Of a stretch of 64,000 bases of DNA, positions 1-64,000 are shown piece after piece; the first letter of the stretch is position 1; the number at the start of each line of letters is the position of its first letter. The position numbers and the translations under genes were made by a program. The DNA is taken from positions 376,168-440,167 of the forward strand of contig NZ_JBBMXV010000001.1 in NCBI RefSeq assembly GCF_037996645.1. Direction: 5' to 3'. The notes below the pieces were generated by a model that did no database searches, had not been told where the DNA came from, and saw only the letters and a program-made list of their open reading frames with translations. The DNA is from Halalkalicoccus tibetensis (GTDB lineage Archaea; Halobacteriota; Halobacteria; Halobacteriales; Halalkalicoccaceae).

Positions 1-1021
1 CCTCCCGCGAGATCGTGAGCGTCGGGTCGATCACGCGGCCGTACCACTCCTGGTAGGCGTCGGTGCGTTTCAGCCCGTCCATGTACTCGTTGAGCGCCTC
101 CTCGTAGGCCTCCTCGTCAGCGTGGGACTCCGTCCCACTGGATTCCGGGCCTTGCCCGGAGACGCCGAACGCCTCCTCGCGGGGCTGGCGGCCGATCTCA
201 TCGGCCAGCTCCTCCTCCTGCTGGGTGTCACGGATCATCCGCCGGTAGCCGAACAGCGCGGCCTTCCGGACCATGCCCGGGAACGGCGTGTGAAAGGGGA
301 TGTACGCGAAGTCCTCGGTGCGTGCGCGCCCCGCGACGCCCTCGAAGTCCTCGAGGGCCTCGCGCATGCGAGCGAGATACACCTGCACGCTCCGCTTGCC
401 GTCGACCGACGGGAACTGCTGGTTGGGCTTCAAAAAGTCCGTCTCGTCGGCGCTCCCGTAGCCCTGTTCGGTCGAGAGGCTCACCAGCTCGGGGTCCTCG
501 GAGATGAGCATCGCGACCGCGCCGGCGCCCTGGGTCGCCTCGCCGGGGTCGTTCCGCGCGTACAGCGCGGTGTCGGTCGCGATCACGAGCGCCGAGCGGC
601 CCCTGTTTCTCCCTGCTTTGATCCAGTTGTAGGCGTCGTCGATCGATTGGGTGCCCGCGACGCAGGCGAACTTCCGCTCGCCCTTGTTGGCGTGGCTGAA
701 CTTCCCGTCGTAGACTCCCTCCAGACAGCCCGCGATATACGTCGAGACGGGTTTCGAGTTGTCGAAGGAGCTCTCGGTCGCGACGTCGATCCGGCCGATG
801 TCCTCGGGTTCGAGGCCCTCGTGTTCCATCAGCCGGTGGGCGGCGTTCGCGCCCATCGTCACGATGTCCTCGTAGGTGTCGGGGAAGGAGCTCGCGTTCA
901 GCCCGAGGCCTTTCGTGTACTTCTCGGGGTCCTCGCCCTTCGCCGGCGCGAAGGTGTTGGGCAGGTCGAGCTTGAGCTTCCCGGTCCAGATCTCGATGGC
1001 GTCGATGCCGACCTCGGTCAT
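1..1021 (-). CDS. mvaS: Hydroxymethylglutaryl-CoA synthase, C-terminus cut by window edge
   Basis: Condenses acetoacetyl-CoA with acetyl-CoA to HMG-CoA, the entry to the mevalonate pathway that supplies archaeal isoprenoid lipids. The frame starts at the ATG read from 1021 and begins MTEVGIDAIEIW; about 340 codons are visible before the window ends, against roughly 445 in haloarchaeal homologues. The acyl-carrying cysteine is Cys120 in the motif FACVAGTQ, and the conserved catalytic-histidine region reads IPFHTPFPGMV near residue 245. A TATA-like element lies about 20 bases upstream of the start. Around residues 287-300 a Gly/Ser-rich stretch (GQGPESSGTES) breaks the family pattern and is encoded by two adjacent DNA hairpins (see separate entry). 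Identity is secure; the C-terminal part is not seen. Confidence 0.93.
   Translation of the reverse strand, partial: MTEVGIDAIEIWTGKLKLDLPNTFAPAKGEDPEKYTKGLGLNASSFPDTYEDIVTMGANAAHRLMEHEGLEPEDIGRIDVATESSFDNSKPVSTYIAGCLEGVYDGKFSHANKGERKFACVAGTQSIDDAYNWIKAGRNRGRSALVIATDTALYARNDPGEATQGAGAVAMLISEDPELVSLSTEQGYGSADETDFLKPNQQFPSVDGKRSVQVYLARMREALEDFEGVAGRARTEDFAYIPFHTPFPGMVRKAALFGYRRMIRDTQQEEELADEIGRQPREEAFGVSGQGPESSGTESHADEEAYEEALNEYMDGLKRTDAYQEWYGRVIDPTLTISRE
122..160. repeat. Two adjacent three-base-loop hairpins inside the HMG-CoA synthase frame
   Basis: Bases 122-128 (gtgggac) pair with 132-138 (gtcccac) around a tcc loop, and bases 144-150 (tccgggc) pair with 154-160 (gcccgga) around a ctt loop. 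Both stems are 7 bp and perfect. They lie within the coding frame and encode the unusual SGQGPESSGTESH stretch. One 7-bp hairpin is expected by chance several times in a GC-rich window; two perfect ones 5 bases apart are less so. Confidence 0.6.
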
Positions 1022-1151
1022 ACGTCCTAACTATCGTGGCAGTTATATGGGCCTGTCGACTATCGGTTCGACGATCGACGTACGGCAGGGTCGGAGCGGG
1101 CGCTGGTCGAAGCAGTGTCTTCAGCAAGCCTCGCTTCGGACCCGAGCGCGC

Positions 1152-1748
1152 TTAGCTCTCCTCGTCGGCGTCTTCCTCCTCGATGACTTCGGGGTCGCGC
1201 ATCGCGTTCTGGAGGCTGTCGAGGCCGTTGACCCACTCCGCGACGAAGCCGTACTCGATCTCCTCGCCGATGCTCACGTCGAGGTTCTCGCCGTCGACGA
1301 TCCGGGTGCCGGCCTGCGCACAGTAGCCGAGCGCCGCGTCGAAGTCCTCCTCGGCCTCCGCGTCGGCCGCCGTGCGGACGTATTCCTCGATCGAGGCCTC
1401 CTCGCTGGCCCCGCTCAGGATGTACTCCTCGGCGGCGGCGAACACGCAGACCAAGCTCGTCTGGACGCCGTCGATCAGGAAGGCGGTCTCCTCGTCCTCG
1501 ACCTCGACGTCCGAGAGGACGATCTCGCGGACGTCCGCGAGCTCCTCGATGGCCTCCTCCTCCTCCTCCAGTTCGCCCTCCTCGTGGGCGTTGACGATCT
1601 TCGCGACGGCGATGGCGGTGTCGTCCTGCAGGTTGAGCAGCAGGCGCGCCGAGTCCTCGTCCTCGGGGTCGATCTCCTCGGCTTTCAGTCGGTCGATCCA
1701 GTTCTGCCACCGTTCCTCGGAGTAGAACGCTTCGGGCGGGGTGCTCAT
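1152..1748 (-). CDS. DUF2150 family protein
   Basis: A 198-residue, very acidic soluble protein of the haloarchaeal DUF2150 family; no enzymatic role is established. It begins MSTPPEAFYSEERW and shows the family's Trp-rich N-terminus (WQNWIDRL), a long Glu-rich central helix (residues about 55-75) and a C-terminal segment EYGFVAEWVNGLDSLQNAM. There is no signal peptide or membrane segment. It sits between the HMG-CoA synthase and TatD genes on the same strand but has its own upstream spacer, so co-transcription is uncertain. The family call is from recognition of overall sequence, not from a catalytic motif. Confidence 0.8.
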   Translation of the reverse strand: MSTPPEAFYSEERWQNWIDRLKAEEIDPEDEDSARLLLNLQDDTAIAVAKIVNAHEEGELEEEEEAIEELADVREIVLSDVEVEDEETAFLIDGVQTSLVCVFAAAEEYILSGASEEASIEEYVRTAADAEAEEDFDAALGYCAQAGTRIVDGENLDVSIGEEIEYGFVAEWVNGLDSLQNAMRDPEVIEEEDADEES

Positions 1749-1784
1749 ACCGAAGGGTGTCGACCCGCGTTCAAAGCCCTTTCT

Positions 1785-2615
1785 CTACTCGTCTAAAGTG
1801 TCGATCGTATCGATCCCGTAGACCCGCTCGGGCGTCTCGACGTGTGCCGTCCGGATCGCGTCGTCGTAGCCCTCCTCGCGCAGCCAGCCTACCCGTCTCG
1901 GCACCGTCTTGGGACCCATCACCGCCCCCGGCCGGTCGGGATCGTCGATGAAGTCCGTCTCCATCATGAACGGCTCGCCCGATTCGGCGGCACGGCGCAG
2001 CTCGTCCTTATCGCAGATGACGCTCGGCGTCGGGCCCGCGAGCCGGCCGCCCGCGTAGTGTTTTACCACCCGCTGGGCCGGTAACCCCCGCTCCCCGGCC
2101 CACTCGGCGATCTCCGTGAGGTCCTCGCTGCCCTCCGTATGCAGCTGGACCGCACAGCCGTGCTCCGCGCCGAGCGCCAGCGCGTGTCGTAGGGTCTCGT
2201 TCGAGGCCTTCCATACTTCGTTGCTCACCTCGTAATGGGGTCGCCCGGACTTGAGCGCCAGCGCCCGCCCGTCGAGGTACTCTCTCGCGAGGTCGAGCCC
2301 GGCGCGCATGATCTCCCCGGCTCCCTCGGGATCATGGCCCGCATCGACGAGCTGGGAGATCAGCCCCGGATGCACCCCGAGGACGGGCCACGCGCGCCCG
2401 TCGAGGACGTCGTTCGCCTCGGCGACCGCCCCGAGGGTGGTCTCGAAGACGTGGCGGAAGTCCGCGCCCGACTCGGGGAGTTCCCCGAGATGCCAGGAGG
2501 GTTTGTTGACGACGAGCAGATGGGTGCCCCCCGAGCGCGCGAAGTCCTTGACGGCCTCGATCCCCCGACCGTGGTCGGGGTCGAGATGCAGGTGGTCATC
2601 GAGGATCGGCTCCAT
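1785..2615 (-). CDS. TatD family metal-dependent hydrolase
   Basis: A 276-residue TIM-barrel metallohydrolase related to TatD deoxyribonucleases and archaeal metal-dependent hydrolases. The N-terminal HxH metal pair is seen in DDHLHLDP (residues about 6-13). Further likely ligands are the His in QLHTEG near residue 160 and the His in VVKHYAGG near residue 185, with the closing acidic residue in METDFIDDP. The true substrate in haloarchaea is not known. It starts at ATG 2615 and lies 30 bases downstream of the NYN gene on the same strand, so the two may be co-transcribed. Confidence 0.85.
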   Translation of the reverse strand: MEPILDDHLHLDPDHGRGIEAVKDFARSGGTHLLVVNKPSWHLGELPESGADFRHVFETTLGAVAEANDVLDGRAWPVLGVHPGLISQLVDAGHDPEGAGEIMRAGLDLAREYLDGRALALKSGRPHYEVSNEVWKASNETLRHALALGAEHGCAVQLHTEGSEDLTEIAEWAGERGLPAQRVVKHYAGGRLAGPTPSVICDKDELRRAAESGEPFMMETDFIDDPDRPGAVMGPKTVPRRVGWLREEGYDDAIRTAHVETPERVYGIDTIDTLDE

Positions 2616-2645
2616 ACCGGGGCTTCTCGTGCGGGTCCGAAAGGG

Positions 2646-3125
2646 CTACGTATCGCCGTCGAGCAGCACCGCCTCCTGGGCGGCGTTGCGAAGCGCGTCG
2701 GAGCGGCCGTAGGTACCGGGTGCGACCGCCACCGTGTGGATCCCCCGTTTGGCGGCCTTCTCGAGGACCGGCTTGAAGTCGGTGTCCCGCGAGACGACCA
2801 TCAGGGTGTCGATCGCGTCGGTGTAGACGAGCTCGGTGGCGTCGATCGCGAGCTTCACGTCGACGTCGCCGCTGGTGATGACCACCTCGTACCCGCGGGC
2901 TTCCGCGGCCTGGATCAGCCCCGGCGTGGCGTGTTCGTCGAGATACAGCCGGGTCGCGACGAGCGTTCCCGAGTCGAGGCCCACGGCCCGCACGTCGTCG
3001 AGATCCACGTCGAACTCGTCGCGCAGCACGTTCGGCCCGTCGACGAGCAGCCCGACCCGCCGGCGGTTCGATCCCCCGGGCCGAACCCGATCCAGTAGCT
3101 CCCGCAGACCCGCTCGAACTCCCAT
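2646..3125 (-). CDS. NYN-domain (PIN-like) protein of the TIGR00288/LabA type
   Basis: A 159-residue protein with a PIN-like NYN nuclease fold. The first acidic residue is in VGLLVDGPNVL (about residues 24-34), a second acidic patch is VITSGDVDVKLAIDA (about 86-100) and the third is VVSRDTDFKPVL (about 111-122); these place the usual Asp residues of a metal-dependent RNase active site. The basic N-terminus (GLRELLDRVRPGGSNRRR) could contact nucleic acid. No toxin or antitoxin partner is adjacent, so a housekeeping RNA-processing role is more likely than a toxin. The substrate is unknown. Confidence 0.82.
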   Translation of the reverse strand: MGVRAGLRELLDRVRPGGSNRRRVGLLVDGPNVLRDEFDVDLDDVRAVGLDSGTLVATRLYLDEHATPGLIQAAEARGYEVVITSGDVDVKLAIDATELVYTDAIDTLMVVSRDTDFKPVLEKAAKRGIHTVAVAPGTYGRSDALRNAAQEAVLLDGDT

Positions 3126-3217
3126 GCCATCGTCACTCGGGGGTCGGATAAAAACCGTGTCGGATTCCCGGGGCGATCGACGGAAACCCTTAGACCCTCC
3201 CGCGCGACAGCCGAGGT

Positions 3218-4303
3218 ATGTCAGATCGCAGGCCGCCGCTGTACGCCACCCATGACGGCGCTGACGCGAAATTCACCCCCTTCGGGGGCTGGGCGATGCC
3301 CGTCGAGTTCGACTCCATCCGAACCGAACACGAGGCCGTCCGCGAATCGGCCGGGATCTTCGACGTCTCCCACATGGGCGAGATCGAGCTCTCGGGCCCC
3401 GACGCCGCCGCGCTGCTCCAGGGGCTGACCACCAACGACGTCGAATCCCTCTCCGTAGGGCGCGCACAGTATTCGGCGATCACCGACGAGGAGGGCACCA
3501 TCCTCGACGACACAGTCGTTTATCGGCTCGACGAGGAGGAGTTCCTCTTCATCCCCAACGCGGGTCACGACGAACGGATGGAGGAGCGATGGGAGAGCCA
3601 CCGCGAGGAGTGGGACCTCGACTGCGAAGTCGAGAACGCCACCGAGGACTGGGCGATGTTCGCGATCCAGGGGCCCGAGGCGGAGGACCTCGTCGCCGAG
3701 GCGGCGGGCGAGGAGCTGCGCGACCTCGGGCGATTCGCGATCACGGAGGCCAGGATCGCGGGCGCGGACTGCCTGCTGGCCCGGACGGGCTACACCGGCG
3801 AGGACGGCTTCGAGGCGCTCGTGCCGTGGGACGCGGCCGAGGAGGTCTGGAAGGAGTTCGACTGCCAGCCCTGCGGGCTCGGCGCCCGGGACACCCTCCG
3901 CATCGAGGCGGGCTTCCTGCTCTCGGGCCAGGACTTCGACCCCGAGGAGAACCCCCGGACCCCCTACGAGGCCCGGATCGGCTTCGCGGTCGACCTCGAC
4001 ACCGAGTTCGTCGGCCGGGACGCCCTCGCGCGCGTCAACGAGGACGGGCCCGAGGAGCTGTTCATCGGCCTGCGCCTCCTCGAACGCGGGGTCCCCCGCA
4101 ACGGCTACGAGATCCGCGCGGACGACGGGGCGATCGGCGAGGTCACCAGCGGGACGATGAGCCCCACCCTCGGGGAGCCGATCGGATTGGGCTACGTGCC
4201 GACGGAGTACGCCGAGGAGGGTCGCGAGGTCGCGGTACGGATCCGCGGGTCGGACAAAAGGGCAAGGATTGAAGCCCCCGGCTTCCTCGGTGATAGGCAA
4301 TGA
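3218..4303 (+). CDS. gcvT: Glycine cleavage system aminomethyltransferase (T protein)
   Basis: Transfers the methylene carbon from the aminomethyl-lipoyl arm of GcvH to a tetrahydrofolate-type carrier, releasing ammonia. The 361-residue length is normal. Motifs include [25 protein letters not shown] with its family Asp, and the substrate-loop segment [13 protein letters not shown]. The C-terminal barrel segment [20 protein letters not shown] is intact. Its last codons overlap the gcvH start (ATGA), so the two are translationally coupled. gcvPA and gcvPB follow about 90 bases after gcvH, giving a complete P/T/H set apart from the L protein (lipoamide dehydrogenase), which is not in the window. 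Confidence 0.96.
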
Positions 4304-4671
4304 GCTTCGACGTACCCGAGGAGCTGTACTACCTGGAGTCCCACGAGTGGATCGACCCCGACAGCGGGAGGGTCGGAATCACCGAGTTCGCACAGGACGA
4401 GCTCGGCGACGTGGTGTTCGTCGAACTTCCCGAGGAGGGCGAGGAGCTCTCTCAGGAGGGGGAGTTCGGCGTCGTCGAGTCCATCAAGGCCGTCTCGGAC
4501 CTCTACTCGCCGGCCGACGGCGAGGTCAGGGCGGTCAACGAGGCGCTGTTCGACCGGCCCGAACTGCTCAACGAGGACCCCTTCGGCGAGGGCTGGATGC
4601 TCGAACTCGACGTCGCGGGCGAGCTCGACGGGCTGCTCTCGGCGGAGGAGTACCGCGAGCAGATCGAGTAG
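4300..4671 (+). CDS. gcvH: Glycine cleavage system H protein (lipoyl carrier)
   Basis: A 123-residue lipoyl-domain protein that shuttles the aminomethyl group between P and T proteins. The lipoylation site is Lys63 in [14 protein letters not shown], the canonical ESxKA hairpin. The opening [12 protein letters not shown] and the [19 protein letters not shown] segment are diagnostic. It overlaps the gcvT stop by 4 bases. A 90-base spacer separates it from gcvPA; no separate promoter is obvious there, so a four-gene operon is likely. Confidence 0.97.
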
Positions 4672-4761
4672 CCGCGAGCGGCCGGAACCCCGCTCTTCAT
4701 GTACTGGCGGGCGTAAGAGCCGCCATGAACCGGCCGACAGCTACCACGCTTTTCGTGACAG

Positions 4762-6099
4762 ATGACGACACAACACAGCCGCGGTAGCCCCTTCGCACCG
4801 CACACCGACGAGGAGACCGCGGCGATGCTCGCGGCGGTCGGCGCCGAGAGCGTCGAGGAGCTGTTCGACATCCCCGACCCGGTGCGCTTCGACGGCGAGT
4901 TCGGGATCGAGCCCCGGGGCGAGCGCGAGCTCCGCGCCGAGACCCGGGCGCTCCTTGGGCGCAACGACGACCTGACGGAGTTCCTCGGGCGCGGCCACTA
5001 CGACCACTACGTCCCGTCGCTCGTCGACCACCTCGCCGACCGGTCGGAGTTCCTCACCAGCTACACCCAGTATCAGCCCGAGATCACCCAGGGCTTCCTC
5101 CAGGTGCTCTTCGAGTACCAGTCGATGCTCGTCGAGCTGACTGGTTTAGAAGTCGCGAACTGCTCGATGTACGACGCCGCGACGGCGTTGGGCGAAGCCG
5201 CGACGCTCGCTGATCGAGTGAGGGAGACGAGCGGGTCGACCGTTCTGGTCCCCGAGCTGATGCGTGAAGAGCGCCGTTCGGTCCTCGAGAACTACACCGA
5301 AGGGGCGGGGCTGAGCGTCGAGACGTACCCGCACGACGACGCGAACGCGGACCTCGACGCGCTCACGGAGATCGCGAGCGAGGAGACGGTGATGATCTAC
5401 GCCGAGAGCCCGACGGTCCGCGGGGCCATCGAAGAACGGCTGGGAGAGATCGGCGACCTGACCGACGCGAACGACGCGCTGTTCGTTCTCGGCTCCGACC
5501 CGGTCGCGCTGTCGGTGCTCGAGGAGCCCGCGGCGGTCGGCGCGGACGTCGTGATCGGCGACGCCGCGACGCTGGGACTGGGAACGAGCTACGGAATGGG
5601 ACTGGGTCTGTTCGCGACCCGCGAGGAGTTCGTCCGGCAGGTGCCCGGGCGGCTGGTCGGCGCGAGCACCGACTCGGGGGGCGAGCGTACCTACACCCTC
5701 ACCCTCCAGACCCGCGAACAGCACATCCGCCGCGAGCGCGCGACCTCGAACATCTGCACGAACCAGGCGTGGGTCGCGCTTCGGACGGCGATCCACGCTG
5801 CGTGGCTCGGACCTAGCGGATTGGTGGATCTCGCCACCGAGTGTCTCGAGGCGCCCGCCGAGCTCGCCGAACGCCTCGACGACCTCACGGGGGTGAAGGC
5901 GCCGGTCCACGACCGCCACCAGTTCCGGGAGTTCGTCGCCCGAACCGACCAGCCCGCGGAAGCCGTCCGCGAGACGTTAGAGGGGAAGGGCTTCGCGGTC
6001 CACGCGATCGACGACCACCTGGTACAGGTCTGTGTGACCGAAACGAACACGGAGAGGACGGACGCGCTGGTCACCGCGTTCAGGGAGGCCGCCAAATGA
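4762..6099 (+). CDS. gcvPA: Glycine dehydrogenase (decarboxylating) subunit 1
   Basis: The N-terminal half of a split P protein, 445 residues, which with GcvPB decarboxylates glycine using PLP and loads the aminomethyl group on GcvH. Recognisable segments are [16 protein letters not shown], the [21 protein letters not shown] block and [18 protein letters not shown] itself is held mainly by subunit 2, so the absence of a Schiff-base lysine motif here is expected. The stop overlaps the gcvPB ATG (ATGA at 6096), so the subunits are made stoichiometrically. Confidence 0.95.
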
Positions 6100-7523
6100 C
6101 GCTCGAATACACGCAAGCACGCTGGAACACGGACGAGGACGGCTACGAAGCGCTGCTCTCGGAGAAGAACGAGGAGACCGTCGAGACCGACGACGTCCCG
6201 CTTCCCGACGACCTGAAGCGCGACGAGCTGACGCTGCCCGAACTCTCCGAGCCCGAGCTCGCGCGCCACTACACCCGACTCAGCCAGATGAACTACGGGG
6301 TCGAGTCGGGACCCTACCCGCTGGGGAGCTGTACGATGAAGTACAACCCGAAGTTCACCGAGGACGTCGCGGCGCTGCCCTCCGCGGGGGTGCACCCGGA
6401 TCGCTCGCCCGAGAGCATCCAGGGAACCCTCGAGCTGCTCCACCGTCTCGAGGACCAGCTCGCACGGATCGGCGGGATGGACGCGGTGACCCTCCAGCCG
6501 CCCGCGGGCGCGGCCGGCGAGTTCGTCGGCATTCTGATCGCGAAGGCCTACCACGAGTCCCGAAACGACGAGCGAAGCGAGGTCGTGATCCCCGACGCGG
6601 CCCACGGGACGAACTTCGCGAGCGCCGCGATGGGGGGCTACGATGTCGTCGAGCTGCCTTCGGGCGAGGACGGTCGGGTCGACCTCGACGCCCTCGAAGC
6701 GGCACTCTCCGAGGAGACCGCGGCGCTGATGCTGACCAACCCCAACACGCTGGGGCTGTTCGAGCGCGACATCGAGGAGATCGCGGGGATGGTCCACGAC
6801 GTCGGCGGGCTGCTCTACTACGACGGCGCGAACCTGAACGCCCTCCTCGGGAGAGCGCGCCCCGGCGACATGGGCTTCGACGTCATGCACTACAACGTCC
6901 ACAAGACGTTCGCGACACCCCACGGCGGCGGCGGACCCGGTGCCGGACCCGTCGGCGTCAGCGAGGAGCTCGCGGAGTTCCTGCCGAACCCGCACGTCCG
7001 TGAGGGGGACGGCGGTTACGAGCTGTACGAGCCCGAGAGCTCGATCGGCAAGGTGCACGGCTTCATGGGCAACTGGCTCGTGCTGATCAAGGCCTACGCC
7101 TACATCGCCCGGCTCGGCGATTCCGGGCTGTCGGACGCCAGCGCGAAGGCGGTGCTCAACGCGAACTACCTGGCGAGCCAGGTCGAGTACGACACCCCCT
7201 ATGAGCCGTTCCACCACGAGTTCGTCGCGAGCGCGGGCGAGCAGGACGCCGCCGACGTCGCAAAGCGGATGCTCGACTACGGCGTCCACCCGCCGACGAC
7301 CAAGTGGCCCGAGCTCGTGAGCGAGGCGCTGATGACCGAGCCCACCGAGGTCGAGAACCGGAGCTCGCTCGATCGGCTCGCACAAGCGTTCAACGCCGTC
7401 GCGGGCGAGGACCGCGAGGCGATCGAGGCGGCGCCCGAACGGACGGCCGCGGGACGGATCGACCAGACCGAAGCGGCACGGAACCTCCGGCTCTCGTGGC
7501 GGGCACTCGACGAGGATTCATAA
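6096..7523 (+). CDS. gcvPB: Glycine dehydrogenase (decarboxylating) subunit 2
   Basis: The 475-residue PLP-binding half of the split P protein. The start is the ATG at 6096 that overlaps the gcvPA stop; the open frame extends further upstream only as a shadow of gcvPA. The Schiff-base lysine lies in [21 protein letters not shown], the glycine-rich phosphate-binding loop follows directly, and [11 protein letters not shown] near residue 75 is the family N-terminal signature. This completes the gcvT-H-PA-PB run. The gene ends 64 bases before nikR. Confidence 0.96.
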
Positions 7524-7587
7524 CCGAGCCGGGATAATCCGGCCGGTTTTAGCAACTCTTACTATCTGCCCACCCTTCGATTAATAC

Positions 7588-8016
7588 ATGACAGTCGTCA
7601 GCGTCTCGATGCCCGAGGAACTGCTGAACCGGATCGACGAGTTCGCGGACGATCACGGCTACACCGGCCGCAGCGAGGTCGTCCGGGAGGCCTCGCGCAA
7701 CCTGCTGGGGGAGTTCCAGGACCGCGAGCTCGAGGACCACGAGCTGATGGGCGTGATCACCGTGCTGTTCGACTACGAGACCACGAGCGTCGAGGAACGG
7801 ATGATGCGCCTGCGCCACGAACACGAGTCGCTGGTCACCTCGAACTTCCACAGCCACGTCGGGGACCGCTACTGCATGGAGCTGTTCATCCTCGAGGGGA
7901 ACCTCGAGGGGATCTCGGAGTTCGTCGGGAAGGTCCGTGCGACGGGCGACATCCTCACCGTCGACTACTCGGTGATCCCGGTCGACGACTTCGCCGCGAC
8001 GCTCTCGCAGTCGTAG
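7588..8016 (+). CDS. nikR: NikR-type nickel-responsive ribbon-helix-helix regulator
   Basis: A 142-residue CopG/NikR transcription factor. The N-terminal ribbon-helix-helix ([33 protein letters not shown], about residues 3-36) binds DNA; the C-terminal ACT-like domain binds nickel. The four nickel ligands of the E. coli protein are all conserved in spacing: His77, His88, His90 and Cys96 ([12 protein letters not shown]). It is therefore expected to sense Ni(II) and repress nickel uptake. No nickel transporter or urease gene is in the window, so the target must lie elsewhere. Confidence 0.93.
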
Positions 8017-8078
8017 TCCGGCACGCCAAAGCCTGACCCCCGTTATCGGCACCGCTCCGCGTGGTTCCATCGGCCCGG

Positions 8079-8513
8079 CTACTGTTCGGGTTCGACCTCC
8101 GCGAAGCGCTCGTCGAAGAGCGCAGTGACCCGTTCTTCGATCTCGTCGCGGATCTCGCGCACCTCGTCGACGCTCCTCCCGTGCGGGTCCTCGAGGTCCC
8201 AGTCGCGCACGTCGACGTCGGCGTCGAGTTCGAGCGTCGAACAGCCCATCGTCGCGACGACGTCACACGAGTCGAGCTCCTCGGTCGAAACCTCCCGGGG
8301 TTCGCGATCCGAGAGGTCGATATCGAGTTCGGCCATCGCCTCGATCACCTCTTCGTGGACCGACTCGGCGGGATGGGTGCCGCCGGTGAGGATCTCGAGG
8401 TCGTCGAGCCCGCGCCGCTCGCGCTCGCGTTCGGCGAACGCGGCGGACATCTGGCTACGGCCGGCGTTCTGCACGCAGACGAACCCGAACCGGACGGGGC
8501 GCTCGGTGTCCAT
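8079..8513 (-). CDS. Low-molecular-weight phosphatase / arsenate reductase (ArsC) family protein
   Basis: A 144-residue protein with the P-loop C-x5-R motif of LMW protein tyrosine phosphatases and thioredoxin-type arsenate reductases: Cys13-VQNAG-Arg19-Ser. The general acid is Asp109 in the DP dipeptide (EDPHG). A second cysteine, Cys91 in TMGCSTLELD, sits where the ArsC resolving cysteine is expected; no cysteine is seen at the usual third position about 7 residues later. I prefer the ATG at 8513: the frame opens at a GTG at 8543, but the TATA element (8559-8565) is only about 19 bases from it. Arsenate reductase is more likely than tyrosine phosphatase because of Cys91, but there are no other ars genes nearby. 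Confidence 0.82.
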   Translation of the reverse strand: MDTERPVRFGFVCVQNAGRSQMSAAFAERERERRGLDDLEILTGGTHPAESVHEEVIEAMAELDIDLSDREPREVSTEELDSCDVVATMGCSTLELDADVDVRDWDLEDPHGRSVDEVREIRDEIEERVTALFDERFAEVEPEQ

Positions 8514-8558
8514 GTCCCATCCGATGGGTGACCGGGGCTTCACTGCTGCTATGAGGGC

Positions 8559-8565
8559 TATATAT
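8559..8565 (-). promoter_or_regulatory. TATA box of the ArsC-like gene
   Basis: The element ctatatat reads as an archaeal box A. Its position gives a predicted transcription start near 8536, downstream of the upstream GTG and about 23 bases before the ATG at 8513, which supports the shorter protein. Confidence 0.5.
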
Positions 8566-8592
8566 CGCTATAGAAGCGCGAAAGCGGGCCGC

Positions 8593-8760
8593 CTACGCCT
8601 GGCCCTGGCTCGAATCGATGCCGTTGATCCTCACGAACCCGTAGTCACAGTCGGGACAGTGCCACTTGACCTTCTCGCCGAGGTGGAGCGTCGTGCTCGC
8701 CGCCCGGTAGAACGTCCGCTCGTCCCCACAGTCCGGACAGTCGTGGTCGAGTTCCTGCAT
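8593..8760 (-). CDS. Small two-CxxC zinc-finger protein
   Basis: A 55-residue protein, MQELDHDCPDCGDERTF..., with two CPxC knuckles (CPDCGD near residues 8-13 and CPDCDYGF near 35-42) spaced as a zinc ribbon. Such tiny zinc proteins are abundant and well conserved in haloarchaea and are often essential for growth or biofilm traits, but the function of this one is not known. It has no signal peptide. It lies on the same strand as the ArsC-like gene but the 80-base spacer contains the ArsC TATA box, so it is a separate unit. Codon use is like its neighbours. Confidence 0.8.
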   Translation of the reverse strand: MQELDHDCPDCGDERTFYRAASTTLHLGEKVKWHCPDCDYGFVRINGIDSSQGQA

Positions 8761-8903
8761 ACCGGCCTTCGGACGCGATGGCGCTTAACCGTGATGATTC
8801 CTCGGGCCCGTGACCCGATGCGGGGGCATTCCGTCGTCGGAGGCGATCCTCATAGGAAGATCCGGACGGGTCGACGGCCCCTTGCTCGGTTTCGGATCGG
8901 GGA

Positions 8904-9182
8904 TCAGTTCGCGGCCAGCCGCGTCGGGAGTTCGTGGCGATAGCAGGTCCGGCCCGCCGCCCGGAGGACGACTCGGGCCCGGTCGTTCCCGGACTCGAGG
9001 TCGATCCGCGGTTCGTCGTCGGGGAGCCGGACCTTACAGACGTGCTTGTAGGTGGTTTCGGCGGTGGAGTCCCCGTCGACGAGCGCCTCGTCGATCCGCG
9101 CGTCCGTCTCCAGGTCGCGGAGCTCGACCCGATAGTCCCCGTCGCGCTTCTCGATCTCGACGACCCCGGATCGGTTCGTCAT
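8904..9182 (-). CDS. Hypothetical haloarchaeal protein
   Basis: A 92-residue acidic soluble protein beginning MTNRSGVVEIEKRDGDYRVEL. It looks like an all-beta small domain with alternating hydrophobic residues (VVEIEKRDGDYRVELRD, then YKHVCKVRLPDD). No known catalytic motif, membrane segment or signal is seen. An adjacent AT-rich patch upstream (ataatcatacg) may hold its promoter. Coding status is supported by the strong third-position GC typical of this genome and by being the only clean frame in the interval; the function is unknown. Confidence 0.6.
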   Translation of the reverse strand: MTNRSGVVEIEKRDGDYRVELRDLETDARIDEALVDGDSTAETTYKHVCKVRLPDDEPRIDLESGNDRARVVLRAAGRTCYRHELPTRLAAN

Positions 9183-9257
9183 GGATAATCATACGTCGAT
9201 CGGGAACATAAACGTAATCCGAGACGGCGTCGCGTGACACGCGGCGCGTGCTATCGG

Positions 9258-10472
9258 TTAGCTACCCAATGAGGTACGCGGGCTGACGCTGCCGGTCTGG
9301 CGGTGGACGCCGTAGACGAGGACCGCACCCGCCACGAGGGGGACGACCGCGCAGGCGGCGTAGACGGGGGCGAAGCCGATCGACTCGACCAGCGGCAGCG
9401 AGATCATCGGGCCGATCCCGCCGCCGATATCGCCGAGCACGTTGTTCGTCCCCATCGCCCGCCCCATGCGCTCGTCGGGGGTCAGGTCCGCGAGCAGGGC
9501 GATCATCGGGCCGCTGGTCCCGCCCTGGCCCGCGCCGATGAACACGCAGGCGACGACGAGCGAGGCGACCGAGTCGGCCGTCGTGAGCAGGACGAACCCA
9601 ACAAACGAGACGATGAGGAAGGCGAGGAGGATGGGAACGCGCATCCCGAGCCGGTCGCTCATGACCCCGCCGCCGAGCATCAGCCCGGCCGCTGAGAGGA
9701 CGGTCACGGCCATCAGCACGCCCGAGGAGGCCTGCGGGCCGTAGCCGAGCACCGAGAAGTCGTTGGCGCCCAGAAAGAGCACGAGCGTCGAGAACAGCGC
9801 GCCCAGATACGCGAAGTAGAGCCCGAAGTTGACGAACCCGACGGTCAGCGCGGGGATCGTCGTCTCGATCTCCCAGGGCTTGACCGCGGTCTTCGACTCG
9901 CTGACGTGTGTTTCGGGGATGGTAAGGTACGCGAGGATCCCCGCGACGAAGGCGAAGGCGGCCGCCAGCGCGAAGGCGGTCGGGATCGTGAACAGCTCGC
10001 TGACGACCCCGCCCAGCACGAGGCCGGCCGGGAAGCCAAGCGTCATCCCGCCACGGACGACGCCCATGTTCGTTCCCCTCGATTTCCCGGTGCTGACGTC
10101 GGCGGCGATGGTGTAGGCGGTGGCGAACACCAGCGCGCTGCCGATCCCCCAGATCACCCGGGCGAGCAGGAACCACGCCTCGGGGTAGGCCGACAGCATC
10201 GCGACGATGTAGCCGAGCGTGGCGACGGCCTCGATGAACAGCCCCGCGATGAAGGGCGTCCGGGTGCCGATCCGGTCGACCAGCGCGCCGGCGGGCGTGT
10301 TGGCGATCGTCCGCGTGAAGCGGTTCGCGCTCAGGATCAGCCCGACGAGAAAGGGCGAGATCCCGAGCACCGCTCCCAGATTGGGGAGGATCGGGAAGAC
10401 CACGCCGCCGCCGAAACCGACGAAGAACGTGCTGAGGATGACGGCGAGGATGACCGTCCGTTCACGCCGCAC
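9258..10472 (-). CDS. MFS transporter
   Basis: A 404-residue integral membrane protein with about 12 hydrophobic helices, of the major facilitator superfamily. Typical features are the long N-terminal helix FFVGFGGGVVFPILPNLGAVLG, the loop 2-3 signature region around NTPAGALVDRIGTRTPF, the helix-5-type GGMTLGFPAGLVLGGVV, and the second-half repeat of the loop at GGGVMSDRLGMRVP. This organisation suggests a drug/metabolite exporter (DHA-like) but the substrate cannot be read. The start is a GTG at 10472 (VRRERTVILAV); no better upstream ATG exists in frame. It is divergent from the cobalamin adenosyltransferase gene. Confidence 0.9.
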   Translation of the reverse strand: MRRERTVILAVILSTFFVGFGGGVVFPILPNLGAVLGISPFLVGLILSANRFTRTIANTPAGALVDRIGTRTPFIAGLFIEAVATLGYIVAMLSAYPEAWFLLARVIWGIGSALVFATAYTIAADVSTGKSRGTNMGVVRGGMTLGFPAGLVLGGVVSELFTIPTAFALAAAFAFVAGILAYLTIPETHVSESKTAVKPWEIETTIPALTVGFVNFGLYFAYLGALFSTLVLFLGANDFSVLGYGPQASSGVLMAVTVLSAAGLMLGGGVMSDRLGMRVPILLAFLIVSFVGFVLLTTADSVASLVVACVFIGAGQGGTSGPMIALLADLTPDERMGRAMGTNNVLGDIGGGIGPMISLPLVESIGFAPVYAACAVVPLVAGAVLVYGVHRQTGSVSPRTSLGS

Positions 10473-10593
10473 GCGCCGACGGCCCCCGCTCGTGTGTTTC
10501 GAGTGCAGTACGCATCGGCTTCGTCTACCCCACTCGATCGTTTAGTGGTTGGCGCTCCGGCACCGACTGCCGCAACGACCGCGCCCGGCCGGC

Positions 10594-10600
10594 AGTATAA
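10594..10600 (+). promoter_or_regulatory. TATA box deciding the start of the adenosyltransferase gene
   Basis: The element agtataa is centred about 28 bases upstream of the GTG at 10625. That is the normal spacing from box A to the transcription start, so the mRNA should be leaderless and begin at this GTG, not at the GTG at 10601 which directly abuts the TATA box. Confidence 0.6.
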
Positions 10601-10624
10601 GTGACCGCCCGTCCTCTACGGGGT

Positions 10625-11158
10625 GTGAAGATCTACACCGGCCGCGGCGACGAGGGGATGACGGACCTCCAGAACATGGACCGTGTCTCGAAGACGAACG
10701 AGCGCATCGAGGCCTACGGCACCGTCGACGAGGCCAACGCCCTGCTGGGGACGGCCCGCCCGACCGGCTACGACGACGTCGACGCCCAGCTGGAGGGGAT
10801 GCAGAACCACCTCCACGTCGTCCAGGCGGACTTCGCGAACCCCGAGCCCGACGAGGACGACACCCGCGTGCGCGAGGAGCACACGGAGCAGCTCGAGGAG
10901 TGGATCGACGCCTACGACGACGAGCTCGACCCCCTCCAGCAGTTCATCCTCCCCGGCGGGAGCGACGTGGGCGCGACGCTCCACCACGCCCGGGCGGTGG
11001 TCCGGCGGGCCGAACGGCGCGCGGTCGCGCTGGCGGGCGAGGAGCCGATCAACGAGGAGGCCGTCGTCTACCTCAATCGGCTCTCCGACGCCCTGTTCGT
11101 CGTCGCGCGGGCGGTGAACAAACGGGAGGGGGTCCGCGAGGAGAACCCGACGTACTGA
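10625..11158 (+). CDS. pduO: Cob(I)alamin adenosyltransferase (PduO/MMAB type)
   Basis: Transfers the adenosyl group of ATP to cob(I)alamin to make adenosylcobalamin. The protein is about 177 residues from the GTG at 10625 (VKIYTGRGDEG). The ATP-binding N-terminal motif TGRGDEGMTDL and the C-terminal RLSDALFVVARAVNKREG helix, with the conserved Arg and Asp that contact ATP and cobalamin, are both intact. The start is chosen from the TATA position and from the family N-terminus (KIYTGxGDxG). The enzyme would serve methylmalonyl-CoA mutase, which fits the propionyl-CoA carboxylase operon further along. Confidence 0.92.
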   Translation: MKIYTGRGDEGMTDLQNMDRVSKTNERIEAYGTVDEANALLGTARPTGYDDVDAQLEGMQNHLHVVQADFANPEPDEDDTRVREEHTEQLEEWIDAYDDELDPLQQFILPGGSDVGATLHHARAVVRRAERRAVALAGEEPINEEAVVYLNRLSDALFVVARAVNKREGVREENPTY

Positions 11159-11166
11159 GTTCCGAA

Positions 11167-12876
11167 CTATCGGAGGCCGACGACCTCGCGGTTCAGCACG
11201 TCCGCGTAGCCCGAAAAGGACAGCTTGAGCGCCGGGACTCCGGGGAACGACAGCGTCTGGACAGCGAGCAGCGGCCTCTCGACGCCCACACTTCGACTCC
11301 GAAGCGCGCTCTCGATCGCCCCCAGCAGGGTCGCGGTCTCCTCGACGTCGAGGTCTGAACAGGTCCCGGCGACCCGGAAGGGCGCCTCGGCGACGACCTC
11401 GCCGTCGGCGACCGCCCAGCCCCCGCCCATCTCCGCGACGCGCTCGGCCGCGAGCGCCATCGAGGCCTCGTCGGCGCCGACCACCGCCACGCCGGGCCGT
11501 TCCCACGTCAGCGAGGTGGCCGCGGCACCCGACTCCAGGCCGAAGCCGGTGAGAAAGCCAGTGAAGCTGTCGTCGTGACCCGGTCGCCGGTCAAGGAGCG
11601 CGGCCTTGAACAGGTCGTTTCCGGGGTCGGCGCGGAGCTCGCCCCCCTCGACGGGCGGGGAGACGCGCTCCTCGCCGGTCAGCAGTCCTCCTTCGAGGCT
11701 GATCGCGCGAATTTCGTCGTCGTCTCCCGGTACGGGCACCGAGAACGTATCGGGGCCGATCGAGAGCGAGACCGACTCGTAGAACTCCTCGGGGTACTCG
11801 CGGTTGCGCGGGCCGACCGTGGCGGATCCGTTCCTGACGACGACTTCGCCGCCGCTGACGACGGTTTCCACCCGAACGCTCTCGAGATCGGAGAGGACGA
11901 CCACGTCGGCGACGTTGCCCGGCGCGAGCGAGCCCCGGTCGTCGAACCCGAAGTGGCGGGCGGGCGAGAGCGTCGCCATCCGGAGCGCGTCGGTCGGGTC
12001 GATCCCCGCCTCGATCGCCCGGCGGACCACGCGGTCCATGTGGCCATCCGCCAGATCGCGGGGCCAGACGCCATCCGTCGACAGCGAGCACTCCGCGGGG
12101 TCGACCCGGTCGATTGCCGCGGCGAGCGCGTCGACGTCGTCGCGGATCGACCCGCAGCGCCCGACGACGTGGATCCCGTTCTCGGCGCGTTCGATGACCT
12201 CCTCGCGGGTGATCGCCTCGTGGTCGTTATCGACGATCGAGGAGAAGGCGGCGAGCTTCTCGCCGCGACAGCCCGCGGCGTGGCCCGTCACCGGTTTTCC
12301 GAGCTCGCGTGCGCGCTCGTAGAGCGCCTCGGCCGGCGTATCGCGCCCGACCGCGTGGATCCAGTCGGTCTCGCCGACGCCGACGACCCGGTCGTCCCCG
12401 AGCAGGTCGACCAACTGCGCGGCCTCCTCGTCGGTCGCCTGCGGGGGCTCGAACGTGTCGAACAGCGGGGTCGGCGGCAGCGCGGCCCGCACGGTGACGG
12501 GCAGGTAGGCGGTGGCCGCGAGGAACTCCTCGATCCCGCGGGGGCCGAAGGCGCCGAACGAGGAGCACTCGGAGACCACCGTCGTCGTCCCGCCCTCCAG
12601 CGAGCGGTGGTAGGCGAGCTCGTAGCACTGGTAGACGTCGAGGTGGGTGTGGGCGTCGATGAAGCCCGGGACGACGGCCCCGCCGTCGGCGTGGATCACC
12701 TCGGTGTCGGGGCCGATCACGGGTTCGGCGTCCTCGGGCAGTGCCGCGACGCGGTTGTTCACGACGGCGACGTCCCGGGACTGGAACTCGCCGAGCTCGG
12801 GGAGCAACACCCGGCCGTCCGCGACGACGAGGTCCGCGGGCTCGTCGCCGAGCGCGACCGGCTGGAGGTCGTTCAT
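11167..12876 (-). CDS. ade: Adenine deaminase
   Basis: Deaminates adenine to hypoxanthine for purine salvage. The 569-residue length fits the AdeC family of the amidohydrolase superfamily. The metal site begins with GFIDAHTHLDVYQ (HxH), continues with the Glu in VSECSSFG and GVGETDW, and the His of VTGHAAGCRGEKLAAF. The C-terminal domain carries the family's GGGWAV segment. I use the ATG at 12876 (MNDLQPVALGDEPADL). The open frame reaches 12933, but the extra residues look non-coding. It is convergent with the adenosyltransferase gene, 8 bases apart. Confidence 0.92.
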   Translation of the reverse strand: MNDLQPVALGDEPADLVVADGRVLLPELGEFQSRDVAVVNNRVAALPEDAEPVIGPDTEVIHADGGAVVPGFIDAHTHLDVYQCYELAYHRSLEGGTTTVVSECSSFGAFGPRGIEEFLAATAYLPVTVRAALPPTPLFDTFEPPQATDEEAAQLVDLLGDDRVVGVGETDWIHAVGRDTPAEALYERARELGKPVTGHAAGCRGEKLAAFSSIVDNDHEAITREEVIERAENGIHVVGRCGSIRDDVDALAAAIDRVDPAECSLSTDGVWPRDLADGHMDRVVRRAIEAGIDPTDALRMATLSPARHFGFDDRGSLAPGNVADVVVLSDLESVRVETVVSGGEVVVRNGSATVGPRNREYPEEFYESVSLSIGPDTFSVPVPGDDDEIRAISLEGGLLTGEERVSPPVEGGELRADPGNDLFKAALLDRRPGHDDSFTGFLTGFGLESGAAATSLTWERPGVAVVGADEASMALAAERVAEMGGGWAVADGEVVAEAPFRVAGTCSDLDVEETATLLGAIESALRSRSVGVERPLLAVQTLSFPGVPALKLSFSGYADVLNREVVGLR

Positions 12877-13001
12877 CCGTTCATCACTGCCTCGTGGCAC
12901 GTCATTGCCTCGTGATACCGTAGCATCCCCCAAACCAGTTGTGTCTGCACAGCGTGGCGAGACAGAATCCTTAAGACCGGCGCGCGGGAACTACCCGCTG
13001 C

Positions 13002-13076
13002 GGGTCGGTGATCTAGTCCGGTTATGATACCTCCTTCACACGGAGGAAGTCGGCGGTTCAAATCCGCCCCGACCCA
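13002..13076 (+). tRNA. tRNA-Val (CAC)
   Basis: A 75-base cloverleaf: acceptor GGGTCGG (13002-13008) pairs with CCGACCC (13069-13075), discriminator A at 13076, anticodon stem CCTCC/GGAGG enclosing the loop TTCACAC with anticodon CAC at 13037-13039 (reads GUG, valine), and T arm GGCGG-TTCAAAT-CCGCC. CCA is not encoded. There is no intron. The 3' part of this gene is repeated twice downstream (see repeat entries). Confidence 0.95.
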
Positions 13077-13082
13077 CTGAGC

Positions 13083-13151
13083 GTTCTCCGGCACCTCCGC
13101 GAACACCGCGAGCGACAGCGAGCGTGTGTGAGCAACCCCGTGCCGGAGAAC
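13083..13151. repeat. 12-bp inverted repeat beside tRNA-Val
   Basis: Bases 13083-13094 (gttctccggcac) are the exact reverse complement of 13140-13151 (gtgccggagaac), separated by 45 bases. It lies between the tRNA and the first downstream repeat and could be a terminal or regulatory structure of the island, or a terminator-like fold. Confidence 0.6.
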
Positions 13152-13193
13152 CGAAGCGTCGGGCGGTTTGAACCAGGGAGTGTAGCGAGCGAA

Positions 13194-13226
13194 GCGAGCG
13201 GAACGACCGTGGTTCAAATCCGCCCC
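13194..13226. repeat. Left direct repeat of the tRNA-Val island (att-like)
   Basis: A 33-base unit ending in the tRNA-Val T-arm/acceptor sequence GGTTCAAATCCGCCCC. It matches 13840-13872 at 30 of 33 positions (offset 646). It is not a functional tRNA, since no anticodon arm precedes it. Confidence 0.75.
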
Positions 13227-13297
13227 AATCTAATTGCTCTGGAAGTTACAAATTATATATGGAAGTGCTTTCAGTATAGTAGTGACTGTCTAGCAGT

Positions 13298-13801
13298 ATG
13301 GATCATTACTTCGAGTCAGAAGACGATCTATCAAGGCTAAGACTAAAGATTGGTCATTTAGAGAAAGAATGGTCAGAAATGTGCGATAGTTGGGATGATC
13401 GGGGAAATATACGATCAATAGAGGATGATCTGATTCCACTTATTATCTCTACTCATGCAGCGATAGAGGATCTCACAGCGCATCTAATCATCACATTTGT
13501 AATAAAGAGGAAGTTTTCCGAAGGTGCCTTCGAATATGTCTATTCAGGAATGAGCCAATCACATAGAGAACAGTTGCTAGCGAATTGTGGGATCCTTTCA
13601 AACGAAACGCGAGGTAAGCTTAGCGATTTCAAAGGACTGAGGAACGACGTGGCTCATGGGACGTTTATGAAATTGGATTGGTACCGAGATAATATACAAG
13701 AGAAGATGGATGCAGCATTTGAGGTTCTAAATGCATTTGAAGAAGCGTTCACCAATTCCGACCTAATTGACGATATCTACGAAAGGAATAAGGTGCTCTG
13801 A
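13298..13801 (+). CDS. HEPN-like protein in AT-rich island
   Basis: A 167-residue soluble, mostly helical protein starting MDHYFESEDDLSRL. Composition is strikingly unlike its neighbours: AT-rich codons, with many Ile, Lys, Asn and Phe residues. The segment KGLRNDVAHGTF carries Arg115-Asn116-x3-His120, the Rx4H signature of HEPN ribonucleases, preceded by the helix THAAIEDLTAHLIITFVI as in HEPN or DUF4145-like domains. It could be an RNase toxin or an antiphage effector, but the motif alone is not proof and no antitoxin-like partner is present. An AT-rich promoter (aattatatatgg) lies about 45 bases upstream. Transfer is likely from composition and flanking repeats. Confidence 0.7.
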   Translation: MDHYFESEDDLSRLRLKIGHLEKEWSEMCDSWDDRGNIRSIEDDLIPLIISTHAAIEDLTAHLIITFVIKRKFSEGAFEYVYSGMSQSHREQLLANCGILSNETRGKLSDFKGLRNDVAHGTFMKLDWYRDNIQEKMDAAFEVLNAFEEAFTNSDLIDDIYERNKVL

Positions 13802-13839
13802 ACTGATTTGTCAGCCTCTTGGGTCTGAGAACAACTATT

Positions 13840-13872
13840 GCGAACGGAACGACCGAGGTTTAAATCCGCCCC
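13840..13872. repeat. Right direct repeat of the tRNA-Val island (att-like)
   Basis: Partner of 13194-13226. It contains GGTTTAAATCCGCCCC at 13857-13872, one change from the tRNA. Normal GC-rich sequence and the moxR gene resume immediately after it, which marks the island boundary. Confidence 0.75.
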
Positions 13873-13915
13873 GACCGGGAGACCTATTCCCACGGCCTGC
13901 GATCAGCGAAACGAA

Positions 13916-14866
13916 ATGGACATCGCCGACGCCACCGCCGAGTGCGAGCGCGTCCTCGAGGCCGTCGAGGGGGCGGTGATCGCCGATCGAGCCGTATTGG
14001 AAACCGTTCTGCTCGGCACCCTCGCGCGCGGGCACGTACTGCTCGAGGACGTCCCGGGGACGGGAAAGACCCTCACCGCGCGGAGCCTCGCTCGGGCGCT
14101 GGGGCTCTCCTTTTCGCGGATCCAGTTCACGCCGGACCTCCTCCCGTCGGACATCACGGGCACCCACGTCTTCGACGAGCGCGATCGGGGCTTCGAGTTC
14201 AACGAGGGGCCCATCTTCGCGAACGTCGTGCTGGCCGACGAGATCAACCGCGCGCCGCCGAAGACCCAGAGCGCGCTGCTGGAGGCGATGGAGGAGCGCC
14301 AGGTGACCGCCGACGGCGAGACCCGCGCGCTGCCCGAGCCCTTCCTCGTGATCGCGACCCAGAACCCCGTCGAGCAGGACGGCACCTTCCCGCTGCCCGA
14401 GGCCCAGGTCGACCGCTTCCTCGCGAAGACCTCGCTCGGCTACCCCGACGCCGCGGGCGAGCGCGAGCTGCTGGCCCGGCGGGCCGACCGCACCCGCCGC
14501 AGTCCCACCATCGAACCCGTCCTCTCGACCGACCGGGTCGAGGCCCTCCAGGGGGTTCCCGAGACCGTCCGGGTCGAGGAGGACCTGCTGACCTACATGG
14601 TCGAACTCTGTCGGGCGACCCGCGAGGACCGTCGGGTGTCGGTCGGGGTCTCGCCGCGGGGCACCCAGCGGCTGTTCGAGGCCGCGCGCGCCCGGGCGGT
14701 CCTCGCGGGCCGCGAGTACGTCACCCCCGACGCGGTGAAGACGGTCGCCCGGCCCGTCTTGGCCCACCGGCTCGTACTGACGCCGGACGCCCGGGTCGAC
14801 GACGTGAGCAAGGGAGCCGTGATCGAGCGGGTCCTCGAGTCGGTCCCCGTCCCGACGGTCGATTAG
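13916..14866 (+). CDS. MoxR family AAA+ ATPase
   Basis: A 316-residue AAA+ ATPase of the MoxR group, chaperone-like ATPases that work with DUF58/VWA proteins. The Walker A is DVPGTGKTLTARSLA (about residues 43-57), Walker B VVLADEINRAPPKTQSALLEAMEE with the MoxR-typical ADEINRA, sensor 1 LVIATQNPVEQDGTFPLPEAQ, and an Arg-containing sensor 2 region near VSPRGTQRLF. Start is the ATG at 13916 (MDIADATAECERV); the frame upstream runs into the island repeat. It is convergent with, and overlaps by 4 bases, the DUF7519-DUF58-DUF4129 operon, its expected functional partners. Confidence 0.93.
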   Translation: MDIADATAECERVLEAVEGAVIADRAVLETVLLGTLARGHVLLEDVPGTGKTLTARSLARALGLSFSRIQFTPDLLPSDITGTHVFDERDRGFEFNEGPIFANVVLADEINRAPPKTQSALLEAMEERQVTADGETRALPEPFLVIATQNPVEQDGTFPLPEAQVDRFLAKTSLGYPDAAGERELLARRADRTRRSPTIEPVLSTDRVEALQGVPETVRVEEDLLTYMVELCRATREDRRVSVGVSPRGTQRLFEAARARAVLAGREYVTPDAVKTVARPVLAHRLVLTPDARVDDVSKGAVIERVLESVPVPTVD

Positions 14867-15357
14867 TCGAGCGTCTCGAGCAGCAACACCGCCGCCACCA
14901 GCAGGAAGACCAGCGCGGCGACGGGCTGCTCTCCGGTCCCCGCCCGGTAGAGCCCGTAGCCCGCACCCGCCGTGGCCAGCCCGACGGCGGCGCTCGCGGC
15001 CGCGTGGACCGCTTCCGCCCTCCTCGTTTCGGCTTCCCGCCCGAGCTGGCGGCCGACGCCGAGCGCGTTGCCCGCGACGTCCCACGCCACGATTGCGGCG
15101 ACGACCGAGACGAGTACCACGGGAGCCGGCGCGCCCTCGACCCCGGCCGCGAGCGTCCCGCTTGCGAGCCCGGCCGCCCCCAGGGTCACCGGGCGGTCCG
15201 TACCGCGTACGAGCCCGACGCTGAGGGTCAGGAAGCCGATCGCACCGAGCGCGAGCGCGAGCCACGAGTAGAGGCCGCTCGACAGCAGGGCGACGAGCGC
15301 CGCCGCGAGCGAGAGCCGCCGGCCGAGCGGGGCCGGCGAGCGGTCGATCCGGCTCAT
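14863..15357 (-). CDS. Membrane protein, DUF7519-like
   Basis: A 164-residue protein with about four hydrophobic helices (AALVALLSSGLYSWLALALGAIGFLTL, then a pair near 60-95, then residues 118-160). It resembles the small DUF7519 membrane proteins found next to DUF58 genes in haloarchaea. No catalytic residues are visible. Its start overlaps the upstream DUF58 gene stop by 4 bases, so it is the last gene of the minus-strand operon DUF4129 to DUF58 to DUF7519. It probably helps to anchor a MoxR/DUF58 complex at the membrane; that role is inference. Confidence 0.7.
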   Translation of the reverse strand: MSRIDRSPAPLGRRLSLAAALVALLSSGLYSWLALALGAIGFLTLSVGLVRGTDRPVTLGAAGLASGTLAAGVEGAPAPVVLVSVVAAIVAWDVAGNALGVGRQLGREAETRRAEAVHAAASAAVGLATAGAGYGLYRAGTGEQPVAALVFLLVAAVLLLETLD

Positions 15358-17279
15358 CCCCGCCCCCGCTCGCCGTGGCGCGCGAGCGCGGCGTCGAGGG
15401 GCTCGTCCGCCCGCCAGTCGATCACCGGGATCCCGGCCCGCCGGAGCGCGCTCGTCCGGAGCGTTCGCGAGACGGCCGCCAGCCGGTGGCCGGGGGTTTG
15501 GTCGGCCGTCGGATCGGGGCTGAGGACCGTGACGGGGTGGCCGTGCTCCTCGAACCGGCGGGCGAACCGGCCCGCGGAATCGTCGACCAGCGGGGTACAG
15601 AAGACGACCTGCGTGCCCGGCGACAGCCGCCGGCGGAGCCGTCGCTGCGATCGAAACCAGCCCGAGGGGGTCGCCGGCGGGACGGGCGAGAGGACGGGAT
15701 GGGTCGCGAGCAGCTCGCGCGCCGCCGTCCGGTGGTCACGTCCGGTTCCCGGGGCGAGCCAGCAGGGCTCGTCGCCGAGGGCGGCGATCCCGACCCGGTC
15801 GCCGGCCGCCGAGAGCGTGGCGAACAGACTGCCGGCGGCGTCGACCGACCGATCGACCGCGTGGGGTTTCTCGGGGCCGGGCGAGCGATAGGCGGGTTTG
15901 CGGGCGTCGATCAGGACGACGACCGTCGCGGCGCGCTCCTCGTGAAACTCGACGGTGGTCAGCTCGCCCGTCCGGGCTCGGCGGTTCCAGTCGATCCGTC
16001 GCAGGGGGTCGCCCGGGCGGTACTCCCGGGTCGCGTGGAACTGGGTCCCCTCCCCGCCCCGGTCGGTCTCGACCCGGCCGGCGTATCGCGTGGCCTGCGG
16101 GCGGAGCGCGAGGGGCTCGGCCGTCTCCCGAAGCGGGGGCACGCAGGTCAGCGTCGTCCCCGCCTCGAGCAGCCGTTCCTCCTCGGTCGAGCCCGCGAGA
16201 TCACGGGCGACGAGGAGGGTCGGCCCGAACTCGTGGACCCCGCGGCGGGCGATCACGCCGTAGGAGAACGTCGCGCTCTCGCCGGCACGCAGCGCCGTCC
16301 CGAACCGCGGCGAGCCCTCGGCGACCGACAGCGCCTCGGGAACGCCGTCGACGACACGGAGATCCGACAGGAACCGGCCGCTCTCGTTGGTGAGGGTCAC
16401 CCGTACTTCGACCTCGTCGCCGGGCGCCGGCCGAGAAGCCTCGACGACCCGCTCAGCCGAGACCTGCCCGGGCGGGAACGCCGACGAGCGAGCGTAGGCG
16501 GCGTAGCCGACGCCGACGGCCCCGGCGAGCAACACCGCCGGCTGCTCGACGAGGATGCCCAGCCCGATCCCGGCGAACGCGAGCGCCCCGATCCCCTGCC
16601 AGCGTCCCGTCGGGTGTGCCCCGCGGGCGATCACCCAGTCCTCGAACTCGCGGTTCGTTCCCGTCGAGAACCGGGTCGGGCGGTCCCGATCGGAGGGCGG
16701 ACCATGATCGCCCTCCGAGCCCTCCCTCCTGATTCCGGCCACCGCGGCGATCGCGTCGACGGTCCGTCGGATCCGCCGGTCGCGTGAGGACTCTCGGCGC
16801 ACCAGGTCCCGAAGCCGGGCCCGACGGGAAAGTCCCGCCACGTCCTCGCCGAGGAAGGCGGCCGCGTAGGGGTCGTCGGTCCAGGAGCCGTCCTCGATCC
16901 GTTCCTCGGCCTCCGGCTCGGGGAGTCCCTCGTACTCCCGGAGGACGCCGATCGCCGCCGCCCGGAGCCCCTCCTGGGCCCGGGTCCCGCGGTAGTAGTT
17001 CCGACGGTCCCCGAGGAACGCCTCGACGGCGGATTCGAGCTCCTCGCCGGGCGCGTCGGCCGTGACGGTGAGTTCAGGGTCGGGGGTCGTCGCCTCGTCG
17101 AGGTCGGCACGTCGACGGGACTGGACGGAACGAAGCGCCTCGACCACTGTCAGCAGCCCGACCAGCGTGACGACCGCCGTGCCGAGGTCGAGCCCGACGG
17201 CGTCGGGGGCGACGATCGACGCGAGGCCGAGCCCCAGCGCGGCGAGGCCGAGGACCAGCAGGAGCCGGCCGGCGTTCAC
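15354..17279 (-). CDS. DUF7269-DUF58 fusion protein
   Basis: A 641-residue membrane protein. Residues 1-~185 have two N-terminal helices (LLLVLGLAALGLGLASIV, VVTLVGLLTVVEAL) and a soluble part resembling the separate haloarchaeal DUF7269 protein. Residues ~210-641 are a DUF58 protein: two helices near 228-262, a beta-sandwich with DEVEVRVTLTNESGRFL, and the DUF58 core YRPGDPLRRIDWNRRARTGELTTVEF followed by a VWA-like domain (VVVLIDARKPAYRS). There is no stop or start codon at the junction. The linker REGSEGDHGPPSDRDRP is encoded by a 9-bp DNA hairpin. It overlaps both operon neighbours by 4 bases. Confidence 0.85.
   Translation of the reverse strand: MNAGRLLLVLGLAALGLGLASIVAPDAVGLDLGTAVVTLVGLLTVVEALRSVQSRRRADLDEATTPDPELTVTADAPGEELESAVEAFLGDRRNYYRGTRAQEGLRAAAIGVLREYEGLPEPEAEERIEDGSWTDDPYAAAFLGEDVAGLSRRARLRDLVRRESSRDRRIRRTVDAIAAVAGIRREGSEGDHGPPSDRDRPTRFSTGTNREFEDWVIARGAHPTGRWQGIGALAFAGIGLGILVEQPAVLLAGAVGVGYAAYARSSAFPPGQVSAERVVEASRPAPGDEVEVRVTLTNESGRFLSDLRVVDGVPEALSVAEGSPRFGTALRAGESATFSYGVIARRGVHEFGPTLLVARDLAGSTEEERLLEAGTTLTCVPPLRETAEPLALRPQATRYAGRVETDRGGEGTQFHATREYRPGDPLRRIDWNRRARTGELTTVEFHEERAATVVVLIDARKPAYRSPGPEKPHAVDRSVDAAGSLFATLSAAGDRVGIAALGDEPCWLAPGTGRDHRTAARELLATHPVLSPVPPATPSGWFRSQRRLRRRLSPGTQVVFCTPLVDDSAGRFARRFEEHGHPVTVLSPDPTADQTPGHRLAAVSRTLRTSALRRAGIPVIDWRADEPLDAALARHGERGRG
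16691..16717. repeat. 9-bp hairpin in the DUF7269-DUF58 linker
   Basis: cggagggcg (16691-16699) pairs perfectly with cgccctccg (16709-16717) around a 9-base loop. It encodes residues about 188-197, exactly at the junction between the two domains, and may mark the insertion that joined two reading frames. Confidence 0.5.
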
Positions 17280-18181
17280 GACCCGCCCTCCGCGTACCGG
17301 CGTTCGATTCGCCGAAACGTCTCGACCGCGCGGCGCTCGTACTCCTCCGACACTGTTCGCTCGCCGTAGCGAACGTCCTCGAACAGCCGGGTCAACTCGT
17401 CGACGTCCTCCTCGCTGATCCCGGCCGCCACCGCCCGGTCGGCGAACTCGCCGGGCGTCCGTGCCTCGGGATCCGGGGCGTCGAGCAGCCCGGTCATCTC
17501 CCGCCAGGCGCGGTACACCTCGTTTTCCGTCCCCCTGTTCTCCACCCGGTCGGCCGCCCGCCCCGCCGCCCGGCCGACGGCCGCCGCATCGGCAGTGTCG
17601 GGCCCGGCCTCGGCGTCCTCGGAGCCCGCCTCCTCGCTCGCGTCCGAGCGGCCGAGCAGCGCGATCACACCCCCGACGAGCGTGAGGACGAGGACGAGAA
17701 CGGCGAGAGCAGCCGGCAGGGACGGCCCCGTCGGGTCGTCGCCGTCGGTCGCCTCACCCTCGCCGTCGCCGCCGAACGGAGTCCCCTCGCCGGGTTCGAG
17801 TGGGGGTGCCATCTCCCCGCCCACACCGGCGACGAACCGGAAGAGGAGGTACGCGAGCCCGATCAGGAGCGCCATCCCTATGATCACTTTGGCGGCCTCG
17901 CGGCGGTAGACGAGGGCGTAGACGACGACCACGAGGGCGATCAGAACGACCAGAACGGTCAGGAGCTCCGCGAGATACGGGGCGACGACGGTCTCGGCCG
18001 GCGATCCCGACTCCGGCTCGGGGAGCGGGCCGCCCTCCCCGTCCCCCCCACCGCCGCCGTCGCCCGTCCCGCTCGGGCCGTCCCCGTCGGTCGTCACCGT
18101 GGATCCGAGGGTCGCCGCGGAGAGCGCGACCGCGAACAGGGCGAGGGCGGCGATCAGGCCGGAACGGATGGCGTCGTTCAT
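17276..18181 (-). CDS. DUF4129 domain membrane protein
   Basis: A 301-residue protein: an N-terminal helix or signal (LIAALALFAVALSAATLG), a Gly/Asp-rich linker, helices near 72-92, 97-117 and 153-175, and a cytoplasmic DUF4129 domain at about 220-295 (VYRAWREMTGLLDAPDPEARTPGEFADRAVAAGI...FEDVRYGERTVSEEY). DUF4129 domains accompany MoxR/DUF58/transglutaminase systems and their fold is thought to bind partner proteins. It is the first gene of the three-gene minus-strand operon and overlaps the DUF58 start by 4 bases. Function beyond membership in this complex is unknown. Confidence 0.85.
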   Translation of the reverse strand: MNDAIRSGLIAALALFAVALSAATLGSTVTTDGDGPSGTGDGGGGGDGEGGPLPEPESGSPAETVVAPYLAELLTVLVVLIALVVVVYALVYRREAAKVIIGMALLIGLAYLLFRFVAGVGGEMAPPLEPGEGTPFGGDGEGEATDGDDPTGPSLPAALAVLVLVLTLVGGVIALLGRSDASEEAGSEDAEAGPDTADAAAVGRAAGRAADRVENRGTENEVYRAWREMTGLLDAPDPEARTPGEFADRAVAAGISEEDVDELTRLFEDVRYGERTVSEEYERRAVETFRRIERRYAEGGS

Positions 18182-18262
18182 TAGCGGGGGTTCGGCGGCG
18201 ACCGCATCGCGTTACACGCCGAATATCGGGTCGAAACTAAGAAGCTTTCTGCCCGTCCGGGA

Positions 18263-18715
18263 TCAGGGATCCATGCCCTTCTCCGCCAGCTCCTCGCGGG
18301 CGGACTCGGACTTTCCGAGGTCGAGCCCCATCCCCTCGAGGACCGCCTCGCTCTTGGTGAACTGGACCTCCTCGTAGGCGACGATCTGGATCCGATTGCC
18401 CCACGGGTCCCGGAAATCGAGGCCGGAGGTATCGAGGCGGCCGATTCCCTGCTCGTCGAGGCGGTTCTCGAGGAGGCCTGGGTCGTCGACCACCAGCCCG
18501 AAATGGCGCCCCTCGTCGACTCCCTCCCCGTCCGCCTCGCCCAGCGCGAGGAACTGATCGCCCATGTCGAGGAAGGCGTGCGACTCCGAGCGCCCGCGCA
18601 GCTCGAACGCGAACAGCTCGCCGTAGAACTCGACGGCCTCGTCGAGGTCCCCGACCTCGAGGGCGACGTGGTTGATGCCGACGGGACGTGCGCGTGCGGG
18701 GTCAGCGTCGCTCAT
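18263..18715 (-). CDS. VOC (glyoxalase/dioxygenase fold) family protein
   Basis: A 150-residue vicinal-oxygen-chelate fold protein with two beta-alpha-beta-beta-beta modules: GINHVALEVGDLDEAVEFYGELFAFELRG and GRHFGLVVDDPGLLENRLDEQGI...LDFRDPWGNRIQIVAYEE. The pattern NHVALEV supplies the first metal His and FRDPWGNRIQI the final strand that usually carries the Glu ligand (here Gln). The substrate is unknown; VOC proteins include glyoxalase, dioxygenase and resistance enzymes. The ATG at 18715 (MSDADPARARPVG) is preferred to a start at 18757. Confidence 0.83.
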   Translation of the reverse strand: MSDADPARARPVGINHVALEVGDLDEAVEFYGELFAFELRGRSESHAFLDMGDQFLALGEADGEGVDEGRHFGLVVDDPGLLENRLDEQGIGRLDTSGLDFRDPWGNRIQIVAYEEVQFTKSEAVLEGMGLDLGKSESAREELAEKGMDP

Positions 18716-18823
18716 GTCGGCCCCTTGATCGCCGCGGGCCATAACCCCTCCCGTCAAGCGCTATCTCATCTGATAAATATAAGAATAAATATATGTACGT
18801 CGGCGGACTGGATACGGGTAGAA

Positions 18824-20299
18824 ATGGCAACCGAGAGCCACTCCTCCGCCGACGAGGCCGACGTGACGGCCGCGCTCGGACTCGACTACAACGCACTGAC
18901 CGACGGGATCCAGTATCCGATGTTCGTCCTCGACGCCGACCGACGGGTCGTCGTCTGGAACGAGGCACTCGCGGCGTTCACGGGGACGCCTCGCGACGAA
19001 ATCCTCGGCGAGGCCGACGCGAGCACCGCGTTCTATCAGGACGGACGCCGGGCGAAGACGCTCGCGGACAAGGTGCTCGAGGCGCCCGAATCGGCCGATC
19101 AGGCCTTCGGCGTGGCCCGAGTCGATGGCGATGAGACGGGCTATGAGGACCACAGCACAATGTTGAACGCCCGCGGCGAGGAGCGCGACATCCGGTTCAG
19201 GGCGGCACCGCTGTACGACGGCGATCGGCTGGTCGGCTCCGTCGAGACCGTCCGGGACGTCACCGAGGAAAACCGTCGCCAGGAGGCGATGGAACACCTC
19301 GTCGAGGAGGCCGTCGAGACGATGACGGCGCTCCGCGACGGGGACTTCGGGGCGCGTGCGTCGGTCGAGGCGGAGGAGAAGAGCGCGGTCCGCGGCGACC
19401 TGGTCGAGGTGATCGACGCGACGAACCACCTCGCCGATCAGTTCGAGGCGGTGATGAACGACCTGCGATCGGAGGCGACGACCCTCTCGACGACGATCGA
19501 GAACGCCAACGTGGCGGCCACCGACATCGACGCGCTGACCGAGGAGCAGAACCAGTCGCTGACGACGGTCTCACAGGGGATGGAGGACTTCAGCGCGAAC
19601 ATGCAGGAGGTCGCCGCCACCGCCGCGCAGGTCTCGAACGCCTCGAAGGGCGCGAACGAGGCCGTGCGCGAGGGGATCGACGCGAGCGAGAACGCCCAAG
19701 AGACCACCGAGGAGCTCGTCGAGACGAGCACCGAGCTCACTGAGACGGTCCACGAGCTCGACGACCGGATGTCCGCGATCGAGGAGGTCGTCGAGGTCAT
19801 CGAACGGGTCGCCGACGAAACCAACCTGCTCGCGCTCAACGCCTCGATCGAGGCCGCGCGGGCGGGCGAGGCCGGCAACGGCTTCTCGGTCGTCGCGAAC
19901 GAGATCAAGTCGCTCGCCGACGAGACCAAGACCCACACCACCGAGATCACGTCGTTGCTCGACGGCGTTCAGGAGCAGGCCGACCTGACCGTCGAGGCCG
20001 CGGCGGAGTCGGATCAGCTGGTTGACGAGACCGCCGAGGAGCTCGACGACGTCTTCGAGGCGCTCGAGCGCATCGCCGAGGCTGGCGAGGAGACCGAGCA
20101 CGGGATCGAGGAGGTCGCCGCGGCCAACGACCAGCAGGCCGCGACCATCGAGGAGGTCACCGCGACGATCGAGGACGTGACCGACCAGTCGGGCGAGATC
20201 ACGGATCTGAGCGGCGACATCGTCGATCGGACGGACGACCAGCGAAACGTCCTCGAGTCGCTCACGGTCCACCTCGAGGCCGACGCGCGGGCCGACTAA
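18824..20299 (+). CDS. Soluble PAS-domain methyl-accepting transducer
   Basis: A 491-residue chemotaxis-type transducer with no transmembrane helix. It has a PAS domain at about residues 25-150 (IQYPMFVLDADRRVVVWNEALAAFTG), a short HAMP-like connector, and a long coiled-coil methyl-accepting domain. The CheW/CheA-binding hairpin tip reads RVADETNLLALNASIEAARAGEAGNGF, near residue 335. It should sense a cytoplasmic redox or metabolic signal and control the flagellar motor through CheA. Start at ATG 18824 is set by an AT-rich promoter just upstream (ataaatataagaataaata); no che genes are nearby, so it acts in trans. Confidence 0.9.
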   Translation: MATESHSSADEADVTAALGLDYNALTDGIQYPMFVLDADRRVVVWNEALAAFTGTPRDEILGEADASTAFYQDGRRAKTLADKVLEAPESADQAFGVARVDGDETGYEDHSTMLNARGEERDIRFRAAPLYDGDRLVGSVETVRDVTEENRRQEAMEHLVEEAVETMTALRDGDFGARASVEAEEKSAVRGDLVEVIDATNHLADQFEAVMNDLRSEATTLSTTIENANVAATDIDALTEEQNQSLTTVSQGMEDFSANMQEVAATAAQVSNASKGANEAVREGIDASENAQETTEELVETSTELTETVHELDDRMSAIEEVVEVIERVADETNLLALNASIEAARAGEAGNGFSVVANEIKSLADETKTHTTEITSLLDGVQEQADLTVEAAAESDQLVDETAEELDDVFEALERIAEAGEETEHGIEEVAAANDQQAATIEEVTATIEDVTDQSGEITDLSGDIVDRTDDQRNVLESLTVHLEADARAD

Positions 20300-20421
20300 A
20301 AGGCGAGGCCGACGATCCGGTAGAGGATCCCGATGGCGAACAGCGCGATCAACAGGGTCGTCACGACGGGGACGATCGGCGAGAGCATACCGGGCTCGAC
20401 GCCGGGGTCCGCTTCGAGCAT
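20296..20421 (-). CDS. Very small single-helix membrane protein
   Basis: A 41-residue frame, MLEADPGVEPGMLSPIV..., ending ...ILYRIVGLAF. Residues about 15-36 are one hydrophobic helix (PVVTTLLIALFAIGILYRIVG) after a short acidic head. Its stop overlaps the stop of the transducer on the other strand (20296-20299). Proteins of this shape are common in haloarchaea and usually missed. Coding status is inferred from the clean hydrophobic pattern and the lack of any other explanation for the interval; the function is unknown. Confidence 0.5.
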   Translation of the reverse strand: MLEADPGVEPGMLSPIVPVVTTLLIALFAIGILYRIVGLAF

Positions 20422-20518
20422 GCTCGCGGGAAACGGTCGGGGAAGGATAAACCTTCCCTCGATCGGGCGGCCGGGAGGTGGAACAACAGTTTAGTAGGGA
20501 GCCGCCGCAGTCGGGGGT

Positions 20519-21280
20519 ATGGAAATCAGAGAGGCCGAACGATCGGACACCGAGGCCGTCCGCGAGGTCGCGCTCGCTTCACTGGAGACGTCCTACGAAC
20601 ACTTCCTGAACGAGGGGACGATCGAGGACGCCGTCGAGCAGTGGTACGGCGACGGACGCCTCGAGGAGCTGATCTCCGACGAGTCCGACGACGTCTACAT
20701 CCCCGTCATCGAGGTCGACGGCGAGATCGTCGCCTACGCGCAGTGCCAGCTCGTCGAGTTCCCCGAGCGCGTCGGCGAGATCCACTGGCTCCACGTCGAT
20801 CCCGACCACCGCGGCGAGGGCTACGGCTCGCAGCTCTACGACTACGTCCATGAGTACTACGAGGAGAAGGGTGTCGACCGGTTCAAGGGGTTCGTCTTCG
20901 CGGAGAACGAGCCCGGCAACGAGTTCTACGAGCGCCGGGGCTACGACGACGCCTACACCCACGTCCAGGAGATCGCCGGCGAGGAGTACACCGAGAACGT
21001 CTGGGTCGACATCCCCGAGGGCGAGGAGTACCGCCGCGCGGTCGAGCCCCACGAGGACGAGGACGGAACCACGCTCTACGTCGCCTACCGGGAGGCCTCG
21101 GTCGGCTCGCGCGGCGCCTTCCACGTCTCGTACATGGACGATGACCTGGAGAAGCGCTACGGCTGGTTCTGCTCGTCCTGCGAGAGCTTCGACAACGCGA
21201 TGGACGCCTCGGGCCGGATCGTCTGCAACGACTGCGGGAACACCCGCAAGGCCACCCGCTGGGACGCCGCCTACCTCTGA
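20519..21280 (+). CDS. GNAT acetyltransferase with C-terminal DUF5816 zinc-ribbon domain
   Basis: A 253-residue two-domain protein. Residues 1-~160 form a GNAT N-acetyltransferase with the acetyl-CoA pyrophosphate loop in HVDPDHRGEGYGSQLYDYV (R/Q-x-x-G-x-G pattern) and the C-terminal strand FYERRGYDDAYTH. Residues ~185-253 are the DUF5816 module, with four cysteines in CSSCESFDNAMD and CNDCGNTRKATRWDAAYL, which should hold zinc. The fused ribbon suggests binding to a protein or RNA target that is acetylated. The target is unknown. It has its own promoter region and is followed 38 bases later by the threonine-synthase-like gene. Confidence 0.87.
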   Translation: MEIREAERSDTEAVREVALASLETSYEHFLNEGTIEDAVEQWYGDGRLEELISDESDDVYIPVIEVDGEIVAYAQCQLVEFPERVGEIHWLHVDPDHRGEGYGSQLYDYVHEYYEEKGVDRFKGFVFAENEPGNEFYERRGYDDAYTHVQEIAGEEYTENVWVDIPEGEEYRRAVEPHEDEDGTTLYVAYREASVGSRGAFHVSYMDDDLEKRYGWFCSSCESFDNAMDASGRIVCNDCGNTRKATRWDAAYL

Positions 21281-21318
21281 TCGGCAGGCTCTTTTCGCCG
21301 CCCTCCCTCGGTCCGCGC

Positions 21319-22482
21319 ATGCCATCGGTCCGGTGTCACGACTGTGGTCGTTCCTTTCCGTTTCGCGAGCGAAAGCGCTGTGCGTGTGGCGAGCCCCTCC
21401 GGTTCGAACCCCGCGAGCTGCCGAGGTGGCCGGACTCGTCGAATCCCGGAATGTGGCGCTACGCCGACCTGCTGCCCGTCGACGCCCCCTCCGGGATCGG
21501 GGCGGCCGCCGGCGGGACCCCGATGGTGCGGACGCCACGGCTCGACGTCGGCGGCGTCCGGCTCTTCCTGAAGGACGAGGGTCGGAACCCGACGGGGAGC
21601 TTCAAGGACCGCGGCAGCGCCGTCGCGGCTGCCTACGCCGCCGAGAACGGGATCGACCGGCTCGGAACGGTGTCCCACGGGAACATGGCGATGAGCACCG
21701 CCGCGAACGCCGCCGGCGCCGGGCTCGACTGCACGGTCTGCGTTCCATCCGATATTCCCGAGGAGCGCCTCTCGCACATCGCGCGCTACGGTCCCGAGAT
21801 CCTCCGAATCGAGGGCGACTACGGACGCCTCTACGAGGCCTCCTTGGAGCTCGAGGGGATCGAGTTCGTGAACTCCGATACACCCCTCCGGGTTGCGGGC
21901 CAGAAAACGGTCGCCCTCGAGATCTGCGAGGCCTTCTCGCCCGAGATTCCCGACGCGATCGTGCTTCCCGTCTCCAGCGGCGGCCAGCTGAGCGGGATTT
22001 GGCGGGCTCTCTCGGAGCTTCGGGAGGCGGACCTGATCGAGTCAGTCCCCCGGCTGTACGCCTGTCAGGCGGCCGCCTGCGCCCCGATCGTCCGGGCGTT
22101 CGAGGCCGGCGAGGAGTCGGTGAGCGCGGTCGAGGGCGGCGAGACGATCGCCTACTCGATCGCCAACGCCGATCCCCCGAGCGGGAACCGGGCGCTCGGG
22201 GCGCTGCGGGACACCGACGGCGGGGCGGTGGCGGTCCCCGACGAGGAGACCCGTGCCGCCCGGAAGCGACTCGCCCGCGAGGGAGGGTTCCGCGTCGAGG
22301 CCTCCTCGGCGGTCGCGTACGCGGGCCTCGAACGGCTGGTCGAGCGCGACGAGATCGCCTCGGACGAGCGGGTCGTGACGGTCCTCACCGGGAGCGGGTT
22401 CACGGAATCGGACGGGGCCGCAGTGGACGCACGGACGATCCCACTGGACGAGCTCGCGGATCGTTTCGGTCGATCAGCCTGA
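21319..22482 (+). CDS. Threonine synthase-like PLP enzyme
   Basis: A 387-residue fold-type II PLP enzyme of the threonine synthase family, which converts O-phosphohomoserine to threonine. The Schiff-base lysine is Lys96 in NPTGSFKDRGS; the phosphate-cup loop is PVSSGGQLSGIW. The N-terminus carries a zinc-ribbon-like pattern (Cys6, Cys9, Cys21, Cys23) often seen in archaeal threonine synthases. Haloarchaea have several paralogues of this fold, so a role in a related beta/gamma-replacement reaction is possible. The presence of asd at 52.4 kb is compatible with threonine synthesis, but the genes are not linked. Confidence 0.82.
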   Translation: MPSVRCHDCGRSFPFRERKRCACGEPLRFEPRELPRWPDSSNPGMWRYADLLPVDAPSGIGAAAGGTPMVRTPRLDVGGVRLFLKDEGRNPTGSFKDRGSAVAAAYAAENGIDRLGTVSHGNMAMSTAANAAGAGLDCTVCVPSDIPEERLSHIARYGPEILRIEGDYGRLYEASLELEGIEFVNSDTPLRVAGQKTVALEICEAFSPEIPDAIVLPVSSGGQLSGIWRALSELREADLIESVPRLYACQAAACAPIVRAFEAGEESVSAVEGGETIAYSIANADPPSGNRALGALRDTDGGAVAVPDEETRAARKRLAREGGFRVEASSAVAYAGLERLVERDEIASDERVVTVLTGSGFTESDGAAVDARTIPLDELADRFGRSA

Positions 22483-22530
22483 ACCTCGCCCCGCCAGCAG
22501 TGTTTTCTAGTCCCGGTCCGTCGTGTCGGT

Positions 22531-22851
22531 ATGGTCGGGATCGACTTTCGTCCCGCCGGAAAACGGGTTCTCATCGCCTTCGCCGTTTGTCTACTAGTCC
22601 TGCCGCCCCTCTCGACGTACTTCGGCGCGCGGTACGCCGTCCTCGCGTCGGCGATCGTCCTCGGGACGTTCGTCGCCCTGTCGGCGAGATCCGCCGACGG
22701 ATCCGACGGGTCCGTCTGGAACGCGATCCCCGACCGGCAGTACGGCGGACGACACGTCGAATCGGGCGGGCTGACCCGCGAGGAACAGGAGCGATCCATC
22801 GAGGAGGTCCAGCGGCAGGCGGAGGAGACGATGGAGCACCACGAGCGATAG
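22531..22851 (+). CDS. Small membrane protein, unknown
   Basis: A 106-residue protein with two closely spaced hydrophobic helices (residues about 12-30 and 34-52, VLIAFAVCLLVLPPLSTYFGARYAVLASAIVLGTFVAL) followed by a hydrophilic tail rich in Glu, Gln and Arg that is predicted helical (TREEQERSIEEVQRQAEETMEHHER). The tail could form a coiled coil in the cytoplasm. It follows the threonine-synthase-like gene by 48 bases and is convergent with the amidase. No family was recognised. Confidence 0.65.
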   Translation: MVGIDFRPAGKRVLIAFAVCLLVLPPLSTYFGARYAVLASAIVLGTFVALSARSADGSDGSVWNAIPDRQYGGRHVESGGLTREEQERSIEEVQRQAEETMEHHER

Positions 22852-22857
22852 GCGGAT

Positions 22858-24363
22858 TCAGTCCCGTTCCCCTTCGAGCGCGTAGGCGGCGTTGAGCGGG
22901 GTCGCGTCGTCGAAGCGCGCGCCGACGAGCTGCAACCCGACGGGAAGCCCATCGACCTCGCCCGCCGGGACGCTCGTCGCGGGGTGGCCGGTGCGGTTGA
23001 ACGGCGAGGCGTTATCGGCGGTCCCGAGCTCGCGGGCGCGGTCGAACTGGTCGCGTTCGGGGTCGTACTTCGGAGCGGTCTCGACGACCGTCGGCATCGC
23101 GAGCAGGTCGTACTCGTCGAGTAGGGCGTCGTACTCCTCGATCAGCTCGAGGTAGAGGTTCATCCCGCTGGCGTAGTACCGCGAGTGGTACTTCTTGCCG
23201 GCGTAGGTCCCCATCAGCAACGAGAGCTTGACCGTCGCGGGGAAGTCGTCGCTCTGGGCCTGGCGGAACTTGCCGAAGGACTCGATCCAGGAGGGGTTGT
23301 ACCAGCCCTGCCAGCCCCGGCCGACGCCCTCGCTGCGCATCGCCGCGGCGATCGCCTCGGACTGGCAGATCGAGTGGACCGCCCCGGCGTCGGCGTGGGG
23401 CGGCACCGAGACCTCCTCGATCGACGCGCCGAGGTCCCCCAAGGTCCCGATCGCCCCGTGGACCTCCTCGACGACACGGGGGTCCGCCTCCTCGCGTTCG
23501 AAGCCCTCCCGGACGACCCCGATCGAGAGCCCCGAGACGTCGCCGTCGAGCGCCTCCTCGTACTCCTCGACGGGGACGTCGGACGGCCGACGGACGTCCT
23601 TCCGGTCGCTGCCCGCGATGACCGAGAGCGTCCGCGCGACCGTCTCTACCTCGCGGGCCATCGGGCCCGGGTGATCGATCAGGTGTTCGAGCCCGACACA
23701 GCCGGTGTAGGGCACGAGGTCGTAGGTCGGCTTGTGGCCGACGACGCCACAGAACGCCGCGGGGATGCGGACGCTGCCGCCCTGGTCGGTCCCGATCGCG
23801 ACGTCGGCCTCGCCCTCGGCGACGACGACCGCACTTCCGCCCGACGAGCCGCCCGCGAGGAACGCGTCGTCGTGGGGATTGTGGATCGGTCCGAAGGCGC
23901 TGTGGCCGCTCGTTCCCATCCCCATGTCGTCCATGTTCGTCTTCCCGACGACGTCGGCGCCCGCCTCGAGCAGCCGCGCCACCAGCGTCGCGTCGACGTT
24001 CGGGACGTAGCCCTCGACGACGTGCGAGCCACAGGTCATCTCGACGCCCGCGACCGAGACGTTGTCCTTCAGCGCGACGTCCCAGCCCTCGAGCGGCCCG
24101 CCCTCGTCGCCCCGGACCTCGCATCGGGTGACCCAGGCGTTGAGCGGGTTCTCGTCCGCGGGCGGTCGCGTGCCGCCGCTTCGTTCGCGGACGCTCGGCG
24201 AGCCGAACTGTGGCTCGGGGTTGTACGACCGGACCGTTTCGTAGGATTCGATGCGCTCGGCGGCCATCTCGCGGAAGAACTCGACCTCCTCGTCGGTCAG
24301 CGTGAGATACAGCTCCGAAGCCAGCTCCCGGAGCTCCTCCTTCGTCGGCTGTCGGATCGGCAT
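22858..24363 (-). CDS. Amidase (amidase-signature family)
   Basis: A 501-residue Ser-cisSer-Lys hydrolase. The catalytic lysine is Lys99 in VALKDNVSVAG; the glycine/serine loop GGSSGGS (171-177) supplies the cis-Ser, and GTDQGGSVRIPAAFCG supplies the nucleophilic serine. GMGTSGHSAFGPIHNPHDD precedes the loop as in GatA-like amidases. It is longer than GatA and has no GatB or GatC neighbour, so it is likely a general amide hydrolase rather than the tRNA amidotransferase. The ATG at 24363 is used; the frame reaches 24480, but those residues lie in the divergent promoter region shared with gshA. Confidence 0.9.
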   Translation of the reverse strand: MPIRQPTKEELRELASELYLTLTDEEVEFFREMAAERIESYETVRSYNPEPQFGSPSVRERSGGTRPPADENPLNAWVTRCEVRGDEGGPLEGWDVALKDNVSVAGVEMTCGSHVVEGYVPNVDATLVARLLEAGADVVGKTNMDDMGMGTSGHSAFGPIHNPHDDAFLAGGSSGGSAVVVAEGEADVAIGTDQGGSVRIPAAFCGVVGHKPTYDLVPYTGCVGLEHLIDHPGPMAREVETVARTLSVIAGSDRKDVRRPSDVPVEEYEEALDGDVSGLSIGVVREGFEREEADPRVVEEVHGAIGTLGDLGASIEEVSVPPHADAGAVHSICQSEAIAAAMRSEGVGRGWQGWYNPSWIESFGKFRQAQSDDFPATVKLSLLMGTYAGKKYHSRYYASGMNLYLELIEEYDALLDEYDLLAMPTVVETAPKYDPERDQFDRARELGTADNASPFNRTGHPATSVPAGEVDGLPVGLQLVGARFDDATPLNAAYALEGERD

Positions 24364-24708
24364 ACGCACCCATCGGGTCGAGGGAGTAAACGGTTGCCCC
24401 CTAACCGCGGCTTCGGGTATTGACTTACGTCGTCTGAAGCCCGTGTGTACTAGACACTCGTACGTATATGCCCACTGCACTCATGGTTATTAGTGAATCG
24501 TACGTTGAAACTGTATGCTTGAACCATTCGCATCGACGAATACTTATAACGTACTTGCAGGAGCGTGGGGGTGTCTCATGCACTTGGCGGCCCAACTACC
24601 GGAAAAGGTCTCCGACACTGGGATCGGTCCGTCCTCGACGGCGCCACGGTGGTGTATCGCTACCGAGGGACGAACGCGGGCGGCGCGGTCGCGGATTCGA
24701 ACTACACA
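24364..24708. promoter_or_regulatory. Divergent intergenic region, amidase / gshA
   Basis: A 345-base gene-free stretch. A good TATA element (acttataac, 24541-24549) points toward gshA and predicts a start near 24570, which would give a leader of about 140 bases before the gshA ATG, long for a haloarchaeal gene. No clear riboswitch-like fold was recognised in the leader. A reading frame is open through it, but its residues do not resemble the family N-terminus. Confidence 0.45.
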
Positions 24709-25812
24709 ATGAAAACGAGCGTCGAAGTCGAGTACTGGGTTATCGACCGGAAGGGAGAGCTATGTGCGCCCGAGGGGCTGACGGGAATATCGCCACAGGT
24801 CGAGGAGGAGTTCGTCGACTGCCTCCTCGAGATCAAGACGACCCCGTGTGAGTCGGTCGAGGACCTCGCGGCGCAGTTCGTCGAACTGTTGGGCGAGACG
24901 CTGCGCGAGGCGAAAGAACGCGGGAAAGGTCTCGTCCCGCTGGCGACGCCGCTCGACTGTGACTCGATCGAGCAGCTGCCCGGCGACCGAGCCCGGATCC
25001 AGGAGCAGGTCCTCGGCGAGGACTTCGAGTACGCAAAACACTGTGCGGGCACCCACCTCCATTTCGAGAAACGCCGCGTCGTCGACCAGCTGAACACGCT
25101 GATCGCGCTCGACCCCGCGCTCGCGCTGTTGAACTCCTCGCCGTACTACAAGGGTCAGCGGATCGCCGCGGGCGCACGCCCCTACATCTACCGGGAGAAA
25201 GGGTACGCGCAGTTCCCGGCCCACGGCCAGCTCTGGGAGTATGCCGAGAGCGTCGCCGAGTGGAACGACCGGCTCGAACGCCGGTACGCCGAGTTCAAGC
25301 GGGAGGCGATCGACGCCGGCGTCGACGAGGCGGAGTTCGAGGCGAACTTCACGCCCGACGACGCGATCTGGACGCCGGTGCGGCTGCGCAAGTGTTTCCC
25401 GACCGTCGAGTGGCGCTCGCCCGACGCCACCCTTCCGAGCCAGATCCTCCGCCTCGCGGGCGAGATGTACCCCCTGATGGACGAGGCGAGCCGGGCGGAG
25501 GTCCGTGTCGAGGGCGACCTCGGGCTCGTCACCGACGACGGGATCACCCTCCCGGAGTTCGGGGCCGTTCGCGAGTACACCGACGCCGCGATCCACGAGG
25601 GGCTCGGCTCGGGGGAGGTCCGCGAGTACCTCGGTCGGATGGGGTTCGACGTCGACGCGTACGACCCGCTCACGGAGCAGTTGGATCGCGGGCCGTCGCT
25701 CGACGAAGCCCAGGCCCGCGAGCTCCGGCTCGAGTATGCGGCCGCCCTCGAACGCGACGTCGCCCGGCTGTCCGAACCCGAGCAGTACGCACACCGAAAA
25801 CAGAACGCCTGA
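24709..25812 (+). CDS. gshA: Glutamate-cysteine ligase (GCS2-related, haloarchaeal GshA)
   Basis: Makes gamma-glutamylcysteine, the main low-molecular-weight thiol of haloarchaea. The 367-residue protein starts MKTSVEVEYWVIDRKG, the family N-terminus, and contains EVEYW with the metal-binding Glu, ATPLDCD, the AKHCAGTHLHFEK core (His ligands) and NPVR-like TPVRLRKCFPTVEWRSPDATLP near residue 225. It is the haloarchaeal form, distinct from YbdK in its shorter N-terminus. The ATG at 24709 is preferred over the open frame to 24565. It is convergent with sucD, 7 bases apart. Confidence 0.88.
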   Translation: MKTSVEVEYWVIDRKGELCAPEGLTGISPQVEEEFVDCLLEIKTTPCESVEDLAAQFVELLGETLREAKERGKGLVPLATPLDCDSIEQLPGDRARIQEQVLGEDFEYAKHCAGTHLHFEKRRVVDQLNTLIALDPALALLNSSPYYKGQRIAAGARPYIYREKGYAQFPAHGQLWEYAESVAEWNDRLERRYAEFKREAIDAGVDEAEFEANFTPDDAIWTPVRLRKCFPTVEWRSPDATLPSQILRLAGEMYPLMDEASRAEVRVEGDLGLVTDDGITLPEFGAVREYTDAAIHEGLGSGEVREYLGRMGFDVDAYDPLTEQLDRGPSLDEAQARELRLEYAAALERDVARLSEPEQYAHRKQNA

Positions 25813-25819
25813 CGCTGGG

Positions 25820-26689
25820 CTACAGCAGCTCCTCGACGTTATCGGCGACCTCCTCGGGAGTGTCGCCGACGGGGACGCCCGCGTCGTTGAGCGCGTCGAT
25901 CTTCGATTCCGCGGTGCCGGTTCCCGAACCCGAGACGATGGCGCCGGCGTGGCCCATCCGCTTTCCGGGCGGGGCGGTCCGGCCGGCGATGAAGCCCGCG
26001 ACGGGCGTCTCCATGTTCTCGTCGATGAACGCCGCCGCCTGCTCCTCGTCCTCGCCGCCGATCTCGCCGCACATCACGACGGCCTCGGTCTCGGGGTCCT
26101 CTTCGAACAGCGAGAGCGCGTCGACGAACGAGGTGCCGATGATCGGGTCGCCGCCGATCCCGACCGCGGTGGTCTGACCCAGCCCGCGGTTCGTGAGGTT
26201 GTCGACGACCTGGTAGGTCAGGGTGCCCGAGCGTGAGACCAGCCCGACGTTGCCCGACGAGAAGATGTTGCCCGGCAGGATGCCGAGTTTTGCCTCGCCG
26301 GGGGTGATGAGGCCGGGACAGTTCGGGCCGACGAGGTGGGTGTCGACCTCCGAGAGGCGCTTGTAGACCTTGCTCATGTCCTGGGTCGGGATCCCCTCGG
26401 TGATGGCGACCGCGAGGTCGAGCTCGGAGTCGAGCGACTCGAAGATGGCGTCCGCGGCGAACGCGGGCGGGACGAAGATGACGGATGCGTCCGCGTTCTC
26501 CTCCCTGACTGCTTGGTTGACCGTGTCGTAAACCGGCACGCCGGCCACTTCCTGACCGCCGCGTCCGGGCACCGCGCCCGCGACGACGTTCGTGCCGTAC
26601 TCCATCATCTGCTCGGCATGGAACTTGCCCTCGCCGCCGGTGATGCCCTGTACGACCACGCGGGTGTCGTCGTCGACTAGAATGCTCAT
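25820..26689 (-). CDS. sucD: Succinate-CoA ligase (ADP-forming) alpha subunit
   Basis: A 289-residue subunit with the CoA-binding Rossmann fold ([28 protein letters not shown]) and the phospho-histidine in [24 protein letters not shown]. The CoA-contact motif [20 protein letters not shown] is intact. With SucC it carries out substrate-level phosphorylation in the TCA cycle. The ATG at 26689 overlaps the sucC stop (ATGA). A longer frame upstream is a shadow of sucC. Confidence 0.97.
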
Positions 26690-27831
26690 GCTTGGACCTC
26701 CTGTGCGTTCTCGACCGCACGCTGTACCGCTTCCTCCAGCGTCTGTTCGACCTGCACGAGGTCGGCGTTCAGGATCTCCATCCCCTCCTCGGCGTTGGTC
26801 CCCGCCAGTCGGACGACGACCGGCTTCGGGATCTCGTCGAACTGCTCCAGAGCGTTGTTGATCCCCTTCGCGACCTCGTCTCCTCGAGTGATGCCGCCGA
26901 AGATGTTGAACACGACCGACTCGACGTTCTCGTCGGAGAACACCATGTCGAGCGCGTTCGCGATCCGATCGGCCTTCGCGCCGCCGCCGACGTCGAGGAA
27001 GTTCGCGGGCTCGCCGCCGTAGTAGTCGACCAGATCGAGGGTCGTCATCACGAGGCCGGCGCCGTTGCCGATGATGCCGACGTCGCCCTCCAGTCGAACG
27101 TAGTCGAAGCCGTACTCGCCGGCCTTGCGCTCGAGGTCGTCGGTGTAGGACTCCTCCTCCATCTCGGCCAGCTCGGACTGGCGAAAGAGGGCGTCCTCGT
27201 CGATGTTCATCACGGCGTCGGCCGCGATGACCTCGTCGTCGCTCGTGACCATCAGCGGGTTGATCTCCGTGTCGCTGGCGTCGCGGTCGTCCCACAGCGA
27301 AAAGAGCGTCGTCAGGACGCTCGAGACGTCGCCCGCGACCTCGCGGTCGATCCCGGCGTCGTAGACGACGCGGCGGGCCTGATACGGCTGGAGGCCGAAG
27401 GAGGGGTCGACGTGCTCGCGCGCGATCGCGTCGGGGTCCTCCTCGGCGACCTCCTCGATGTTCACGCCGCCCTTGCGCGAGACCATCGCGACGGGCTTGC
27501 CCTCGCCGCGGTCCATCGTCACGCCGACGTAGAGCTCGTCGACGAAGTCGACGGCCTCCTCGACGAGCACGCGCTCGACGGTGTAGCCCTTGAGGTCCAT
27601 TCCCAGGATCGAGTCGGCGGCCTCGCGGGCCTCCTCGTCGTCCTCGACGAGCTCGATCCCGCCGGCCTTTCCGCGACCACCCACCTGTACCTGTGCCTTG
27701 ACCGCGACCGGGTACCCGATCGACTCCGCGGCCGAGAGCACCTCGTCGGCGCTTTCAGCGAGCTGCGAGTCGGGCGTCGGGATCCCCGCGTCGGCGAACA
27801 CCGACTTCGCTTGGTATTCGTGTAGCTTCAT
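26686..27831 (-). CDS. sucC: Succinate-CoA ligase (ADP-forming) beta subunit
   Basis: A 381-residue ATP-grasp subunit starting [16 protein letters not shown], the diagnostic N-terminus. [21 protein letters not shown] is the nucleotide loop; EINPLMVT supplies the metal-binding Glu/Asn; [31 protein letters not shown] is the ligase CoA domain. The start at 27831 is the only ATG that fits the family; the frame extends to 28179 but with no family similarity. It is first in a two-gene operon with sucD, overlapping by 4 bases. Confidence 0.97.
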
Positions 27832-28325
27832 CGTTGGCTCGAACGGAACTCCTGCCGGCGCGGAGTTAGTAGTACCGGATCCGGCCGAGATTCCCTTGGA
27901 CGCCTCGGCTACGGGGCCGAAGAACGGACGGTATCCATCCTCGGAGCTACGGGAAGTCGGGTCGAGGGGTCGCATGGCGAGTGATGCTCGACAACGAACG
28001 GCACGACGGACACTGATGGCGATGTACCAGGGTCGATCCTGATCATGATAGATTATAAATATAGGTGGAGGAGCGGAGGAACCACGTTCCGAGTGTGCCT
28101 CGAGCGGTGTCTCGGGTTCGGTGACGCGTCCGGCGTGCTTCTGCCTCGGCGACCATCTACAGCCGTCGGCATCTCCCACGATATGTGTTACCGTGTCAGA
28201 GATCGACGCGCGTGAACTGACGAACCCCGGATTATGACATGACTAACCGATCGTTCACGGTTCGCGTCTACGTGTTAGCCGATCTATAATAAGGGACAAA
28301 CTCCTCGTCCTCATAGGTGGTATCA
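27832..28325. promoter_or_regulatory. Gene-free divergent promoter region, sucC / phosphatase-superfamily gene
   Basis: About 490 bases with no convincing gene. It contains an AT-rich element gattataaatatagg near 28051-28064 and a TATA box ctataataag at 28282-28291, 35-44 bases before the phosphatase-superfamily ATG, giving a short leader. A degenerate match to the TetR operator described near 55 kb occurs at 28240-28257 (15 of 18) but is not convincing. No RNA gene was recognised. Confidence 0.5.
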
Positions 28326-29951
28326 ATGTCATCGGAACGTAGCGGGGATGTCGAGGTGCTGTTGATCGGGATCGACGCCTGCAGTCGGGGGATACTCGAG
28401 ACGCTGTTCGAGGAGGATCGCGTGCCGACCCTCCAGTCGATCTGGGAGGCCGACCCGAGCGGCGACCTCGAGTCGCAGGTCCCGCCCTGGACGGCGAGCG
28501 CATGGCCCTCCCTCTATACGGGGACGAACCCCGGAAAGCACGGCATCTTCGACTTCCTGACCTACGACGGCTACGACTGGGGGGTCGCGAACGCGAGCTC
28601 GGTCGACGAACACGCGCTGTGGGAGCTGCTCGACTACCACGACAAGCGAAGCGTCGTCGTCAACGTCCCGATGACCTACCCGCCGAGCGAGGTCGACGGG
28701 GCGATCATCCCCGGCTTCACCGCCCCCGAGAGCCCGCCCTCGCACCCCGAGGGGATCCTCGAGGAGGTCCGCGACGCGATCGGCGAGTATCAGGTGTATC
28801 CGACGCCGGGCGGCGAGACTGACGCCTTCGAGGAGTACGTCGACTCGGTTTCGATGCGGAGCGACGCGTTCCTCTATCTCACGGAGGAATTCGAACCGGA
28901 CTTCGGCTTCGTCCAGTTCCAGGTCACGGACACGGTCTTCCACCAGTACGGCTACGAGGAGGAGCTCGTCGCGGAGATCTACGAGGCCGTCGACCGGGAG
29001 GTCGAGCGGATCCTCGAGGGGACCGACCCGGACGTCGCCCTGCTCGTGAGCGACCACGGGCTCGGGGAGTACGAGGGCGAGGAGTTCCGGCTCAACACCT
29101 TCCTGCAGGAACACGGCTACATCGAGACCACCCACAGCGGCGCCGGCATGCCCTCCTGGCAGACGGTTCGGGAGCAGTCGCTGCGGAAGGGCGAGGAGAC
29201 GACCGAGCGCGAGCCGACGCTGCTCGAACGCGGGGTCGCGACCGCCGCGAGCATGGGGATCACCACCCGCCGGATCAGCCGCGCGCTCGAGACCGTCGGG
29301 CTCGACGAGCTCGCGAAGCGCCACGCGCCCGCCGGGATCGTCAAGGCCTCCGACGAACAGGTCGACTTCGCTCGTTCGAAAGCGTATATGCGCTCGCGCG
29401 TCGAGACCGGCGTCCGGATCAATCTCGAGGGCCGGGATCCCGAGGGAGTGGTCTCCCAGGACGAGTACGAGGACGTCCGCGACGAGCTGATCGAGCTGCT
29501 CTCGGGCGTCGAGGCGCCCGACGGCGAACCGGTCTTCGAGGACGTCGCGCGCGTCGAGGAGTACTTCGAGGGGCCGAACGTCGATCGCGCGGTCGACGTC
29601 ATGACGGTCCCCAACGACTGGAACTACTTCCTCTCGGCCCAGCTGCGCGAGGAGCTGTTCGCCCCGCCCGCCGAGCCGTGGAACCACAAGCTCGAGGGGA
29701 TCGCCATGGCGACCGGACCGGGCGTCGAGGGTGACGACGCCGACTTCGAGGGCGCACATCTGCTCGACGTCGCGCCGACGGTGCTCTCGGCGCTCGGCGT
29801 CCCTCGGAGCGACCGGATGGACGGCGATCCGCTGGGCGTGGTCGAGCCGAGCGAGGAGATGTCCTACCCCGACCACGCGGAGATGAATCGCCGGGCGACC
29901 GACGACGCGGACGTCGAGGATCGGCTCGCCGACCTGGGCTATCTGGAGTAG
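28326..29951 (+). CDS. Alkaline-phosphatase-superfamily hydrolase (type I phosphodiesterase/nucleotide pyrophosphatase-like)
   Basis: A 541-residue enzyme with the alkaline phosphatase superfamily core. The first metal Asp is in LLIGIDACSRG (about residue 16), the Thr nucleophile in SAWPSLYTGTNPGKHGIFDF, and the DH metal pair in LLVSDHGLGEYEGEEF. It has no signal peptide or membrane segment. Homologues act on phosphodiesters, nucleotides or sugar-phosphates, often in surface-polymer gene sets. Here it precedes an ABC exporter pair by 51 bases, so a common transcript is possible. The ATG at 28326 is taken over a GTG at 28317 because it is closer to the TATA-predicted start. Confidence 0.87.
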   Translation: MSSERSGDVEVLLIGIDACSRGILETLFEEDRVPTLQSIWEADPSGDLESQVPPWTASAWPSLYTGTNPGKHGIFDFLTYDGYDWGVANASSVDEHALWELLDYHDKRSVVVNVPMTYPPSEVDGAIIPGFTAPESPPSHPEGILEEVRDAIGEYQVYPTPGGETDAFEEYVDSVSMRSDAFLYLTEEFEPDFGFVQFQVTDTVFHQYGYEEELVAEIYEAVDREVERILEGTDPDVALLVSDHGLGEYEGEEFRLNTFLQEHGYIETTHSGAGMPSWQTVREQSLRKGEETTEREPTLLERGVATAASMGITTRRISRALETVGLDELAKRHAPAGIVKASDEQVDFARSKAYMRSRVETGVRINLEGRDPEGVVSQDEYEDVRDELIELLSGVEAPDGEPVFEDVARVEEYFEGPNVDRAVDVMTVPNDWNYFLSAQLREELFAPPAEPWNHKLEGIAMATGPGVEGDDADFEGAHLLDVAPTVLSALGVPRSDRMDGDPLGVVEPSEEMSYPDHAEMNRRATDDADVEDRLADLGYLE

Positions 29952-30002
29952 ACGGCTTCCGCATCCGCCGGGCTTTATCCGTCCGAGCGCCTCGATCCGG
30001 TA

Positions 30003-30998
30003 ATGACGCTGGCGATCGACGCGACCGGGTTGGTAAAGGAGTACGACGACGTCAGGGCGCTCGACGGGTTGGACCTCTCGGTCGAGTCGGGGGAGTTCTT
30101 CGGCCTGCTCGGTCCGAACGGCGCGGGCAAGACGACGTTCATCAACATACTCGTCGGCCTGGTCCGCAAGACCGGCGGCGAGGTGCGGGTCTTCGGGGAC
30201 GACGTTGAGGACGACTACCGCGCGGTCCGGGACAGCATCGGGCTCGCGCCCCAGGAGTTCAACGTCGACCGTTTCTTCTCGATCCGCGAGGTGTTGATGC
30301 ACAAGGCGGGCTATCACGGCGTGAGCGACGAGGAGCGAAAGCGCCGCGCCGACGAGGCCCTCGAGCTGGTGGGGATCTACGACAAGCGAAACACCCGCTT
30401 CGACTGGCTCTCGGGCGGGATGAAACGGCGGCTGCTCCTCGCGCGCGCGATCGTGACCGAGCCCGACCTGCTGATCCTCGACGAGCCGACCGCGGGCGTC
30501 GACGTCCAGCTGCGCCACGACCTCTGGGGGATCATCAACCGGCTGAACGACGAGGGGACGACGATCCTTCTCACTACTCACTACATCGAGGAGGCCGAAC
30601 GGCTCTGTGACCGGGTCGCGATCATGGATTCGGGTCGGAAGGTCACCGTCGCGACCCCCGAGGAGCTGATGGAACGGGGCACCGACACGATCACCGTCGA
30701 GCTTCGCGACCCGCCAGCGACCGCGCCCGCGATCGAACGCGAGGTCGAGGGACTCGAGGAGGTCACGATCGACGGGAGCCGGCTCGTCGCCCGCGCGAAC
30801 GCGGGCGGGCGGGTCGCACCCGGACTACTCAGCGCCCTCGAGAAACGGGGTCACGAGGCCCTCGACCTCGAGATCTCGCGGACCTCCCTCGAGGAGATCT
30901 TCGTCGAGCTCACCGAGGGCCAGCGCGGGGGCAACCAGTCCGGGACGGACGAAGGACCCGACGACGAGGCCCGAATCGCGGGGGAGACGTCCCGATGA
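30003..30998 (+). CDS. ABC transporter ATP-binding protein (DrrA-like)
   Basis: A 331-residue ATPase. Walker A GPNGAGKTTFINILVG (about residues 38-53), Q-loop LAPQEFNVD, signature LSGGMKRRLLLARAI, Walker B LLILDEPTAGVD and switch His in LTTHYIEEAERL are all intact. The C-terminal 100 residues form the regulatory domain of DrrA/ABC-2 exporters. Its stop overlaps the permease start (ATGA at 30995), so the two form an exporter. Substrate unknown; drug, lipid or polysaccharide are possible. Confidence 0.94.
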   Translation: MTLAIDATGLVKEYDDVRALDGLDLSVESGEFFGLLGPNGAGKTTFINILVGLVRKTGGEVRVFGDDVEDDYRAVRDSIGLAPQEFNVDRFFSIREVLMHKAGYHGVSDEERKRRADEALELVGIYDKRNTRFDWLSGGMKRRLLLARAIVTEPDLLILDEPTAGVDVQLRHDLWGIINRLNDEGTTILLTTHYIEEAERLCDRVAIMDSGRKVTVATPEELMERGTDTITVELRDPPATAPAIEREVEGLEEVTIDGSRLVARANAGGRVAPGLLSALEKRGHEALDLEISRTSLEEIFVELTEGQRGGNQSGTDEGPDDEARIAGETSR

Positions 30999-31762
30999 AC
31001 CCGATCTCGGCGCGCTTCTATACGCTGCTCGAACGGGAGGTCCAGCGCTACGTCCGCCGGCCCTGGAACACCTTCCTCCCGCCGATGATCACGAACGTGC
31101 TCTACTTCTCCGTCTTCGGGGTGATCCTCGGGGCGCGGATCGACGAGATCCAGGGGTTCTCCTACATCCTCTTCCTCCTCCCGGGGCTCGTCGTGCTCGG
31201 AGCGATCTCGAACGCCTTCGAGAACGCCTCCTTCTCGATCTTCCACGGGCGCTGGAACGAGTACATCCACGAGACGCTCACCTCGCCGCTGTCCTACACC
31301 GAGATGGTGATCGCCTACGTCGTCTCGAGCGCGGCCCGCGGGATGATCGTCGGGGCCATCATCGCCGTCATCGGCGCCTTCTTCACCCCCGTCGGGATCG
31401 AGCGGCCGTTCTACCTCGTCGCGTTCATGCTCGTCGTCACCCTGCTCTTTGCCGCCCTCGGCGTCGTCGGCGGGCTGGTCGCTGAGGACTTCGATCACCT
31501 GACGGTGATGAACCAGTTCATCCTCCGACCGTTGGTCTTCTTCGGCGGCGTCTTCTACTCGCTGGAGATCCTCCCGCCGCTGTGGCGAACCGTCTCGCTG
31601 CTCAACCCGATGGTCTACATGGTAAACGGCGTCCGATACGGCTTCCTCGGCTACTCGGACGTCGATCCCAACGCCGCGCTGGCCGTCCTCGTGGCGATGA
31701 CGCTCGTCGTCTGCCTGGTCGACGTCGTCCTGTTCGCGCGGGGCTACGGCCTGACCGACTGA
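30995..31762 (+). CDS. ABC-2 type permease
   Basis: A 255-residue permease with six hydrophobic helices and the ABC-2 family consensus near the C-terminus: FILRPLVFFGGVFYSLEILPPLWRTVSLLNPMVYMVNGVRYGFLG. The N-terminal amphipathic segment ARFYTLLEREVQRYVRRPWNTF is also typical of DrrB-like exporters. It is coupled to the ATPase gene by a 4-base overlap. Transport direction is export by family analogy. Confidence 0.92.
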   Translation: MNPISARFYTLLEREVQRYVRRPWNTFLPPMITNVLYFSVFGVILGARIDEIQGFSYILFLLPGLVVLGAISNAFENASFSIFHGRWNEYIHETLTSPLSYTEMVIAYVVSSAARGMIVGAIIAVIGAFFTPVGIERPFYLVAFMLVVTLLFAALGVVGGLVAEDFDHLTVMNQFILRPLVFFGGVFYSLEILPPLWRTVSLLNPMVYMVNGVRYGFLGYSDVDPNAALAVLVAMTLVVCLVDVVLFARGYGLTD

Positions 31763-31924
31763 GGCGGGTTCGATACCGGCCATTATACACCAAGCAAACC
31801 CGCCCGAACTCGTGTGCCACCGCTCGAAAGATGAATTATACATGTAATATATAATACCGTTCCGAATCAATGATGAGCCAGAGAGGGCGGACTGTCCCTA
31901 TAGGGGCGATCGGAACATCGAACC

Positions 31925-32584
31925 ATGAGCGTCATCGTGAAACTACAGGTGCCCGCGGCGGACTTCGAGTTCGGACGGGTGTTCTCCGCGATCGGTACGG
32001 AGACGACGGTCGAGCTCGAGTCGCTGGTCCCGGTCCCGGGCAGCTCGACGCCGTTCGTCTGGATCTGTGGGCCGGACCACGACGCTCTGGTGGCGGAGAT
32101 CGCCGCCCATCCGACGATTCACGCGGTCGAGCGCGTCGAGAGCCTCCGCGGGCAGTCGCTCTATGCCCTCGACTGGGCGATCGAGTACGACCACCTCTTC
32201 CGGGCGCTGCGGGAGTACGCGGTGCAGGTGCTCAGCGCGAAGCGCGTCGGGACCGGGTGGCGGTTCACGCTCCGATTTCTCACCCATCGGTCCCTCTCGC
32301 GGTTCCGGGACTACTGTACGGACGCCCGCATCGGGTTGGACGTCGCGCGGATCTACAACATGCCGGAGGCCCAGCCGGACCAGCCGTTCGGCCTCTCGAG
32401 ACCACAGCGCGAGGCGCTCGTGTTGGCCGTCCGGGAGGGGTACTACGACATCCCCCGGGGCTGTAACACGGCCGACATCGCGGAGCTGCTCTCGATCTCC
32501 GATCAGGCAGTGACCGAACGCCTCCGCCGGGCGATCGCCACGCTCACGAGGAACACCGTGATGGCCGAAAGCCTCCCTCGCTAG
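31925..32584 (+). CDS. Bacterio-opsin activator (Bat)-type HTH transcription regulator
   Basis: A 219-residue regulator. Residues 1-~150 are the Bat-associated N-terminal domain (VIVKLQVPAADFEFGRVFSAIGTETTVELESLVP), and the C-terminal ~60 residues are the HTH_10 domain: LSRPQREALVLAVREGYYDIPRGCNTADIAELLSISDQAVTERLRRAIATL. The box A at about 31897-31903 (ctatagg) lies 27 bases before the ATG, so the mRNA is probably leaderless. An earlier AT-rich TATA-like run at 31845-31857 may be unused. Neither the signal nor target genes can be read; the quinone reductase downstream is separated by 222 bases. Confidence 0.9.
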   Translation: MSVIVKLQVPAADFEFGRVFSAIGTETTVELESLVPVPGSSTPFVWICGPDHDALVAEIAAHPTIHAVERVESLRGQSLYALDWAIEYDHLFRALREYAVQVLSAKRVGTGWRFTLRFLTHRSLSRFRDYCTDARIGLDVARIYNMPEAQPDQPFGLSRPQREALVLAVREGYYDIPRGCNTADIAELLSISDQAVTERLRRAIATLTRNTVMAESLPR

Positions 32585-32694
32585 TAATGACAGTATAATA
32601 ATATTATAGAGGAAACCACTAAATCATGGTCAATCAAGGATATCACTATACGAACGGTGACTGTATGTGATATCGTCTGCTTGACGGCAGACAC

Positions 32695-32753
32695 CCTCCG
32701 GACCTCGCCCGGGTCCGGAGGTGCCTCTGATGGGGACGCCGGCCCCCCGGCGT
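32695..32753. repeat. Two tandem hairpins between the Bat-type gene and the quinone reductase
   Basis: cctccggacc (32695-32704) pairs with ggtccggagg (32712-32721) around 7 bases; acgccgg (32736-32742) pairs with ccggcgt (32747-32753) around a cccc loop. They could form a terminator-like structure for the Bat gene or a leader structure for the next gene. No poly-T run follows. Confidence 0.5.
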
Positions 32754-32806
32754 TCTCCGAGCCGACTAACGGGTAGCTCTTTGTCCGTCGAGCGCGACCG
32801 ACCAGT

Positions 32807-33760
32807 ATGCGTGCGGTACGATACCACGAACACGGCGGACCCGAGGTACTGAGCGTCGAGGAAGTCGACCGGCCCGAGCCCGGCGGCCACGAGCTGCTGG
32901 TCCGGGTCGAGGCCGCCGGGATCAACCCCGTGGACACCTACTTCCGCGAGGGGTCGTACGAGCCCTACGAGCTGCCGCTGGCGCCCGGGTCGGACTTCGC
33001 GGGCGTCGTCGAGGAGGCCGGCGACTGGACCCCGGGGTTCGAGGCGGGCGATCGGGTGTTCGGCACCGGACTCGGGAAGGACCATCAGGGCACCTACGCC
33101 GAGTACGCGCTCGTCCCGACCGATCGGGTCGCTCGCCTCCCCGACGGGGTCGGCTTCGCCGTCGGCGGCGGGGCGGGGATCCCCGCGGTCACCGCCTGGC
33201 GCGCGTTGATCGACCACGCGGGCCTCGAGCCCGCCGAGACCTGCCTGATCCACGGCGGGTCGGGCGGGGTGGGCCACGCCGCCGTCCAGCTAGCTGCGGC
33301 GGCCGGCGCGGAGGTGGTGACGACCGCCTCGCCGGAGTACCACGATGAGTTGGAGGGGCTCGGCGCCGACGTCGTCCTCGACTACGCCGACGATGACCTC
33401 GAGGAAAGCATCGCGGAGTACGAGCCGTCGGTGATCCTCGATCACCGGCTCGACGAGTACCTCGACTTCGACGCGGCGGTCGCCGCACAGGGCGCCCGGG
33501 TCGTCGGGATCGGGAACACGGTCCCGGAAGCGGGCTGGGAGAACGTGCCCGCCGCGCGGGCGAAGGAGCTGCGCGTCCAGCTCATGAGCATGTTCAACAC
33601 GCCCGACCTCTCGGCTCGCCTCGAACAGCTCGCACGGCTCATGGGACGGGGCGACCTCGGGATCCACGTCGCCGAGAGCTACTCGCTCGATAGGGCCGAC
33701 GAGGCCCAGCGGGCGGTGATGGAGGACAGCTTCCTCGGAAAACTGGTGATCGAGCCCTGA
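32807..33760 (+). CDS. NADPH:quinone reductase-type MDR dehydrogenase
   Basis: A 317-residue medium-chain dehydrogenase/reductase without the catalytic or structural zinc cysteines, hence of the zeta-crystallin/quinone oxidoreductase branch. The opening MRAVRYHEHGGPEVLSVEEV, the GINPVDTYFREG segment and the dinucleotide motif HGGSGGVGHAAVQLA are diagnostic. It reduces quinones or activated alkenes with NADPH, in the cytoplasm. It is convergent with the HalOD1-like gene by 3 bases. Confidence 0.92.
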   Translation: MRAVRYHEHGGPEVLSVEEVDRPEPGGHELLVRVEAAGINPVDTYFREGSYEPYELPLAPGSDFAGVVEEAGDWTPGFEAGDRVFGTGLGKDHQGTYAEYALVPTDRVARLPDGVGFAVGGGAGIPAVTAWRALIDHAGLEPAETCLIHGGSGGVGHAAVQLAAAAGAEVVTTASPEYHDELEGLGADVVLDYADDDLEESIAEYEPSVILDHRLDEYLDFDAAVAAQGARVVGIGNTVPEAGWENVPAARAKELRVQLMSMFNTPDLSARLEQLARLMGRGDLGIHVAESYSLDRADEAQRAVMEDSFLGKLVIEP

Positions 33761-33763
33761 ACC

Positions 33764-34348
33764 CTAATCGCCGACGTAGTACCACATCGCGTTGCCCTTC
33801 GCGACGTCGGGGCAGGCCCCGAGCCCGGGCTTGACGACGGTCTCCCACCAGCCGCCGTCGGGGATCGAGTACTCGCCCGGGTAGCAGGGGTAGACCTCGC
33901 GGATGAAGTCGCTCCGGCGGGCGCTGCCCTGGCCCCTGAGATAGGAGTAGGCCGCGAGGATCGCCCGCCGGCGCTCGGCCTGCTCGGCCCCCGTCCCCGG
34001 GACGTAACGGTCCTCGACGAGCTGTCGGATCCGGTCCGGAACGTCGCACCTCGGTAGCCGGGGACGGTCGGCGTCGACGACGATCCGGCCGCTGCCGTAA
34101 ACCTCGACCGAGCAGTCCCGATACCGGAAGGAGCGGACCTCGTCGTCCTCGCCCTCCTCGATGAGCGAGCGGATCGAGTCGGTGTCGACGACGGATTCCA
34201 GCGGCGGGACCAGATCCGTGGGGGCTTCGTCCCTGGCGGCGGCGATCGCGCTCGCGACGGAGACGATCGGCGACGTGTCGGCGGTGGGCGGGTGGTGGGT
34301 CTCACGTCCACCGTTCTCCGATCGACCGCGGGAGTCGTCCCGTGACAT
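33764..34348 (-). CDS. HalOD1-like output-domain protein
   Basis: A 194-residue protein. Residues ~28-85 (SPIVSVASAIAAARDEAPTDLVPPLESVVDTDSIRSLIEE...FRYRDCSVEVYGSGRIVVD) match the haloarchaeal HalOD1 output domain found in response regulators. The C-terminal ~90 residues (RRAILAAYSYLRGQGSARRSDFIREVYPCYPGEYSIPDGGWWETVVKPGL) look like a small winged-helix-type domain with a conserved Gly/Trp core. It has no receiver domain. It lies 4 bases downstream of the DUF7504 gene, so it is probably co-transcribed. Signal-output role is inference. Confidence 0.72.
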   Translation of the reverse strand: MSRDDSRGRSENGGRETHHPPTADTSPIVSVASAIAAARDEAPTDLVPPLESVVDTDSIRSLIEEGEDDEVRSFRYRDCSVEVYGSGRIVVDADRPRLPRCDVPDRIRQLVEDRYVPGTGAEQAERRRAILAAYSYLRGQGSARRSDFIREVYPCYPGEYSIPDGGWWETVVKPGLGACPDVAKGNAMWYYVGD

Positions 34349-34352
34349 GGTC

Positions 34353-35252
34353 CTATCTCTCCGAACCGTCCCGTCGCTCGAGCAGCGCGTCGACCCGTGC
34401 CGGCTCGAGCGCGAGTTTGACGAGCCGTCGGTCCCATTCGACGGAGACGATCCCCCTGTCGGCGAGCTTCGGGAGGCAGGCGTGATAGAGGTCGATCTCG
34501 ACGAGACGGGCGTTGGCGGGCTCGCGCCCCTCGGGGTGGCGTGCGTTCTCGCTCGCGGCGACCCGACCCGCGATCGTCTCGACGGAGACCGGGCCCTCGG
34601 CCGTCCGGAGGGTCCGGAGCACGGATTCCTCGCGCGTGTCGGTCGCGACCGAGGGGCCCGAGGACTCGACCTCGACGACGCGGTCGAACGCGTCGCCGAC
34701 CAGCGAGAGGGTGTGATCGTCGTGGTCGCGGGGATCGACCCTGACGTAGGCGATCGCGCCGGTCATTCGCAGGCGCTCGGCCAGCGACTCGACGAACGAG
34801 ATCGTCCGCTTGGCCCCGACGTGTTCGATCACGGGCGTCAGCGACTCGAGCCAGATCACCGTCTGCTGGTCGGTGTGGAGCCACTCGGTGATGTAGAGGT
34901 TGATCGCGGTGTAGAGCTCGTCGAGGTCGCTCGGTCGTTCGACCGCCGTCAGCGGAAGGTCGACGCCCTCGTGGCTCCGGCGCTCGGAGGGCACCGCCGG
35001 ATCGATCCGCGTGCCGATCCTGATCGCGCCGGTCTTGACCGGGAGCTCGCCGAGCTGGGTCTCGCAGGCGTCGATCCATTCGAGGGGATCGAGGCGGGTC
35101 GTGATCGCGAGGACGTTCATCGTCCGGGGGTCCCGTTGGTCCCAGATCGGTCCCCAGGTCTCCTCGGAGGGCCCGCGGAGCAGCACCGTCGCCGGCCCCT
35201 CGGAGTCCTGCCCGACCCCGTCCGGCGTGACGGACTGGGAGGTTCGCGTCAT
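34353..35252 (-). CDS. DUF7504 (RecA-like) protein with C-terminal DUF7344 winged helix
   Basis: A 299-residue protein. Residues ~20-190 resemble DUF7504, a degenerate RecA/KaiC-like domain: strand TVLLRGPSEE in place of Walker A, and IWLESLTPVIEHVG as the B strand, with no true GKT, so ATP hydrolysis is doubtful. Residues ~205-295 form a DUF7344-type winged helix (ESVLRTLRTAEGPVSVETIAGRV...RLVEIDLYHACLPKLADRGIVSVEWDRRLVKL). It is probably a signalling or transcription protein. First gene of a two-gene unit with the HalOD1-like gene. Confidence 0.8.
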   Translation of the reverse strand: MTRTSQSVTPDGVGQDSEGPATVLLRGPSEETWGPIWDQRDPRTMNVLAITTRLDPLEWIDACETQLGELPVKTGAIRIGTRIDPAVPSERRSHEGVDLPLTAVERPSDLDELYTAINLYITEWLHTDQQTVIWLESLTPVIEHVGAKRTISFVESLAERLRMTGAIAYVRVDPRDHDDHTLSLVGDAFDRVVEVESSGPSVATDTREESVLRTLRTAEGPVSVETIAGRVAASENARHPEGREPANARLVEIDLYHACLPKLADRGIVSVEWDRRLVKLALEPARVDALLERRDGSER

Positions 35253-35400
35253 ACCTGCGAATGCACGGCGACCGGCAAGTAGCTTGTCTTTCGATACCCG
35301 GTATCACGCGCCGGATAGATCCGTTTTCGGACCTCTCGAGGCGGCGTCGGGTTCGGCCCGATCGTTCGTCTTTATCCGGGTAGCCCCCGTAGCTGCGCCC

Positions 35401-36102
35401 ATGTCCGCGAGCTTCGACTTCGACGGGCGGGTGGTGTTGGTGACCGGCGCCTGTGGCGCGCTCGGCAGCGCGGTCTGTGCGGCGTTCGAACGGACGGGCG
35501 CGACCGTCCACGCGACCGACGTGATCGACGTCGAGGACGAGGGCTCGCTGCTCGACTCCGAGTCGGTCGCGTTCCACCGGGGCGACTTCACCGACGAGGA
35601 CGACGTCGAGCGCGTGGTCGGCGAGGTCGTCAACGGGGAGGATCGTCTCGACTACCTGGCGAACGTCGCCGGCACTTGGGCCGGCGGCCAGCCCATCGAC
35701 GAGACGGAGCTCTCGGAGTTCGAGACCGTCCTCGACGTCAACCTGAAAACCGCCTTCCTCGCCTCGAAACACGCCCTTCCCCACCTCCGAGAGACCGAGG
35801 GGGCGATCGTCTCGGTTTCGGCCCGCGCCTCCCTCGAGGGTGGCGAGGGCGACGGCCCCTACCGGGCGTCGAAGGCCGGGATCCGGCTGCTGACGGAGAC
35901 GCTCGCCGAGGAGAACCGCGGGACCGTGCGTGCGAACTGCGTCATGCCGAGCGTGATCGACACGCCCGCAAACCGGGAGACCATGGACCCCAGCGGGGAG
36001 TGGGTCGACCCAGCCGACATCGCCGAGGTCTTCCTGGTTCTCTGTAGCGACGCGACGAGCCCCACGAGCGGCGCGGCGGTCCCGGTCTACGGCGAGGCCT
36101 GA
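35401..36102 (+). CDS. Short-chain dehydrogenase/reductase
   Basis: A 233-residue SDR. The cofactor loop is LVTGACGALGSAV (TGxxxGxG), the acidic residue after strand 2 is in HATDVID, suggesting NAD(H), and NVAGTWAGG is the NAG motif. The catalytic residues are Ser in VSVSARAS and Tyr/Lys in YRASKAG. Start is the ATG at 35401; the open frame extends to 35011 as a shadow of the opposite strand. Substrate unknown. Confidence 0.92.
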   Translation: MSASFDFDGRVVLVTGACGALGSAVCAAFERTGATVHATDVIDVEDEGSLLDSESVAFHRGDFTDEDDVERVVGEVVNGEDRLDYLANVAGTWAGGQPIDETELSEFETVLDVNLKTAFLASKHALPHLRETEGAIVSVSARASLEGGEGDGPYRASKAGIRLLTETLAEENRGTVRANCVMPSVIDTPANRETMDPSGEWVDPADIAEVFLVLCSDATSPTSGAAVPVYGEA

Positions 36103-36198
36103 CCACTCCGGTTTCCCGGGGTGTTCGCCATCGCTGCCGGACGATCTCGACGACAACTGGCCGTTCGCCCCCGATTCGATCCCGATCCGGCCGGTAAA

Positions 36199-36217
36199 GA
36201 ATCATGTCATATGATTC
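36199..36217. promoter_or_regulatory. 7-bp dyad upstream of the sodium symporter gene
   Basis: gaatcat (36199-36205) is repeated inverted as atgattc (36211-36217) with 5 bases between. It lies 14 bases before the TATA element tttataa (36232-36238), which would place it at the site of an activator such as an Lrp/AsnC or TrmB-type protein. No regulator is linked to it. Confidence 0.4.
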
Positions 36218-36261
36218 CATGTATCGGTGGGTTTATAACCAGGGGTGCGAATGTTGGCTCC

Positions 36262-37602
36262 ATGCCACAACGAGAGACATGGGCGACCAGGACGGGGTTC
36301 ATCCTGGCCGCCGTCGGCAGCGCGGTCGGCCTGGGGAACATCTGGCGGTTCCCCTTCGCGGTCGGCCAGGAGGGGGGTGCGGCGTTCCTCTTGGTCTACC
36401 TCCTGTTCGTCGTCCTGATAGGCTTCCCGGCAATGCTCGTCGAGTTCACGCTCGGCCGCCGGACGCAGAAGAACCCGGTCGGGGCGCTCGCCCAGATGGG
36501 CGGGCGCACCTGGAAGCTCGTCGGGCTGGTGTTCGTCGTCACCGGCTTCACGATCCTCTCCTACTACAGCGTCATCGCCGGCTGGACGATCAGATATACG
36601 TTCGCGAGCCTCACCGGCGCCTACACCGCCGACCCCGAGGCGTACTTCGGCGCGGTCTCCGTCGGATTCGACGCCGTCGCCTTCCACGCGCTGTTCATGG
36701 TGCTCGTGATCGGCGTCATCGCGCTCGGCGTCCGTTCGGGCATCGAGCTCGCGGTGAAGTTCATGGTGCCCGCGATCATCGCGCTGGGGATCGGCCTCGC
36801 GGCCTACGCCTTCACCCTCGACGGGGCGGGAGCGGCCTACCAGTTCTACCTCTCGCCGGACCTCGACGTGCTGGCCGCCGAGTGGCAGTCGATCCTGCCC
36901 GCGGCGGCCGGTCAGGCCTTCTTCACCCTCTCGTTGGGGATGGGCGTGATGATCACCTACTCCTCGTATCTCGCGGAGGACCGTAACCTGGCCTCCGACG
37001 GCGCGATCATCATCGGCTTCGACACCGCGATCGCGTTCCTGATGGGCCTGATCCTCTTCCCGTTCCTCTTCACCGCGGGCGTCGACCCGGGCGAGGGCGG
37101 TCCCGGCACGCTGTTCATCAGCCTCGCCGCCGCCTTCGCCGAGCTCCCGGCCGGCAACATACTGGGGGCGGTCTTCTTCGGCACCGTCGCCATCGCGGCG
37201 CTCTCCTCGGCGATCAGCCTGCTCGAGGTGCCGGTCTCCTACGTGATCGACGAGTTCGGCGTCGACCGGATGACCGCGACCCTCGGGGTCGGCGGGCTCG
37301 TGTTCGTCCTCGGGCTCGCGCCCGCGCTCGACCTGATCTTCCTCGACCTCTTCGACCTGTTCGCCGACGCGATCCTGCTGGTGCTCGGAGGCCTGCTGGT
37401 GTCGATCTTCGTCAGCTGGATCGTCCCCGACGAGGCGCTCGACGAGCTCCAGAAGGGGATCGGCGAGCTGGGATCGATCGGCACCGCCTGGGTGTGGGCG
37501 GTCCGGATCCCGGTCGTGCTCGTGCTGGCGTTCTCGCTGTACCTGGGAATCGTCGGCTACATCGAGTTCCTGACGACCGATTTCGCCGACTGGCTGGGCT
37601 GA
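36262..37602 (+). CDS. Sodium-dependent transporter, NSS/SNF family
   Basis: A 446-residue transporter with about 11-12 helices. The NSS signature is GSAVGLGNIWRFPFAVGQEGGAAFLLVYL in helix 1, containing the unwound glycine that binds Na+ and substrate, and helix 6 has FFTLSLGMGVMITYSSYL. It probably imports an amino acid or similar solute coupled to Na+, which fits a salt-loving cell. Start is ATG 36262, near the position expected from the TATA box; the earlier frame is not conserved. Substrate is unknown. Confidence 0.93.
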   Translation: MPQRETWATRTGFILAAVGSAVGLGNIWRFPFAVGQEGGAAFLLVYLLFVVLIGFPAMLVEFTLGRRTQKNPVGALAQMGGRTWKLVGLVFVVTGFTILSYYSVIAGWTIRYTFASLTGAYTADPEAYFGAVSVGFDAVAFHALFMVLVIGVIALGVRSGIELAVKFMVPAIIALGIGLAAYAFTLDGAGAAYQFYLSPDLDVLAAEWQSILPAAAGQAFFTLSLGMGVMITYSSYLAEDRNLASDGAIIIGFDTAIAFLMGLILFPFLFTAGVDPGEGGPGTLFISLAAAFAELPAGNILGAVFFGTVAIAALSSAISLLEVPVSYVIDEFGVDRMTATLGVGGLVFVLGLAPALDLIFLDLFDLFADAILLVLGGLLVSIFVSWIVPDEALDELQKGIGELGSIGTAWVWAVRIPVVLVLAFSLYLGIVGYIEFLTTDFADWLG

Positions 37603-37660
37603 CCTGCGGAACCCTTTTGTCGGCGTCCGTAATGGGTTGGCGTATGCTGAACCGTGAGGG

Positions 37661-39223
37661 ATGGTGGTTACCGTGACCATCGACGACGACATCGAGGAGC
37701 TGCGCGAGCTGAAGGCGGAGGCCGAGCTGGGCGGCGGGGAGGACCGCATCGAGTCCCAACACGAGAAGGGGAAGATGACCGCCCGCGAGCGGATCGACTA
37801 CTTCCTCGACGACGGCACCTTCCACGAGTTCGACCAGCTTCGCACCCACCGGAGCCACAACTTCGGGATGGAGGAACGCAAGGTCCTCGGCGACGGCGTC
37901 GTCACCGGCTACGGCGACGTCAACGGGAGGAAGACGTTCGTCTTCGCCCACGACTTCACCGTCTTCGGGGGCTCGCTGGGCGAGGTGTTCGCCGAGAAGA
38001 TCTGCAAGGTGATGGACACCGCGATGGAGGTCGGCGCGCCGATCGTCGGGCTGAACGACTCGGCGGGTGCGCGCATCCAGGAGGGGGTCGTCTCGCTCGC
38101 GGGCTTCACCGAGATCTTCCACCGCAACCAGAAGGCGAGCGGCGTCGTTCCCCAGATCTCCGGGATCATGGGGCCGTGTGCGGGCGGGGCGGTCTACTCG
38201 CCGTCCATCACGGACTTCATCTTCATGGTGAAGGACACGAGCCACATGTACATCACCGGCCCCGGCGTGATCGAGACCGTCACCGGCGAGCAGGTCACCC
38301 AGGAGGAGCTGGGCGGCGCGCGCACCCATGCCAACGAGACCGGCGTTGCCCAGTTCGCCGCCGAGTCGGAGAAGGCCGCCCTCGACGACATCAAACGGCT
38401 GCTCTCCTACGTCCCCCAGAACAACGTCGAGGACCCCCCGCGGGTCGAACCCTGGGACGACCCCGATCGTCGGGACGAGGAGCTCAACGGGATCGTCCCC
38501 GAGAGCCCCCAGAAACCCTACGACATGGTCGACGTGATCGACGGCGTCACCGACGAGGGGGCGTTCTTCGAGGTCGCCCCCGAGTTCGCGAAGAACATCG
38601 TCGTCGGCTTCTCCCGGCTCGACGGCCATTCCGTAGGGGTGGTCGCCAACCAACCCCGGGCGAACGCCGGCACTCTGACCGTCGACTCGAGCATGAAAGC
38701 CTCGCGGTTCGTGCGCTTCTGTGACGCGTTCAACATCCCGATCCTGACGTTCGTCGACGTGCCCGGCTACATGCCCGGCACCGACCAGGAACACCGCGGG
38801 ATCATCCGTCACGGGGCGAAGCTGCTGTACGCCTATTCGGAGGCGACCGTGCCGCTGCTGACGGTGATCACCCGGAAAGCGTATGGGGGAGCCTACTGCG
38901 TGATGGCCTCGAAGCATCTGGGCGCGGACGTCAACTACGCCTGGCCCACCAGCGAGATCGCCGTCATGGGCCCGCAGGGCGCGGTGAACATCCTCTACCG
39001 CAAGGAGCTGGAGGCCGCCGAGGACACCGAGAAGCGCCGCCAGGAGCTGATCGACGAGTACCGCGAGGAGTTCGCGAACCCCTACACCGCCGCCGACCGG
39101 GGGTTCGTCGACGACGTGATCGAGCCCGCCGACACCCGCTCGCGGCTCGTCGACGACCTCGAGATGCTGCGCTCGAAACGCGAGTCCCAACCGGACAGGA
39201 AGCACGGCAACATCCCGCTATGA
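37661..39223 (+). CDS. pccB: Acyl-CoA (propionyl/acetyl-CoA) carboxylase, carboxyltransferase subunit
   Basis: A 520-residue biotin-dependent carboxyltransferase with N- and C-terminal crotonase-like halves. [17 protein letters not shown], the oxyanion loop [18 protein letters not shown] and [29 protein letters not shown] are diagnostic. It transfers CO2 from carboxybiotin to propionyl-CoA (or acetyl-CoA). The start is ATG 37661 (MVVTVTIDD); a GTG at 37673 is an alternative. Its stop overlaps the pccX start. It heads the pccB-pccX-pccA-birA operon; haloarchaea use the enzyme in propionyl-CoA conversion to succinyl-CoA. Confidence 0.94.
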
Positions 39224-39501
39224 ACGGGGAGCAGTCCGATCCGGGCTCCGGATCCCGAACGCTCGCGATCCCCGACAGCGCCGACGAGGCGGAGGCCGCG
39301 GCGATCGCCGCGGCCATCGGCTCGCACCTGCGATCCCAGGAGGCGGCCGCCGCGGGCGATGACGAGGGGCCGACCTGGGAGGGCGAGCGCTGGACCTTCG
39401 CGGGCCGGGTCGAGGGCACCGGGGGACGGGCCGTCCGCGTCCCGACCACGGCACCGACCGACCGCTGGACGGCAGCGGGTCGAACCGACAGAATGAGGTA
39501 A
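39220..39501 (+). CDS. pccX: Small third subunit of acyl-CoA carboxylase (PccX / epsilon-like)
   Basis: A 93-residue protein encoded between the two large subunits, with a 4-base overlap to pccB. Residues ~20-40 form an acidic helix ([22 protein letters not shown]) and the tail has [12 protein letters not shown]...[12 protein letters not shown]. The ExxAAIxAAI helix and the W-x-x-x-G-R tail resemble the epsilon subunit of actinobacterial carboxylases and the PccX subunit shown in Haloferax mediterranei to be needed for activity. Size and position fit that role closely. Confidence 0.85.
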
Positions 39502-39522
39502 CTCACGCCGAGACCATCAACA

Positions 39523-41358
39523 ATGTTCAGGAAAGTCTTAGTCGCGAACCGAGGTGAGATCGCCGTGCGCGTCATGCGCGCGTGTGAGGAGTTGAACGTC
39601 GGCACGGTCGCCGTCTACAGCGAGGCCGACAAGGAGAGCGGCCACGTCCGCTACGCCGACGAGGCGTACAACGTCGGGCCCGCACGGGCCGCCGACTCGT
39701 ATCTGGATCACGAGGCGGTGATCGAAGCGGCGAGGAAGGCCGACGCCGACGCGATCCATCCGGGGTACGGCTTCCTCGCGGAGAACGCCACCTTCGCCGC
39801 GAAGGTCGAGGAGGCCGACGGCATCACCTGGATCGGTCCGAAGAGCGATGCGATGGAGGGACTGGGCGAGAAGACCAAGGCCCGAAAGACCATGCAGAAG
39901 GCGGGCGTGCCGATCGTTCCCGGGACGACCGACCCGGTTACCGAGCCCGAGGAGGTTCGGGCGTTCGGCGAGGAGCACGGCTACCCCGTCGCGATCAAGG
40001 CCGAGGGCGGCGGCGGCGGGCGCGGGATGAAGATCGTCCACGGGCCCGAGGAGGCCGACGAACAGCTCGAGAGCGCGCGCCGCGAGGGCGAGGCCTACTT
40101 CGACAACGACTCGGTGTATCTCGAGCGGTTCCTCGAGAACCCACGGCACATCGAGGTCCAGATCCTCGCGGACCACGCGGGCAACGTCCGCCATCTCGGC
40201 GAACGGGACTGCTCGCTCCAGCGGCGCCACCAGAAGGTGATCGAGGAGGGCCCGAGCCCGGCGCTGACCGACGACCTGCGCGAGGAGATCGGTGAGGCCG
40301 CCCGTCAGGGCGTGAGCGCCGCCGAGTACACCAACGCCGGCACCGTCGAGTTCCTCGTCGAGGAGGACCCCGACCGCGGAGCAGGCGAGCTGTTGGGCCC
40401 CGAGACGAACTTCTACTTCCTCGAGGTCAACACGAGGATCCAGGTCGAGCACACCGTCACCGAGGAGATCACGGGCATCGACATCGTCAAGTGGCAGATC
40501 CGGGTGGCCGCCGGCGAGGAGATCGCCTTCGCACAGGACGACGTGGGGATCGACGGCCACGCCATGGAGTTCCGCATCAACGCCGAGAACGCCGCCAAGG
40601 AGTTCGCCCCCTCCACGGGCGGCACACTCTCGACCTACGACCCGCCGGGCGGGATCGGCGTCCGGCTCGACGACGCGCTCAGACAGGGCGACTCGATCGT
40701 CACCGACTACGACTCGATGATCGCGAAGCTGATCGTTCACGGGTCGGACCGCGAGGAGTGCATCACTCGGAGCCTCCGCGCGCTCCGGGAGTACGGGATC
40801 GAGGGCGTCGTGACGGTGATCCCGTTCCACCGGCTGATGCTCACCGACGAGCGGTTCGTCGCGGGCACCCACACCACGAAATACCTCGATAACGAGCTCG
40901 ACCGGAGTCGGATCGAGGAGGCCCAGGCCCAGTGGGGGAGCGAGACCGACGGCGAAAGCGAGGAGGAGGACGTCGTCCGCCGGGAGTTCACCGTCGAGGT
41001 CAACGGCAAGCGCTTCGAGGTCGACCTCGAGGAACACGGCGCCCAGGCTGCCGCCGCGGCCGGCGGGGGCGGCGGAGGCGGCGGCGCCCAGCCGCCCCAG
41101 CCCGCCGGCGGAAGCGACGCCGGGTCGACGGAGGTCGCGGCCGAGGGCGAGGAGGTGACCGCCGAGATGCAGGGGACGATCCTCTCGGTCGAGGTGAGCG
41201 AGGGCGACGAGGTCGAGAGCGGCGACGTGCTCTGCGTGCTCGAGGCGATGAAGATGGAGAACGACGTGATCGCCTCCTCGGGCGGGACCGTCGAGCAGGT
41301 GCTCGTCGGCGAGGGCGAGAGCGTCGACATGGGCGATACGCTCGTCGTCATCGACTGA
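39523..41358 (+). CDS. pccA: Acyl-CoA carboxylase, biotin carboxylase/BCCP subunit
   Basis: A 611-residue fusion. Residues 1-~450 are an ATP-grasp biotin carboxylase: [41 protein letters not shown] loop [28 protein letters not shown], and [16 protein letters not shown] Gly/Ala/Pro-rich hinge ([18 protein letters not shown]) leads to the biotinyl domain, biotin lysine Lys577 in [11 protein letters not shown]. It joins with PccB and PccX. birA starts immediately at the stop codon (TGAATG). Confidence 0.96.
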
Positions 41359-42282
41359 ATGAAAACCCGGAAGGCGCTCCTCGATGCGCTCGCCTCGGGA
41401 CCCGTCTCGGGGCCCGAACTGGCCGAGGAGCTCGGCGTCTCGCGCAACGCCGTCTGGAAGCGGATCGAGGAGCTCCGCGAGGCGGGCTTCGGGATCGAGA
41501 GCGACGGGTCGGGCTACCGGGTCGAGTCGGTGCCCGAGTTCGGCGGCGCGGCCGTCGAGTACGGGCTCGAGGCGCCCTACTCCGTGGAGTACCACGACGC
41601 GATCGACAGCACGAACGCCCGCGGCCGGGAGCTGGCGAAAGCCGGCGACTCCGACGTCGTCGTGCTCGCGGACGAACAGACCGCGGGCCGGGGTCGGCTC
41701 GAACGGGCCTGGAACGCGCCGTCCGGCGGGGTCTACATGAGCTTCGTGCTCCGACCCGACGTGGCGCCGATGGAGGCACCCCTGCTGACGCTCGCGGCCG
41801 CGGTCGCGACGACCCGCGCGCTCCGGGAGGCGGGCGTCGACGCGGGGATCAAATGGCCCAACGACGTTCTGCTCCGAACGACCGGCGAGAAGCTCGTCGG
41901 GATCCTCACCGAGATGGAGGGCGAGGCCGACCGGGTCTCGTGGGTGATCTGTGGGATCGGCGTGAACGCGAACGTCGATCCCGACACGCTCCCCGAGGGC
42001 GCGACGAGCGTGCGCGAGCAGGTGGGGGACGTCGACCGGCGCGTCTTCGCCCAGCGGGTCATCGAGGGGTTCGACTCCCTGCAAACGGACCCGGACGCGA
42101 TACTGGGGGCTTGGCGCGAGCTCGCGATCACGCTCGGCCGGCGGGTGCGCGTCGAGACGCGAGACGGGGACGTCGTCGGCGAGGCTGTCGACGTCGAATC
42201 GCCGGGTCGGCTCGTGGTCGAGACCGAGGAGGGTACCGCCAGGGTGCATGCGGGCGACTGCGAGCACCTGCGGCCGGTCTGA
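41359..42282 (+). CDS. birA: Biotin protein ligase with N-terminal HTH (BirA)
   Basis: A 307-residue bifunctional BirA. The N-terminal winged helix (LLDALASGPVSGPELAEELGVSRNAVWKRIEELREAGF) could repress biotin-related genes; the catalytic domain has DEQTAGRGRLERAWNAPSGGVYMSFVL, and the substrate lysine in GIKWPNDVLL. It biotinylates the lysine of PccA. The gene starts at the base after the pccA stop, so the ligase is made with its substrate. No biotin synthesis genes are adjacent, so biotin may be imported or made elsewhere. Confidence 0.95.
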   Translation: MKTRKALLDALASGPVSGPELAEELGVSRNAVWKRIEELREAGFGIESDGSGYRVESVPEFGGAAVEYGLEAPYSVEYHDAIDSTNARGRELAKAGDSDVVVLADEQTAGRGRLERAWNAPSGGVYMSFVLRPDVAPMEAPLLTLAAAVATTRALREAGVDAGIKWPNDVLLRTTGEKLVGILTEMEGEADRVSWVICGIGVNANVDPDTLPEGATSVREQVGDVDRRVFAQRVIEGFDSLQTDPDAILGAWRELAITLGRRVRVETRDGDVVGEAVDVESPGRLVVETEEGTARVHAGDCEHLRPV

Positions 42283-42295
42283 GGCCGCTTGGATA

Positions 42296-42742
42296 CTACT
42301 CGAGGTCCTCCTCCCGAACCCGAACCGTGAGGACAGGCACCGGCGAGCCCCGAACGACGCGCTCGGCGACGCTCCCTAGGAGAAGGCGGTCGATCCCGCC
42401 CCGGCCGTGGGTCCCCATGACGATCAGGTCACAGCCCTCCTCGGTCGCGTAGCGGACGACCTCCTTCGAGGGGGTGCCCTCGATGAGGGCGGTCTCGACC
42501 TCGACGTCGTGACGCGCCGCGATCGCCCGGACTCGCTCGAGCGCCTCCTCGCCGTCCTCCCGGAGCATGTCGCTGACCCCCTCCCAGGAGGTCTCCATGG
42601 GGAGGCTGGCGAAGCTCGCGGTGTTGACGACGAACACCGCGTGGACCGACGCCCCGTGGACGCTCGCGAGCGAGACGGCCTGTTCGATGGCGCGCTCGAC
42701 GCCCGCCGACCCGTCCGTCGGAACGAGAATGCGCTCGTACAT
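42296..42742 (-). CDS. Universal stress protein (UspA family)
   Basis: A 148-residue UspA-fold protein. The ATP-binding pattern G-2x-G-9x-G-S is complete in VMGTHGRGGIDRLLLGSVAERVV, and the first strand reads YERILVPTDGSAGVERAI. It should bind ATP and is likely a stress or metabolic sensor. It has its own promoter region upstream (AT-rich around 42750-42766). It is convergent with birA. Confidence 0.94.
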   Translation of the reverse strand: MYERILVPTDGSAGVERAIEQAVSLASVHGASVHAVFVVNTASFASLPMETSWEGVSDMLREDGEEALERVRAIAARHDVEVETALIEGTPSKEVVRYATEEGCDLIVMGTHGRGGIDRLLLGSVAERVVRGSPVPVLTVRVREEDLE

Positions 42743-42766
42743 CGTGTACGCTATTCACATACTAGC

Positions 42767-43795
42767 TTAATTGTGTTGCGCCGGATGGACCACGTCGAGC
42801 ACGTCGTCGGTTCCCGCGCGCCTGACGACCGCCCGGATCGGGTCACGTACTCCCGAGAGGTTGTCCGAGTCGCCGTCGAGGACGAGCAGGCGTGCCTCGC
42901 GGCCCTCCTCTATCGTGCCGGCGTCGAGCCCCATCAGCTCGGCGCCCGCGCGGGTCGCCATCTCGAGGATCGTCGGGGCCTCGAGACCCGTGAGCTTCGC
43001 GGCGAACTCCATCTCGCGGAACATCGAGGGGCTGTTGAGCATCACGTTGTCGGTGCCCAGCGCGACGGTCGTTCGCTCCGCTAACTCCTCGATGGGCGGC
43101 AGGCCGACGTCGGTCACGAGGTTCGCTCGCGGGCAGACGACGACCGGAATTTCCTCGCGTTCGACCCGGTCCAGATGGTCGGGACCGGCGTTGACCATGT
43201 GGACCAGATAGTCGGGTTCGAGGTCGAGCGCGGGCACGATGTCGTCGGTGCGGTTCTCGCCGGCGTGGATCCCGAAGGGCTTGCCGGCCTCGCGGGCCGC
43301 CTCGCGCTCCTCCGTGAAATCGGCGTCCGCGGCGCCGCTGGCGCCGTAGCCGTCGCCCGCCTCCAGCGCCGCGAGCTCGTCGCGCCCCATCGCGAAGGCG
43401 TCGACCGGGAGCCCCTCTGCCGCTTCCCTGAGGACCGAGACGCCGTCGGCCCCGCCCTCGCGGAAGTCCAGAAAGCCCGTCACGCCGCCCGAGCGCATGA
43501 ACCGGATCGACTTCCTGATAGCTGCGACCATCTCCTCGCGGTCGCTCTCGCGCAGCAAGCGGTGTTTCAGGCCGTCGGGCGGGGCGACGAGTTCTTCGAG
43601 GGTCAGTCCTCGTCCGGCCTCCTTGGCGATCGAGTCCCCGATGTGGGTGTGGGCGTTGACGAACGCGGGCGCGATGATCCGGTCGCTAGTAGTGGAAGCC
43701 TCTTCGACCGCTTCGATCCGCCCGTCCTCACAGACGACCCGGCCCTCGACGGGTTCGTACCCGGGACCCCGGAGGACGGTCCCCTCGACGATCAT
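42767..43795 (-). CDS. Amidohydrolase family protein (cytosine/chlorohydrolase-like)
   Basis: A 342-residue metal-dependent amidohydrolase. The metal ligands are His pair in PAFVNAHTHIGDS, His in FGIHAGENR, His in LVHMVNAG and Asp in ALGTDNVMLN. That layout is the subtype III form seen in cytosine deaminase, atrazine-type and guanine deaminase-like enzymes, suggesting one catalytic metal and a deamination or dehalogenation reaction. The actual substrate is not recognisable. Its start (43795) directly borders the repeat-bounded island. Confidence 0.87.
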   Translation of the reverse strand: MIVEGTVLRGPGYEPVEGRVVCEDGRIEAVEEASTTSDRIIAPAFVNAHTHIGDSIAKEAGRGLTLEELVAPPDGLKHRLLRESDREEMVAAIRKSIRFMRSGGVTGFLDFREGGADGVSVLREAAEGLPVDAFAMGRDELAALEAGDGYGASGAADADFTEEREAAREAGKPFGIHAGENRTDDIVPALDLEPDYLVHMVNAGPDHLDRVEREEIPVVVCPRANLVTDVGLPPIEELAERTTVALGTDNVMLNSPSMFREMEFAAKLTGLEAPTILEMATRAGAELMGLDAGTIEEGREARLLVLDGDSDNLSGVRDPIRAVVRRAGTDDVLDVVHPAQHN

Positions 43796-43848
43796 ACCCG
43801 ATCCTGACGGCCGCGGGATTTGAACCCCGGGATTCTCAGCGCGCGCCG

Positions 43849-43889
43849 GCGCCGAACCGATCCAGCGTGGTGTGCAGCCCGGGCCGGAC
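43849..43889. repeat. Left copy of a perfect 41-bp direct repeat (duplicate of the HD gene 3' end)
   Basis: Identical base for base to 44377-44417 (offset 528). In the right copy these bases are the last codons of the HD-domain gene. The left copy could continue that gene's coding sense to a different end (DRFGAGAR then a stop), which suggests it is the original 3' end displaced from its gene. Confidence 0.85.
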
Positions 43890-44376
43890 AGGTATTAAAA
43901 CTGTTTACTGGATTACCTACTCAGCCGTCGGTCGTCGTAACTCTAAATCCCCGGTTACGGCCTCGTATACGATGCTAATTACGGCTGCAATGGCGTATGA
44001 TATTATTTCAACTGGGATCCTTACACCTGTGTTGAGAACGATCTCGGAGTAGATCTCGGTCGGTATTTGATATCCGATTACATAATATGGTCCGAACACT
44101 GGATACAACAACAGCCCGGGGAGTGTATCAGAAACCGGGTAATAGAACGCCCATACTAGCGGTGAAATGGCCAGCATAATAAATAAAAAATCACTTATTT
44201 ATTAAATACATATTTATAACTATTTTTATTCATATCTCTACTATGACCTCTGTCTAAAAAAACTGTTCTGATGCTTCGAGATCCGTACGGTGGCTGGTTA
44301 CATGCATAACATATTACACCTGGTTTGTCGAATAGGCTGGAGACTATAGCCAGAAATACAATGCTATTGATTGCCC
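43890..44376. mobile_element. Small AT-rich island between the 41-bp repeats
   Basis: A 487-base segment much more AT-rich than its surroundings, inserted precisely between two copies of the HD gene's 3' end. It carries one small membrane-protein frame on the minus strand and an AT-rich upstream region with an 8-bp dyad (aataaata at 44178-44185, tatttatt at 44196-44203). No integrase, transposase or terminal inverted repeat is visible. Target-end duplication without gene loss resembles tyrosine-recombinase integration at a gene 3' end. Confidence 0.7.
43917..44177 (-). CDS. Small AT-rich membrane protein in the 41-bp-repeat island
   Basis: An 86-residue frame starting MLAISPLVWAFYYPVS, with two hydrophobic helices (about residues 2-35 with several Pro/Tyr, and 53-72 VRIPVEIISYAIAAVISIVYEAV) and a charged C-terminus LELRRPTAE. 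Codon use is AT-rich and unlike the flanking genes. An AT-rich promoter-like region (atttataac, near 44213) lies just upstream. It was not recognised as a member of any family. Its location as sole gene of the island suggests it is cargo. Confidence 0.55.
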   Translation of the reverse strand: MLAISPLVWAFYYPVSDTLPGLLLYPVFGPYYVIGYQIPTEIYSEIVLNTGVRIPVEIISYAIAAVISIVYEAVTGDLELRRPTAE

Positions 44377-45596
44377 GCGCCGAACCGATCCAGCGTGGTG
44401 TGCAGCCCGGGCCGGACGTCGCTGATCAGCGTGCCGTCGGTGTCGAGCCCGAGGACGGCCTCCGTCGCGTGGCCGACCCGTTCGGCGGCGTCGGCGGGCG
44501 CGTAGACCCCGAGGCGCCACTGGTTGAGCTGTGAGTGTTGGAGGGTCCGCACCAGCGGCGACTGCTCGTCGAGTTGCCGGGTCTCGCCGCCGACCACGAC
44601 GCGAGTACTGGATTCCGTCATCTTCGGGTACGCCGGCACGTCGAGGATCACCGCGTCGTCCTCGACGCCGGCCCGGTCGGCGATCGTCTCCTCGCACTCG
44701 ACGGTCGTTTCGTGGTCCATGTCGAGCAAGTCGCCCGGGACGTCGCGGTACTCCGCCCAGACGGCTCGCTTGAACAGGTCGCGGTGGGCGAACCGCCGGG
44801 CGATCCCCTCGGTGCTCTCGCTGGTGCGCAGCGCCACGAGCAGGTCGTGGTCGTCCATCCGACGGAGCTCCTCGGGATCGATCCCCGACGCGATCAGCCG
44901 CTCGGCACCCCGGCGGAGCATCGACTTGCTGATCCGGGCGACGTGGTGGCTGTACACCGTCGGGTTCATCAGCGCGCGGGCGACCAGCAGGCTCTCGGCC
45001 GATTGGACGTTGCCCTCGCCCAGGACGAGCTCGCCGTCGACGAAGCGCAGCTCCCGGACCAGCCGGCCGTGGTCGATGGTGCCGTAGGGAACGCCGGTGT
45101 GGTGGGCGTCGCGCACTAAATAGTCCATCCGGTCGACGTCGAGCTCGCCCGAGACGAGCCCGCCGTATTGGCCCTCGCCGTGGATGAGGCCGGCCACCCG
45201 GTCGGGGTCGAGGTCGTGGTCCTCGAGGACCGACTCGACGGGCCCGCCCTCGATGACGTCCTCGACGTCCTCGTGATATTTTCCGGTGTGGCGCTCGATC
45301 ACGTCCTCGACGTTGTGGCTGTAGGGGCCGTGGCCGACGTCGTGGAGGATCGCCGCGGCCCGCACCCGTTCGGCGGCCCGGCCCTCGATCCCCATGTGCG
45401 AGAGCGCCTGGCGGGCGAGGTGGTAGACCCCCAAGGAATGCTCGAAACGGGTGTGGTTCGCGGAGGGATAGACCAGCGAGACGGTGCCCAGCTGCTTGAT
45501 GTGGCGGAGGCGCTGGACCTCGGGGGTGTCCAGCAGCGCGCGGGCAACGCCCCCGACCTCGATATGGTCGTGGACGCTGTCCTTGATCGTCTTCAT
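44364..45596 (-). CDS. HD-domain phosphohydrolase (dNTPase-like)
   Basis: A 410-residue HD-superfamily protein. The metal site is TRFEHSLGVYHLA (His) and AAILHDVGHGPYSHNVE (HD pair), with a third His/Asp region RMDYLVRDAHHTGVPYGTIDHGRL. The N-terminus KDSVHDHIEVGGVARALLDTPEVQRLRHIKQLG is typical of archaeal SAMHD1/dGTPase-like proteins, so it likely hydrolyses dNTPs or a nucleotide. The last 14 codons coincide with the right 41-bp repeat; the protein now ends GAGNQ, whereas the left copy would end GAGAR. The C-terminus was therefore altered by the island's arrival. Confidence 0.9.
   Translation of the reverse strand: MKTIKDSVHDHIEVGGVARALLDTPEVQRLRHIKQLGTVSLVYPSANHTRFEHSLGVYHLARQALSHMGIEGRAAERVRAAAILHDVGHGPYSHNVEDVIERHTGKYHEDVEDVIEGGPVESVLEDHDLDPDRVAGLIHGEGQYGGLVSGELDVDRMDYLVRDAHHTGVPYGTIDHGRLVRELRFVDGELVLGEGNVQSAESLLVARALMNPTVYSHHVARISKSMLRRGAERLIASGIDPEELRRMDDHDLLVALRTSESTEGIARRFAHRDLFKRAVWAEYRDVPGDLLDMDHETTVECEETIADRAGVEDDAVILDVPAYPKMTESSTRVVVGGETRQLDEQSPLVRTLQHSQLNQWRLGVYAPADAAERVGHATEAVLGLDTDGTLISDVRPGLHTTLDRFGAGNQ
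44377..44417. repeat. Right copy of the perfect 41-bp direct repeat
   Basis: Partner of 43849-43889. It forms the intact 3' coding end of the HD gene, so the gene stays functional after insertion. Confidence 0.85.
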
Positions 45597-45635
45597 ACCC
45601 CCATCTGGGCCGCCCTCGGGCTTAAACCGACGGCC

Positions 45636-46916
45636 CTAGAGGGCCTCGGCGATCCCCTCGGCCCATCCGACCAGGCGCTCGTCGTCGCCGTAGCGGGCGA
45701 CACACTGCAGCCCCAACGGAAGCCCGTCGAGCTCGCCCGCGGGAAGCGCCATCGCGGGCTGTCCGCTGTGGGTCCACGGGAGGTTCATCACCGGGTCACC
45801 CGTGTTGTCGATCCCCTCCGGGGCGGGCCCGGGCGCACCCGGACAGAGCCAGACGTCGACCCCCTCCGCGTCCATCGTTCGCTCCACGGCCCCGCGGAGC
45901 TCCCCCCGGCCGGTTCGGGCCTCGCAGAGCTCGCCGACGTTCACCCTGTGGCCCTCGCGAATCAGCTCGGCGGTCGCCTCGGCGTACAGGTCGCCGTACT
46001 CGGCGAAGCGTTCGCTGTGCGAGAGGGCGGTCTCGGCGGCGACCAGACTCTGGTGGCGGTCGTTCACGTCCTCGACGTCCCCGAGGAGGTCGACGCGTCG
46101 GACCTCGTAGCCGGCCTCCTCCAGCCGAGCGACCTGTTCGCGAAACGCATCGAGGGCCTCCGCGTCGGCCTGCTCGAGGTACGGTCCCTCGGGAACGCCG
46201 AGGGTCGGGACGTCCACCTGCTCGGGTCGCCAGTGGTCGTAGAGGACGATCGCGGCCAGCTTCGCCCCCGCGACGTCCTGTGTGAAGAAGCCGACGTGGT
46301 CCACGGAGGGCGCGACCGGCAGGACGCCACCGATGGGGATCCGACCGTAGGTCGGCTTGAGGCCGACGACCCCGCAGAAGGCGGCCGGACGAATCACCGA
46401 GCCGATCGTCTGGGAGCCGAGTGCCAGCGGGCAGAGCCCGGCGGCGACGGCCGCGGCGGAGCCGCTCGAGGAGCCGCCGGGCGTGTGGTCGGTGTCGTGG
46501 GGGTTGCGAGTCGGGCCGGGCTCGAAGTAGGCGAACTCCGTCGTCACGGTCTTTCCGAGCACCAGCGCGCCGGCCTCCCGCAGCGCGCGCACGCTGTCGG
46601 CCTCGGCTCCGGTCACGGACCCGGGCGGGACGTCGGCGCCCGCCCTCGTGAGGAACCCCTCGGCGTGGAAGATGTCCTTCACCCCCACCGAAACGCCGTA
46701 CAGCGGCGGTCTGGTCGCCGGGTCGTCGAACTGGGCTTCGAGCGCCCGCACCTCCCGGTTCAGTCGGTCCCACCTGTCCGGTTCGTCGAGCAGCGCCTCG
46801 ATCCGGGGTTCGACGCGGTCGGCCCGGTCCTCGAGGGTGGCGAGATGCTCGTCGGGATCCATCCGTCCGGCCCGTAGCGACGCGGCGACCGCGGAGAGGG
46901 GTTCGTCCTCGATCAT
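45636..46916 (-). CDS. Amidase (amidase-signature family), second copy
   Basis: A 426-residue Ser-cisSer-Lys amidase. Catalytic Lys is in VSVGVKDIFHAEGF, the serine loop is TPGGSSSGSAAAVAAGL, and the nucleophile loop is GSQTIGSVIRPAAFCGVVG. It is shorter than the one at 22.9 kb and lies next to a short-chain fatty acid transporter, so it may free carboxylic acids from amides. No gatB or gatC is adjacent. The substrate is unknown. Confidence 0.9.
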   Translation of the reverse strand: MIEDEPLSAVAASLRAGRMDPDEHLATLEDRADRVEPRIEALLDEPDRWDRLNREVRALEAQFDDPATRPPLYGVSVGVKDIFHAEGFLTRAGADVPPGSVTGAEADSVRALREAGALVLGKTVTTEFAYFEPGPTRNPHDTDHTPGGSSSGSAAAVAAGLCPLALGSQTIGSVIRPAAFCGVVGLKPTYGRIPIGGVLPVAPSVDHVGFFTQDVAGAKLAAIVLYDHWRPEQVDVPTLGVPEGPYLEQADAEALDAFREQVARLEEAGYEVRRVDLLGDVEDVNDRHQSLVAAETALSHSERFAEYGDLYAEATAELIREGHRVNVGELCEARTGRGELRGAVERTMDAEGVDVWLCPGAPGPAPEGIDNTGDPVMNLPWTHSGQPAMALPAGELDGLPLGLQCVARYGDDERLVGWAEGIAEAL

Positions 46917-46974
46917 TCGCGAACCGAGGGAACGGGCCCCCTTAACGGTTGATGATCGGTACCACGAGACGGTC

Positions 46975-48372
46975 TCAGTACGGCAGGAAGTAGAGCCCGA
47001 GCGCGAACACCGGCGTGAGCACGATCATGATGATCAGCGTGTAGCCGAGGATGTCCCGCGCGCGCACCTTCGTGATTCCCAGGAGCGGGATCGCCCAGAA
47101 CGGCTGGAACATGTTCGTCCACATGTCGCCGGTGCCGTAGGCGATGATCGCCTGGCCGGCCGGCACGCCGAGCTCGTTCGACGTCTCGCCGATGATCCCG
47201 CCGATGATCGCCCACTCGCCGCCGCCGCTGGGCGCGAAGAAGTTCATGATCCCGCCGAGCAGCCACGCGAACACCGGGAACGTCGCCGGGGTCGCTAGGT
47301 CCAACAGGAGCTCCGAGACCAGGTCCGAGAGCCCGGAGTTGTCGACGATCCCCAGGATCCCCGCGTAGAAGGGGAACTGCAGGATGATGCCCGCGGAGCT
47401 CTCTGTCGCGTTCCGGATCGCGCCCATGTAGGCCGTCGGCGTCCCGTAGAGGAACAGCCCGAGCGCGATAAAGAGGAAGTTGAAGACGTTGAGGTCGAGC
47501 GCCTCGCCGATGCCCGCGGTCGCGAAGTGCTGGATCAGATAGACCGCCATCCCCGTCGCGACGACGTAGGCGACCAGCCGGCTGTCGTTGAGCCGCTCTG
47601 CGGGTGGTTTCTCGCCTCCGTCGGTGGCGACCTCGCGTTTCTCCTCTCCGTCCTCGGACTCCTCGTCGAGCATCGACGGGGCGTACTCCTCGATCCCTAC
47701 CGCGTGCTCTTCCTCCGGCGCGAGGTAGTACAGCAGCGGGACGACCGTAATGAAAACGAGGATCGCGAGGCCGAACGCGTAGACGGTGAAGACGCTCTCG
47801 GAGAGCGGGACGACGCCGATGACGTCCTCGAAGACGTGGCCCTCGGTCGCCGAGAGCAGGCCGGCGCTGGTCGAGGGGCCGACGTGCCAGATGACCTGGC
47901 TCGTATAGCCCGCCGCACACAGCAGCGGGTAGTGGAACGTCTTCCCCCGGCGATAGCCCGCCCGGGCGACGAAGACGGCGAAGATCGCGCCGATGATGAG
48001 GCCGACCCCCCAGTGGAAGTAGCCCGCGAGCATCGCGACCGCCGCGACCAGCGCCGCGGCCTGCGCGCCGGTGTCCGGGAGCGCGGCAATCCGGTTCAGC
48101 AGGCCGCTGACCTGCTTCGAGTCGGCGACCGCGTAGCCGGTGACGAGCACGAGCACCATCTGCATCGCGAACTCGAGCAGCTCCCAGAACCCGTCGTACC
48201 AGTTGACGACGTTGGCCAACGGCCCGTCCGGCGTCAACACGATCGCCGCCCCGTACGCGATCACCGTCAGGACGATGGCGAAGATGAACGGGCTCGGAAC
48301 CCACCGCTCCGACCAGTCGGCCACCGCCTGCCCGATCCGTTGCAGCCATCCTTGTGAATTGCTAGCAGACAT
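46975..48372 (-). CDS. atoE: Short-chain fatty acid transporter (AtoE family)
   Basis: A 465-residue integral membrane protein with about 11-12 helices, of the AtoE/short-chain fatty acid transporter family. Typical parts are WVPSPFIFAIVLTVIAYGAAIVL, GYFHWGVGLIIGAIFAVFVAR, YPLLCAAGYTSQVIWHVGPS with a conserved His, and PSGGGEWAIIGGIIGETSNELG near the C-terminus. It would import acetate/butyrate-type acids, feeding acyl-CoA metabolism and possibly the propionyl-CoA carboxylase. It has its own promoter; the amidase follows 58 bases downstream. Confidence 0.92.
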   Translation of the reverse strand: MSASNSQGWLQRIGQAVADWSERWVPSPFIFAIVLTVIAYGAAIVLTPDGPLANVVNWYDGFWELLEFAMQMVLVLVTGYAVADSKQVSGLLNRIAALPDTGAQAAALVAAVAMLAGYFHWGVGLIIGAIFAVFVARAGYRRGKTFHYPLLCAAGYTSQVIWHVGPSTSAGLLSATEGHVFEDVIGVVPLSESVFTVYAFGLAILVFITVVPLLYYLAPEEEHAVGIEEYAPSMLDEESEDGEEKREVATDGGEKPPAERLNDSRLVAYVVATGMAVYLIQHFATAGIGEALDLNVFNFLFIALGLFLYGTPTAYMGAIRNATESSAGIILQFPFYAGILGIVDNSGLSDLVSELLLDLATPATFPVFAWLLGGIMNFFAPSGGGEWAIIGGIIGETSNELGVPAGQAIIAYGTGDMWTNMFQPFWAIPLLGITKVRARDILGYTLIIMIVLTPVFALGLYFLPY

Positions 48373-48470
48373 CCGTCCGAGAGGATAGAACCGGCACGTA
48401 TATTCGTTGCGTTTCCGCCCTCACCCGATTTCGGCGGCCGGGCATGGGTCGGCACCCGGTCCCGTGGTGC

Positions 48471-48707
48471 CTACCCCGTTCGGGAGAGGGTGTGATACTG
48501 TTTTCGCAGGTAGATCGCGCCGAAGTACAGCAGAACGAGCGGCGGCAGAAGCTCGAACAGCAGCCCGCCGCCCACGCTCGACCCGACGGCGGCGAGGCGG
48601 GCGATCCAGACCACCCCGATGGCGAGCGCGAACGCCGCAACCCCCGCGCGGACGAGCGCGCCGACGGTCCCGGGCCGCGTCTCGGAGGGAACGCTGTCCT
48701 CGGCCAT
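48471..48707 (-). CDS. Small two-helix membrane protein
   Basis: A 78-residue frame starting MAEDSVPSETRPG with two hydrophobic helices (residues about 17-37 LVRAGVAAFALAIGVVWIARL and 46-67 GGGLLFELLPPLVLLYFGAIYL), then a short basic tail (RKQYHTLSRTG). The acidic N-terminus, helical hairpin and basic end suit a cytoplasm-anchored membrane peptide. It faces cofD divergently, about 100 bases away. Function unknown; no family recognised. Confidence 0.6.
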   Translation of the reverse strand: MAEDSVPSETRPGTVGALVRAGVAAFALAIGVVWIARLAAVGSSVGGGLLFELLPPLVLLYFGAIYLRKQYHTLSRTG

Positions 48708-48807
48708 ACAACGGCTACTCGCGAACGGCGTCTAAACCGCTTCGATCCCCAGCCTCGGCTCGGGTCGGAGACGAGCGCTTAAGGCCGCCCGCCCGCCTAC
48801 CCCGCGT

Positions 48808-49794
48808 ATGGTCACGTTTCTCTCCGGGGGGACCGGGACGCCGAAGCTCCTCTCGGGTGCCGGTGACGTCTTTTCCCCCGAGGGGACGACGGTGATCGCC
48901 AACACCGGCGACGACGTCGAGCTCGGCGGGCTGTTCGTCTCGCCGGACGTCGACACCGTTCTCTTCGAGCGCGGCGGCGTCCTCGACCGCGACACCTGGT
49001 GGGGGATCGAGGGCGACAGCCACGGGACGAACGACTTTCTCTTCGAACTGGCCGAGAACGCGGGGCTGGCGGGCGGCCCGCGCTACCTCCCCGACGAGAA
49101 GCAGACGAGCGGCCGGGAGGTCGCGCGCTGGCGGCGCTTTTCGGGGATCGCGGAGTTCATGACGATCGGCGACAGGGACCGCGCGGTCCACATCACCCGG
49201 ACGAGCCTGCTCGACGAGGGGCGTTCGCTCACAGAGGTCACGCGAACGCTCGCCGACGCCTTCGGGCTGGAGATCGACCTCCTGCCGATGAGCGACGACC
49301 CGCTCGCGACGATGATCCACACGCTCGAGGGCGAACTGCACTTCCAGGAGTTCTGGGTCGGCCGTCGGGGCGAGCCCGAGGTCACGGACGTGGAGTTCCG
49401 CGGCGAGGCGCGCTCGACGACGGCGGTCCGGGAGGCGCTCTCCGACCCCGTGGTGATCGGGCCCTCAAACCCGATCACCAGCGTCGGGCCGATCCGCGCG
49501 GTCGAGGGGGTCGAGCGGGCGCTCGCCGAGACCCCCGTGGTCGCGGTCTCACCCTTCGTCGGGGACCGGGTGTTCTCCGGTCCGGCCGGGGAGCTGATGG
49601 CCGCAACCGGCCACGAACCGAGCACGGCGGGGATCGCCGAGGCCTACCCGTTCGCCGACGCGTTCGTGCTCGATTCGGCCGACGAAACCGAGCTGGATCG
49701 CCCCGTCGTCCGTACCGACACGGCGATGGAGACGCCCGAGGACGCGGCCCGCGTCGCGCGGGCGGTCCGAGAGGCGCTGGAGGCGGTCGCATGA
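48808..49794 (+). CDS. cofD: 2-phospho-L-lactate transferase (CofD)
   Basis: Transfers the phospholactyl (or phosphoenolpyruvyl) group to FO in the last assembly steps of coenzyme F420. The 328-residue protein opens [16 protein letters not shown], the family nucleotide loop, followed by [22 protein letters not shown] and [12 protein letters not shown], which hold the metal and phosphate contacts. It is first of a run cofD-dus-like-citG-like-DUF447 with 4-base overlaps at each join, implying a shared role in cofactor metabolism. Its end (49779-49794) contains part of a tandem duplication. Confidence 0.95.
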
Positions 49795-49850
49795 GAGAAC
49801 GCGAGCGAGCGAACGCGACCACGCCGGAGCCATGCTCCGGAGGCGGTCGC
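49779..49850. repeat. 60-bp tandem duplication with nested hairpin at the cofD/dus junction
   Basis: The 12-mer ggaggcggtcgc occurs at 49779-49790 and 49839-49850, each followed by (a/g)tgag. Between them lies the hairpin ccggagc-cat-gctccgg (49824-49840, three-base loop), enclosed by the outer arms gcgacc (49815-49820) and ggtcgc (49845-49850). The insertion adds 20 codons to the 5' end of the dus-like frame and leaves two candidate start codons, ATG 49791 and GTG 49851. Confidence 0.65.
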
Positions 49851-50588
49851 GTGAGGCTCGTCGCCGCGAGCCTGAGCGGGCAGTCCGATGCCGCGTGGGC
49901 GCGGGCGGCGAGCGAGCACGTCGACCGCGCGATCCTCGGGGGGATCGCGCTCGACGAACCCTCGCGAGGGGCTGCCCGGCAGCTGGTCGCTCGGGACCGC
50001 GAGGAGTTCCTGCCCGACGACCCGCTCGCGTTCGTCGACGAGCAGCTATCAGTGCTGTCGGATCTCGGTATCGAGACGGGGTTCAACGTCCGGAGCACCT
50101 CGGTCGAGCCGGTCCGGGAGGCCGCGGCGGTCTGTCGGGAGCACGACTCGATCTGTGAGATCAACGCCCACTGCCGACAGGCGGAGCTGTGTCGGGTCGG
50201 CTGCGGGGAGGCGCTGCTGCGGGACACCGACCGGCTGTGTGAACAGGTCCGGGCGGCGGCCGGGACGGGCGCGGCGGTGAGCGTGAAGGCCCGCGCGGAG
50301 GTCTCCGGGGTGGATCTCGCCAGGACCGCCCGGGCGATCGAGGACGCCGGGGCCGACGTGATCCACGTCGACGCGATGGACTCCGAGCCCGTCATCCGGG
50401 AAGTCCGGGGGGCGTGTGACCTGTTCGTGATCGCGAACAACGAGGTACGGGATCGCGAGAGCGTCCACGAGTACCTCGCGTTCGGCGCGGACGCGGTGAG
50501 CGTGGGGCGGCCCAGCGACGATCCGCGGGTGCTCGCGCGGGTCCGCGAGGCAATCGAGGAGTGGGAGACGCGGGAGGCGAGCGTATGA
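49791..50588 (+). CDS. Dihydrouridine-synthase-like TIM-barrel flavoprotein
   Basis: A protein of 265 residues from ATG 49791 (or 245 from GTG 49851, which begins [10 protein letters not shown], the more natural start). It follows the Dus fold: the catalytic-loop equivalent [12 protein letters not shown], then [35 protein letters not shown] and VIHVDAMDS, and the FMN-phosphate segment [12 protein letters not shown]. Canonical Dus has NxGCP in the loop; here NAHCR keeps the Cys but changes its surroundings, so classical tRNA reduction is doubtful. It overlaps cofD and the CitG-like gene. Confidence 0.82.
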
Positions 50589-51412
50589 GGCCCGCCGAGC
50601 ACGCCCAGTTGGCCCTGCTGCTCGAAGTATCGGGCACGCCCAAACCGGGCAACGTCGACCGCGACCGGGACCTCCCCGACCTGCGCTACGAACAGTTCCT
50701 CGCGGGCGCGGTCGGCGCGGGAAGCGGGCTGCGCGCGGCCGAATCCGACTCCATAGGGATCGCCTTCGAGCGAGCCGTCGAGGGGATGGCCGGCCGACAC
50801 GGCGAGAACACCCAGTTCGGCGCGCTGCTCCTCCTCACCCCGCTCGTCCGGGCCGCGAGCGAGGGCGAGCTCACCCCCGCCGGCGTCGACCGCGTCGTGA
50901 GAGAGACCACCGTCGCGGACGCCGCGGCGTTCTACCGGGCGTTCGAGCACTGCTCGGTGTTCGTCTCGGACCCGCCCGCCGAGTGGGACGACCTCGACGT
51001 CCGGCGCGGGTCGGCTGCGATCCCCGCAGTCGAGGAGCGGGGGCTCACCCTCCACGACGTCATGGCGCTCGGCGAGGGCGAGGACGACGTCGCCCGCGAG
51101 TGGACCGGCGGGTTCGAGCGCTCCTTCCGGGTCGCGGACCGGATCGAGGAGCTCTCGGGGCCGCTCTCGGACCGGGCGGCGGCGGCCTTCTGCGAGCAGC
51201 TGGCCGAGCGTCGGGACACGCTCGTCGCGAAGAAACACGGTACCGACGTGGCCGAGTGGGCCCGCCAGGAGATCGCCGACCACCTCGGCGACGTCGAGAT
51301 GCTCGACGCGCTCGCGACCGCGTTCGTCGAGCGCGGGGTCAACCCCGGGACCACGGCGGACATCGTCGCCGCGGGGCTGTTCATCGCCCTTGAACGGGGT
51401 GTCGAGGCGTGA
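50585..51412 (+). CDS. Triphosphoribosyl-dephospho-CoA synthase-like protein (CitG family)
   Basis: A 275-residue CitG-family protein starting [32 protein letters not shown]. The PKPGNVDR motif and the long helical core GENTQFGALLLLTPLVRA match the family. In bacteria CitG builds the citrate-lyase prosthetic group, but no citrate-lyase genes are visible here. Archaeal members probably modify another cofactor or nucleotide; the context with cofD suggests a coenzyme role. It overlaps the Dus-like stop and the DUF447 start by 4 bases each. Confidence 0.85.
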   Translation: MRPAEHAQLALLLEVSGTPKPGNVDRDRDLPDLRYEQFLAGAVGAGSGLRAAESDSIGIAFERAVEGMAGRHGENTQFGALLLLTPLVRAASEGELTPAGVDRVVRETTVADAAAFYRAFEHCSVFVSDPPAEWDDLDVRRGSAAIPAVEERGLTLHDVMALGEGEDDVAREWTGGFERSFRVADRIEELSGPLSDRAAAAFCEQLAERRDTLVAKKHGTDVAEWARQEIADHLGDVEMLDALATAFVERGVNPGTTADIVAAGLFIALERGVEA

Positions 51413-52023
51413 GCGGCGAGGGTGCGAGAGATGACGCGGCCGCCGATTGGCCCGTCGATCTCGACGGGGTCACCGAGTCGATCGTCGCCACCCTGGAACC
51501 GAACGACAGGTGGAACCTCGCGGCGCTGGGGCTCTTCTCCGGCGAGCCCATTACAGCTAGAACGTGGGGCAACACCCGGACCCGACGGAACTTCCACCGC
51601 CGAGGCGAGGGCTACGTCCAGTTCACCCGCGACCCCGTCGACTTCGTCGAGGCGGCCTGTTCGATCCACGAACGCGACGAGCCCGTCCTCCCCTCGGCGG
51701 ACGCCTGGATTCGCGTCGAGGTCGAGCAGGTCGACGGCGGGGAGTCGGGCGGGACGCGCTGGGAGGAGTGGGAACTCGTGCCCGTGGAATCGGGGGTCGA
51801 GAACCGCACCGTGCCGACGATCAACCGCGGCTTCGGGGCGGTGATCGAGGCGACGGTCGCCGCCTCCCGGCTCGACGTTCCGAGCTACGACACCGACGAG
51901 CTGCTCGACCGGCTGGCGTACTTCGAGGAGGTCGTCGAACAGTGTGGCGACGGACGCGAGCGCGAGGCCTTCGAGCGCCTCGCCGAGCACGCCGGGCTGG
52001 ATCGCCGAAACGAATCCTTTTAG
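51409..52023 (+). CDS. DUF447 family protein
   Basis: A 204-residue DUF447 protein starting at GTG 51409, which overlaps the CitG-like stop. Segments such as VTESIVATLEPNDRWNLAALGLF, ARTWGNTRTRRNFHRRGEGYVQFTRDP and VPTINRGFGAVIEATVAASR fit the family, whose structures show a flavin-type split-barrel fold. It is the last of the four coupled genes; it likely binds FMN or F420. Exact activity unknown. Confidence 0.85.
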   Translation: MSGEGARDDAAADWPVDLDGVTESIVATLEPNDRWNLAALGLFSGEPITARTWGNTRTRRNFHRRGEGYVQFTRDPVDFVEAACSIHERDEPVLPSADAWIRVEVEQVDGGESGGTRWEEWELVPVESGVENRTVPTINRGFGAVIEATVAASRLDVPSYDTDELLDRLAYFEEVVEQCGDGREREAFERLAEHAGLDRRNESF

Positions 52024-52047
52024 GCCGGCACCCAAGTAGAGCCAGGC

Positions 52048-52239
52048 ATGGCGATCAAACCGGCCTACGTCAAGAAGACGGGGACGCTCCTGATGGAGCG
52101 CTATCCGGAAGCGTTCGGCGACGACTTCGAGCACAACAAGACCAGCGTCCGCGAACTCACCAACATCGAGTCCAAGGGCGTCCGCAACCGCATCGCGGGC
52201 TACGTCACCCGCAAGCACGACCAGGCGGAAGCCCAGTAA
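52048..52239 (+). CDS. rps17e: Small ribosomal subunit protein eS17
   Basis: A 63-residue archaeal/eukaryotic-type 30S protein. The sequence MAIKPAYVKKTGTLLMERYPEAFGDDFEHNK...VRELTNIESKGVRNRIAGYVTRK is fully typical of eS17, and the length is normal for archaea. It lies 24 bases after DUF447, so it may share that transcript, and is followed by asd, a linkage common in haloarchaea. Confidence 0.97.
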   Translation: MAIKPAYVKKTGTLLMERYPEAFGDDFEHNKTSVRELTNIESKGVRNRIAGYVTRKHDQAEAQ

Positions 52240-52391
52240 CGCCGATTCTCGCGTCCGTCCATGCCCTCCTAGCCTCGACTCCACCCATCCGACGAACTCA
52301 CCGGGCCGATGCAGCATTTGCCCGGATCGCAACCCCCATCCGAACTCCCCGATCCAAACCGTTTTGAATACGCTGTTCCCTACCTTCGCTA

Positions 52392-53426
52392 ATGACTCAC
52401 ACTGTAGGCGTTCTCGGCGCGACCGGCGCGGTCGGACAGCGGCTCATCCAGCTGCTCGACCCTCATCCCGAGTTCGAGATCCGCGCGCTCACCGCCAGCT
52501 CCGACAGCGCGGGCAAGCCCTACCGGAAGGCCGCGAAGTGGCGCATCAGCACGCCCATCCCCGAGGACATCGCGGAGATCACCGTCGCCGAGACCGACCC
52601 TGGCGCGATCGACGACGATATCGACCTGCTGTTCTCGTCGCTCCCTTCCTCCGTGGGCGAACGCGTCGAATCGGACTTCTGTGAGGCGGGCTACGTCGTC
52701 TCCTCGAACTCCTCGAACCAGCGCATGGCCGAGGACGTCCCCCTCGTGATCCCGGAGGTCAACGCCGACCACCTCGGGCTGCTCGAGGTCCAGCGCGACG
52801 AACGCGGATGGGACGGCGCGATGGTGAAGAACCCCAACTGCTCGACGATCACGATGGTGCCCACGCTCGCCGCGCTTGACGAGTTCGGCCTCTCGCGGAT
52901 TCACGTCGCCACCCTGCAGGCGGTCTCGGGGGCGGGCTACGACGGCGTCACTTCGATGGAGATCATCGACAACGCCATCCCCCATATCGGTGGCGAGGAG
53001 GAGAAGATGGAGAGCGAGTCGCGAAAGCTGCTGGGCGGGTTCGACGGCGCGGAGCTCTCGATACACGACGCCACGGTCTCGGCCTCCTGCAACCGGATCC
53101 CGACGCTGGACGGCCACCTCGAGAACGTCTGGGCCGAGTTCGAGGAAGAGGCGACCGTCGAGGAGGCCCGCGAGGCGATGGAGTCCTACGAGGGGATTGA
53201 TCTCCCCAGTTCGCCCGATCCGCTCATCAAGGTCTTCGAGGAGCCCGACCGCCCCCAGCCCCGCCTCGACCGCGAGCGCGAGGACGGGATGCAGATCTCC
53301 GCGGGCGGGCTGCGCGAGAGCGGGACCGGCCTGCAGTACAACTGCCTGGCCCACAACACCCTGCGGGGCGCGGCGGGCGCGAGCGTGCTCAACGGCGAAC
53401 TGCTCGCCGAACAGGGCTACCTGTAA
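52392..53426 (+). CDS. asd: Aspartate-semialdehyde dehydrogenase
   Basis: Makes aspartate semialdehyde from aspartyl phosphate, in the common path to Lys, Met and Thr. The 344-residue protein starts MTHTVGVLGATGAVGQRLIQLL with the NADP loop, has the catalytic Cys150 in KNPNCSTI, and the family helix GVLG...QAVSGAGYDGV. The His acid/base is in the C-terminal QISAGGLRESGTGLQYN region. Its own promoter lies in the 150-base spacer after rps17e. Confidence 0.96.
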   Translation: MTHTVGVLGATGAVGQRLIQLLDPHPEFEIRALTASSDSAGKPYRKAAKWRISTPIPEDIAEITVAETDPGAIDDDIDLLFSSLPSSVGERVESDFCEAGYVVSSNSSNQRMAEDVPLVIPEVNADHLGLLEVQRDERGWDGAMVKNPNCSTITMVPTLAALDEFGLSRIHVATLQAVSGAGYDGVTSMEIIDNAIPHIGGEEEKMESESRKLLGGFDGAELSIHDATVSASCNRIPTLDGHLENVWAEFEEEATVEEAREAMESYEGIDLPSSPDPLIKVFEEPDRPQPRLDREREDGMQISAGGLRESGTGLQYNCLAHNTLRGAAGASVLNGELLAEQGYL

Positions 53427-53496
53427 CCCGTAGGACAGCCCACCGGCGCATCGTAAAGACGTTTCGAGGTGGCCGATAGTCGCCGAGCGCCCGGCC

Positions 53497-54399
53497 TCAA
53501 GCCGGGACGGACCGCCCGCTCGGCGAGCCGGTCTCGAGCTCGCGTTCGAGGTCGCGGAGTTTCTCGATGCGGTTCTCGGTCGATGGGTGGGTGCTCGCGA
53601 TCTTGCCGATGAAGCCCGAGCGGATCGGGATGATGAAGAACGCGTTCATCTCGGCCTGCTCGCGCATGTCCTCCTTTGGCACCTTGTCCATGCGCCCGGA
53701 GATGGTCATCAGGGCGCTCGCGAGGGCGCTCGGTTTGCCGGTGATCATCGCTGCGCCCCGATCCGCGCTGTACTCACGGTAGCGCGAGAGCGCACGGATG
53801 AGCAGGAAGCTGATCACCCAGACCACCAGCGAGACGAGGATCGCCACCCAGACGGGCGCCTGGTTGCGCGCGTCGCCGCCGCCGCTGAACAGCCAGCCCC
53901 AGCGCACGACGATGAAGGCGAGCGTCGAGAGGAACGAGGCGATGGTCATGACCATTACGTCGCGGTTCTTGATGTGGGCCAGCTCGTGGGCGAGCACGCC
54001 CTCCAGCTCCTCCTCGGAAAGCGCCTGCAGGATACCGGTAGTAACGCAGACGGTGGCGTTCTTCTGGTTGCGTCCGGCCGCGAAGGCGTTTGGCACCCGC
54101 GAGTCCGTCACTGCAACCGTCGGCTTGGGCAGGTCGGCCTGCCGCGAGAGGCGCGTGATCGTGTCGTGGAGCTCGGGATACTCGTTCTCGTCCACCGTTC
54201 GCGCGCCCATGCTCTTGAGCGCGAGGGTGTCGCTGAAGTAGTACTGCACCAGCGAGAACCCGCCCAGCATGACGAGCATGGGGACGATATTGCCGAAGTA
54301 CGCGACCAACAGCCCCGCGAACACGATGTAGAGGGCGAACAGCAGGAAGCCGGTGAAGACCATTCGGCCGCGCAGACCCCAGTCCGTTTGCCACTGCAT
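53497..54399 (-). CDS. htpX: HtpX-type membrane zinc protease (M48)
   Basis: A 300-residue protease for quality control of membrane proteins. Two N-terminal helices (VFTGFLLFALYIVFAGLLVAYFGNI..MLVMLGGFSL) precede the catalytic domain; the zinc site is HELAH at 138-142 (VLAHELAHIKNRD), with the third ligand Glu in the region SADRGAAMITGKPSALASAL. Two further helices follow the active site. The gene starts directly after the DUF7575-like gene stop (54400), so the pair is an operon controlled from the operator at 54806-54823. Confidence 0.95.
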   Translation of the reverse strand: MQWQTDWGLRGRMVFTGFLLFALYIVFAGLLVAYFGNIVPMLVMLGGFSLVQYYFSDTLALKSMGARTVDENEYPELHDTITRLSRQADLPKPTVAVTDSRVPNAFAAGRNQKNATVCVTTGILQALSEEELEGVLAHELAHIKNRDVMVMTIASFLSTLAFIVVRWGWLFSGGGDARNQAPVWVAILVSLVVWVISFLLIRALSRYREYSADRGAAMITGKPSALASALMTISGRMDKVPKEDMREQAEMNAFFIIPIRSGFIGKIASTHPSTENRIEKLRDLERELETGSPSGRSVPA

Positions 54400-54801
54400 C
54401 TACTGGCCCTCCGTCGTCCCCGTCCCCTCGTGTGTGTGCCGCCGACCGGGCGACGCCGACGCGTCGGCACCACACCATCGACAGAAGGACAGCTCGCCGT
54501 CGAGGTCACGGTGACACGACGGGCAGCGCTCGCCGACCTCGATCTGCGATCGAGCGTTCCGATAGTAGGCCAGCAGGTAGGCGTCGACGACGCTGAGCGT
54601 GCCGACGAAGACGATAGGAGCCACGGCCCAGATCGTCAGTTCCCCGGACGAGGGGACGAACAGCCACGTAGTCATGGCGATCGCGCCGATCCATCCGAGC
54701 GCGCGTGCCCACCGCCGCAGGTACACGTGTCCGAGCCCGGTGAGGACGAACGCGAGGCCGGCGGCGAGCCACGGACGCTTGGACGATGTAGCTCGGTCCA
54801 T
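54400..54801 (-). CDS. Zinc-ribbon membrane protein, DUF7575-like
   Basis: A 133-residue protein. Residues ~10-80 hold three hydrophobic helices (AAGLAFVLTGLGHVYLRRWARALGWIGAIAMTTWLF, then TIWAVAPIVFVGTLSVVDAYLLAYY) with the GLGHxYLR pattern of TM2-type proteins. A C-terminal ribbon, CPSCHRDLDGELSFCRWCGAD, carries four cysteines for zinc. It leads the operon with htpX, its ATG at 54801 being only 4 bases from the TetR-type operator. Confidence 0.75.
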   Translation of the reverse strand: MDRATSSKRPWLAAGLAFVLTGLGHVYLRRWARALGWIGAIAMTTWLFVPSSGELTIWAVAPIVFVGTLSVVDAYLLAYYRNARSQIEVGERCPSCHRDLDGELSFCRWCGADASASPGRRHTHEGTGTTEGQ

Positions 54802-54805
54802 ACCC

Positions 54806-54823
54806 TAACTGAATAGTTAGTTA
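54806..54823 (-). promoter_or_regulatory. TetR-type operator, copy 1 (DUF7575-htpX promoter)
   Basis: taactgaatagttagtta, 15 of 18 against the palindrome TGACTRACYRGTYAGTCA. It ends 4 bases before the start codon at 54801. On the minus strand it follows immediately after a box-A-like cttagtac, and it also overlaps the last codon and stop of the DUF7344 gene. Confidence 0.7.
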
Positions 54824-55140
54824 GTACTAAGGGTTGCGGTCACCGCTCCCTCGTTTCCCCGGAAACGGACCCTCCGCTCGGCCGGGTCGTACTCGATCGT
54901 TCCCTCGGCAGCCAACTTCGGAAGGTGTGCGTGGTGGAGATCGACCTCTACGAGTCGTCTATCGCTCCTTTTCCCCTCGTCCCCGATGGATTCGTGTCGC
55001 CGAATGGCCGCCGCGAGTTCCTCGATCCCGACCGTCGTCTCGTGAGCGTCCCGGCCGTAGCGGACGACGTAGCGCCGGCGTGGATGCTCGAAGGGGATCG
55101 ACCGCCGCCCGTCCGACCCTTCCGTCGACTGTCGATTCAC
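54817..55140 (-). CDS. DUF7344 winged-helix protein
   Basis: A 107-residue DUF7344-type ArsR-like winged helix, MNRQSTEGSDGRRSIPFEHPRRRYVVRYGR. The recognition region is VGIEELAAAIRRHE and the wing part is VDLHHAHLPKLAAEGTIEYDPAERRVRF, as in haloarchaeal regulators of this group. It is likely a DNA-binding regulator within the same regulon. The C-terminal residues LSTN and stop are encoded by the box A and operator of the next gene. Confidence 0.83.
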   Translation of the reverse strand: MNRQSTEGSDGRRSIPFEHPRRRYVVRYGRDAHETTVGIEELAAAIRRHESIGDEGKRSDRRLVEVDLHHAHLPKLAAEGTIEYDPAERRVRFRGNEGAVTATLSTN

Positions 55141-55144
55141 ATGA

Positions 55145-55162
55145 TGACTAACTGGTCAGTCA
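55145..55162 (-). promoter_or_regulatory. TetR-type operator, copy 2 (DUF7344 promoter)
   Basis: tgactaactggtcagtca, a full match to TGACTRACYRGTYAGTCA. It ends 4 bases before the DUF7344 start codon (55140), the same spacing as copy 1, and abuts a box-A-like cttagtgc on its upstream side (minus strand). Confidence 0.8.
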
Positions 55163-55228
55163 GCACTAAGTCTTTCGCAGCGCGGATCCGGCACCCGTCG
55201 GCCGAGCGACGCGGGACGCGACGGCCGG

Positions 55229-55831
55229 TCACTCCCGCTCCAGCAGTACGGCCGCAACGTACTGGTCGGCGGTCCGTCGCGCGGTGTCGAGCGCGCTGGG
55301 GTCGTCCAGCACGACCGCGCGGGTCCGTGCGCCGTGGACGATCGTCATCAGCGACCGCGCGACGCGCTCGGCGTCGGCGTCGGCGAACACCCCTTCCTCG
55401 ATCCCGTGGGACACCACCGTCCTGAGCATGTACCGGATGTACTCATCGTTCTGCCGGAACTGCTGTCGGAACGTCTCCTTGTACGGCGCCTGGCTCTGCA
55501 TCTCGACCAGCGCGATCAGGAGGTCGTGGTGTTCCTCCTGGGGGACGAGAAGCTTATCGAGCAACAGCTGGAGACGCTGCTCGGGATCGATCGTGTCGAC
55601 GTCGTGGACCGCGTCGGCGAACCGATCGAGGACGTAATCGAGGAACGCGACCAGTAGCTCGTCCTTCGTGTCGTAGTGGTAGTGGATCGCGGCGGTCGAC
55701 TTGCCGTACTCCTCGGCGATCCGTTTGATCGTGAGGTTCGCGTACCCGTGCTCACAGAGCGCTCGGTACGTGGCCCGCATGATCTCCTCGTCCGGTTCCG
55801 AACCGACGTGTCCGTCCGACACGTCCTCCAT
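55229..55831 (-). CDS. TetR/AcrR family transcriptional regulator
   Basis: A 200-residue TetR regulator. The N-terminal HTH spans residues ~17-63 (EIMRATYRALCEHGYANLTIKRIAEEYGKSTAAIHYHYDTKDELL), with the family HYHYDTKDEL turn. The ligand domain (residues ~70-200) is helical and ends VAAVLLERE. Four operator palindromes surround it (54806, 55145, 55908, 56872), so it is the probable repressor of this cluster and of itself through copy 3. The inducer is unknown; many TetR proteins of this type respond to lipophilic drugs or membrane stress. Confidence 0.9.
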   Translation of the reverse strand: MEDVSDGHVGSEPDEEIMRATYRALCEHGYANLTIKRIAEEYGKSTAAIHYHYDTKDELLVAFLDYVLDRFADAVHDVDTIDPEQRLQLLLDKLLVPQEEHHDLLIALVEMQSQAPYKETFRQQFRQNDEYIRYMLRTVVSHGIEEGVFADADAERVARSLMTIVHGARTRAVVLDDPSALDTARRTADQYVAAVLLERE

Positions 55832-55907
55832 TACCTACAGAGACCCCGGTGTCCCGGATAACTGTTTTGTCCCGGCGGCCGACCGGGATCCGGTTCGCCG
55901 ATGGATT

Positions 55908-55925
55908 TAACTGACCAGTCAGTCA
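55908..55925. promoter_or_regulatory. TetR-type operator, copy 3 (between the tetR and prenyl-synthase-like genes)
   Basis: taactgaccagtcagtca, 17 of 18 against the palindrome. It lies between the two divergent genes and overlaps a TATA-like atttaa (55904-55909) that points toward the plus-strand gene. It should control both tetR and the gene at 55987. Confidence 0.75.
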
Positions 55926-55986
55926 TCCCGCGATACGGACGAGAAACCGTGATGATGGGTGCTTCGATCACCGGTGAGCGAGATTG

Positions 55987-56805
55987 ATGGGAGAGGAATG
56001 GCCGTCGGCCGAGCGACGCGAAGCGATCGACGACCGCCTCGAAGCCGCTCTGCCGCCGGCGGGCGGCTCCCCCCTGGCGCCGGCGCGCGAGGTAGTGCTA
56101 CAGGCCGAGGACCGTCGATACGGGCGGCTACTGGTCGCTTCCTACGGGTCGTACGGCTCGCTTCCCGGCGCCCGCGTTCCCGAACCGATCCCGAGCGCGG
56201 CCGCAGCGGTCGAGCTGCTCCGGGGGTACTGTCGGCTGCGGGAACGGTTGTTGAGCCGGGTCGACGGCGTCTCCCCTTCGGATCGGGCCCCGATGGCAGA
56301 CCTGTTGGCGGCGGACTACCTCTACACGGCGGCGTACTCGTCGCTCGTCGGAGTCGATGACGACGGCCTCACCGTCTGCATGGGAGTGTTCACCGACGCT
56401 CTGAGCACGATCGTCGAGACGTTCGACGCGGCTTACGCGCGCCCCTCGCCGGCGATCGATCACGTCGCATACGTCGACGGGACGGCGGGAGCCCTCGGCC
56501 GGGGTGCAGCCGTCATCGGGGCGACGCTCACCGGGGCCGACGACGCCCCCCGGAGCCGGTTCGCGGACTACGGGCGCGGCTTCGCCACGGCTTATCGGAT
56601 ACGGCTCGCCCTCGCGTCGGACGATGGGACCGCCTACCCGTTCGCCGATACTCCGGACGATCGCCTGCACCGACACGCGATAGGGCGCTTCGGGGACGCG
56701 GAGGAAGCGCTCGAACGGCTGCCCGTCGGCGTCGACACCGATCCGCTTCGCACGCTGCTCGGGTCCGTGACCCCGATCCGGGTCTCGAACGATTCCGCCG
56801 ACTGA
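55987..56805 (+). CDS. Divergent isoprenyl-diphosphate-synthase-like protein
   Basis: A 272-residue helical protein starting at ATG 55987 (a TTG at 55984 is unlikely). The segment PMADLLAADYLYTAAYSSLVG resembles the GDYL-x-A helix of polyprenyl synthases and GTAGALGRGAAVIGATLTGADD a later helix. The two aspartate-rich motifs (DDxxD) that bind diphosphate are not visible, so it may be inactive as a synthase or serve as a partner or regulator. Its promoter carries TetR operator copy 3. Haloarchaea have short synthase-like paralogues of this kind with unknown function. Confidence 0.62.
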   Translation: MGEEWPSAERREAIDDRLEAALPPAGGSPLAPAREVVLQAEDRRYGRLLVASYGSYGSLPGARVPEPIPSAAAAVELLRGYCRLRERLLSRVDGVSPSDRAPMADLLAADYLYTAAYSSLVGVDDDGLTVCMGVFTDALSTIVETFDAAYARPSPAIDHVAYVDGTAGALGRGAAVIGATLTGADDAPRSRFADYGRGFATAYRIRLALASDDGTAYPFADTPDDRLHRHAIGRFGDAEEALERLPVGVDTDPLRTLLGSVTPIRVSNDSAD

Positions 56806-56862
56806 TCGACCGCCGAGCGCCCGGACGCGCTTGCCCGCCTCGATCGCCGGGACGATCGTACG

Positions 56863-56868
56863 ATATAA
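56863..56868 (+). promoter_or_regulatory. TATA box of the gene at 56901
   Basis: atataa within cgatataagt, abutting operator copy 4. A repressor bound at the operator would block the transcription start. Confidence 0.6.
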
Positions 56869-56871
56869 GTC

Positions 56872-56889
56872 TGACTAACCGGTTAGTAA
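56872..56889 (+). promoter_or_regulatory. TetR-type operator, copy 4 (small membrane protein promoter)
   Basis: tgactaaccggttagtaa, 17 of 18 against the palindrome, with a perfect 14-base core ACTAACCGGTTAGT. It lies between the TATA box and the ATG at 56901. Confidence 0.8.
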
Positions 56890-56900
56890 CGTAGAGAGCG

Positions 56901-57155
56901 ATGGAAACGAACGGATCACGAGGGTCGCTACGGCGGAGAATGAGCGAGTGGAACGAGGAGGGACGTCTCTACCTCTGGGGCGGGGCCCTCTCGGCGGTCG
57001 TAGCGTGGTTCGTCGTCCCAGTGTTCGGGCTGATCGCCGTCTACTGTGGGTACAAGCTGTACGACGGGGAGGACAGGACCGTCAGTGCCGCGTTGATCGC
57101 CGGCTTCGGTGCGGTCGGGTTCCTGCTCTGGATCGCGTTCCTCCTCGCGCTCTGA
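56901..57155 (+). CDS. Small membrane protein under TetR-type operator control
   Basis: An 84-residue protein: a basic N-terminus (METNGSRGSLRRRMSEWNEEGR) and two hydrophobic helices (about residues 23-48 LYLWGGALSAVVAWFVVPVFGLIAVY, and 62-84 SAALIAGFGAVGFLLWIAFLLAL) separated by a short loop with GYKLYDGEDRT. It carries the best operator of the four and so is probably the most tightly regulated target. The family was not recognised; small membrane proteins under TetR control often help envelope stress response. Confidence 0.72.
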   Translation: METNGSRGSLRRRMSEWNEEGRLYLWGGALSAVVAWFVVPVFGLIAVYCGYKLYDGEDRTVSAALIAGFGAVGFLLWIAFLLAL

Positions 57156-57177
57156 GGGCCCCCCGCTTGGCCGGCCG

Positions 57178-58131
57178 TCAGATCACCCGGTTCTCCAGTT
57201 CCTTCTCTCCGGCGTCGATCCGTTTGACGTTCTCTGCGACGATGTCGGCCAACCGCTCGTAGTAGCGGGGCGTGTGGCCGGCGTTGTGCGGCGTGATCTG
57301 GACGTTGCCGAAGTCCCACAGCGGATGCTCTTCGGGGAGGGGCTCGGGGTCGGTCACGTCGAGCGCGGCCCCCCGGAGCTTGTTGCGCCGGAGCGCCGAG
57401 ACCAGCGCGTCGGTCTCGACGACGGGTCCGCGGGCGATGTTCACCAGTAGCGCGTCCTCGGGCAGCGTGACGAACTCCTCCTCGCCGATCAGGCCCTCCG
57501 TGGTGTCGGTCAGCGGGCAGGCGAGCACTAGGACGTCCGTGCGCGCCAAGGCCTCGTGGAGCCCGTCCTCGAAGCCGATCACCTCGTCGGTCGGCCCGCC
57601 CTTCTCGGGGGTGTAGCGCACGCCGATGGTGTCGACGCCGAAGCCTGCGAGGCGCTCGACGATGGCCTGCCCGATCGCGCCCAGACCCACCACGGTCACG
57701 GTCGCGCCCATGAACTCGTCGGCCTGGTAGTGGCGCCATTCGTGGTTCTCCTGGCGCTCGCGGCCCTCGAAGAAGTCCCGGTGGAAGGCGAGGATCGAGC
57801 CGATCACCTGTTCGGCGATGTTCGGGCCGTGGACCCCCGCGGCGTTGGTCACGGCCACGCCCGCTTCTTCCAGGGCGTCCATCGGTAGATGGCCCGTTCC
57901 GGCATAGGCACACGCGAACAGCTCGAGGTTTTCGGCGTGCGAGAGCAGCTCCTCGCCGATCCCCATGCCGACGGCGATCCGCGCGTCGGCGATCAGTTCG
58001 CGCTCCTCGTCGGGGGTTTCCGCGACCCGGATCTCGTGATCGGACAGTCGTTCCCGGATCTCCGCCGCGAGGTCGGTGACCGGCATTCCGTGGGTGCCCC
58101 GTCGGAGGACGAGGATGGGTTCGCTCGACAT
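57178..58131 (-). CDS. D-isomer-specific 2-hydroxyacid dehydrogenase
   Basis: A 317-residue NAD(P)-dependent dehydrogenase. The cofactor loop is VVGLGAIGQAIVERL, and the catalytic Arg, Glu and His are in NIARGPVVE, DVTDPEPLPEEHPLW and ITPHNAGHTPRYY. It likely reduces a 2-oxoacid; phosphoglycerate, glyoxylate and lactate are all possible substrates. The ATG at 58131 (MSSEPILVLRRG) is used because the upstream frame has no family similarity. It is divergent from the FAD-dependent reductase gene. Confidence 0.9.
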   Translation of the reverse strand: MSSEPILVLRRGTHGMPVTDLAAEIRERLSDHEIRVAETPDEERELIADARIAVGMGIGEELLSHAENLELFACAYAGTGHLPMDALEEAGVAVTNAAGVHGPNIAEQVIGSILAFHRDFFEGRERQENHEWRHYQADEFMGATVTVVGLGAIGQAIVERLAGFGVDTIGVRYTPEKGGPTDEVIGFEDGLHEALARTDVLVLACPLTDTTEGLIGEEEFVTLPEDALLVNIARGPVVETDALVSALRRNKLRGAALDVTDPEPLPEEHPLWDFGNVQITPHNAGHTPRYYERLADIVAENVKRIDAGEKELENRVI

Positions 58132-58289
58132 GGGTGGTTGGTCCCACCGACGGGACTTAGTTCTCCCCGATGGGCTCGCCGTCGACGAACACCCGGTCGG
58201 GGAGGTCGCGACCGCTGTTTCGGCTAGAAACCCGCTTCCGTGCACCGTCGGTTCAGGAGGTTTAAGAGAGTGCGAGAGACGTTCGGTGT

Positions 58290-59660
58290 ATGGAGCGCGT
58301 TGACGTCGCGATAGTCGGCGGCGGCCCCGGCGGGATGTCGGCCGCCGAGGAGGCCGCCAAGCGAGGGGCGAAGGCCCTCGTCGTCGAGAAGGGGGTCCCG
58401 CGGGCCGATCGGGCGGAGCTCGGGCCGGACTCGACCGACGCCGCCGGGATGCTCGATTACTGGGTCGACCTCATGGACATCCCCTTCGAGGAGATCCCCG
58501 ACGAGATCGTCCTCCGGGAGCTCGAGGGGACGGAGTTCGCCGGCCCCACCGAGGGCTGTACGATGTACTCGACGGGGATCGACTCCTCGTACCCGAAGTT
58601 CGGGTTCACCTTCGACCGGCCCCGGATGGACGACTGGCTGCGCGAGCGCGCGGAGGACGCGGGCGCCGAATACCGGGTGGGCACCGCGGTCAAGGGCGTC
58701 GAGACCGACCTCTCGAACGGCCACACCCACCGCCTGACGCTCGGCGACGGCAGCGAGGTCGAGGCCGAGCATCTCGTGCTCGCCGACGGCCCCCAGCGCA
58801 ACGTCACCATCCCCGTCCTCGACCAGTTCCTGCCGGAGGGCGAGTCGATGGGCGATCACCTCGGAACGCACGCCAACCACATCGCCTATCAGGAACACCG
58901 CCGGTTCCCCGAGGAGGTCTTCGACGAGGGGCTTCTGAAGTTCTGGTGGGGCCACATCCCGGGGAAGACGGCCTACCCGTGGGTGTTCCCGAACGACGGC
59001 ACCGTCGCCCGCGTCGGGCTGACGATGCCGATCGGGATGAACCTGGAGGACGTCGAGAACCCCGAGGAGTACCCCCTGCTCGAACCCGACGACGACCGCC
59101 TGCCCTCCGGACGGGAGTACCTCCGGCGGCTGCTCGAACGCGAGTACGGCGACCGCTACGACATCGAGGAGGACTTTCCCCTCGTCGAGGACCGCGGGAA
59201 GAGCGGCGGCACCGAGGCCTACCCGATCTCCTCGACGCGGCCGATCGAGTCGCCAACGAAGGCCGGGATCGCCGTCGTCGGCGGGGCGATGGGCACGACC
59301 TCGGCGTTCCACGAGGGTGGCTACCACCTCGCCGTCCGTTCGGGGAAGATCGCGGGCCGGCTCGCGGCCATCGGCGACTTGGGAAGCTACAACGACACCT
59401 GGAAGGGGCGCCTCGACGAGGAGCTCCGGCGCAACGTCTCGATGGCCGACATGGTCGAGGGGTACACGCCCGCCAACTGGGACCGGACCTTCCGGGTCGC
59501 CCGGCGGATGCTCGCCGACAGCGAGGGGATCGGCATGTTCAGCCGGAAGTTCGGCGCCGGACTCGGCGCGACCCGCCTCCTCCTCGAATATCGGAAGGCC
59601 CGCTTCGGGTTCCGCGGCGACCGCTACGTCCAGTTCCACGAATCCGACTACACGCTGTAG
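58290..59660 (+). CDS. FAD-dependent oxidoreductase, geranylgeranyl-reductase family
   Basis: A 456-residue flavoprotein. The FAD ADP-binding motif is VAIVGGGPGGMSAAEEAAKRG; the second FAD site is AGIAVVGGAMGTTSAFHEGGYHLAV. The region FDRPRMDDWLRERAEDAG is typical of the geranylgeranyl reductase and related group, and YPWVFPNDGTVARVGLTMPIGM is its catalytic barrel part. Such enzymes saturate isoprenoid chains of archaeal lipids or quinones. Which paralogue it is cannot be settled here; a more general oxidoreductase role is possible. Confidence 0.82.
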   Translation: MERVDVAIVGGGPGGMSAAEEAAKRGAKALVVEKGVPRADRAELGPDSTDAAGMLDYWVDLMDIPFEEIPDEIVLRELEGTEFAGPTEGCTMYSTGIDSSYPKFGFTFDRPRMDDWLRERAEDAGAEYRVGTAVKGVETDLSNGHTHRLTLGDGSEVEAEHLVLADGPQRNVTIPVLDQFLPEGESMGDHLGTHANHIAYQEHRRFPEEVFDEGLLKFWWGHIPGKTAYPWVFPNDGTVARVGLTMPIGMNLEDVENPEEYPLLEPDDDRLPSGREYLRRLLEREYGDRYDIEEDFPLVEDRGKSGGTEAYPISSTRPIESPTKAGIAVVGGAMGTTSAFHEGGYHLAVRSGKIAGRLAAIGDLGSYNDTWKGRLDEELRRNVSMADMVEGYTPANWDRTFRVARRMLADSEGIGMFSRKFGAGLGATRLLLEYRKARFGFRGDRYVQFHESDYTL

Positions 59661-59773
59661 CGCGCGCGAGCCCTCGACGCCGATCGGACCGGGCGATCCG
59701 TGGGGTTTAATCGTTGTATTAAGTTACTTCCCTTCCAGACGGATGTAGTCGCTGACAGAAATAGCGGCAATTA

Positions 59774-61027
59774 TTACTCGTTGTTCGGGTCGGGAAACGC
59801 CCGCAGCTCCCGTGGCGGGACGAGGTAGTTGCCCCGGCGGCGAACCGTGATGTACTGGAGGATGCCGTTGTTGGTGATCGAGCCGATTCCGGTGTCGGCG
59901 GCGACGTCGTCGCCCGTCATCGCGTCGCGAACCCGGACGAACTCCCCGATGTCGCGCTGCAGCGAGAGGAAATGCAGGCCGGGGCGGTCGTCGTCGGTGG
60001 TGTTGAAGTCCCGCCGAAGCAGGAGGGGTTCGCCGTCCTCGCGGGCGCGGGCGGTCTTCTGGGCGTGGCCGACGACGCCGTGGCGACGGGCGTCCTCGGT
60101 CGTCTCGGCGATCCGCTCGTCGGTGAGGGCGTTCGAGTCCTCCAGCTTCTCGCCGTACTCGCCCACCATGTCCTCCTCGGCGTGTTCGTGGCTGAAGGTC
60201 TTCGCGACGCGCTGGAACTGCGAGTCCTGCTCGTACCACTGATGGAGGTCGATCGCGAGCGACTCGACGTGCTGGGTGGTGCCGCCGGCGAACGGTCCCT
60301 CCTCGATCGTCACGCGGTCCTCGGTGGCCTGGCTGCGGTCGAAGCCCGAGCGAAAGCCCATGAAGAAGGGTGCCTCCTCGGGGATCGGTTCGGAGTCGGG
60401 CACGCCCGAGACGTCCGCGTCGGCGGGGAGGCCGGCGCCGACGAAGCCCGTGAGCCGCTCGCGCGAGTCGACGAGCTCCGCGATGTCGGCCTCGACCTCG
60501 ATGCCGTTGACCTCCTCGAGTTCGCCCAGCAGCGCCTCCTCGGCGGCGACCACTGCTTGGGAGTGGTCGCTCGTGAAGTGGATCAGGAGGTCGCCGCCCT
60601 CGAAGGCCGGCTCCTCGAAGTCGGTGAGGGCCTCGGGTTCGGCCAGCCCGTTCCAGCCGACGCGGTCGAAGTAGGTGGGGGTGTAGCCGACGGTGAAGAG
60701 CAGCCCCTCGTGGCTCCACTCGTAGGCGCGTTCGAGGGTCTCGAGCGCGCGTTCGAACCGCTCCCGGTCCTCGTCGGTCGGGTCGCGCGCGAGCGAGAGC
60801 GATAGCAGGACGTGGTGGCGCGCGGGGACGATGTTCTCGTTGTCGTTGCCCGAAAGGACGTCGTTCCAGGCGTGCTGTCGGTCGGGGAGGCCCTCGGGGT
60901 CGCCGGCCGGGATCTCGACGTTCGATTCCTCCTCAAGACAGGCGGCGAGCGCGGCCGTCCCGCCGGCGGCGACGAGCCCCTTCAAGTACTCGCGACGCGA
61001 GAGCGCGGCTCGGTCGGGGAGGGTCAT
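59774..61027 (-). CDS. Tat-exported DyP-like peroxidase lipoprotein
   Basis: A 417-residue protein with a twin-arginine signal (SRREYLKGLVAAGG) and a lipobox LAAC (Cys30), so exported folded and lipid-anchored. The remainder has the dye-decolorising-peroxidase fold: VPARHHVLLSLSL, then a C-terminal half with the proximal heme His321 (GVVGHAQKTARARE), Arg338/339 (LLLRRDF) and GLHFLSLQRDIGEF. The usual GxxDG acid motif reads GFRSG (224-228), with Ser in place of the catalytic Asp, so peroxidase chemistry may differ. It faces the beta-propeller lipoprotein gene across a dyad. Confidence 0.78.
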   Translation of the reverse strand: MTLPDRAALSRREYLKGLVAAGGTAALAACLEEESNVEIPAGDPEGLPDRQHAWNDVLSGNDNENIVPARHHVLLSLSLARDPTDEDRERFERALETLERAYEWSHEGLLFTVGYTPTYFDRVGWNGLAEPEALTDFEEPAFEGGDLLIHFTSDHSQAVVAAEEALLGELEEVNGIEVEADIAELVDSRERLTGFVGAGLPADADVSGVPDSEPIPEEAPFFMGFRSGFDRSQATEDRVTIEEGPFAGGTTQHVESLAIDLHQWYEQDSQFQRVAKTFSHEHAEEDMVGEYGEKLEDSNALTDERIAETTEDARRHGVVGHAQKTARAREDGEPLLLRRDFNTTDDDRPGLHFLSLQRDIGEFVRVRDAMTGDDVAADTGIGSITNNGILQYITVRRRGNYLVPPRELRAFPDPNNE

Positions 61028-61075
61028 TCGGGGTCGGTTCTAGGGACCCGACGAGCAAATACCTGTCTTCGCCGA

Positions 61076-61115
61076 TTATGAGGTGTATGTTGCCGCTATC
61101 GGGAACACCTCATAA
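61076..61115. promoter_or_regulatory. 11-bp inverted repeat between the DyP-like and propeller genes
   Basis: ttatgaggtgt (61076-61086) is repeated inverted as acacctcataa (61105-61115) with 18 bases between. It is centred about 70 bases from the DyP-like start and about 110 from the propeller start, so it could be an operator for both. Half sites 29 bases apart, close to three helical turns, fit a dimer-of-dimers or looping protein. Confidence 0.6.
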
Positions 61116-61208
61116 CACTTGCATCGTTCACGGTCCATCGCCGGTATTTGCCGGGTTCGGAGCGCTCGACCGTCGATCTTTTATCTATTGGATGACCGAT
61201 ACTCGGGC

Positions 61209-62516
61209 ATGTCACGGCGAACATCACGACGACGGTTCCTGACCACGAGCGCGATCGCGGGTGGCTTCGCGCTGGCGGGCTGTATCGGACGCGCCGACGA
61301 GGACGCGGAGGGCTCCGACGACTCGGACGACGCCCAGGAGCAGTACGAAATCTGGGGGCTCGACCAGGGCACCGACACGGGCTACATCTACGAGCCACGC
61401 GGCGACGGTGATGGGTTCGAGCTGGTCGACGAGATCGACTTCCACGCGCTTGAGGACGTCACCCCCAACGAGGAGGGCGCGATCACCCCGCACATGGTCT
61501 CCTTTAGCTCGGACTACGAGTACGCCGCCGTCGCGTGTACGAACGCGGGCCAGGCGCTCGTCTTCCGCACCGAGGACCGCGAGCTCGTCGGCTCCTGTCC
61601 GACCGGGCCCGGTACCCACTTCGCGGGCTTCACCCCCGACGACGAGGCCCTACAGGTCGACGTGATCGGCGAGGGGACGATCGCTCGGATCGGCGCCGAC
61701 CTCGAGAACGAGGAGTTCTCGATCGACGAGGAGATCCGCGTCAGGGACGCCGGCCCGGTCGCCGACCGGCTCGATGAGTTCGAGCTTGACGAGGACGAGC
61801 TGCGCCCGATCTGTCACGACTACACCGACACGGGCTACTCGTATCACACCCTCGGGCCGAGCGTCAACCACGCGGGCGTCGTGGTCGTCGACTGGGACGC
61901 CTTCGAGGTCACCGAGGTCATCGCCCCCGAGCAGGTCCGGGCGAACTGCGGGACGATCGCCCACCCCGACGAGGACAAGTTCTACTTCACCGCGGGCGCA
62001 CCCTCGAACCACGAGGCCACCGGCGGCGTCGGCGAGTGGTACGTCTTCGATACGAACGAGCACCGCCCGATCGACCCCGAGACGGGCGAGGTCGTCGAGG
62101 GCGAGTACACCCACGAGGACGTCGCGCGCGACTCGGGTGGCTACGACGCCCACGGCTTCTGGTTCGTCGGCGACGATCTGTGGATCGTCAACCGCGAGAC
62201 CAGCGACGGGCTCGTGATCGACCCCGAGGCCGACGAGGTGACCAACGAGTTCGAAACCGCCGAGGCGCCCGACATCATGTGGGGTTCGCCCGACGACGAG
62301 TACGTCTTCGTCACACAGCGCGGGCCCGAGCCGCTCTCGGGCGACCCGCACGCCTCGACCGGCTCGACCCCCGGTCTCGGCGTGCAGGACGGCGAGAGCC
62401 GCGAGGTCGTCACGGTCCTCCAGCCCGACGAGGGCAATCCTGAGAGCGACTTCCACGCCGTCGGCGTGCGCCCCCTCGAGGGCCACGACGAGAACGAGGA
62501 CGGCTTCGGCGCGTAG
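61209..62516 (+). CDS. Tat-exported beta-propeller lipoprotein (YncE-like)
   Basis: A 435-residue protein with Tat signal SRRRFLTTSAIAGGFALAGC; lipid-anchor Cys25 lies in the lipobox LAGC. After an acidic linker the mature part has repeated blades such as GYIYEPRGDGDGFELVDEI, EYAAVACTNAGQALVFRTEDRE and DAFEVTEVIAPEQVRANCG, typical of YncE-like propellers. It would sit on the outer face of the membrane, probably binding a cofactor or partner. Start at ATG 61209 places the RR motif correctly. It likely works with the divergent DyP-like protein. Confidence 0.8.
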   Translation: MSRRTSRRRFLTTSAIAGGFALAGCIGRADEDAEGSDDSDDAQEQYEIWGLDQGTDTGYIYEPRGDGDGFELVDEIDFHALEDVTPNEEGAITPHMVSFSSDYEYAAVACTNAGQALVFRTEDRELVGSCPTGPGTHFAGFTPDDEALQVDVIGEGTIARIGADLENEEFSIDEEIRVRDAGPVADRLDEFELDEDELRPICHDYTDTGYSYHTLGPSVNHAGVVVVDWDAFEVTEVIAPEQVRANCGTIAHPDEDKFYFTAGAPSNHEATGGVGEWYVFDTNEHRPIDPETGEVVEGEYTHEDVARDSGGYDAHGFWFVGDDLWIVNRETSDGLVIDPEADEVTNEFETAEAPDIMWGSPDDEYVFVTQRGPEPLSGDPHASTGSTPGLGVQDGESREVVTVLQPDEGNPESDFHAVGVRPLEGHDENEDGFGA

Positions 62517-62950
62517 ACCGAGGGCTTAATCCGCCCGAGCGGCTACGGGGAGTGCACACCTCTAGTCCCCGGCGGAGTCTTCCCATTCGGGAGCGATGAT
62601 CGCACGGCGAACCCGGGTGTGCGACAGCGTGATTCCGAAGGAATCACGAAACGATTGACGGTGTAGCCGTCAATCGCGCGGTTCGCGCGGTCCCGAAGGG
62701 ACCGCGAAACGCGAGGCGGCCTCGCCGCCGAGCGCGCTGTACGGTTTGCGATGCGGCTGCGGTTGCGGTTCACGAGGTTCCGATGGAACCTCGCTATGCC
62801 CGGCACGAGGGTTTCCCGGTCGACGCGGCACGCCGCCTCGGGATGAGACCGGCCGTTAGTGTTCCGGGCGACATCCCCGACACCACCTCGCCAGCCGGCG
62901 GTCCATCGGATGACTGATGGGCCGGGGGTGCCTATCCCCGATACGCGACA
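62517..62950. repeat. Gene-free region with an array of hairpins
   Basis: Between the propeller gene and a small membrane protein lies about 430 bases with no sensible gene on either strand. In 62628-62793 five perfect hairpins follow each other: cgtgattcc-gaa-ggaatcacg (62628-62648), cgattgacgg-tgtag-ccgtcaatcg (62652-62676), cgcggtccc-gaa-gggaccgcg (62686-62706), ggcggc-ctc-gccgcc (62715-62729) and cgaggttcc-gat-ggaacctcg (62773-62793). Four have three-base loops. The stems differ from one another, so they are alike in architecture but not in sequence. They could be a transcription terminator array, an RNA structure or remnants of inserted mini-hairpins. Confidence 0.75.
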
Positions 62951-63115
62951 ATGAACGACCGACTCTCCACCTTCGTTGGCGACCTCTGGGGGATCGCCGA
63001 GGAGTTCCTCTACGACGACGGCATGCTCGGGACGGTGCTCGCCTTCATGCTCGTCTTCGGTGGGGCGGCGCTCGCGGTGCTCCTGATCTTCCTCGTCGCC
63101 GGCCTGCTCGCGTGA
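62951..63115 (+). CDS. Very small membrane protein upstream of hisD
   Basis: A 54-residue frame, MNDRLSTFVGDLWGIAEEFLYDDG..., with one hydrophobic helix over residues ~26-54 (GTVLAFMLVFGGAALAVLLIFLVAGLLA) after an amphipathic head. It lies 42 bases before hisD. Its clear hydrophobic pattern and GC-rich codons support coding; function unknown. Confidence 0.65.
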   Translation: MNDRLSTFVGDLWGIAEEFLYDDGMLGTVLAFMLVFGGAALAVLLIFLVAGLLA

Positions 63116-63157
63116 AGCGATGGAAACGACTTTTCGACCCACGGCCGAAGCACGCCC

Positions 63158-64000
63158 ATGAACGTCGAGTCCGTGTCCGATCTGGGGCCCGAGCGCCGCC
63201 GCGCGCTGTTCGAGCGCGACGCCGGCATCGAGGCGGTCCGTAGCGACGTCCGCGGGATCGTCGAGCGCGTGCGCGAGGAGGGCGACGTCGCCGTCCGGGA
63301 GTTCTCGAAGGAGTTCGACGGCGTCGACGTCGGCAACCTCGAGGTCACCGACGCCGCCGAGCGCGCCTACGAGTCGATCGACGCGGGGACGCGCGAGGCG
63401 ATCGAGACCGCCGCCGACAACGTTCGCGAGTTCCACGAGCGCCAGCTCCCGACCGACTGGCGCGAGGAGTTCGATGACGGGCGGGAGCTCGGCCGGCGCT
63501 TTCGCCCCATCGAACGCGTCGGCGTCTACGTCCCCGGCGGCGCGGCGGCCTATCCCTCCAGCGCGCTGATGGGCGTGATCCCCGCGACGGTCGCGGGCGT
63601 CGAGACCGTCTGCGTCGCGACCCCGCCCGCCGACGAGATCAACCCCGTGACGCTCGCGGCGATCCACGCCGCCGGCGCCGACGAGGTCTACAGCGTCGGG
63701 GGCGCCCAGGCGATCGGGGCGCTGGCCTACGGCACCGAGTCGGTCACCGGCGTCCAGAAGGTCGTTGGACCCGGAAACCGTTGGGTCACGGCCGCGAAGG
63801 CCGAGGTCCGGGGCGACTGCGAGATCGACTTCCTCGCCGGCCCGAGCGAGATCCTCGTGCTCGCCGACGGGACGGCCGACCCGGAGTTCGTCGCGAGCGA
63901 CCTCCTCGCACAGGCCGAACACGACGAGAACGCGTCGGTCGTCGCGGTCGCGACCGACGAAGGAGTAGCGGAGGCGATCGCCGAGGCGGTCGAGGAAGGG
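63158..64000 (+). CDS. hisD: Histidinol dehydrogenase, 3' end cut by window edge
   Basis: Catalyses the last two oxidations of histidine synthesis with NAD. About 281 codons are visible. IERVGVYVPGGAAAYPSSALMGVIPA, GGAQAIGALAYGTESV, KVVGPGNRWVTAAKAEV, FLAGPSEILVLADG and the zinc/substrate segment SDLLAQAEHDENASVV (Gln and His ligands) are all intact. Start is ATG 63158. No other his genes are visible, so it may be a stand-alone gene, as is usual in haloarchaea. The C-terminal third, with further ligands, is outside the window. Confidence 0.96.
   Translation, partial: MNVESVSDLGPERRRALFERDAGIEAVRSDVRGIVERVREEGDVAVREFSKEFDGVDVGNLEVTDAAERAYESIDAGTREAIETAADNVREFHERQLPTDWREEFDDGRELGRRFRPIERVGVYVPGGAAAYPSSALMGVIPATVAGVETVCVATPPADEINPVTLAAIHAAGADEVYSVGGAQAIGALAYGTESVTGVQKVVGPGNRWVTAAKAEVRGDCEIDFLAGPSEILVLADGTADPEFVASDLLAQAEHDENASVVAVATDEGVAEAIAEAVEEG

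Follow-up and report, generated by a model that had tools for sequence, protein, structure and literature searches.

A 487-base AT-rich insert at the replaced end of an HD-domain gene of Halalkalicoccus tibetensis has the appearance of a trace left by a very small mobile element

The window analysed here (the whole stretch of 64,000 nucleotides from H. tibetensis) contains an HD-domain gene and, downstream of it, the amidohydrolase gene that is its usual neighbour, as judged in part from gene order in relatives. The two are separated in this strain by an AT-rich insert that lies between two copies of a direct repeat. The features of the locus, in the direction in which the two genes are read, are the following:

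44364–45596, minus strand: HD-domain gene (HD and HD_assoc_2; PF01966, E 3.5e-9; PF19276, E 8e-90), the target of the insertion, its C-terminus now ...FGAGNQ-stop
44377–44417, no strand assigned: upstream copy of the direct repeat, within the HD coding sequence; reaches 44373 if one mismatch is allowed
44364–44372, minus strand: new gene end AAT CAA TAG (N, Q, stop), contributed by the insert; the ancestral end was GCG CGC TGA (A, R, stop)
43890–44376, no strand assigned: AT-rich insert of 487 bases, 40.7% GC, lacking terminal inverted repeats
43917–44177, minus strand: ORF of 86 amino acids, hydrophobic (GRAVY 0.73), without lysine, net charge -5, with a likely C-terminal membrane helix at residues 56–75
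43849–43889, no strand assigned: downstream copy of the direct repeat, continuing into the ancestral HD gene end GAGAR-stop
43836–43847, minus strand: ancestral HD gene end, GGC GCG CGC TGA, left stranded downstream of the unit
43805–43827, minus strand: sequence resembling a tRNA T-arm, GGGTTCAAATCCCGCGGCCGTCA, between the HD and amidohydrolase genes
42767–43795, minus strand: amidohydrolase gene

The two copies of the repeat are identical at all 41 positions and their starts are 528 bases apart. When stretched to 45 bases (43845–43889 and 44373–44417), they agree at 44 positions, with one mismatch. The number of 41-base repeats expected by chance within the window is about 7e-14. The low GC content of the insert is to be compared with 68.1% for the window, and a GC scan of the window found only two segments below 52%, namely this insert and positions 13101–13950. 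Over 740 kb of the same contig, the HD-gene repeat was the sole exact repeat of at least 24 bases, at a spacing of 100–8000, around a segment of less than 50% GC. For terminal inverted repeats, the best match within the insert was 7 of 9 bases and lay away from the termini, which argues against an ordinary transposon. The initial annotation had described a 41-bp repeat, 528 bases apart, around a 487-base AT-rich segment, and its coordinates proved exact.

The downstream repeat copy runs on into GGCGCGCGCTGA, ending in GAR and a stop, and the upstream copy into GGCAATCAATAG, ending in GNQ and a stop. When the unit was excised in silico and the two flanks were joined, the HD gene ended in FGAGAR-stop, an end resembling those of the congeners, and its spacing to the amidohydrolase gene was similar to theirs. 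Hence, the unit replaced the last residues of the gene together with its stop codon. The HD gene stays whole, since the end supplied by the element turned GAGAR-stop into GAGNQ-stop. The earlier description of the repeat as terminal coding sequence of an HD gene that remains intact with an altered C-terminus was thus confirmed, GAGAR-stop being found stranded downstream.

No integrase or recombinase was found inside the 528-base unit, whose sole ORF, of 86 amino acids, has no family match. Compared with shuffled sequences, the ORF stood out for its length (p 0.03) and for an acidity uncommon in the local DNA (net charge, p 0.02). Haloarchaeal proteins tend toward an acidic and lysine-poor composition. 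The excess length, the acidity and the lack of lysine together suggest that the ORF probably encodes a real membrane protein, in line with the one small membrane-protein frame noted originally. AlphaFold, run on the single sequence, gave a poor model (mean pLDDT 61) in which the C-terminal membrane helix alone was confident. Homologues were sought in Pfam, PHROGs, NCBIfam and PADLOC, by tblastn in phages and plasmids, by pattern scans of viral and genome contigs, and by a search of 392 Halobacteriales genomes; none was found. The best matches (E 0.02–0.1) all fell inside evidently unrelated proteins, and by these sequence searches the ORF appears to be an orphan.

The DNA of the insert behaved likewise. 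Against the 392 Halobacteriales genomes it gave just chance matches of 25–37 bases, and against phages and plasmids AT-rich chance matches only. Neither a 21-base core of the repeat nor a degenerate one of 28 bases occurred in the viral contigs searched; an 18-base string across the junction matched three viral contigs, a result judged to be chance from the GC content of the contigs alone. No second copy of the unit was present elsewhere in its own genome. None of the other genomes searched had the insert, or a repeat-bracketed element at the HD site. The suggestion in the initial annotation that the cargo be sought at other sites therefore yielded no second copy or relative in the genomes searched.

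Relatives of the HD gene were present in 56 of 59 genomes. The unit was missing in all six of the other Halalkalicoccus species, and five of these had the plain empty site that had been anticipated, with the HD gene running straight to its own end, followed by 35–40 bases and then the amidohydrolase gene. At these sites (H. paucihalophilus and four congeners) the HD protein ended in FGAGGN, FGVGAE, FGAGGTE, FGSGAE and FGTDAKRE, each before a stop. The sixth congener, a MAG, carried a different, unrelated single-gene insertion of ~380 bases in the gap between the HD and amidohydrolase genes, without a long repeat. This latter insertion has a lipoprotein-like ORF of 106 amino acids and lies directly before the T-arm-like sequence. 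Given the empty sites, the simplest account is a gain of the unit in the window's own lineage. Both states of the base at the single repeat mismatch occur among the congeners, so that the mismatch cannot say which copy of the repeat is older. Neither an arrangement with diverged repeats in all relatives nor a larger, decayed element lacking clean junctions was encountered.

The gap between the HD and amidohydrolase genes measured at least 200 bases in 10 of 63 syntenic haloarchaeal loci, and two of these enlarged gaps, both from Natrinema, carried a membrane-protein-like frame of 57 or 69 amino acids. None of the ten enlarged gaps contained a repeat of the HD tail comparable to that of the window, and among 80 haloarchaeal loci no comparable case of an insertion with a repeat of the gene tail was seen at the HD gene end. 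That the gap accepts other insertions, and is thus permissive, weakens the claim that a specific recombinase chose the site. Moreover, the end of the HD gene is not strongly conserved between species at the DNA level, which makes it an unusual attachment site. The T-arm-like sequence in the gap was considered as an attachment site and set aside, because the direct repeat excludes it. Its core, TTCAAATCC, is retained here by each of the seven Halalkalicoccus species, with varying DNA around it, and no tRNA of the genome matches the T-arm-like sequence within 3 mismatches.

Stretches totalling about 1.54 Mb of the 3.6 Mb genome were examined, and other repeat-bracketed islands were sought in 1.34 Mb of these (contigs C1, 1–740000; C2, 1–400000; C4, 1–200000). 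Islands were defined as AT-rich segments of 250–2500 bases (n = 39). The left border of each was aligned to its right border, and borders of different islands served as control. The top control score was 16, after exclusion of nine of 2000 pairs that scored at least 155 and were probably repeated sequences. Flanking repeats above the control were found for 3 of the 39 islands, all at gene 3' ends, a survey result that is suggestive only, since the island definition and the cut-off were fixed after the first two cases were known. The HD unit had the score of 42.5 (45 bp, 1 mismatch). It was followed by an island at tRNA-Val within the window (score 25.5; 33 bp with 3 mismatches, 13194–13226 and 13840–13872) and by one at tRNA-Gly (C1:172171–173741; score 19.5; 27 bp with 4 mismatches).

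Both tRNA-end islands hold essentially one gene each and no integrase. The gene of the tRNA-Val unit (13298–13801) encodes a HEPN-like protein of 167 amino acids (PF18735, E 1e-5, narrowly missing the family cut-off), and that of the tRNA-Gly unit a protein of 328 amino acids without an assigned family. The 33-base repeats of the tRNA-Val unit contain the 3' end of tRNA-Val. One genome (G006) appears empty at this site. Relatives of the HEPN-like gene (58–71% identity) occur in three distant haloarchaeal genomes, none of them within 1.5 kb of a tRNA. The genome also gave seven tyrosine-recombinase matches above the cut-off. At tRNA-Glu, an integrase gene overlaps the tRNA, and a copy of the tRNA 3' end lies 18.8 kb away (C1:568655–587574). 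This stretch is a probable 18.8-kb element integrated in tRNA-Glu, which would mean that a site-specific route is in use in this genome.

Much smaller units were seen behind haloarchaeal tRNA genes. They consist of a hairpin, TTGAACCAGGGAG-N4-34-GACCGTGGTTCAAA, running into a copy of the tRNA's own 3' end; the example in the window (13078–13226) lies behind tRNA-Val (13002–13077). The exact motif occurred at 24 sites in 22 of the 392 Halobacteriales genomes, with 0 for the reversed control. Twenty-three of the 24 sites were 40–114 bases after a tRNA gene, and 18 ended in an exact copy of 12–22 bases of the tRNA 3' end. The units measure 94–169 bases, and their left arm tends to include tRNA-specific bases. 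At tRNA-Val their number varied across the seven Halalkalicoccus species (none in one, one or two in the others), suggesting that such units come and go over short time spans. No specific description of haloarchaeal tRNA-end repeat or hairpin units was found in the literature searched.

The 528-base unit looks like something left behind by a very small mobile element. Integration into the 3' end of a protein gene, whether what is left is a relic or a complete cassette, is in our judgement rather likely, and we favour with even confidence the version in which the present 487 bases are a relic. A mobile DNA circle would recombine with roughly the last 41–45 bases of the HD gene by way of an integrase-type, site-specific, Campbell-like route, as for archaeal proviruses and plasmids. 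The incoming DNA would bring a substitute gene end (Asn-Gln-stop), so that the HD gene would not be broken, and the displaced original end (Ala-Arg-stop) would come to lie 528 bases away, beside the amidohydrolase gene. The larger element would then shrink, its integrase being lost and both junctions kept along with one small membrane-protein gene. Excision may still occur if a matching recombinase acts in trans.

Besides the empty sites and the repeat, the base composition of the insert, foreign to the locus, was counted as evidence for integration, and the two companion islands at tRNA ends are its best, if suggestive, support. Counting against it are the missing integrase, the failure to find the insert or a repeat-bracketed element at this site in any other genome searched, and the absence of the repeat cores from viral contigs. 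The initial annotation had proposed site-specific integration by a very small element without integrase, a reading that is partly supported here. The 3'-end target, the stop codon supplied by the element and the repeat of 41–45 bases match published archaeal cases; the recombinase enters the scheme by inference, as one lost through internal deletion or supplied in trans. The lack of an integrase in the unit was upheld, and for this reason it is not classed as an autonomous integrated element.

If complete, the 528 bases would form a cassette of one gene plus a copy of the attachment sequence, mobilised in trans by an integrase whose gene lies elsewhere. The clean junctions on both sides, the intact and protein-like ORF and the seven tyrosine-recombinase matches all agree with such a cassette, to which the two AT-rich, integrase-free one-gene units at tRNA ends also lend suggestive support. 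However, the attachment sequences of those units differ from that of the HD unit, the relatives of the HEPN-like gene lie away from tRNA genes, and nothing searched contained a second copy or relative of the HD unit; we consider a complete cassette unlikely. Still more doubtful is the wider proposal that haloarchaea hold a loose class of integrase-less units, about 0.1–1.5 kb long and containing one gene or none, for which recombinases acting in trans would allow docking at tRNA and protein-gene 3' ends. Equally doubtful is a place for the HD unit in such a class as its protein-gene version, with the tRNA-Val HEPN-like, tRNA-Gly and hairpin units as the tRNA version.

The repeat may instead be filled-in target sequence, left when a foreign fragment was caught at a break with long overhangs or when a transposase made an unusually long target duplication. 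A plain 41-base target duplication would leave an identical picture, the repeat being what any long target duplication should give, and with the sequence of a single strain neither such a duplication nor capture during break repair can be separated from integration. The insert has no recognisable mobile-element gene, and the gap takes insertions without repeats, some of which contain a small ORF of membrane-protein or lipoprotein-like type. Target duplications of transposons are usually far shorter than 41 bases, though, and terminal inverted repeats are absent here. Luck would be needed for the gene end to be replaced in frame, and in the 1.34 Mb surveyed the only like events were the two at tRNA ends. 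This origin seems unlikely to us. Local duplication of the gene end in tandem, with subsequent drift between the copies and no foreign DNA, is very improbable. Short-spacer duplications are known in haloarchaea (in Haloarcula japonica, for example, 146 bases at a spacing of 179), but the two copies here are 41/41 identical, the intervening DNA is unlike any local sequence and some 27 percentage points lower in GC, and species with the empty site have just ~40 bases at this place.

If the unit is complete, it would be among the smallest integrated elements described in archaea, moving one gene while leaving the host gene unbroken, and haloarchaea would thus be able to gain genes by a cassette-like route. 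As a relic, it would be a clean record of haloarchaeal integration into a protein-gene end, with the gene end precisely replaced.

Among known systems, integron gene cassettes offer a resemblance only: they too have one short gene per unit and, should the HD unit prove a complete cassette, an enzyme acting in trans, but the HD unit has neither a recognised integron integrase nor an attC-like site, and its target is the end of a protein gene. Like MITEs, it is small and AT-rich and would rely on enzymes in trans; unlike them, it is single copy, lacks terminal inverted repeats and has a repeat far beyond usual target duplications. With the archaeal proviruses and plasmids that integrate into tRNA genes by a tyrosine recombinase it shares a gene 3' end as target and a repeat length within the range of crenarchaeal attachment repeats (29–69 bp, median 45; PMC6563490), although those elements use a tRNA target and carry an integrase, whereas the HD unit sits in a protein gene without one. 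The pattern at the gene end is that reported for NitEve-E2 of Nitrososphaera evergladensis, whose DNA took the place of eight bases, stop codon included, and brought an alternative stop (PMC6563490). Both have a protein-gene 3' end as target, a direct repeat derived from that target, a frame restored by a new stop and an empty site in relatives. Elements of that class are much larger and have recognisable genes, and the repeat of NitEve-E2 is 13 bp, as against 487 bases, no integrase and a repeat of 41–45 bp here. Read as an integration, the HD unit is a small variant of already known archaeal integrations at gene 3' ends.
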